Below, piece after piece: positions 1 to 27,575 of a DNA stretch of 27,575 nt (position 1 is its first letter; the number at the start of each line of letters is the position of its first letter). The position numbers and the translations under genes were made by a program. The notes under the pieces are model-generated. The model ran no database searches. It worked only from the letters and a program-made list of their open reading frames with translations, and was not told the DNA's origin. The DNA lies in the IMG/VR virus record IMGVR_UViG_3300048797_000368, positions 1 through 27,575 of that record; one strand, written 5' to 3'. Origin of the DNA: a virus.

Positions 1-255
1 GTGAGCATCGAACAAGCCATCAAGATCACCAACCAACTCAACCAGACCCGGGAAACCGTCCGGACCATCTACGGGATGGCCTGGCGGGAGAAGCTCAAGC
101 CCTACGTGGCCGTCCTGGAAGGCCTCCACCAGGAAAAGGGGCTGCCCTACCTGGACCTGGGCCAGCAGATCGCCAGGGAGATGCAGGATCAGGGCATCAA
201 CCCGCTCATGGTGCTGGCCGCCGTGGTTGAACTCATCGACCCCACCGCGGCATGA
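1..255 (+). CDS. Hypothetical phage early protein (84 aa)
   Basis: The reading frame opens with GTG on the first base of the window, so the true start could lie further upstream. The 84-residue product is mostly helical in character, with an amphipathic N-terminal stretch and a hydrophobic segment near the C-terminus (LMVLAAVVELI). I do not recognise a family. Its stop codon overlaps the ATG of the next gene (ATGA at 252-255), which indicates translational coupling within an operon that continues through an exonuclease and the integrase. By position it belongs to the end of the early (replication or recombination) region of a temperate phage. No function is proposed. Confidence 0.6.
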   Translation: MSIEQAIKITNQLNQTRETVRTIYGMAWREKLKPYVAVLEGLHQEKGLPYLDLGQQIAREMQDQGINPLMVLAAVVELIDPTAA

Positions 256-452
256 GTCGGCCCCTGGAGCTCCCGGTGAACCCCCTGGCCCGGCATCTCG
301 GCAACCTCCTGGCCTGGGCCGGGAAAGCCGGCGGCGCCCCAGACCACGACCACCAGCACCCCGGCCGATGGGATTCCAACGGCCGGGAGTGTGTCGCCTG
401 CAGGACATGGTGCGAGGCCCGCGCCGCCCTTACGAAAGGAACCGAAAAGTGA
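252..452 (+). CDS. Hypothetical small protein (66 aa) with three cysteines
   Basis: The ATG overlaps the preceding stop (ATGA), and the TGA overlaps the GTG start of the exonuclease (GTGA at 449-452), so the gene sits in a translationally coupled chain. The product has a His/Asp-rich middle (DHDHQHPG) followed by ECVACRTWC, a compact cysteine cluster that could bind a metal together with the histidines. That is an inference from composition only, and no family is recognised. A longer frame (from 227) overlaps this gene in another register, but its first part is proline/arginine-rich and looks like an out-of-frame shadow. Confidence 0.55.
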   Translation: MSRPLELPVNPLARHLGNLLAWAGKAGGAPDHDHQHPGRWDSNGRECVACRTWCEARAALTKGTEK

Positions 453-988
453 ACGACATCATGCTTGACCTGGAAACCATGGGCACCGGACCCTCCGCCG
501 CCATCATCGCCATCGGGGCCGTGTCCTTCAACCTCGAGCACGGCATCCTCGGCCCCCGGTTCTACCAGGTGGTAGATCTCGCCAGCAGCGTGGAATGGGG
601 GGCTGTCATCGACCCTGCAACCGTCCTGTGGTGGCTGAAGCAATCCGAGGAGGCCAGGGACGCCTTCCGCGTCAAGGGCATGCCCTTCCTGGAAGCTTTG
701 AGGGCATTCCGTGACTGGATGACGCCCTGCGGCCACCGCGATGAGGTCCGGGTTTGGGGCAACGGCGCCGCCTTCGACAATGTCGTCCTGGGATCCGCCT
801 ACGACCGGGCTGGGATCGACCGGCCCTGGTCCTTCTGGAATGACCGCTGCTACCGGACGGTAAAGGCCCTGTACCCGGAATGCAAACTGGACCGGTCGGG
901 CACCCACCACAACGCCCTGGACGATGCCACGTCCCAGGCCCTTCACCTGATCACGATGCTCAGAAAGGAGGGCGTCCATGCTTCCTAA
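449..988 (+). CDS. DEDDh-family 3'-5' exonuclease (Rv2179c-like)
   Basis: This 179-residue product is a DEDD-superfamily 3'-5' exonuclease of the type annotated in many phages as 'Rv2179c-like 3'-5' exoribonuclease'. The motifs are in order. Exo I is LDLETMG with Asp7 and Glu9. Exo II is NGAAFDN with Asp110. Exo III is HNALDDA with His154 and Asp159, which gives the DEDDh subtype. Family members hydrolyse RNA or DNA 3' ends using two metal ions. The frame is open from 227, but I chose GTG at 449 because GAAAGGA (434-440) lies 8 nt upstream and everything before it lacks domain character. ATG 461 is an alternative start. It overlaps the preceding gene by 4 nt and the integrase by 11 nt. Whether it acts on phage DNA or on RNA cannot be told from the sequence. 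Confidence 0.85.
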   Translation: MNDIMLDLETMGTGPSAAIIAIGAVSFNLEHGILGPRFYQVVDLASSVEWGAVIDPATVLWWLKQSEEARDAFRVKGMPFLEALRAFRDWMTPCGHRDEVRVWGNGAAFDNVVLGSAYDRAGIDRPWSFWNDRCYRTVKALYPECKLDRSGTHHNALDDATSQALHLITMLRKEGVHAS

Positions 989-2051
989 GCCTTTCAAAGA
1001 GAAGGGAGGCAGCATCTGGCAAATCCGGTTCTGGCTGGATGGCCGGCGCCGGCAGCTCAGCACCGGGGAAACCTCCCTGACCAAGGCCAAGCGGTTCGCC
1101 ATGGTCACCTACACCGCGGCCCAGATGCGCAGCCGCGGCGAGGAGCCGGAGGTGCCCATGGCCAAGCTGGTCCAGCTCTGGTGTGAGAAGCACACCCCGC
1201 CGCGCAGGAGCCCCGCCTACGTGACGGCGGTGGAGGCCTTCGGCCGCCTACACCTGGGCGACCTGACGGACCTGCCGCCCAGCGCCTTGACCACCAAGCG
1301 GGTGGAGGACGGCCTGCTGGCCTACCTGACGACCCACGCCATGAGCAGTGCCAACCAGTGGCTGGCCTACCTGCGGGTGGTCTGCAAATGGGCGCTTCGC
1401 CTGCAGATGATCCGGGTCATCGGCTGGGAGGTGAAGAAGACCAAGCTGCAGAAGGTCCCCAAGCGCCGGCTGCCGGTGCGCAAGACCAGCCCTTTCCTGG
1501 AGGTGGTGGACCGACTCACCACCGATGAGCCGGCCGTGGCCCTGGCCATTCGGATCATGCTGGGCCTGGGCCTGCGCGGCAGCGAGGCGCGGAAGGCGCA
1601 GTGGGAATGGTTCGACCTGGATCGGGCGACCTACACCCCGGGCAAGACCAAGGGCCTGGAGTCCGTGGCCCGGCCGGTTCCGGCCTGGATGATGCAGCTG
1701 CTGGCGCCCCTGGCCCAGGTCGAAGGCCCCATGGTGCTCACCCGGGAGGGAAAGCGGATCACCCCCGGCCAGATCCAGGCGGTCATGGACGCCGCCTGCG
1801 CGGCCGTGGGTATTCCCCGGCTCACCGGCCACCGGCTGCGCGGAACCTACGCCACCCTGCTGGCCGAGGACGGGGTGCCCATGGTCGACATTATGCGGGT
1901 GCTGGGCCAGAAGGACATCCGCACCACAGACGGCTACATCGAGCGCGATATGAGCCGGGTGATCGGCGCCCAGCAGCGCATCGCCGAAAAAACCGGGTTG
2001 GACGGGCGGGATATGGGCGGGACACCCGGCCCGAACCAGCGCCAACCCTGA
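978..2051 (+). CDS. int: Tyrosine site-specific integrase
   Basis: This is a 357-residue phage integrase of the lambda-Int/XerC fold. Residues 1-50 resemble an arm-binding or AP2-like N-terminus, about 57-145 the SAM-like core-binding domain, and 170-340 the catalytic domain. Visible catalytic residues are Arg200 (GLGLRGSEA), a lysine around 223-225 (PGKTKG), His285-x-x-Arg288 (TGHRLRG) and the nucleophile Tyr320 (TTDGYIERD). The second histidine, usual in LGH, is Gln311 here (LGQKD). AAGGAGGG at 965-972 supports ATG 978, which overlaps the exonuclease end. Integrase is thus translated as the last member of an early operon rather than from its own promoter. It would catalyse attP x attB recombination during lysogeny. 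Confidence 0.93.
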   Translation: MLPKPFKEKGGSIWQIRFWLDGRRRQLSTGETSLTKAKRFAMVTYTAAQMRSRGEEPEVPMAKLVQLWCEKHTPPRRSPAYVTAVEAFGRLHLGDLTDLPPSALTTKRVEDGLLAYLTTHAMSSANQWLAYLRVVCKWALRLQMIRVIGWEVKKTKLQKVPKRRLPVRKTSPFLEVVDRLTTDEPAVALAIRIMLGLGLRGSEARKAQWEWFDLDRATYTPGKTKGLESVARPVPAWMMQLLAPLAQVEGPMVLTREGKRITPGQIQAVMDAACAAVGIPRLTGHRLRGTYATLLAEDGVPMVDIMRVLGQKDIRTTDGYIERDMSRVIGAQQRIAEKTGLDGRDMGGTPGPNQRQP

Positions 2052-2140
2052 CCCCGGAATTTATTGCGGGTAATTCTTTAAGCGCCTCGAAGCCGCCCAC
2101 TTCCCACCCATCCCCACGCTGAACCTGATGGAAGATCCCT
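2052..2140. other. Short AT-richer intergenic region after int
   Basis: These 89 bp follow the integrase stop. The first 30 bases are noticeably richer in A+T than the surroundings and contain a short interrupted inverted repeat, GAATT (2057-2061) and AATTC (2072-2076), with a 10-nt spacer. In many temperate phages attP lies next to int, so this is the first place to look for an attachment core. I cannot confirm a core because no second copy of the sequence is available in the window. A promoter for the following small genes is also possible, but I see no convincing -35/-10 pair. Confidence 0.25.
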
Positions 2141-2305
2141 ATGCCTAAAAGCAATACTCCCGTGTGGATGTGGCTCTGCTTCGCGGCCTCGGCCCTCTGG
2201 CATGGCTACTGGTTTTGGGCCTCCTTGATGAACCCCGCTCCGGATGACGATGCCGGAGAGGTCTCCGGATGGGGCGTACCCACCAGCCGAGAAAGGAACC
2301 CATGA
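2141..2305 (+). CDS. Small single-TM protein (54 aa)
   Basis: The ATG at 2141 opens a 54-codon frame. The product has a short polar N-terminus, then a Trp-rich hydrophobic stretch (about residues 8-30, WMWLCFAASALWHGYWFW) and an acidic/polar tail beginning PAPDDDAGE. It looks like a small inner-membrane protein. The stop overlaps the start of the next gene (ATGA at 2302-2305), which supports both as real coupled genes. Placed between int and the lysis cassette and ended by its own terminator, the pair may be lysogenic-conversion or accessory cargo, or part of the lysis system. No family is recognised. Confidence 0.5.
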   Translation: MPKSNTPVWMWLCFAASALWHGYWFWASLMNPAPDDDAGEVSGWGVPTSRERNP

Positions 2306-2493
2306 ACGCCAACCAGCAGGCCCGGGCCAAAGCCAAGGGCAGATGTCAGCCCCGGATCAAACGGATCCAGATGTTCTTCTCCGCCGGCAAGGCCCACGGT
2401 TTGGTTGGCGGAACCGTGCGTTTTCTTTTACTTGATGAGGTGGACGGTTTGGAGGATCAGCATGCCAATCCTGCCTTAGGCCCTCTCTTCTGA
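2302..2493 (+). CDS. Small basic hypothetical protein (63 aa)
   Basis: I chose ATG 2302 over the upstream in-frame ATG 2269 because GAAAGGA (2291-2297) lies just upstream and the start overlaps the stop of the 54-aa gene. The N-terminal third is strongly basic (QQARAKAKGRCQPRIKRIQ) and the middle is hydrophobic and glycine-containing (GLVGGTVRFLLLDEV). The stop codon at 2491-2493 straddles the loop and 3' arm of the intrinsic terminator, so transcription probably ends right at the end of this gene. No homologous family is recognised. A nucleic-acid-binding role would be speculation from charge only. Confidence 0.45.
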   Translation: MNANQQARAKAKGRCQPRIKRIQMFFSAGKAHGLVGGTVRFLLLDEVDGLEDQHANPALGPLF

Positions 2494-2502
2494 GGGCCTT
2501 TT
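2478..2502 (+). terminator. Rho-independent terminator after small-gene pair
   Basis: AGGCCCTC (2478-2485) pairs perfectly with GAGGGCCT (2492-2499) across a 6-nt loop (TCTTCT), and the stem is followed by a T run (TTTT, 2499-2502). The 8-bp GC-rich stem plus U tract is a classical intrinsic terminator. It overlaps the stop codon of the 63-aa gene. It separates int and the small genes from the lysis/late genes, implying that a new promoter or antitermination is needed downstream. Confidence 0.8.
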
Positions 2503-2506
2503 CTGA

Positions 2507-2528
2507 TTTGGCGAAACGTTTCGCCAAA
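2507..2528. promoter_or_regulatory. Perfect 22-bp palindrome, copy 1 (operator candidate)
   Basis: The half-site TTTGGCGAAAC is followed immediately by its exact reverse complement. The identical palindrome occurs again at 7945-7966; including one flanking base on each side (A before, A after), 24 bp are identical. This copy lies 5 bp beyond the terminator and 43 bp before the holin candidate's ATG. The central GAAACGTTTC with a CG dyad resembles LacI/GalR-type operators, so a repressor binding site is one reading. In RNA it would be a 9-bp stem with an ACGT loop but without a following U tract. Confidence 0.6.
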
Positions 2529-2571
2529 AGCTGATACCCCCTGGGACCCACCATTCCCTTGGAGGTTCCCC

Positions 2572-2994
2572 ATGTTCAAGTTCTTCAAGGACCTGTGGTC
2601 CGCGGCCTACAACCTGCATCCCGACACGTGCAAGCGAACGGTGCGGATCGCCGGTATCCTTGCGGTCCTGCTCGTCGTGGTGGTCCTCTTCGGGGCCGCC
2701 GCCATCGCCGGCCGGGTGGTGCCTGCCGAAAACCCGGTCTGGGAGGCGATCCTCCAGACCCGGCTCGCCTTCGTCCGGATGGGGCTGGCCATTCCGGTTC
2801 TGATCCTCGCCGCGGTGTCCGGGGTGACGCTCTTCCAGGTGCTGGAGAATACCCAACTGGGAAAACGGCTCCTGATCTGGGCCGATGGTGACGATCCCCA
2901 GGTGAAGGCGCAGAAGACCCGGAACGCCGGGGCCCTGCTCTCTGCACTGATTCTGTCCTGCATTGTGGGCCTGCTTCTTGGAGTCCTCCGATGA
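2572..2994 (+). CDS. Three-TM membrane protein, candidate holin
   Basis: The 140-aa product has three clear hydrophobic segments at about residues 24-46, 66-90 and 119-139, separated by short loops, with basic/charged ends (MFKFFKD, TQLGKRLL). GGAGG at 2561-2565 precedes ATG 2572. It overlaps the following lytic transglycosylase by 4 nt (ATGA), an arrangement typical of holin-endolysin pairs. Three TM spans match class I holin topology, although it is longer than many holins and I recognise no specific holin family. It would sit in the inner membrane and time release of the endolysin. Because the endolysin carries its own export signal, a pinholin-like role is also possible. Confidence 0.5.
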   Translation: MFKFFKDLWSAAYNLHPDTCKRTVRIAGILAVLLVVVVLFGAAAIAGRVVPAENPVWEAILQTRLAFVRMGLAIPVLILAAVSGVTLFQVLENTQLGKRLLIWADGDDPQVKAQKTRNAGALLSALILSCIVGLLLGVLR

Positions 2995-3548
2995 AGCGGC
3001 TCTTGATCCCGGCCTTTCTGGTCGGGCTCGCCCTGTCGGCTGCCCCCTCCCGCCCTTTGGCTGGTGAGGTTGTGCCCTGGCAGGGCCTTTTCATTGCTGC
3101 CGCCGGCCCGCGCTGGGTGGACCGCGCCGCCCAGGTTCAGGCCGAAAGCGGCTTCAACGCGGCTGCGGTGTCCTCCTGTGGCGCCCTCGGTCCGGCCCAG
3201 TGGATGCCCAGCAGCTGGGCGGATGCCATCAAGAAGGGCTGGGCGCGCCCGGGGAGCTCGCCGCGCGACCCTGCCGCCGCCATCCCGGCGCAGCACGCCT
3301 ACATGCTCTGGCTGGAGGCCTACTGCGGTGGCCTGGACTCCGCCCTGGGCGGTTACAACGCAGGCCCTGGCTCCGTACGCAAAGCCCAACGGCTTGCCCA
3401 GGCCCTGGGCCTGACCGATCAAGCCGCCTGGCTCCGGACCCTGCCCCGGGTCACAGGCGAAGCGCATGCCGGAGAGACCCGGGGCTACATCCTTCACAAC
3501 GCCAACTACCGCGCCCAGATCCGGGCGCGCCTTCCTGCGCGGGAGTAG
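2991..3548 (+). CDS. Exported SLT-family lytic transglycosylase (endolysin)
   Basis: This 185-aa protein has an N-terminal signal peptide (MKRLLIPAFLVGLALSAAPS, then PLAGE) followed by a lysozyme-like SLT domain. The catalytic glutamate is Glu52 in the motif AESGFN. GPAQWMPSSW (67-76) corresponds to the GLMQ-type substrate loop, GGYNAGPG (120-127) is the signature Asn-Ala-Gly-Pro motif, and GETRGYILHNANY (161-173) is the C-terminal Tyr motif. The family cleaves the MurNAc-GlcNAc bond of peptidoglycan to 1,6-anhydro products. Coupling to the upstream holin candidate and the downstream TM/coiled-coil proteins points to host lysis. The signal peptide suggests Sec export, as in SAR or secreted endolysins. 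The hydrophobic segment is alanine-rich, so whether it is cleaved or retained is uncertain. Confidence 0.88.
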   Translation: MKRLLIPAFLVGLALSAAPSRPLAGEVVPWQGLFIAAAGPRWVDRAAQVQAESGFNAAAVSSCGALGPAQWMPSSWADAIKKGWARPGSSPRDPAAAIPAQHAYMLWLEAYCGGLDSALGGYNAGPGSVRKAQRLAQALGLTDQAAWLRTLPRVTGEAHAGETRGYILHNANYRAQIRARLPARE

Positions 3549-3550
3549 AT

Positions 3551-4231
3551 GTGCTGCCCTTTGAGATGGAGAAGCTGCTCCCACGTGTTCCCCGGTCCTG
3601 GATCGTGGGTGCCATGGGGGTCTTTCTAATATTGGCCGTGGCCATTGGCTGGCGGATGTTCAGGCCTGCCGTGGCGGCGCCCGCGCCGCCCCAGGCCGCA
3701 AAGAACCACGATGCTGGGATGGAGGCCGTGGGTGAGGCGAAAGCCCACGCACAAGTCGCCCAGGCCCGGGACCTAGAGCTCCAAGCGGCCAGGGCCAAGG
3801 TGCTGACTCTTGAGGCGGCGTTGGCTACGTTCCGGGCCAAGGCACCAGAAGCTCCGAGTTCCGGGCTGGCCGTGCCTGACCAACGGGACCAGGTGATCCT
3901 CAAGCAGGATGGGGTGATTCAGGCCCAGGACGATCGTGCCGATCTTTTGGAGGCGCAGGTGGCCACCCGGACGGCAGAAGCCCTGGCCAGCGACCAGGCC
4001 TCGGTTGCCTTCCGCTTGGAGGGGGAAGCCCTCCGTAAAAGCCTGCGCCCCATTCATACCCGAGCCCTGGGTGGCATCTGGAACCCAGCGGATCAGACCT
4101 ATGGCGTTTTCTACGAACAGGACGTATGGCGGGTGCGCCTCGGCGTCGATGTGCTTCAGCAGCGGCTCCCGGTCCAGGCCGGCGGCGGTGTTCACAACAC
4201 GGTCCAGGTGCGGGCCGGTTTCACACTTTAG
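3551..4231 (+). CDS. TM-anchored coiled-coil protein, candidate spanin-like lysis protein
   Basis: The start is not clear-cut. GTG 3551 has CGGGAG (3540-3545) at suitable spacing, while ATG 3566 is the alternative; I use GTG 3551 (226 aa). The N-terminus has one TM span (about residues 17-35, SWIVGAMGVFLILAVAIGW). A Pro/Ala linker and a long Ala/Glu/Gln/Arg coiled coil (about 55-155) follow. The C-terminal 65 residues alternate in a beta-like pattern and end in an aromatic-containing strand (VQVRAGFTL). An inner-membrane anchor plus periplasmic coiled coil directly after the endolysin fits an i-spanin/Rz-like role, and the C-terminal part could contact the outer membrane. No recognised Rz family motif is seen and no separate lipoprotein Rz1 was found, so the assignment is contextual. 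Confidence 0.5.
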   Translation: MLPFEMEKLLPRVPRSWIVGAMGVFLILAVAIGWRMFRPAVAAPAPPQAAKNHDAGMEAVGEAKAHAQVAQARDLELQAARAKVLTLEAALATFRAKAPEAPSSGLAVPDQRDQVILKQDGVIQAQDDRADLLEAQVATRTAEALASDQASVAFRLEGEALRKSLRPIHTRALGGIWNPADQTYGVFYEQDVWRVRLGVDVLQQRLPVQAGGGVHNTVQVRAGFTL

Positions 4232-4239
4232 GGGGTTAT

Positions 4240-4575
4240 GTGAACCTTTCACAGATCGTCTCCGCGGCCGCAGTGATGGCGGTGATTTCCGGAGGAATTT
4301 GGGGCATCATCCGCTCCCTGTTGGCCCGTGATCGCAAGTCTGTAGAAGACCAGCAGACGGCCATGTGGAAACAATTGAACAGCCTTCGCCAGGAACTCAA
4401 GGAAGCCCAGATCGAACTGGGGAAACTCAAGGAGCGGATCCAGCTCACGCCGGACTGGGACAAACGCATCCAGCTCATGGAGGAGAAGTTGGAGAAGCGC
4501 TTCGACAAGATCTCAACGGAATTCCGAGAGTTCTTTACGAAGGCCTTCGAAACCTTCCAGCAGAAGCATGGATAA
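4240..4575 (+). CDS. Small TM plus coiled-coil phage protein (DUF2730/holin-like)
   Basis: The start is GTG 4240, chosen because AGGGGG (4230-4235) lies directly upstream and the preceding gene stops at 4231. The 111-aa product has one N-terminal TM segment (about residues 5-28) and then a charged heptad-rich coiled coil (RDRKSVEDQQTAMWKQL onward, to about residue 108). The size and TM/coiled-coil architecture resemble Mu-phage DUF2730-type proteins and XhlA-like lysis accessory proteins. Location at the end of the lysis block supports a membrane role in lysis. A specific family assignment cannot be made by eye. Confidence 0.5.
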   Translation: MNLSQIVSAAAVMAVISGGIWGIIRSLLARDRKSVEDQQTAMWKQLNSLRQELKEAQIELGKLKERIQLTPDWDKRIQLMEEKLEKRFDKISTEFREFFTKAFETFQQKHG

Positions 4576-4599
4576 CCGATCGAGAAGGGAAGCACCTCC

Positions 4600-5373
4600 A
4601 TGTTAACGGTTAAGGTTGACCCCCTAGGTGCGTTGGGTGCCCTCTCAGAGGCAGAGCAGCGGCAGCTGCCCTTTGCCGCGGCCCTTGGCCTGAAGTGGAC
4701 CGGCACCGATGCCCAGGAGGCGGAACGCTCCCGCATGAAGCAGCAGTTCAAACTGCGCCGGGAGACGTTCAACCTGCGAGGCGTGAAGATCGCCAAGGAG
4801 GACCGCGCCACCAAGACCTCCTGGTGCTTGATCATCCAAGTGGCTGAAGAGACTCAGTACCTGGATAAATTCGAATCCATCAACGGCGGTCAAAAGGTTC
4901 CGGTGGCAGGTCGGCACTACCTGTGGATACCCAATGACAAGGTCTTCAAGAACAAGGTCATCTCTGCCGATGACCCCCTGCGACCGCGGAAGCTGAACCT
5001 GCATCGTGACCCGCACGGAAGGATCATCGGAGATCAACGCACCTTCATGATCCATGCCCACAACGGCGCCATCCTCGTCCTGCAACGCACAGGTAAGGCC
5101 GGGCACAAGGGGTTCAAGGCGGGATCGATGAAGGCCCTGACCCTGGACAACGTCGCTACGGGCATGGGGCCAAGGCAGAGGACCGAGCGGGCCCTGCAAT
5201 CCAGGAAGGTTCGCTATGGCGATCAGACAACCATCAAGCTCTATACCCTGAAGACTCGGGTGCGGGTGCCTGTAAAGCTGGAGTTCTTCACCACCATCGC
5301 GCGCAGCGTGGAGACGACGTCGGTCTCGAGGTTCAGGCAGGCCATGGACCAGGCCCTGAGGACGGCACGGTGA
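4600..5373 (+). CDS. Putative minor tail protein, lambda gpZ-like
   Basis: The 257-aa product starts at ATG 4600 behind AAGGGA. Its layout parallels lambda minor tail protein Z. It has an Ala-rich helical N-terminus (QRQLPFAAALGLKWTG), a basic stretch (RMKQQFKLRRETFNLRG), a beta-rich centre with HNGAILVLQRTGK, and a C-terminal part (TLKTRVRVPVKLEF) followed by an amphipathic helix with RFRQAMDQALRTAR. In lambda, Z acts in tail completion between the FII/U region and the tube. Here the gene sits upstream of terminase instead. The similarity is my reading of pattern, not an alignment. Another head-tail or neck protein is possible. Confidence 0.45.
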   Translation: MLTVKVDPLGALGALSEAEQRQLPFAAALGLKWTGTDAQEAERSRMKQQFKLRRETFNLRGVKIAKEDRATKTSWCLIIQVAEETQYLDKFESINGGQKVPVAGRHYLWIPNDKVFKNKVISADDPLRPRKLNLHRDPHGRIIGDQRTFMIHAHNGAILVLQRTGKAGHKGFKAGSMKALTLDNVATGMGPRQRTERALQSRKVRYGDQTTIKLYTLKTRVRVPVKLEFFTTIARSVETTSVSRFRQAMDQALRTAR

Positions 5374-5387
5374 GGGGTGGAGGTGTC

Positions 5388-5463
5388 ATGCATAAGTGTT
5401 GCAATAATGCGCTATGCATCATTAATGATGCATTATGCAACATTCAGGGTCCTTCCAGGACCC
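5388..5463. repeat. AT-rich nested inverted repeats upstream of terS
   Basis: Three structures are stacked here. A perfect 20-bp palindrome has half-site ATGCATCATT (5414-5423) and mirror half 5424-5433. A longer imperfect inverted repeat encloses it, with TGTTGCAATAATGC (5397-5410) against GCATTATGCAACA (5430-5442), differing by one extra A. A separate 7-bp hairpin follows, GGGTCCT (5447-5453) and AGGACCC (5457-5463) with a 3-nt loop. ATGCAT hexamers recur at 5388, 5414 and 5428. The block is strikingly A+T-rich in a G+C-rich genome and lies just before the small terminase gene. That is the usual place for cos/pac sites and for late-operon control elements. Confidence 0.6.
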
Positions 5464-5555
5464 CTCCACGAGGGTGTCGCACAACAGCTCGCCATTTGAC
5501 TAGCTACAGGCCGCGAAAGTCGTTTCCGCTTCCGGACGCCAGGGAGGGATGACCG
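5464..5555. other. Intergenic remainder before terminase
   Basis: This stretch runs from the hairpin to the terS start. It contains no frame with convincing coding character. GGGAGGGA (5542-5549) is the ribosome binding site for ATG 5556. A start at ATG 5549 in another frame is out of register with the terminase homology. No clear promoter was recognised. Confidence 0.4.
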
Positions 5556-6047
5556 ATGGACCTGGGCCGGCTGTCCCAAAAGGATGTTGCCAAGCTCCTG
5601 CGCGTTGAGGACCGGACCGTCCGCAACCTGAAGGACGAGAGCATCCCGTGCCATGGGGAAGGCCGCGGCATGTATTACGTTTGGGATGAGGTGGAGCCCT
5701 GGTGGTACGAACGGCGCCTCCGCCTGGCCGGGATGAAGAAGACCGGAGACGCCAGCGTTCCGATCCTCGCCGTTTCCGAAGCACGCAAGGCGGCAGCCGA
5801 TGCGGAAATGGCGGAAATGAAGGCGGAAACGATGCGCGGCAGCCACGTAAACGCGGCTGCAATGGATGTTATCTATAGCGCCCACGTTGCCTCGGCCAAG
5901 TCCAAGCTGCTGGCGATGAGCCCCCGGGTGTCGGTTCAGTTGGTCGATGGCATGTCGGTGGCTGAACGCCGGGCCATGATCGATGAGGGTGTGTACGCGG
6001 CCCTCGCTGAACTGGAGCAGGGCGACGAGGTCTTGGAAACCGCATGA
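5556..6047 (+). CDS. terS: Terminase small subunit, Nu1-like
   Basis: The 163-aa protein has an N-terminal winged helix-turn-helix (about residues 6-50: LSQKDVAKLLRVEDRTVRNL, a Gly-rich wing, then YYVWDEVEPWWYER). Next comes a charged Ala/Glu/Lys helical connector (SEARKAAADAEMAEMKAETM) and a helical C-terminus, as in lambda Nu1/DUF1441 proteins. These bind cos or pac DNA and recruit the large subunit. Its position immediately ahead of, and overlapping (ATGATG), the GpA-like large subunit confirms the role. A strong SD (GGGAGGG) precedes ATG 5556. The inverted-repeat block immediately upstream is a plausible recognition site. Confidence 0.85.
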   Translation: MDLGRLSQKDVAKLLRVEDRTVRNLKDESIPCHGEGRGMYYVWDEVEPWWYERRLRLAGMKKTGDASVPILAVSEARKAAADAEMAEMKAETMRGSHVNAAAMDVIYSAHVASAKSKLLAMSPRVSVQLVDGMSVAERRAMIDEGVYAALAELEQGDEVLETA

Positions 6048-7939
6048 TGGTGACTACCTTTGTGACGCCCGAGGACCTCGAGAAGGCGCGCCAGGTCATG
6101 CGCCGGGTGCGCAGGAACTGGGCGGCGCCCCCGCGCATGACGGTGACGGAGTGGGCGGATGCTCGGAGGTTCCTCAGCTCCGAAAACTGCGCCGAGCATG
6201 GGAAGTACAAAAGCTCCCGGGCCCCCTATCAGCGTGGCCCGATGGACGCCATCTCGGACTGGCGCATCGAGACGGTGACCATCATGTCCTCCGCCCAGGT
6301 GGGCAAGAACGAGATCTGTCACAACGCCCTGGGCTGGATCATGGACCTGAACCCGGGGCCCGTGCTGTGGGTGGCACCCACTGACAAGGCCGGCGAGAAG
6401 TGGAGCAAGACCCGGCTCGCCCCCATGCTCCGGGATACCCCCTGCCTGCGGAACAAGGTCTCGGACCCCAAGAGCCGAGACACCGGCAATACCATCCTGG
6501 AAAAGCAGTTCCCGGGCGGGCTGATCTTCATCGTCGGTTCCAACGCGCCGTCCGGCCTGTCCTCCCAGCCCATCCAATACGTGTTTTGCGACGAGGTAGA
6601 CCGGTTCGATGACAGCGCCGGCACCGAGGGGGACATCCTCGATCTGGCCACCAAGCGCACCACCACCTACGTGGGCCGCCGCAAGCACGTGTTTGTCTCC
6701 ACCCCGGGCATCAAGGGGGCCTCCCGCATCTCCAAGAGCTGGGAAGAGTCCGACCAGCGCCGCTACTTCATGCCCTGCCCCCATTGCGCCTCCTCCATTC
6801 TTTTCCAGTGGAAGGCGGAGGACGGCACCCGCCGGGTGCTCTGGCCCCAGGACCCGCCCCAGCCCGAGAAGGCCTATTACGTCTGCGACCAGTGCGGCGG
6901 GGAGATCACGGACGCCCACAAGCACAAGATGCTGACCGCGGGGAACTGGGTCTCCACCCGGCCGGAGGTGGTGGGCCACGCCGGCTTCCACCTCAACGAG
7001 CTCTATTCCCCCTGGAAAACCTTCGGCGAGGTCGCCTCCGATTTCGTGAAGAAGAAGGCCCGGGGCGTGAAGAGCTTCATGACCTGGATCAATACCTCCC
7101 TGGGCGAGCCGTGGGACCCCCGGGACGGCGAGGACCTCCATGTCCAGGGCCTCAAGAAGCGCCGGGAGGCCTACGCCGCCGAGGTACCGCTGGGCGTGGC
7201 CTACCTGACCCTGGGCGGGGACATCCAGGATGACCGCTGGGAATACATCGTCCGCGGCTGGGGGCTGGGCGGCCAGAGCTGGCTAATCAAGCGGGGCATG
7301 GTCACCGGCAACCCTGGCCTCGCCGGCTTCTGGGACGAGGTGGACCAGGTGCTGCTCTCCGAGTTCCGCCACGTCTCCGGCTACCCGATGCGCATCTCCG
7401 CGGCGTGCCTTGATTCCGGAGGCCATTTCACCAAACAGGTCACAGCCTTCTGTAAGGCCCGGTCCCACCGGCGGGTCTTCGCGATCAAGGGCTCCTCCCG
7501 GCCCATGCAGAAGCCTGTGGCCCGGTCCAACAACAAATCCAAGCTCTGGCTCATCGATACGGTGGCCATGAAGGACACCTTCTTCGCCTGCCTGCGGGTG
7601 GAGAAGGAGGGCCCCGGCTACCTCCACTGGCCCGAGAACCTCATGGATGATTATTTCGACCAGATCACCGCCGAGAAGGTGGTGTACCGCACGGCGTCCG
7701 GGATCACCCGGCGGGTCTACCAGAAGATCGCCGAGGACATCCGCAACGAGGCCTTGGACTGCGAGGTCTATGCGGCGGCCGCCTGGGAGATCTGCAACGT
7801 CAGCCCTGGCGACCTTGAGCGGATGCTGAAGGCCCTAGCCGAGCAGGTCGGACGGGTCCAGGCCGCAACCCCGGCCCCGCTCCAGACCGGCGCGGCGCCT
7901 GCGAAAACCCGGCGCATGCGCAGTGCCGGTATCCGCTGA
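6044..7939 (+). CDS. terL: Terminase large subunit, GpA family
   Basis: This 631-residue packaging motor is close to the length of lambda gpA (641 aa). The ATPase domain has a Walker A variant, SSAQVGKNE (about 82-90, Lys88), and a Walker B, YVFCDEVDRF (179-188, catalytic Glu184). A zinc-knuckle pair, CPHC (245-248) and CDQC (281-284), lies in the middle, as is common in GpA homologues. The C-terminal RNase H-like nuclease begins around LGGDIQDDRWE, with Asp393 as a likely metal ligand. It cuts concatemeric DNA at cos and translocates it into the prohead through the portal. The ATG overlaps the terS stop, indicating coupled synthesis. The C-terminal 40 residues are Ala/Pro/Arg-rich, consistent with a portal-contacting tail. 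Confidence 0.95.
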   Translation: MMVTTFVTPEDLEKARQVMRRVRRNWAAPPRMTVTEWADARRFLSSENCAEHGKYKSSRAPYQRGPMDAISDWRIETVTIMSSAQVGKNEICHNALGWIMDLNPGPVLWVAPTDKAGEKWSKTRLAPMLRDTPCLRNKVSDPKSRDTGNTILEKQFPGGLIFIVGSNAPSGLSSQPIQYVFCDEVDRFDDSAGTEGDILDLATKRTTTYVGRRKHVFVSTPGIKGASRISKSWEESDQRRYFMPCPHCASSILFQWKAEDGTRRVLWPQDPPQPEKAYYVCDQCGGEITDAHKHKMLTAGNWVSTRPEVVGHAGFHLNELYSPWKTFGEVASDFVKKKARGVKSFMTWINTSLGEPWDPRDGEDLHVQGLKKRREAYAAEVPLGVAYLTLGGDIQDDRWEYIVRGWGLGGQSWLIKRGMVTGNPGLAGFWDEVDQVLLSEFRHVSGYPMRISAACLDSGGHFTKQVTAFCKARSHRRVFAIKGSSRPMQKPVARSNNKSKLWLIDTVAMKDTFFACLRVEKEGPGYLHWPENLMDDYFDQITAEKVVYRTASGITRRVYQKIAEDIRNEALDCEVYAAAAWEICNVSPGDLERMLKALAEQVGRVQAATPAPLQTGAAPAKTRRMRSAGIR

Positions 7940-7944
7940 AACCA

Positions 7945-7966
7945 TTTGGCGAAACGTTTCGCCAAA
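7945..7966. promoter_or_regulatory. Perfect 22-bp palindrome, copy 2 (operator candidate)
   Basis: This is identical in all 22 bp to the palindrome at 2507-2528 (half-site TTTGGCGAAAC plus its reverse complement). It starts 5 bp after the terL stop codon and ends 32 bp before the ATG of the connector gene. Both copies sit just after a stop and shortly before a gene start. In mRNA it could fold into a 9-bp hairpin between the terminase and head-gene parts of the transcript. Regulatory protein binding, RNA processing or attenuation are all possible, and nothing in the window decides between them. Confidence 0.6.
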
Positions 7967-7998
7967 AACAGAGGGGGCGCCGGGAGCATTCTTCGGGC

Positions 7999-8214
7999 AT
8001 GGCAGGAATCACACTCACTCAAGCAGAAGGCAAGCTGGCCGAATGGATGGCAGCGGATAGCGCCGTCGCCGCCGGACAGGCCTACAAGATCCATGGTCGT
8101 GAGATGACCCGGGCCAACGCTGCGGAGATCATGGCCAACATCGAGAAGTGGGACGGCTGGTGTCGGCGCCTGGGCCGGCGCGGGCTCCGCATCCGGGGAG
8201 GCACCCCGTCATGA
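7999..8214 (+). CDS. gpW-position head protein, DUF6148-like
   Basis: The 71-aa product resembles the DUF6148 family of small phage proteins encoded between terL and portal. It has an N-terminal helix (ITLTQAEGKLAEWMAADSAV), a short beta hairpin with YKIHGREMTRANA, and a second helix (AEIMANIEKWDGWCRRL) with a basic tail. Lambda gpW, in the same map position and of similar size, is a head-completion protein. By position and size this protein may have the same job, preparing the portal for tail attachment. The stop overlaps the portal start (ATGA at 8211-8214). Confidence 0.7.
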   Translation: MAGITLTQAEGKLAEWMAADSAVAAGQAYKIHGREMTRANAAEIMANIEKWDGWCRRLGRRGLRIRGGTPS

Positions 8215-9827
8215 GCCGCGCCGAGACCATCCGGGCCTTCAAGAAGGCCATCGAACCCAACCTCATGGACAAGGCCATCGGGATCTTCAGCCCCCGGGCC
8301 ATGCACCAGCGTACGACCCAGCGCGGTCTCATGGCCGTGGCCGGGGCCTGGGATGGCGGGTCCCGGAGCCGCCGCGCGGTTTCGGAATGGCAGACGCCCA
8401 CGGGCTCGGCCGATGCCGACCTGCTCTATGACCTCGAGACCATGCGGGACCGCTCCCGGGCCCTGGTCCGGAATAACCCTTTGGCCGGCGGCGCCATCAA
8501 CACGGTGGTCACCAACGTGGTGGGGACCGGGATCAAGGCCCGGCCCCGGATCAACGCCAAGCGCCTGGGGCTGACCCCCGACGCCGCCGAGCTCTGGGAG
8601 CAGCTGGCCCGGGAGGAGTGGCGGCTCTTCTGTGAATCGCCGGAATGCGACCTCACCCGGAACGACAATTTCTACGGGCTGCAGAGCCTGGTCTTCCGCT
8701 CCACCCTGGAGTGCGGGGACGTCTTCTCCCTGCTCCCCTTCAAGCGCCGCCCAGGCAATGCCTATGGCCTGAAGATCCAGATCATCGAGGGGGACCGGAT
8801 CTGCAACCCCCAGGGCCAGCGGGAAACCGACACCTGCGCCGGCGGCGTGGAGATGGACGCCACCGGGGCACCCATCCGCTACCACCTCCTGAAGCAGCAC
8901 CCCGGTTCCATCGCGCCCACCAGCCGGGAATGGGAGCCCATCGAGGCCTTCACCTCCCGGGGCACCCGGCGGATCCTGCACCATTTCGACCGCCGGCGGG
9001 TCGGCCAGAGCCGGGGGGCCCCCTACCTGGCCCCCGTCATCGAACTCATCAAGCAGCTGGGGGAATACACCAACGCCGAGATCATGGCGGCCGTGCTGAA
9101 CGGGATGTTCTGCGTCTTCGTCACCAGCCCCACCGGGGAAGGCTTCGGCGATGGCCTGGGCTCCACCCAACTCAACCTCACCGGGGGGGACTCAGGCAAG
9201 GGCCAGGGCGATGACATCAAGCTGGGGAACGGCGCCATCGTGGATCTGCTCCCGGGCGAAAAAATCGAGGTCGCCGACCCGAAACGGCCCAACGCGGCCT
9301 TCGATCCCTTCGTCATGGCGATCCTCCGCCAAATTGGCGTGGCCCTGGAGCTGCCCTTCGAAGTCCTGATCAAGCACTTCACCTCCTCCTACACGGCGGC
9401 GCGCGCCGCCCTCCAGGAGGCCTGGCGCTTCTTCCGGGTCCGGCGGGAATGGCTGATCAAGAGCTTCTGCGCCCCGGTCTACGAGGCCTGGCTCGAGGAG
9501 GCCATTGCCTCCGGGCGGCTGGACGCCCCTGGCTTCTTCGATGACCCCGCCATCCGCCGGGCCTACCTGGGCTGCATGTGGATCGGCGATGCCATGAGCC
9601 AGATCGACCCGGTGAAGGAGGCGGAAGCCGCCGGCCTGCGCATGGAAATGGGGGTCAGCACCCTCGAGAACGAAACCATCGCCATGACGGGCGGGGACTG
9701 GGAAGAGAACACCATCCAGCAAGCGAAGGAACACCTGCGCCGGAAGGCCGCGGGCCTGATCCTGGCCCCGGCCCCCATCCGCATCACCGGCACACCGGCA
9801 CCCGCTCCACTCCCGGGGGAAGAATGA
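8211..9827 (+). CDS. Portal protein, lambda gpB family
   Basis: The 538-aa product is comparable to lambda B (533 aa). The family signature VRNNPLAGGAINTVVTNVVG is near residues 86-105, followed by GTGIKARPR. Other conserved parts are CGDVFSLLPF, the NPQGQRETD segment, PYLAPVIELIKQLGEYTNAE and SSYTAARAALQEAWRFFRVRR in the clip/crown region. Twelve copies form the ring through which DNA enters the prohead and to which the neck attaches. I chose ATG 8211 over the upstream ATG 8148 because GGGGAGG (8195-8201) precedes it and it overlaps the connector stop. The stop overlaps the start of the S49 protease (ATGA at 9824-9827). Confidence 0.95.
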   Translation: MSRAETIRAFKKAIEPNLMDKAIGIFSPRAMHQRTTQRGLMAVAGAWDGGSRSRRAVSEWQTPTGSADADLLYDLETMRDRSRALVRNNPLAGGAINTVVTNVVGTGIKARPRINAKRLGLTPDAAELWEQLAREEWRLFCESPECDLTRNDNFYGLQSLVFRSTLECGDVFSLLPFKRRPGNAYGLKIQIIEGDRICNPQGQRETDTCAGGVEMDATGAPIRYHLLKQHPGSIAPTSREWEPIEAFTSRGTRRILHHFDRRRVGQSRGAPYLAPVIELIKQLGEYTNAEIMAAVLNGMFCVFVTSPTGEGFGDGLGSTQLNLTGGDSGKGQGDDIKLGNGAIVDLLPGEKIEVADPKRPNAAFDPFVMAILRQIGVALELPFEVLIKHFTSSYTAARAALQEAWRFFRVRREWLIKSFCAPVYEAWLEEAIASGRLDAPGFFDDPAIRRAYLGCMWIGDAMSQIDPVKEAEAAGLRMEMGVSTLENETIAMTGGDWEENTIQQAKEHLRRKAAGLILAPAPIRITGTPAPAPLPGEE

Positions 9828-11182
9828 GACTCCAAGACCTCGTTTCCGCCCCGTGGGCGATCACCCCTCAGATGCATGAGGAGGTCCAGGCCATCTACGC
9901 CCGGCACTGCCGTGGCGAAAAGATCGACCTCCGGGCGATGGAGGCCTCCCTCGGCAAGTCGCTGGCCAATGAGCCGGCGCCCTACCAGATCGACCAAGGG
10001 GTGGCCATCCTCACCGTCGAAGGCGTGATCGCCAAGCGGATGACCCTCCTCTCAAAAATATCCGGCGGGGCCTCCAGTTCCTTCGTCGGCCAGCAGTTCC
10101 AGGCGGCCCTGGCCGACCCGGACGTGAAGGCCATCATCCTCGTCATCGATTCCCCCGGCGGGGCCGTGGATGGCACCCAGGAACTGGGCAACCTGATCGC
10201 CTCCGCCCGGGGCACCAAACCGGTGCTCGCCTTCACGGATGGCCAGATGTGCAGCGCTGCCTACTGGATCGGCAGCGCGGCGGACCAGATCTTCATCTCG
10301 GGTGACACCACCCTCCTGGGGAGCATTGGCGTGCTGATGCCCCACGTGGACGTCTCCGGTGCGGATGCCATGGCCGGTGAGAAGCACACCGTCATCACCG
10401 CCGGCAAGTACAAGGCCGCGGCCCATGCCCACGCCCCTCTTTCCGAGGATGGCCTGGGGGTGCTCCAGACCCTGGTGGATGCCATCTACACGGCCTTCGT
10501 GAACGATGTGGCCCGGAACCGTGGCGTCGAGCCCGGGACCGTGGTGCTGGACATGGCTGAAGGCCGTGTGTTCGTAGGACGACAGGCCGTCGAGGCAGGC
10601 CTGGTGGACGGTGTTGCCACCCTGGAAGCCCTCATCACGCAACTTTCCCTGGGCGCGTCCGGTCCGGCCCATCCCCACGGCGCCGGTGCTGCGCTGAACC
10701 CCTCAACCCTTTTGATGGAGACAACCATGAACAAGGAAGAAATCCTGGCGCAGCACCCTGACGTCGCAGCGGCTCTGGTGGCTGATGGCCACGCCCTGGG
10801 AGCCACCGCCGAACGCCACCGGATCCAGGCTGTCCTGGCCTCCGGCCTCCCCGGGCACGACGTGCTCGTCCAGCAGCTCGCCTTCGACGGCAAGACCACT
10901 GGTCCGGAAGCGGCCATGCAGGTCCTGGTCGCCGAGCGCACCAAGCGCGCGGGCGTGATGACCGACATCGAAACCACCGCCCCGAAACCGGCCCCCCACG
11001 CCCCCGCACCCAGCATCCCTGCGCCGGATGTCGAGAGCAACCTCCCCCTGGAGGAGCAGTGCAAGGCCGCCTGGGACAAGAGCCCTGAGGTCCGGGGAGA
11101 GTTCGGGACGCTGCAGGTCTACACGGCCTTCCGGCAGGCTGAAGCCGCCGGCCAGGCTCGCATCCTCGACCAGAAGAAATAA
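9824..11182 (+). CDS. Prohead protease, S49 (SppA/lambda gpC) family, with scaffold tail
   Basis: The 452-aa protein (lambda C is 439 aa) has an S49 serine peptidase domain at about residues 55-275. The oxyanion-type motif IDSPGGAV is at 109-116. The catalytic Ser144 lies in MCSAAYWIGSAAD, and the Lys partner is in the AGKYKAAA motif (Lys195/197), giving the Ser-Lys dyad of SppA-like enzymes. The C-terminal 150 residues are helical and Ala/Pro-rich and function as scaffold in this family. The start at ATG 9824 overlaps the portal stop. The enzyme matures the prohead by cleaving scaffold. A well-placed internal start (see next entry) likely yields the scaffold alone. Confidence 0.92.
   Translation: MRLQDLVSAPWAITPQMHEEVQAIYARHCRGEKIDLRAMEASLGKSLANEPAPYQIDQGVAILTVEGVIAKRMTLLSKISGGASSSFVGQQFQAALADPDVKAIILVIDSPGGAVDGTQELGNLIASARGTKPVLAFTDGQMCSAAYWIGSAADQIFISGDTTLLGSIGVLMPHVDVSGADAMAGEKHTVITAGKYKAAAHAHAPLSEDGLGVLQTLVDAIYTAFVNDVARNRGVEPGTVVLDMAEGRVFVGRQAVEAGLVDGVATLEALITQLSLGASGPAHPHGAGAALNPSTLLMETTMNKEEILAQHPDVAAALVADGHALGATAERHRIQAVLASGLPGHDVLVQQLAFDGKTTGPEAAMQVLVAERTKRAGVMTDIETTAPKPAPHAPAPSIPAPDVESNLPLEEQCKAAWDKSPEVRGEFGTLQVYTAFRQAEAAGQARILDQKK
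10727..11182 (+). CDS. Nested in-frame scaffold protein (Nu3-like)
   Basis: ATG 10727 is codon 302 of the protease gene. GGAG (10717-10720) lies 6 nt upstream, a good ribosome binding site inside a coding frame. The resulting 151-aa product begins MNKEEILAQHPDVAA and continues through a helical region (ATAERHRIQAVLASG) and a Pro/Ala linker. Lambda Nu3 (132 aa) is made the same way from the 3' end of gene C and is the internal scaffold for capsid assembly. The lambda organisation is established, but use of this start is an inference from the RBS and from the position of the domain boundary. Confidence 0.65.
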   Translation: MNKEEILAQHPDVAAALVADGHALGATAERHRIQAVLASGLPGHDVLVQQLAFDGKTTGPEAAMQVLVAERTKRAGVMTDIETTAPKPAPHAPAPSIPAPDVESNLPLEEQCKAAWDKSPEVRGEFGTLQVYTAFRQAEAAGQARILDQKK

Positions 11183-11193
11183 GGAGCCCCGCC

Positions 11194-11736
11194 ATGACGA
11201 CGCTCGCACTCAACACCATCCGGGAATTCGCCATGGGCGACCGGATCGCCTTTGACCTGTCCACCGCCGCCAAGATTTTCCAGGGCGCCGCGGTCGGCCT
11301 CAACCTCGCCACCGGCTATGTCCGGCCCCTGGTGGCCGGCGACCTGTTCGTCGGCTTCGCCGAAGCCAGGATGGACAACACCCTGGGCCAGGCCGGTGAC
11401 GCCCGGGTCATCGTTGTCGCCGAGGGCCGGGTCCAGCTGGCCATCAACGGCCTGGCCATCACGGACGTGGGCAAGGCGGTCTACGCCGCCGACGACGACA
11501 CCTTCACTCTCACGCCCACCGGCAACAGCTATGTGGGCAAGCTCACGCGCTACGTTTCCAGCGGCGTGGGCATGGTGACCTTCGAGAAGTGCTGCGGGGG
11601 GATCCTCACGGCGCTCACCGACAACTCCGGCGGGACCGCCACCACCACCCTGGCCGCCATCACCGACGTCCCCACCAAGAACGCGATCGCCTCACTCGCT
11701 GCCCAGGTGAACGCCATCACCCAAATGCTCAAGTAA
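11194..11736 (+). CDS. Head decoration protein, gpD/DUF2190-like with fibre-like tail
   Basis: The 180-aa product lies between the protease/scaffold and major capsid genes, the position of lambda D. Residues 1-130 are beta-rich and resemble DUF2190-type capsid decoration proteins: FDLSTAAKIFQGAAVGLN, a GDLFVGFAEARMDNTLG turn and VAEGRVQLAINGL. These trimerise on the capsid surface and stabilise it. The C-terminal 45 residues have a different character: ALTDNSGGTATTTLAAITD followed by a short helix (KNAIASLAAQVNAITQML). This motif recurs in head-fibre-type proteins and may form a trimeric appendage. AAGGAGC precedes ATG 11194. Confidence 0.7.
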   Translation: MTTLALNTIREFAMGDRIAFDLSTAAKIFQGAAVGLNLATGYVRPLVAGDLFVGFAEARMDNTLGQAGDARVIVVAEGRVQLAINGLAITDVGKAVYAADDDTFTLTPTGNSYVGKLTRYVSSGVGMVTFEKCCGGILTALTDNSGGTATTTLAAITDVPTKNAIASLAAQVNAITQMLK

Positions 11737-11748
11737 CCGGAGGACATC

Positions 11749-12693
11749 ATGGAACTTATTACCAGCAGGGCCATCATCGGCACCTACTTCCTGCGGCTCG
11801 AGCAGAACATCGGCGCGTCCTGGGTTGGCCTCGTGTCCAACTACTTCACCAGCGACCAGAGCTCCGAGACCTACGCCTGGCTCACCCAGTCCCCCCAGAT
11901 GCAGGAATGGGTGGACGGCCGCCATGCCAAGGGCTTCACGGAAAACGGCATCACCATCAAGAACCTGCATTTCGAGGCCACCATCGAGTTCAAGCTCCGG
12001 GACCTCCGCCGGGACAAGACCGGCCAGGTCATGGTGCGCGTGAACGACATGGCGGACCGCACCAACGCCCATTGGGCCAAGCTGCTGTCCACGCTCATCC
12101 TCAACGGCGCCACCACCGTCTCCTACGATGGCAAGTACTTCTTCGCCACGGATCACTCCGAGAAGAACAGCGGCGTCCAGAGCAACAAGCTCTCCGTGGA
12201 CATCTCCGCCCTGCCCACCCAGGTCCATGGAGCCACCACCGCCCCCAGCGTGGAGGAAATGCAGCAGGCCATCCTCCTGGGCATCGCCCAGATCAAGGCC
12301 TTCAAGGACGATCAGGGCGAGCTCATGAACGAGGGCGCCAGCCAGTTCCTGGTCATGGTCCCCACCAACCTCTGGCTCATCGCCGAGGCCGCCACCAAGA
12401 ACACCGTTCTCACCAGCAACGCCATCAATCTGATCCCCGGCCTCGTGGGCATCCAGATCGGCGTGGCCGAGAACGCCCGGCTCAACACCTGGACCGACCG
12501 GTTCGTGATCCTGCGCACCGATGGCAACATCAAGCCCCTCATCCGTCAGGAGGAGGAGAAGGTTCAGATCAAGGCCAAGGCCGAGGGTTCGGAGTTCGAG
12601 TTCGACAACGACGCCCACCAGTACGGCGTGGATACCTGGCGCAACGCCGGGACCGGCCTGTGGCAGGGAACCTGCCAGGTGATCCTGACCTAA
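11749..12693 (+). CDS. Major capsid protein, Mu gpT-like
   Basis: The 314-aa product (Mu T is 305 aa) matches the Mu-like major head subunit pattern. It has an N-terminal helix, TYAWLTQSPQMQEWVDGR (the family's YGWL...EWVG block), ENGITIKNLHFEATIEFKLRD (the E-loop-like region) and YDGKYFFATDHSE (family DG-x-x-FF-x-x-x-H). The C-terminus contains DTWRNAGTGLWQGTCQVI, typical of the family's GYGLWQ ending. The protein forms the HK97-fold shell. The upstream genes are lambda-like, so the capsid gene is of a different lineage from its neighbours. CCGGAGG precedes ATG 11749. A very strong hairpin follows the gene. Confidence 0.88.
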   Translation: MELITSRAIIGTYFLRLEQNIGASWVGLVSNYFTSDQSSETYAWLTQSPQMQEWVDGRHAKGFTENGITIKNLHFEATIEFKLRDLRRDKTGQVMVRVNDMADRTNAHWAKLLSTLILNGATTVSYDGKYFFATDHSEKNSGVQSNKLSVDISALPTQVHGATTAPSVEEMQQAILLGIAQIKAFKDDQGELMNEGASQFLVMVPTNLWLIAEAATKNTVLTSNAINLIPGLVGIQIGVAENARLNTWTDRFVILRTDGNIKPLIRQEEEKVQIKAKAEGSEFEFDNDAHQYGVDTWRNAGTGLWQGTCQVILT

Positions 12694-12705
12694 CCCGCAA
12701 CCCCG

Positions 12706-12734
12706 GGAGGGTGGCGGCAACCCCGCCACCCTCC
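12706..12734 (+). promoter_or_regulatory. 12-bp perfect hairpin after capsid gene
   Basis: GGAGGGTGGCGG (12706-12717) pairs perfectly with CCGCCACCCTCC (12723-12734) around the loop CAACC. No U tract follows, so it is not a standard intrinsic terminator. It may act as a partial attenuator or as a 3' stabiliser that keeps capsid mRNA more abundant than downstream messages. The hairpin ends just before the ribosome binding site (GGAGG, about 12739-12743) of the next gene and could also modulate its translation. Confidence 0.7.
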
Positions 12735-12748
12735 TGCTGGAGGACACC

Positions 12749-13216
12749 ATGGCCAAATATCAGATCATCGGCTTCAGCGCGCGGTTCAGCGGGGGGGGCA
12801 TCGGCCTCACCCCGGAACAAGCCGTAGAGCGCTTCCATAACCTGGAAGCCCTCGGCGATGACCGCTTTCAGATCCTGCGCCCCATCGAATTCAGGGCAGG
12901 CGAGGTGGTGGACTTCGAAGGGGAGGTCAACCCGCTCCTGCTGCAGTCCATGGCGCCGGCGGGCGAGACCCTCGGCGCTGCCGGCGCAGAGGTGGCCCTG
13001 GCCGACCTCACCAAGAAGGAGATCCTCACTTTGGCCCTTGCCGAAGGGCTCACCCTGGATGGCGCCAAGAACAAGGCGACCCTCATCGTGAGCCTCCAGG
13101 AGCACCGTGCCCAGGCCGCCGACGTCGCCAAGGCCGCCCGGGTGCTGGAACTGGAAGCCAAGGGCGATGCCCTCACCGATGAAGAGCTCGCGGAATACCT
13201 CGAGATGAAGGGCTGA
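12749..13216 (+). CDS. Head-tail region protein with HeH/SAP-like helix pair
   Basis: This 155-aa protein occupies the place of lambda FI, straight after the capsid gene. The N-terminal 60 residues are beta-rich (KYQIIGFSARFSGGGIGLT, FQILRPIEFRAGEVVDFEG). The middle (87-119) is LTKKEILTLALAEGLTLDG then NKATLIVSLQEH, which has the look of a HeH/LEM/SAP-type helix-extended-helix DNA-binding motif. The tail is acidic and helical (DEELAEYLEMKG). HeH-containing proteins at this locus are common in phages, where they may link packaged DNA or terminase to the head-completion machinery. Exact role unproven. Confidence 0.5.
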   Translation: MAKYQIIGFSARFSGGGIGLTPEQAVERFHNLEALGDDRFQILRPIEFRAGEVVDFEGEVNPLLLQSMAPAGETLGAAGAEVALADLTKKEILTLALAEGLTLDGAKNKATLIVSLQEHRAQAADVAKAARVLELEAKGDALTDEELAEYLEMKG

Positions 13217-13217
13217 C

Positions 13218-13517
13218 ATGGCCATCGACCTGCAGGCTGATCTGGCCACCATGTTTGCGGGCTCCCCCGATGCCGTGAGCGTCTCCTTCGGGAGCCTCAC
13301 CACCCAGGGCCTGGAGGACCGGGAAACCGATCCCCAGGACTTGGGCGGACATCTGCTGGTCAACGGGGCTACCTGGTCAGTCGCCATCGCTCACGGCAGT
13401 TTGCCGGGCCTGAAGAAGGGGTGCCTGCTGACGGTCAACGGCGTGCCGGCCAAGGCTAAATCCGCAGGCACACGGCTTCAGGATGGCTTCTTGGTCATCT
13501 GGTTGGAGGAGCCATGA
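13218..13517 (+). CDS. Head-tail joining protein candidate, gpFII-like
   Basis: The 99-aa product (lambda FII is 117 aa) is beta-rich: VSVSFGSLTTQGL, then DLGGHLLVNGATWSVAIAHG, then a turn KKGCLLTVNGVPAKAKSAG and a final strand pair DGFLVIWLEEP. The pattern 'x-GCxLTVNG...V' with terminal strands resembles FII-type joining proteins, which cap the head and provide the site where the tail docks. The position between the FI-like and tail-terminator-like genes agrees. It starts one nucleotide after the preceding stop and overlaps the next gene by 4 nt. Assignment rests on order, size and secondary-structure pattern. Confidence 0.5.
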   Translation: MAIDLQADLATMFAGSPDAVSVSFGSLTTQGLEDRETDPQDLGGHLLVNGATWSVAIAHGSLPGLKKGCLLTVNGVPAKAKSAGTRLQDGFLVIWLEEP

Positions 13518-13960
13518 GTGCCGCCACCACGCCCGACGCCATTATTCAGAAGATCGTGGACCTCCTGACCGAGGCCCCCGACCGCCCCCTGGCCCTGCAA
13601 GGGGACGGCAAGATCCTGGATCACGACCTGCTCCCGGTGGAGGAGGAGGAACTCCCGGTCCTCGGCATCTACCTGGCGGACGATAAAAAAGCTTCCGATG
13701 AGGACGCCAACGGAGGCCAGGATCGGGTGGCGCTGGTCCGAGTGGAGATTCGGGCAATCGGGCCCATGCTCCGAGCCACGCGGGACCTGCGGGAATGGGC
13801 CATCCGAACCCTGCTGCAGGATCCCTTCCTGGGAGGGCTGCTCCGGGATCTCTCCTACAGCGGCTTCACGCCGTTCGGGGCTACCTCCAATAAACAATTG
13901 GCCGGAGCGGACCTTGATTTCGAGGCCGCCTATTTCTGGCTGTCCTCGCCTGTGGAGTAA
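13514..13960 (+). CDS. Tail terminator candidate, gpU-like
   Basis: The 148-aa product has an N-terminal helix (ATTPDAIIQKIVDLLTEAP). Strands follow (LPVLGIYLADD) with an acidic loop (KKASDEDANGGQDRVALVRVEIRAIG), then a long helix (LRATRDLREWAIRTLLQDP) and closing strands (DLDFEAAYFW). Helix, strands, helix, strand at about 130-150 aa is the pattern of gpU-type tail terminators, which form the ring that ends tail-tube growth and joins head to tail. It sits just before the tail tube candidate. No unique signature motif is visible, so a generic tail-completion role cannot be excluded. Confidence 0.5.
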   Translation: MSAATTPDAIIQKIVDLLTEAPDRPLALQGDGKILDHDLLPVEEEELPVLGIYLADDKKASDEDANGGQDRVALVRVEIRAIGPMLRATRDLREWAIRTLLQDPFLGGLLRDLSYSGFTPFGATSNKQLAGADLDFEAAYFWLSSPVE

Positions 13961-13962
13961 CC

Positions 13963-14256
13963 ATGTCCAAAGTTTCGGGCAAGCAACCCTTGCCAACCCT
14001 CATGGCCATCGCTGGGTCGGACGCCTCCAGCGGCCTGACCTCCCAGCCTATCCCGTCCGTACTCGGGGACGAGCTTGACCGCATGGTCTGGGTCACCAGC
14101 ACGCGCTGCACTGCCGTTTTTCCTGCCCTGGACCTTCGGCTTCCCGCCGGGGTTCCCACGCCCATTCCCGCCTCCGCCGCCGACCAGGTCCAGACCATTC
14201 CGGGCGTGGTCGTAGTTGAGGGCACCCCTTCCCCCCTTTCTCCTGAGGAGATCTGA
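13963..14256 (+). CDS. Hypothetical tail-region protein (97 aa)
   Basis: A 97-aa frame lies between the terminator and tube candidates, with GGAG upstream of ATG 13963 and only a 3-nt gap to the next gene. The sequence is rich in Ser, Pro and Ala and lacks clear helices: SDASSGLTSQPIPSVLGDEL, then a strand-like MVWVTSTRCTAVFPALDLRLP, and a proline-rich end. I recognise no family. Tight packing and unbroken high-GC codon use support it as a real gene, possibly a minor neck or tail protein. Confidence 0.5.
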   Translation: MSKVSGKQPLPTLMAIAGSDASSGLTSQPIPSVLGDELDRMVWVTSTRCTAVFPALDLRLPAGVPTPIPASAADQVQTIPGVVVVEGTPSPLSPEEI

Positions 14257-14259
14257 GCC

Positions 14260-14919
14260 ATGGCCCTTACCAGTGCACTCATCAATTACCGCCGGGTTGG
14301 CCCTGGCCAGCTCTACCTGATCCCGGCGCCGACCACCGGCATCACCACCGAGGAGGATTACTACAAGCTGTTTTTCGGCTCCACCGGCGTCATGGCGGCG
14401 GCCAAGAAGGTGCTCACCGCCGGCCTCAAGCCGTATGTGAACATCGATAATGGCGGCCTGGGGCTGAAGATCAAGCCCTCCACGGTCAAATTCGACCCCA
14501 ACAATGGCCCGGCCACGGACCTGGTCACCGGCATCGAATCCGCCACCGCGGAACTCACCGCCTTTGATGTGGATCCGGCCCACCTGGTGGACATGTTCGG
14601 GAGCCAGGCTGCCGACCTGATCACTGTGGCCGCGGCCACGGGCGTCGCTGCTCGGCAGATCGGGCTCCTGGGTCCGCAGAGCTGGAATATCCCGTATTGT
14701 GGGCTGTACCGCATGCCCAGCCAGAACGTTCCGGGGGAATTTTTCCACTACCTGTTCTGCAACATGCTGCTGAATGCGGACCTGGATCTCAAGATGTCTA
14801 AGAAGGATGAGATGAAGGCCAAGCTCACCCTCCAGCTCATGTGCAGCCCCTACCTGATGAACAGCGCTGGGTTCGGTGTGGTCGTCATCACCGACGATCC
14901 CACCGCTCCGGCCCTGTAG
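14260..14919 (+). CDS. Major tail tube protein candidate (gpV-like)
   Basis: The 219-aa protein precedes the G/G-T chaperone pair and the tape measure, which is where the tail tube subunit is encoded (lambda V is 246 aa). Its composition fits: beta-rich with many Thr/Gly/Val, segments such as GLGLKIKPSTVKF, a DLVTGIESATAELTAFDVD strand pair and a C-terminal antiparallel part (DEMKAKLTLQLMCSPYLM, GFGVVVITDD). Tube proteins polymerise as hexameric rings around the tape measure. There is no neighbouring sheath gene, consistent with a non-contractile tail. Identification depends on gene order rather than on a specific motif. Confidence 0.65.
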   Translation: MALTSALINYRRVGPGQLYLIPAPTTGITTEEDYYKLFFGSTGVMAAAKKVLTAGLKPYVNIDNGGLGLKIKPSTVKFDPNNGPATDLVTGIESATAELTAFDVDPAHLVDMFGSQAADLITVAAATGVAARQIGLLGPQSWNIPYCGLYRMPSQNVPGEFFHYLFCNMLLNADLDLKMSKKDEMKAKLTLQLMCSPYLMNSAGFGVVVITDDPTAPAL

Positions 14920-14928
14920 GGGATGACC

Positions 14929-15357
14929 ATGGAGCTTCCCAGCACCCGCAGGATGGAGATGGCCCTGCCGCTCCTCGGCGAACTCGGCGCGGACACCGTC
15001 GCCAAGGCCTTCTCCAAAATTCAGTCCGGGGATGCCTCCGGGCTGGGCGATCTCATGGCGACCGTGATCCAGGCGTCCACCCCTCGCACCGTGCGCCGAC
15101 TCAATGCCGTGCTCACGGCCACGGAGGTGGAATTGGTCCTGGCGGAAGGGGACCCGTCCGCTCTGACCAAGCTGGAGGAGCGGGCGGCGGAGGTGCCCTA
15201 CAGGGAAGCCTTCGCGGGGATCCTGGGTTTTTTCGAGCAGCTGCTGGGATCATTGGGCGTCACCCTCGCCTTTTCCGATCCCGCCAAGCAGCCGTCCGTG
15301 GAGAAACAAGGGACAAAGAGAAAGCGCACGGGCGCTTCCCGCTCCGCCGGCTCCTAA
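14929..15357 (+). CDS. Tail assembly chaperone G
   Basis: The 142-aa product (lambda G is 140 aa) is helical and precedes the tape measure. Two in-frame ATGs exist, 14923 and 14929. I prefer 14929 because AGGGG (14918-14922) is abutted to the first but is 6 nt from the second. The N-terminus carries RRMEMALPLLGELGADTVAKAF, and the C-terminal tail is basic (KQGTKRKRTGASRSAG). G-type chaperones coat the tape measure before tube polymerisation. The frame ends at 15357, while a -1 frame continues to 15563 with clearly protein-like sequence, the standard sign of a programmed frameshift. Confidence 0.75.
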   Translation: MELPSTRRMEMALPLLGELGADTVAKAFSKIQSGDASGLGDLMATVIQASTPRTVRRLNAVLTATEVELVLAEGDPSALTKLEERAAEVPYREAFAGILGFFEQLLGSLGVTLAFSDPAKQPSVEKQGTKRKRTGASRSAGS

Positions 15358-15563
15358 CGCCCATCGTGGGGGGCTGGGAGCAGGCGGCCCAGCTCCCCTT
15401 CGATGCCGCCTTGAGCCTGGCCGAAGACCACCTGAAGAAGGAAACCCAGGATGTGCTGAGGCACTGCCAGGTCTGCTGGCACTCCAGTCTAGGCCTGTAT
15501 TCCCAGGGCGGAACCCCGCCCGATCCCCCCGACGCTGACGACGACGACGAAGAAGAATTCTGA
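14929..15563 (+). CDS. Tail assembly chaperone G-T fusion by -1 frameshift
   Basis: The -1 frame continues past the G stop with credible protein sequence (GGWEQAAQLPFDAALSLAED, HLKKETQDVLRHCQVCW) and a Pro/acidic end (PPDPPDADDDDEEEF). It has no start of its own, so it is expected as a G-T fusion of about 211 aa. Candidate slip sites are the heptamer TTTTTTC at 15228-15234, read T TTT TTC in the G frame, and the A AAG tetramers at 15315-15318 and 15321-15324. Codon use favours the later site, because the -1 frame between 15235 and about 15300 lacks the G/C third-base bias. In lambda, G-T binds the tape measure and recruits tube subunits. Confidence 0.7.
15228..15234 (+). promoter_or_regulatory. 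Candidate -1 slippery heptamer TTTTTTC
   Basis: In the G reading frame the bases are read GGT TTT TTC, giving the canonical X XXY YYZ form T TTT TTC. Slipping back one base would re-pair both tRNAs on TTT TTT and enter the frame that ends at 15563. Competing candidates are the A AAG sites 81-90 nt downstream, at 15315-15318 and 15321-15324. Which one is used cannot be decided by eye. Confidence 0.45.
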
Positions 15564-15575
15564 GGATCCCCGCCC

Positions 15576-18500
15576 ATGGCCAATGAGATGAAGATCCTGA
15601 TCACTGGAGACGCATCGAATGCCATGGGCGTGCTCAGCGCCTTCTCCCAGACGGTGAAGGGTGCCACCGGAGAGGTGGAGGGGCACTTCAGCAGCCTGAC
15701 CAAGGTGGTGGATGACTTCGCCACCCCGGTCCTGAAGATCACCGCACTGCTGGGCGGCGGAGCCCTCTTCAAGAGTGCTATTGACGGCGCGGTGGGGTTC
15801 TCCAAGGAGGTGGGCGGGCTTCAGCGCCTCATGGGCGGAACGGCGCAGCAGGCCTCGGTGACAGCGATCGCCGTGCACTCCGTGTTCGGAGATGTGGACA
15901 CCTACGAAAACGCCGCGTCAAAGCTGGTCAAGACCTTGAACAAGAGCGAGGGCGCGATCACGGCCCTGGGCGTGAAGACCCGCGATGCCCACGGCAATTT
16001 CAGGGACATGAACATTCTGCTCCCGGAGGTGGTCCAGAGCCTCAGCCAGTATGCGGCCGGCACAGACCGGGACGCCGCGGCCCAGGCCATCTTTGGGCGA
16101 TCCTTCAAAGAAATGCTCAAATTCGCGGCCATGACACCCGAGGTCATGGAGGAAGCCCGGAAGAAGGCCCAGGAACTGGGCCTGGAATTGGATAAGCAGA
16201 GTCAGGGAACCATCAAAGCCTATCGCAAGGGCATGGTGGACGTGGATGAGGCGTTTCTGGGCCTGAAGACCCGCGTAGCGCTGGAGGTGATGCCAGGGCT
16301 TACTAGCCTCGCCAACTGGTTCAGCGGAGTCGCTCCGGCCGCCATCAACCTGGTGGGCGGTTTCCTCCGGGGTCTGGGGGACGCACTGGGCAGCCTGCCC
16401 GCCCTAGTGGGGCTGGCGGCCGTGGGGTTCAAGGTGGCCCTGCTCCCGGCGATTACGGGCACGGTCGATATGGTCATGAGATTCAATACCATTCTGGCTG
16501 CTGGGACCGTGCCGACCATCAGCGCCATGGGTGTGCAGGTGGCCGCCACTTCCACCCGGATGGGCAACCTTGGGACGGCGGTGATGGGCTTCCTGAGCCC
16601 CTGGATGCTGGTTGTGGCGGCCGTCGTGGGCGGGGCTCTGGCGGTGGACTACTTCTCCAAGGCCCATGAACGCGCCCTGAAGAAGATCCAGGAGACCAAC
16701 AGCAAGACCGCGAAATCCACGGAGGAGTGGGTTGCGGGGACCAAGCGGGTGGTGGCCCTGGAGGAGGACCTCAAGAACGCCAAGGGGACCGAGGAACGGG
16801 CCAAAGCCCAGGAACGTCTCGACCTGTCCATGAAGAGCCTGCTGGCGGCCTATCCTGACCTGGCTGATTTTCTGGTCATGGAAAAGGGACACCAAGTCGG
16901 CATTGCCGAGGCGATCGAACGCGCCAACGCGGCCCGGCTGACTTCGCTCCGGATCCAACTGGCCGAAAGCGAGGCAACGGAAAAGAAGCTCCACGCCGGT
17001 ATCGACACCCGGAAGGGCTGGAACGCCGCTGGCGAAGCTGAACCTAAGAACCTGGTGGCGGCGGGCGGGGACGCCAGCGAGTTCATTGAAGTCGCACCCC
17101 ACGCCAAGGAGATGCAGTTCAACCGGGAGCAGATTGCCGGGGCGCAGAAGGCCCTGGAGTTGCAGGAGGAAACGACCAAGGGGGTGCGCGACCAACTGAT
17201 CGTGCTGACCGCCATCGGGGCGGAGAAGGAGGGGAAGCATTGGCAGGGTGCCGAACCTAAAGAAAAGAACGATACCTTCCAGCAGGACCTCCTCCGGCTC
17301 CAGCGGGAGGGCCTCCAGATCGGCGCGAAGCGGACCCTGGAGGCGGAGCGGCTCAATGAGGTGGAGCTGCTGGGCAGCAAGCGCCAGGAAGAGTTGAACA
17401 AGATCCAGGACAAGGAGGACAAGGGCAAGGCCAAGGGCGGCTATTCCCCTGAGGAGGCGGCCCAGGCCCGGCTCCAGGCGGAAGAGAACTACGCCAATGG
17501 TCGGATGGCCCTTTGGGACAAGTTCGCCCAGGAGCGGACCAAGATGGAGGCGGACCTTCAAGGCAAGCTCACGGCGGCCGAGGAGGGCGGCCTGGACAAG
17601 CGCCTGGAGGCGATCCGGGCCGACTTCGTGCAGCGCCGCGAGACGAACCGGAGGCTGGCGCTGGAGGACAAGAACTTCATGACGGACGAAGCAGTCCAGG
17701 CGGCCCAGGACGCCGCGGAAGCCCGGGCCTACAAAGACCAGGTGCAGGCCGACCTCTCCAAGCTCAAGAAGGAACTCTCCGAGTTGGCACAGATCAGCGG
17801 CGGCAAACTCAGCGACCATGATACCGGTGAAGTGCTGACCCGCTGGAAGACCCAGGGCGGCACCAAGGCCGATGCTGCGGGCACCTACGGGCGGGAAGCG
17901 CATATTGGCGAATCCGGAGCCCAGGGCGCGAAGGCCGGCATGGATGCCTTCCTGGCCCAGTCCGAGAACGCCTTTACCAAGTGGAAGGGCTTCACCACCA
18001 GCATCATCGGCGGTGCCCAGAGCAGCATCGCGGGCTTCTTTGGCTCCATCCTTCAGCATGGCCAGACGGCAGGTCAGAAGTGGGATGCCCTGTGGAAGGG
18101 CATGTCCGGCTCGGTCATCAAGGCCGGTTCCGACATGGCCGCTCAGGAAGTGGTGCACTGGGGGGTGGAGAAGGCGCGGGCCCTCTGGAAGACCGCGGCC
18201 AATGCCAAGGAAGAGGCAGAACTGATGGCCCTCATGAACACCAAGCTGGTCACAGAGACTGGCAAGACCGCAGCTACGAATGCCGGAGCGGTCGGGGCCG
18301 TGGCCGCGGACGAGGTGGTCACGACCTCGGCCGTGGTCAACGCCGAAATCCAGGCGGGCGCGGCCGAGACCAGCATGGCCGCCAAGATCTATGCCTGGTA
18401 CGCCTCCATGGGCCCGTGGGCCATCCCGGCCGCGGCGGTGACCATCGCCGGCGTCATCGCCGCCATCGGGGCGATTGCGGGGCGGGAGAAGGGTGGCGAC

Positions 18501-18815
18501 GTGCAGGCGGGGACGCCCTACATCGTCGGTGAGGCTGGCCACGAGCTATTCGTGCCCAACGTCTCCGGGACGATCGTCCCCCACGACGTCCTGACCAGCG
18601 CCTCCCGGAACCTGTCGGCGAACCTGGGCGCGCACCAGAACCAGGTGAACCGCCTCCAGACCCAGGCCGGGAGCTATGGTGCCCAGGCGGTGGCCCAGGG
18701 TGGAGGGATGGGCAGGGGCGACGACTACCGCGGCGCGATCATCGTCGCGACCAATAGCCGGGAGTGGGCCGAGATGGTCCAGAAGGGCAACAAGACCTGG
18801 GGGCAGAATGTCTAG
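15576..18815 (+). CDS. Tail tape measure protein
   Basis: The 1079-aa product is the longest helical protein of the tail module and follows the G/T chaperones, as lambda H does. The N-terminal part has typical tape-measure features (KILITGDASNAMGVLSAFSQ, then hydrophobic helices and GGLQRLMGGTAQQASVTA). Hydrophobic segments lie at about 269-296 and 338-358. A long Lys/Glu/Gln-rich coiled coil spans about 362-710, and a second hydrophobic region is near 940-965 (WAIPAAAVTIAGVIAAIGAI). It closes with a glycine-rich, family-typical EKGGDVQAGTPYIVGEAGHE. It sets tail length and probably enters the cell envelope at infection. The end overlaps the next gene by 8 nt. Confidence 0.92.
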   Translation: MANEMKILITGDASNAMGVLSAFSQTVKGATGEVEGHFSSLTKVVDDFATPVLKITALLGGGALFKSAIDGAVGFSKEVGGLQRLMGGTAQQASVTAIAVHSVFGDVDTYENAASKLVKTLNKSEGAITALGVKTRDAHGNFRDMNILLPEVVQSLSQYAAGTDRDAAAQAIFGRSFKEMLKFAAMTPEVMEEARKKAQELGLELDKQSQGTIKAYRKGMVDVDEAFLGLKTRVALEVMPGLTSLANWFSGVAPAAINLVGGFLRGLGDALGSLPALVGLAAVGFKVALLPAITGTVDMVMRFNTILAAGTVPTISAMGVQVAATSTRMGNLGTAVMGFLSPWMLVVAAVVGGALAVDYFSKAHERALKKIQETNSKTAKSTEEWVAGTKRVVALEEDLKNAKGTEERAKAQERLDLSMKSLLAAYPDLADFLVMEKGHQVGIAEAIERANAARLTSLRIQLAESEATEKKLHAGIDTRKGWNAAGEAEPKNLVAAGGDASEFIEVAPHAKEMQFNREQIAGAQKALELQEETTKGVRDQLIVLTAIGAEKEGKHWQGAEPKEKNDTFQQDLLRLQREGLQIGAKRTLEAERLNEVELLGSKRQEELNKIQDKEDKGKAKGGYSPEEAAQARLQAEENYANGRMALWDKFAQERTKMEADLQGKLTAAEEGGLDKRLEAIRADFVQRRETNRRLALEDKNFMTDEAVQAAQDAAEARAYKDQVQADLSKLKKELSELAQISGGKLSDHDTGEVLTRWKTQGGTKADAAGTYGREAHIGESGAQGAKAGMDAFLAQSENAFTKWKGFTTSIIGGAQSSIAGFFGSILQHGQTAGQKWDALWKGMSGSVIKAGSDMAAQEVVHWGVEKARALWKTAANAKEEAELMALMNTKLVTETGKTAATNAGAVGAVAADEVVTTSAVVNAEIQAGAAETSMAAKIYAWYASMGPWAIPAAAVTIAGVIAAIGAIAGREKGGDVQAGTPYIVGEAGHELFVPNVSGTIVPHDVLTSASRNLSANLGAHQNQVNRLQTQAGSYGAQAVAQGGGMGRGDDYRGAIIVATNSREWAEMVQKGNKTWGQNV

Positions 18816-21483
18816 GCTCTACGCCGTGACCCTGGCGGCAAACCTCAATCAGGCCACCCCCGGGGAGATCCTGGATGTCACTGGCGCCGCCGGAGACATC
18901 GGGGCCTGGAGTCGTGAGGCCGAGAAAGAACTTACCAAGATCTCTCCCTCGGCCCAGGATCTGACCTTGGAGGATGGCAACGGGGCTATCTGGACCTGGC
19001 TGCAGGAGCAGATCGGCGGCAGCGGCCCCGGCGTCGCCCTGTATCCGCCCTGGGTGACGGTGGACGTGGACGGGCAACGGGCCTTCACGGGCTTCGCCTA
19101 CCCCCGCCAGATCTCCCGGGACCAGAAAACCAACCTGATCACGATCTCGGCTCAGGACTGGTCCTCGGCCCTGAGCGCCAAATACCTGGGGGCCGATCTC
19201 GCCGAGAACGATCTGGACCCCACCCTGAATCCCTGGCTCCGTCCCTATCCCCGGGCAGCCAGCAACCGCATCGTCGCGAACCGGGTCTGCTACCTGAAGC
19301 CCCTGGCCTATGTCCCGGGTGGGTATGACTATATCCGCTGGGATCCTGACCCCATGGCCTGGATCTCCATCGGCGACTACGTCACCTGTGACCTGGCCAG
19401 CAGGTATCCTGGCTTTCCGGTCGGCCATAAATATAAGGTGGCATCGATTCAGCATTTTGGACCCCACTCCGGCTACGACGAGGACACGTGGGTGGCAGCC
19501 CTGGACGGCTTTGGCCAGGACGTCTGGGATCACATCCACCAAGGCACGGTCCTGGATGATGGCTACGCCACCTTCACGCGGGCGGCCACCACCACCGACC
19601 TGCGAGCCTACTACGTGGTCACCGCGACCGTTTTTGCCGATGCGCAAGGGGTCCATGAGATCCAGCTGGATACCGTGGATGGGATCGCCCCCGGCGACTT
19701 CCTGATCACCATCGGCACCACTACGGCTCAGCGCTGGACCATCCTGCAGGTGGATGCCGAGCGCCTCGTGGTGGTCACCCTGGAGCAGGTGCAGAACGTG
19801 CTGGTGAACAGCCACCTGTTCTTCTCCCCGGAGTCCCTGGCTGACCTGGTCCTGGACGATGCTCGGAATGCTCTCAAGCGGGCCGTGGCCCTCTCGGTGC
19901 CCAGCGCGCTGCCTTACAGTGTCGATTTCTCGCGCTTCGTACCGCCCACCGTCAGCAACCCCGTGCTGGTCTGGCTGCCGCTGCGCTCTCCGGGCTCCGA
20001 TGACCTGACCACGGTGCGCAGCCTGGATCACGGTCTGACGGACTTCCGGGTCTATGGCTCCGGCACCAGCGCCTGGAATGGCACCCCGGAGGCGGGCTGG
20101 ACGGCCACCGCCAGCACGGCCCTGCGGGCACCCTGGACCGCGCAACTCACGGACGCCCCGGCCACCACCATGCCCAATGAGGCGGCCACCCTGGCACCGG
20201 GTTCCCCGGCCGCCCATGTGGTCCTGGCCCTGGCCATCCGTGACACCCTCGGCACGCCCGGCGTCCCCACCGTCAATTTGCTCTATGACTATCTGCAGAT
20301 GCGGCGCATCGTCATCAACCAGAGCCGTAGCGTCTCCATCTCGCCCTGGTCCGGATCCGCCTGGGGCACGCCCACCGTCGTGACGTGGCCGGGCGTGGTG
20401 CCGGTGCTCTCGGCCAGCGTCCTGCCGGGAACCGCGGGCGCGGTCGTGGGCCTGACCTCCGCCGGCCTGCAGCTGGTCATGCTCCCAGGGATGGGCGCCT
20501 CCAACGTGGTGGCCGTGCCAGCGGCGGCCAAAGATGCGGTCCTGCGCACCACCCCGTGGGGCTGCTATTTGGTGGGCTCCCAGGGCTATGGCCGGGTCAC
20601 CTACGCCGCGGGCGTACTGGCCCTGAACTGGCTCACGCTGAGCACCGTCTCCAGTTTCTATCCGAACACCCTTACAGCTATGAATGCCGATGAAATCATG
20701 GTCCTGGCCCGGATCGACGGGCAGGCCACTGGCTCCACCGACCTGGTCACCGAGGTGCACCTGTTGCGCCTGCAGGCCACCCCCACCCAGTATGTGGAAG
20801 ATACGCTGGTCGCCTCAGAGAAGCTCATGGATGGGGCTCCGTGCACCGCTGGGGCCTTCCGGGACCCGACCCATGCCGAGCGGATCTTTGGGCACTGCGG
20901 GGGGCGTCTGTTCGTCTTCGGGCGCACGCTTCCGACCTGCTATGCCATTGAGCGCTACACGCCCTCGGGGCTCAAGGCAGCCGAGCTGATCGAACATATC
21001 TGCCAGGTGCTCAACTGCATGGCGGTACCGGATCCCCTGGGCTGCATCCATATTATTTCCCGCGGGCTGGCGGAAACGCCGATTGACCTCACGGTGGACC
21101 AGGTGGAGGTCCAGGAGGTGCGCACCTGGGAGCACTTCTACTCCGTGGTCCGGGTCAGCAGCGCCAAGGACAGCAGCATCCTGGCGGACGCCTGGGGCAC
21201 CGCCGGTGGGGCCGCACTGGAATACAGCGGCCATCCCTTCCTCTGGGGCCAGAGCGCCTGCAGCGCCGTGTCCGAGTCCATGGCGGCCTGGTTTGCCGTG
21301 CCCCGGCGCTACCACGAGGAGGTCTGGTTCTGGACCGACACGGACCACCCGGCCCCGTGGGAAAGCCTGCCGCCTGTGGCTACGGTCCGGATCAACGGGG
21401 AGGCCACCAAGTGGATCGTCCTGGCCATCAAGGACGACAAGGTCAACGGCCAGGCTGACGTCAAGCTCGTGGAGGTGTTCTGA
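18808..21483 (+). CDS. Tail tip / hub protein (distal tail region)
   Basis: The frame is open from 18676, but I chose ATG 18808 because upstream residues are Arg/Pro-rich shadow sequence and a GGGGG run (18798-18802) precedes it. The product is 891 aa. The N-terminal 200 residues are a beta-rich domain with LDVTGAAGDIGAWSREAEKE and VDVDGQRAFTGFAYPRQISR, the sort of fold found in distal-tail or hub proteins. The centre is Thr/Val/Pro-rich with repeated strand-like segments. The C-terminus contains QVEVQEVRTWEHFYSVVRVS and ends in NGQADVKLVEVF. By position after the tape measure it corresponds to the tail tip complex (lambda M/L/J region). The precise subunit is not identifiable. Confidence 0.6.
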   Translation: MSRLYAVTLAANLNQATPGEILDVTGAAGDIGAWSREAEKELTKISPSAQDLTLEDGNGAIWTWLQEQIGGSGPGVALYPPWVTVDVDGQRAFTGFAYPRQISRDQKTNLITISAQDWSSALSAKYLGADLAENDLDPTLNPWLRPYPRAASNRIVANRVCYLKPLAYVPGGYDYIRWDPDPMAWISIGDYVTCDLASRYPGFPVGHKYKVASIQHFGPHSGYDEDTWVAALDGFGQDVWDHIHQGTVLDDGYATFTRAATTTDLRAYYVVTATVFADAQGVHEIQLDTVDGIAPGDFLITIGTTTAQRWTILQVDAERLVVVTLEQVQNVLVNSHLFFSPESLADLVLDDARNALKRAVALSVPSALPYSVDFSRFVPPTVSNPVLVWLPLRSPGSDDLTTVRSLDHGLTDFRVYGSGTSAWNGTPEAGWTATASTALRAPWTAQLTDAPATTMPNEAATLAPGSPAAHVVLALAIRDTLGTPGVPTVNLLYDYLQMRRIVINQSRSVSISPWSGSAWGTPTVVTWPGVVPVLSASVLPGTAGAVVGLTSAGLQLVMLPGMGASNVVAVPAAAKDAVLRTTPWGCYLVGSQGYGRVTYAAGVLALNWLTLSTVSSFYPNTLTAMNADEIMVLARIDGQATGSTDLVTEVHLLRLQATPTQYVEDTLVASEKLMDGAPCTAGAFRDPTHAERIFGHCGGRLFVFGRTLPTCYAIERYTPSGLKAAELIEHICQVLNCMAVPDPLGCIHIISRGLAETPIDLTVDQVEVQEVRTWEHFYSVVRVSSAKDSSILADAWGTAGGAALEYSGHPFLWGQSACSAVSESMAAWFAVPRRYHEEVWFWTDTDHPAPWESLPPVATVRINGEATKWIVLAIKDDKVNGQADVKLVEVF

Positions 21484-21944
21484 TGCTCTTACAGACAGAC
21501 GTGGTGCGCCTGGCCCTCCTGGCGACGGTGGATGGGGCGAAGGTCAAGACCGTCTATCTGCCGCCCCCCTCGGTCAAGGGGCTGAACCTGGAATGGGACA
21601 AGAAGGCCTCGACCAAGGACTTGGTGCTCGGTGGGGAGCGGACCCGGGTGCGCGGCTACCTGCCGGTGCTCACCTGCACCTGGTCGGCCTATGATGAGCG
21701 CCCCGGGCAGGGCTATGCCATCGGCACGGCCAACGGGCAGCGCCCCTGCCTGGAAGATCTCCTGGTGCTGCTCTCCCAGCCTACCGGGATGCTCAGGGTC
21801 TCTATGGGGCGGTCGGCGGGCGGGTTCACGGTTGATTCCGTCAGCGTCAAGCCTCTCGGCAAGGAAGGCCCCTACTATACCGGCCTGCAGGTGGTCTTTC
21901 GAGGCCGCGACCCGCTGTCCACCATGACCCTGGGAGCCTTCTGA
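21483..21944 (+). CDS. Minor tail / fibre-attachment protein (153 aa)
   Basis: The ATG overlaps the stop of the tip protein by one base (TGATG), and its own stop overlaps the fibre ATG by one base. The product is beta-rich with conserved-looking turns (VKTVYLPPPSVKGLNLEWDK, GGERTRVRGYLPVLTCTWSAY, TVDSVSVKPLGKEGPYYTGL, VVFRGRDPLSTMTLGAF). There is no signal peptide or catalytic motif. Coupling between the hub and the fibre gene suggests a structural adapter that attaches the receptor-binding fibre to the tail tip. I do not recognise a named family. Confidence 0.5.
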   Translation: MLLQTDVVRLALLATVDGAKVKTVYLPPPSVKGLNLEWDKKASTKDLVLGGERTRVRGYLPVLTCTWSAYDERPGQGYAIGTANGQRPCLEDLLVLLSQPTGMLRVSMGRSAGGFTVDSVSVKPLGKEGPYYTGLQVVFRGRDPLSTMTLGAF

Positions 21945-24900
21945 TGGTCACCAAACTCGACTGGGGCAAGTCCGGCCTGAGTATCACCTTCCCTGTGGCT
22001 GCCCAGCCCGCGCCCCGGGTGCAGCAGGCCTACCCGATCCCGGACATCCCCATCCAATCTGTGGTGCAGCTGGCGGTGGCCCTGGAAACGGTCGCCCAGA
22101 CGGGGCGGACCGGCATCCGGGTGACCTCCCTGGCCCTCTTCTCAGGCACCGCTGGGGCCGTCTTTTCGATCATCCATACGGCTGTCCAGGATGTGACCAC
22201 GGCCATGGAGGAACTGCCCCTCACGGGCCGCACGGCCAATATCCTCCTGGATCAGCCTCTTCCGGACGCGCTTCACTCCTTCGCACTCAAGCGCGTGGAT
22301 GCAGGCCAGACCGTCACCTGGCCGGCCGTCGTGGTGACCACTCCGGTGGACCCCACCCAGGGAACCATAATTGACCTGGTGGACCTCAACACGGACGTGG
22401 CCGATGACTGGAAAATCACGGACCAGGAGCGGCCGGAGGGCCGCCGCTGGCTGGCCGCTGCCAAGGCGCGCTGGGAGGCCGTGTACAGCCTGGCCGTGGC
22501 CGCTGGGATGACCACCCAGGCCAACGCTATGCGGGACTCCGTCTGGAAGCCCGTCTATGCCTACTTCGCGCCGATTTTTTTTCAGATTCCTGGCTTTGTG
22601 GACTACTTCAACACGGGCTACAACGGCACCCAGACCTATGATTCCTTTGGCTCCGTGATAGTGACGCCTGGCGCCTTCGCCACGGGCACCTTCACCTTCA
22701 CCAACGCCGGAACCGGCACCCAGAAATGGGACAAGCGGGGGATCTGGGACACGTTTTACAACGGCCTCCAGAACGCCTCCATCAACCTCCAGGCCACCGT
22801 GGCCGCCCGGCCAGCTGCCAGCGGCTTGGCCGGGGTGGTGAAGCCTGGCGCCGGGGTGGACATCGCACTCGATGGCACCATCTCCGCCTCTGTCTACACC
22901 CTTCCCGTGGCCTCCGCATCCGTCCTGGGCGGCGTCAAACAGGGAACGAACATCACCATCGCAGGCGATGGAACCATTTCTGCAACCGGGACGTTCGGCT
23001 CTGCCTTCTCTGTCATCACCGGACAGCCCACGGACAACGCCAATCTGGCCGCAGCCCTGGCCGGGAAGGTGGGCACCTTCGACTCCAGGCTCACTGACTC
23101 CCGCCCCGCCTCGGACGTCTGGGGCTGGGCCAAAGCCTCTGTTAAACCGGCCTACACCTATTTGGAAGTGGGCGCTGTCTCCAGTTCCGATTCCCGCCTC
23201 AGCGATGCCCGCCCGGCATCTGACGTCTGGGGATGGGCGAAGACTTCTGTTAAACCGTCCTATTCCTTTGGAGAGATTGGATTAGGGCCCATTTTAGCCA
23301 CCACCGTCACTGCCAGCGGTCAGGTTGTAGGTACCGGGTTCAAAGGTACCGGGGCTGGCGTCCATGTGTTCCTAGATGCGGGTTCTGCCTCGGGCGCCAC
23401 CTACATCAACTACAACACGGGAACCGGCGGGGCCATCTTCTGCAACGGTGCATCTGCACCAGTGGCGTCCATTTCCAATACGGGGGTGTACTCGGGTTCC
23501 AGTGGGTTGTTCAGTGGCGACCTCCTTACTGGTGCAAAATTGGGGTGGGCATATACCCAGGGCGCAATTCGCACTCTATGGGGTGGAGCATTCGGGGGCG
23601 TTGTCCAGATCAAGGCGGACGCCGCCACGGCTAACAGGTGGGGACGGATCGGCATCACGGATTCTGTAGGGGATTGGCAGGGTGGACTGACCATTGCCAA
23701 TGATCTGTCTGCTGCGTTTGATGCTGGCATCTCGGCGACCACTGCCACCATAGGCGGGGTTAGCCTGCCTGGTAGCAACCGAATCAATGGCGCGTCTAAC
23801 CTTGTCATTAATGCATCAGGATCAAGCCCTCTCTACCTCAACTGGGACAGCGGCAGCGGTGGAACCATTTTTGGGAACGGTGCTGGTGGGCAGGCTGGGG
23901 CTATGACTGCTGGTGGAGCATTCACGGCCGCCACCGCTAATTTTGGGGGTGGAGCGAATCCCGGATATTCCCTCTACGTCAACGGACCGCTGGGCGCTCG
24001 CGGGGATAGAGCCTATTTCGGAAACCTCACCAACGACCGCCGCCTTCAGCTCTCAAACGATGGCACTAGCTCGATAATCAACAGCACTTATGGCTCTGCT
24101 GGTGGCTCTCCGATGCTTTTTATGGTGTCCGATGTGGAGGTCATGCGGTTCGCAGCTTCGGGTGGGGCAGCCACCTTCTCTGCTGGCATCACAGCAACTA
24201 CCGGAACCTTCAGCGGAATGTTGGGGGTGTCCAGCACCATCGGCGCATACGGTCAGTTTCGGGTTAACAACACCGCAAATAACGAATGCTCTATGAGTTT
24301 CAGCAACAACAACAGCGGCATTGGGTCAGCCGGGTCCAGCCCAGGAGGGAACGTATGGGGGCTTGGGCTTGGGACCGGGGGTATCAATCCCGATTTTGGG
24401 CTGTTCAATGGGTTGCTGGGAGCCAACGCCATTCGCGTATCCCAGGCGAATAATGCTGTTACCTTCGCTGCTGGCATCTCAGCCACCACCGGGACATTTA
24501 GTTCAACTGGGACGTTCGGTGATCGTGTTTCAGCACCATGCTATGTCATTGTAGATCGGCGCAACACCAACCTCGCTCCGAATGCCTATCCCGACAATGG
24601 CATGTCTCTCCAGTTCAACCAGGCTCTTGGTGTTCCCGGGGGATGTTGGGCGAGCGCAATCACGATGCGCGGCTGGAATTCGAATTACTCCACCTGGCAG
24701 ATGGCCGGAGCGGCGGATACCACGACCAGCAAACGCTGGTTCCTGCGGGACGGCGTGGGCACCTCCTGGAACGACTGGTGCGAGATCTACCACACCGGGA
24801 ACATGGCGACCTCCCTCCAGGCCATGCTGGCCCAGACGAGCCTCCAGGGGGCTCCCGTGGCCTGCACTGTGGCCACCAAGCCCGCCGTGGGCTCCCTCAC

Positions 24901-26056
24901 CACCGGGGCCTATATCTATGTGCTGGATGACAACGCCTGGAACGTGAGCCAGGGCAATGGCATGACCACGGGCGGCACGGTCTATCAGGCCACCGGCACG
25001 GCGGGCCAGCCTGCCACCGGCTGGAGCGCGGCCAAGCTGGGCACCCTCCCCCTGGGCGTCCTTTCGGCGGCAGCGGTCGGGGCCACGGCCCTGGCCTCTG
25101 AAATCGCCATGACCACGGTTATCCGCTCCACCCTCTACACGGCGGGCGGGCGCACCAACCCCCCGGCCGGATTCAAACTCTCTGGCCCGACCTTCCTGTC
25201 CACCTGCTTGGATGACATCAACACCGGGGCCCTGCGCCAATTCCAGGCAAATATGGAACTGGGTGCCGGAGTCAACCTGGGCGGCTACGAGCTGGGCCAG
25301 CTGGCCGTGGCCAAACTGGCCAACGGTGGCACCTGGGCCTTGTCTGCTGCCGGCACCTATACCTGGGTCTGCCCCAAGGGCATCACGGAGATTACTGTCT
25401 CCGTGGTGGGCGCGGGCGGTGGCGGTGGGTGCGGGGGCTCCGGCAACGGAGTGAACGCCGGCGGCGGTGGCGGGACGGCTGAGGCCGTCATCCAGGTGAC
25501 CTATGGCACCGCCTATACCATCACGGTGGGCGCCGGTGGGGCAGCTGCAGTTTATGGCATCACGGCCGGGGACGGAGGCAATACGTCCATCACCGGCGGT
25601 GGGGTTTCCCTCACGGCAGTGGGCGGAACCCGTGGAACCCTGAACGGGAACGGTGGAAAGTCCACCGCTGGGTACGATGACCACACCACCGGAGCCACGG
25701 CCACCACGGCCGCCGGGAACGCCATCACCAAGCCTGTTTTTGCAAACCCCAGCACGGGCGTGTTCCTGAAAAAGATCTGCCCCGGGTCTGCGGGTGGGAG
25801 CCTGTCCGTCACCTACGCCTATGCGCAGGGTGGATCTGCGGACGGCGGGCTCATGCCTGGCGGCCTGCCCTCCCTGACCTCCGGCGGCGCCTATTCCGGC
25901 GGCGGTGGGTCGTCCTCTATGGGCGCCGGCGGCGCAGGTTCCACGGCCTCCGCTCCTGGTGGAACGGGACAGGGCCCTGGTGCTGGCGGCGGGTCAGGGT
26001 GGTCCGGCCAGGCCGCCGGGCGCGGCGCCGATGGCTACTGCAAGATCAACTGGTAA
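21944..26056 (+). CDS. Modular tail fibre / receptor-binding protein with glycine-rich tip
   Basis: The 1370-aa product is a modular fibre. The first 380 residues look like the tail-attachment part. Short repeats then appear: GVDIALDGTISAS and TNITIAGDGTISATG (about 305-350), and two copies of RPASDVWGWAKxSVKPxYxxxE(V/I)G (about 379-444), a motif common in tail fibres. Residues about 590-860 contain three DAGIS/SAGIT/AAGIS-ATT-x-T repeats typical of shaft segments. A pyocin-knob-like segment, KRWFLRDGVGTSWNDWCEIY plus HTGN, lies near 929-953. The last 240 residues are a glycine-rich receptor-binding-type domain (TYTWVCPKGITEITVSVVGA, AGGGGGTAEAVIQVTYG, GGGGSSSMGAGGAG). The region 23300-24700 has lower G+C and weaker codon bias than the flanks, suggesting module exchange. 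Confidence 0.88.
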   Translation: MVTKLDWGKSGLSITFPVAAQPAPRVQQAYPIPDIPIQSVVQLAVALETVAQTGRTGIRVTSLALFSGTAGAVFSIIHTAVQDVTTAMEELPLTGRTANILLDQPLPDALHSFALKRVDAGQTVTWPAVVVTTPVDPTQGTIIDLVDLNTDVADDWKITDQERPEGRRWLAAAKARWEAVYSLAVAAGMTTQANAMRDSVWKPVYAYFAPIFFQIPGFVDYFNTGYNGTQTYDSFGSVIVTPGAFATGTFTFTNAGTGTQKWDKRGIWDTFYNGLQNASINLQATVAARPAASGLAGVVKPGAGVDIALDGTISASVYTLPVASASVLGGVKQGTNITIAGDGTISATGTFGSAFSVITGQPTDNANLAAALAGKVGTFDSRLTDSRPASDVWGWAKASVKPAYTYLEVGAVSSSDSRLSDARPASDVWGWAKTSVKPSYSFGEIGLGPILATTVTASGQVVGTGFKGTGAGVHVFLDAGSASGATYINYNTGTGGAIFCNGASAPVASISNTGVYSGSSGLFSGDLLTGAKLGWAYTQGAIRTLWGGAFGGVVQIKADAATANRWGRIGITDSVGDWQGGLTIANDLSAAFDAGISATTATIGGVSLPGSNRINGASNLVINASGSSPLYLNWDSGSGGTIFGNGAGGQAGAMTAGGAFTAATANFGGGANPGYSLYVNGPLGARGDRAYFGNLTNDRRLQLSNDGTSSIINSTYGSAGGSPMLFMVSDVEVMRFAASGGAATFSAGITATTGTFSGMLGVSSTIGAYGQFRVNNTANNECSMSFSNNNSGIGSAGSSPGGNVWGLGLGTGGINPDFGLFNGLLGANAIRVSQANNAVTFAAGISATTGTFSSTGTFGDRVSAPCYVIVDRRNTNLAPNAYPDNGMSLQFNQALGVPGGCWASAITMRGWNSNYSTWQMAGAADTTTSKRWFLRDGVGTSWNDWCEIYHTGNMATSLQAMLAQTSLQGAPVACTVATKPAVGSLTTGAYIYVLDDNAWNVSQGNGMTTGGTVYQATGTAGQPATGWSAAKLGTLPLGVLSAAAVGATALASEIAMTTVIRSTLYTAGGRTNPPAGFKLSGPTFLSTCLDDINTGALRQFQANMELGAGVNLGGYELGQLAVAKLANGGTWALSAAGTYTWVCPKGITEITVSVVGAGGGGGCGGSGNGVNAGGGGGTAEAVIQVTYGTAYTITVGAGGAAAVYGITAGDGGNTSITGGGVSLTAVGGTRGTLNGNGGKSTAGYDDHTTGATATTAAGNAITKPVFANPSTGVFLKKICPGSAGGSLSVTYAYAQGGSADGGLMPGGLPSLTSGGAYSGGGGSSSMGAGGAGSTASAPGGTGQGPGAGGGSGWSGQAAGRGADGYCKINW

Positions 26057-26098
26057 CGAATCTCAACGGGCTGCGGCCCACTTTCCAAGGAGGCTTAA

Positions 26099-26485
26099 AT
26101 GCCCATCATCCTTCCCCAGACCGCCGGCAACGTGGCGCCTGAGTATGCCATCACCACCATGCAGGTGGTTCGCGCCATGGTCCCTGACGCGGCCGGCGTC
26201 ATCAAGCCCAAGTGGTCCGGCAACGCCTACTATGCCCGCACGGACTACCTGCTGGACGCGGACGGCAACCGCGTGGCCACGGTGACGCGCCCCGCCAGCC
26301 CCACCGGCATGGACATGGGCGGCCTCGCCACCCCTGGCACGGGGATGCCTGCCCAGATCTCCGACCCCATGACGGGTCACGTCAATATCCCCGAAATCGA
26401 CATTGAGGGCGGGGAGTGCCCCGTGGAAGCGGCTGAGAAGGCCATGCGCGCGGACCTGGTGGCGCGGAAGCTCATCAATGAGTGA
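26099..26485 (+). CDS. Hypothetical fibre-linked protein (128 aa)
   Basis: A strong AAGGAGG (26087-26093) precedes ATG 26099, 42 nt after the fibre gene. The protein has a beta-like centre (NAYYARTDYLLDADGNRVAT) and a Gly/Met-rich stretch (SPTGMDMGGLATPGTGMPAQ), and it ends in a helix (VEAAEKAMRADLVARKLINE). No catalytic motif, signal or TM segment is seen. Because it follows the receptor-binding protein, it may be a fibre assembly chaperone or a small tail structural protein. No family is recognised. It overlaps the next gene by 8 nt. Confidence 0.5.
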   Translation: MPIILPQTAGNVAPEYAITTMQVVRAMVPDAAGVIKPKWSGNAYYARTDYLLDADGNRVATVTRPASPTGMDMGGLATPGTGMPAQISDPMTGHVNIPEIDIEGGECPVEAAEKAMRADLVARKLINE

Positions 26486-26924
26486 GCCCCAGTTGCGCCC
26501 TCATCCCTGGTGGCTGTTCTGGCTCCCCAGCTGGTTCTGGATCACCATCTCCCCGTGCATCTATCACCCCTCCAACGTGGACCCGTCCAAGTGGCCGGCC
26601 ATCGTGGCGCATGAGTCCGTTCACCTGCGCCAGCAGGCCGCCGGGAGCAAAGTCTGGTGGTTCCTGAAATACATCTTCAGCGGCAAGTTCCGCCTGGTGG
26701 TGGAGGCTGAGGGCTACGCGGCGGAAATCATCCTGGACCGGCAGATCTATGCCCCCGCCGTGGCCGTCAGGGCCTTGGATGAGGCCGCGTCCGCCCTCGC
26801 TGGCTGGCCCTACTTCTGGGCCGCTCATGATGCCGAGTATGCGCGCCAGGTCATTTCCCAGGCGGTGGACAAACTGGACGCCTCCACTTCGGGGGCTGAT
26901 GCTCCCCTCCCCCCTTCAGCTTAG
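26478..26924 (+). CDS. Putative HExxH zinc-metallopeptidase-like protein
   Basis: The start is ATG 26478, overlapping the previous gene; the frame is open from 26403 but the extra residues are basic shadow sequence. The 148-aa product contains IVAHESVHLRQQ, an HExxH zinc-peptidase motif (His45, Glu46, His49). About 27 residues further on, VVEAEGYAAE could supply a third, glutamate ligand, as in gluzincin-like enzymes. Before it is an aromatic, hydrophobic stretch (PWWLFWLPSWFWITISP) that may be membrane-associated, and WWFLKYIFSGKFR lies between motif and putative third ligand. Similar short HExxH proteins occur in phages without a defined role. Candidate jobs are virion maturation, envelope penetration or modification of a host protein. 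Confidence 0.6.
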   Translation: MSEPQLRPHPWWLFWLPSWFWITISPCIYHPSNVDPSKWPAIVAHESVHLRQQAAGSKVWWFLKYIFSGKFRLVVEAEGYAAEIILDRQIYAPAVAVRALDEAASALAGWPYFWAAHDAEYARQVISQAVDKLDASTSGADAPLPPSA

Positions 26925-26987
26925 AAATCTGCTTTGACCCTGCCGGGCCATGTCGGCCCAGCATCCCTTTCACTATGGAGACACACC

Positions 26988-27290
26988 ATGCGCAACATTC
27001 TTTTGGAGTTAGACCCCATCCAGGCCGTCCTGCTGACGGACATTCTGGAGGAGATGGACCGGGCCGGGCAAGTCCCCCGGGGCAAGGGCCTCGCCGTCGC
27101 CGGCATTCGCATGCAGCTGGCCAACCCCTCGGACGCCCAGGAGGCCGCGGCCCGCATCAAGGCCCAGGCGCTCCATGAGGCCCAGCAGGCGGGCCCGGCC
27201 CCCACCGGCTTGCCCCAACTCCCCCCCGCGCCTCCCGTGCCCCCCGTGCCCCCCGCGCCCCCCGAACCTCCTGTGGTTCCTGGCGCATAG
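26988..27290 (+). CDS. Small protein with proline-rich C-terminus (100 aa)
   Basis: I chose ATG 26988 over the upstream ATG 26934 because GGAG (26977-26980) lies 7 nt before it. Residues 1-70 are helical and acidic/aliphatic (NILLELDPIQAVLLTDILEE, then GIRMQLANPSDAQEAAARI). The last 30 residues are a proline run of PPxP repeats (PPAPPVPPVPPAPPEPP). Such tails are usually extended and flexible and may mediate binding. It is the last + strand gene before the convergent hairpin. No family is recognised. A role in virion decoration or as a regulatory or accessory protein is open. Confidence 0.5.
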   Translation: MRNILLELDPIQAVLLTDILEEMDRAGQVPRGKGLAVAGIRMQLANPSDAQEAAARIKAQALHEAQQAGPAPTGLPQLPPAPPVPPVPPAPPEPPVVPGA

Positions 27291-27316
27291 CCTCCACTTC
27301 GCAGCACCCAAGCAAA

Positions 27317-27345
27317 GGCCCCGGCGCTCATGGCGATCCGGGGCC
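27317..27345. terminator. Convergent terminator-like hairpin
   Basis: GGCCCCGG (27317-27324) pairs with CCGGGGCC (27338-27345) across a 13-nt loop that contains a smaller potential stem. Read on the - strand, the stem is followed by TTTGCTT, a weak U tract, so it most likely terminates the - strand gene ending at 27378. It also lies 26 nt after the last + strand stop and may act in both directions. A second small hairpin, CCACC/GGTGG with a 2-base spacer, is at 27361-27372. Confidence 0.6.
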
Positions 27346-27377
27346 GCTTGCTGGGGTAATCCACCGGGGTGGAGGAT

Positions 27378-27575
27378 TCAGGCCAGGAGCCACAGGGCCA
27401 GGGGGATCAAGAGGACCCAGCAGCACCCCGCAGAGCGCCCCAGCTTCCGCTGGCGGCCGCTGCGGCTCAGGGGAATACCGATCTGGCGGGAGAGCTTCGC
27501 CTGGGCCTGGGAGACGCCCAGGGCGCGTTTCCAGGAGAAGGACAGGCCGGGGATGCCGGTGGACTTGCGCGCCAT
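27378..27575 (-). CDS. Small basic protein with hydrophobic C-terminal tail
   Basis: This is the only convincing gene on the - strand. It starts with ATG at the very last bases of the window and ends at TGA (27380-27378), giving 65 aa. The N-terminal 50 residues are basic, with several Gly-Ile-Pro turns (KSTGIPGLSFSWKRALGVSQ, IGIPLSRSGRQRKLG). The last 15 are hydrophobic (CCWVLLIPLALWLLA), a possible tail anchor. It may mark the edge of the phage late operon, as host DNA, a lysogenically expressed accessory gene, or the next phage module. I do not recognise a function. Its codon use is as G+C-biased as the phage genes. Confidence 0.5.
   Translation of the reverse strand: MARKSTGIPGLSFSWKRALGVSQAQAKLSRQIGIPLSRSGRQRKLGRSAGCCWVLLIPLALWLLA

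Follow-up and report, generated by a model that had tools for sequence, protein, structure and literature searches.

Identical 22-bp palindromes ahead of the lysis and head genes of an uncultured phage as predicted activator sites of two Mor/C-dependent late promoters

In bacteriophage Mu, the C protein activates the Plys promoter and also the PI promoter, which lies ahead of the head-protease gene (PMC4287176, PMC4461284), and its targets are related dyads found at Plys, PI, PP and Pmom (PMC4287176). The Mu C gene is positioned directly upstream of the lysis gene. For the Mu Mor protein, a 16-bp dyad centred at -43.5 was reported to replace the -35 element of the promoter (PMC4390567). Here we describe a pair of palindromes in an incomplete phage contig from IMG/VR (27,575 bases, the whole of which was analysed and is referred to below as the window), which, judging from the sequence comparisons presented below, are very likely the sites of a Mor/C-family activator at two late promoters, one serving the lysis genes and the other the head genes.

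The palindrome TTTGGCGAAACGTTTCGCCAAA is a perfect 22-bp dyad present in the window at 2507-2528 (site 1) and 7945-7966 (site 2), with 0 mismatches between the copies and no other occurrences, in agreement with the coordinates and identity given in an earlier note on this DNA. A search for a third copy in the window, with up to 3 mismatches allowed, returned nothing (expectation in shuffled sequences: 0). The note had also mentioned one more identical base on each side, and indeed an A flanks the 22-mer at both ends, which extends the exact repeat to 24 bases. The longest exact repeat in 100 dinucleotide shuffles of the window was 21 bases, and a perfect arm of 11 bases was seen in 3 of 100 such shuffles; taken together, the palindrome and its repetition are thus far beyond chance, and the two-copy palindrome is real. 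The distances reported earlier from the stop codon to the palindrome (13 bp for site 1 and 5 bp for site 2) and from the palindrome to the next ATG (43 bp, ATG at 2572, and 32 bp, ATG at 7999) are likewise correct.

The gene map agrees with the placement of the palindromes ahead of the lysis genes (site 1) and of the packaging/head genes (site 2). Upstream of site 1 (dyad centre 2517.5) lies a 74-aa ORF without a family match (2269-2493). An intrinsic terminator overlooked in the earlier note (AGGCCCTC-TCTTCT-GAGGGCCT followed by TTTCTGATTT; 2478..2499, on the + strand, as are all features from here to the head operon) ends 7 bp before site 1 and is predicted to shield late promoter 1 from upstream transcription. 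Downstream of the palindrome we predict a -10 hexamer CACCAT (2549..2554), which carries A2 and T6 and is located 31.5 bp from the dyad centre, and a GGAGG Shine-Dalgarno sequence follows (2561..2565) at +43.5 from the dyad centre; by analogy with the geometry of Mu Mor (PMC4390567), the transcript is predicted to start at 2561. The first gene of the lysis region encodes a small hydrophobic protein without a family match (2572..2994), which is holin-like by position only, and the second one an SLT-type endolysin (2991..3548; PF01464, E 2e-12; PHROG endolysin, E 6e-21). Further downstream are the genes for the small (5556..6047; PHROG 57, E 1.9e-20) and the large terminase subunit (terL, 6044..7939; PHROG 15, E 3.7e-227). 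Site 2 (dyad centre 7955.5) is positioned just past the terL stop (7939) and ahead of the gene for a head-tail adaptor (DUF6148; 7999..8214; PHROG 118, E 3.7e-15; PF19645 matched from residue 1). Its predicted -10 hexamer is CATTCT (7987..7992), again with A2 and T6 and 31.5 bp from the dyad centre, and the ATG of the adaptor gene falls at +43.5, i.e. at the predicted +1, which would make the message leaderless. The head operon that is predicted to be read from site 2 continues with genes for the portal, maturation protease, a structural protein and the major head protein (8211..12693; PHROG matches). The window also encodes a tyrosine integrase and a tape measure protein.

Two other symmetric elements were noticed in this region. 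Upstream of the small terminase gene, a second perfect palindrome, ATGCATCATTAATGATGCAT (5414-5433), is found inside a longer inverted array, and the closest TerL relative (L003, see below) shares AATGATGCAT at the equivalent place (from 7232 on); it is possibly a cos site or a terminase-binding site. Just past the major head protein gene there is a strong inverted repeat, GGAGGGTGGCGG-CAACC-CCGCCACCCTCC (12706-12734), probably a terminator or a processing hairpin.

L003, the closest relative by TerL (68% identical), carries diverged copies of both sites at syntenic positions: TTTCCCGAAATGTTTCGCCATA before the endolysin gene (4480-4501) and TTTTCCGAAACGTTTCGCCATA between terL and the adaptor gene (9790-9811), with 4 and 3 mismatches, respectively, to the window 22-mer (as counted by the script). 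Both copies are intact in the right half, GTTTCGCCA, and in the core, but the left half is no longer symmetric in its outer part; the asymmetry of the two copies is alike and oriented with transcription. Between the window and L003 no homology is detectable for the genes that flank site 1, either upstream or downstream (SLT endolysin vs. M15 peptidase; integrase vs. other early genes), hence the element is an island of conservation. The L003 gene directly upstream of site 1 (4135-4449) belongs to the Mor/C family (PF08765, E 1.8e-13; PHROG late transcriptional activator, E 2.2e-13), and a search of PDB sequences with its product reported the structures of Mu Mor and C as the only matches, with weak scores. 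No DNA relative of the window was found among cultured phages, relatives identified by the major head protein (at most 64% identical) or the minor tail protein contained no further copies of the site, and no close TerL was found in 289 genomes from the phylum of L083.

A scan of IMG/VR for the 16-mer core GGCGAAACGTTTCGCC, made by DNA alone and with no protein criterion, reported twelve matches in about nine distinct lineages (all metagenome fragments), of which two have the core at the position of the lysis genes and one at the position of gene I; the other matches are located within ORFs or between terminators, and we regard them as chance or unclear. In the near-identical Mu-like contigs L204 and L209, a Mor gene (E 3.5e-24) is followed by two small genes, an intrinsic terminator, GGGCGAAACGTTTCGCCC, a holin gene and an SLT endolysin gene, so that a terminator, the palindrome and the genes for a small membrane-like protein and an SLT endolysin follow one another as they do in the window; in L209 a variant, AGCGAAGCGTTTCGCT, precedes the gene-I protease. 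In L208 (Mu-like, with a Mu-type transposase and Portal_Mu) the 16-mer lies just ahead of an amidase endolysin gene, and the record includes an upstream activator gene (PHROG 836, late transcriptional activator, E 4.6e-21). In L200, which comes from the same metagenome as L208, the 16-mer is found 35 bp ahead of a gene-I-type head protease. In these phages, which are unrelated to that of the window, the sites ahead of lysis genes (L204/L209 and L208) and ahead of the gene-I protease (L200 and, as the variant, L209) correspond to the positions of Plys and PI in Mu. The dyad core comprises 12-16 bp in three lineages and a perfect 22 bp in the window. Mor/C-family genes were found in L003, L204/L209 and L213, the last of which carries a Mu-type transposase. 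The palindrome of L202/L206 is positioned between two terminators and has no clear function, and neither L184, where a Mor gene is accompanied by a pattern match inside a coding ORF, nor L078, where a Mor gene is accompanied by a repeated palindrome with one copy between convergent genes, was counted.

With eight sites (two each from the window, L003 and L209, one each from L208 and L200) lined up by their dyad centres, an A2/T6 hexamer starts at an offset of exactly 31.5 bp in six of them and at 30.5-32.5 bp in all eight; with 1-bp slack, every other offset is occupied in at most four of the eight, barring the neighbours of 31.5 and the interior of the palindrome. In tests designed after the sites had been seen, this spacing was reached by none of 5000 shuffles for the eight sites, by none of 5000 for six sites (one of each related pair removed), and by 6-8 of 5000 if only five sites were used; for the four sites of the window and L003 alone, the exact offset is not significant (3082/5000) and the offset with slack only marginal (104/5000). 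The position +43.5 is occupied by ATG in four sites (window site 2, L208, L200 and the PI-type site of L209) and by GGAGG in two (site 1 of the window and of L003), i.e. in 6/8 altogether, and at no other offset between 12.5 and 99.5 is ATG or GGAGG shared by two or more sites. In site 2 of L003 the ATG is found at +42.5, and site 1 of L204/L209 has no start codon at +43.5, its ATG being 127.5 bp from the centre. No sigma-70 promoter pair was found in the window between 1900 and 8300. If +43.5 is read as the transcription start, the -10 hexamer spans -12 to -7, its expected place, and several of the late mRNAs would be leaderless or nearly so.

From this combination of features we infer the following mode of action. 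A dimer of a phage-encoded Mor/C-family activator would bind both palindromes as operators of late promoters; the dyad would stand in for the -35 element and recruit the host RNA polymerase to a weak -10 element about 31 bp from its centre, and transcripts would begin about 43.5 bp away from that centre. Site 1, located just past the intrinsic terminator, would be the equivalent of Plys and drive the lysis and terminase genes, from a start at the Shine-Dalgarno sequence; site 2 would be the equivalent of PI and drive the head genes, from a start at the A of the ATG, i.e. as a leaderless mRNA.

The 27.6 kb of this incomplete contig contain no Mor/C gene. The integrase of the window phage occupies the region where L003 has its activator, and the phage's own activator is presumably encoded in the unsequenced part. 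The DNA-reading helices of the three activators that accompany the palindrome are RRIEQI (L003), RRVEQI (L204) and RRVEQL (L213), whereas Mu C has PQIYQI at this place and Shewanella phage MuM16-1 has RRISQI; with three cases, it is only suggestive that an RR(I/V)EQ-type helix goes with this palindrome. Pseudomonas phage Bise, which has been cultured, carries another dyad, TAAAGCACTTTA (L179, 9322-9333), directly behind its Mor gene; 42.5 bp separate the centre of this dyad from the annotated start of the gene that follows, and CATCAT occupies the position of the -10 element. This candidate C site suggests that the geometry is general and that the operator sequence varies with the activator. 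In L013 (2814-3065), L025 (~3940-4195) and L078 (2781-2975) a Mor-family gene is located immediately downstream of terL, unlike in Mu; no palindrome of the window type was found with the Mor genes just downstream of terL (L012, L013, L025 and others).

Among the alternatives, the one that survives best, even if we consider it improbable, is that the palindromes are bound by a repressor of the phage (LacI/GalR-like or other), or else by a regulator of the host, which would hold the late genes off. It would be compatible with the CG-centred perfect dyad GAAACGTTTC and with the overlap of the site with the promoter region. However, the fixed spacing of 31.5 and 43.5 bp fits an activator that replaces the -35 element, and Mor/C-family genes accompany the site in three phage lineages, so that the LacI/GalR-like repressor proposed in the earlier note gives way to the better-supported Mor/C activator. 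No LacI-family regulator was recognised among the scanned genes of the window and L003, in a scan not dedicated to LacI. As for the host, the 20-mer was found only once, in a Kiritimatiellota MAG, among 84,980 prokaryote species genomes (257 billion bases, a set that may not include the host itself), which argues that no sampled host uses such a regulon and speaks against a host-wide repeat; the exact 22-mer has no other match among the 2.9 million viral contigs of IMG/VR. What stands of the earlier interpretation is a common DNA-binding protein (as a prediction), the placement at late genes and the idea of a phage regulator whose gene lies beyond the window; the host repeat or regulon and the mobile hairpin, discussed below, do not.

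Less probable still is a dispersed centromere of a phage-plasmid partition system such as that of N15 or sopC of the F plasmid, with which the locus has in common that one palindrome recurs unchanged at scattered places in a temperate phage. When TerL relatives were screened blindly for repeated dyads, terminator-like repeats made up most of the result, together with sopC-like sites in L009: this relative has the sopC/N15-like TTGGGACCACGGTCCCAA at 3444 and 5850 and a third one, GTGGGACCACGGTCCCAGC, just upstream of the first, which suggests that L009 may be a phage-plasmid. The palindromes of the window differ from sopC in sequence and are found only at the starts of late operons, at a conserved, promoter-linked distance to the -10 element and the start codon; moreover, the common asymmetry of the L003 copies follows the direction of transcription, L213 has a Mu-type transposase, and no partition genes were seen (in the partial contigs, a search made without a positive control found no SopB-type gene).

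We give very little credence to a role of the palindromes as hairpins in the 5' leader of the mRNA, where they would govern its stability or translation. The copies of the window do fold as 9-bp stems, but the stem is not conserved in L003, where folding does not exceed that of shuffled sequences (z = +0.29 and +1.20 for the two copies), and the predicted transcripts begin downstream of the element. Strong folding of the window copies and none in those of L003 speaks for a DNA site, and the loss of the fold in this sibling also counts against the mobile hairpin considered in the earlier note. That the palindromes are boundary or recombination sequences for the exchange of a lysis-terminase cassette, which they bracket in the window and in L003, is hardly credible, as it would leave unexplained both the spacing to the -10 element and start codon and the single sites at the Plys and PI positions of other phages.

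Returning to the Mor/C-dependent promoters, we consider it possible, rather than probable, that they represent a leaderless class of late promoters, in which the Mor/C dyad located exactly 43.5 bp before an AUG or a bare Shine-Dalgarno sequence sets the starts of transcription and translation together, and in which one operator, GGCGAAACGTTTCGCC, and activators with an RR(I/V)EQ helix are common to transposable Mu-like phages and to phages of the integrase type. The promoter logic is already known from Mu; what would be new is that different phages share an operator, that a non-transposable phage has it, and that its spacing to the start codon would make messages leaderless. The prediction would extend the late switch of Mu to an apparently non-transposing phage, provide a specific operator for a subgroup of Mor/C proteins outside Mu and an operator-activator pair for probing DNA recognition in this family, and allow base-exact prediction of late transcription starts in uncultured phages, leaderless messages included.

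In comparison with the Mu middle promoter Pm, the sites described here would share with the Mor target a dyad that replaces the -35 element and has its centre at -43.5; however, the 16-bp dyad of Pm consists of 5-bp repeats with a 6-bp spacer and serves middle genes, whereas here the dyad is continuous and precedes late operons. The differences from the Mu late promoters Plys and PI concern the operator, which has another sequence than the Mu C sites and is perfectly symmetric in the window, the tyrosine integrase of the window phage, the TerL family (PHROG 15 in the window vs. PHROG 38 in the Mu-like L213) and the leader: Mu Plys has one (in our reading, its C site is TTATTTCCTGTCACCATAA, centred about 67 bp before the ATG), whereas here the start codons are located at or just after the predicted +1. 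With Plys and PI the locus has in common a dyad operator and a weak -10 element without a -35 element, ahead of the lysis and the head-protease genes, as well as, presumably, an activator of the Mor/C family, whose gene in L003 is positioned directly upstream of the lysis promoter, as it is in Mu.
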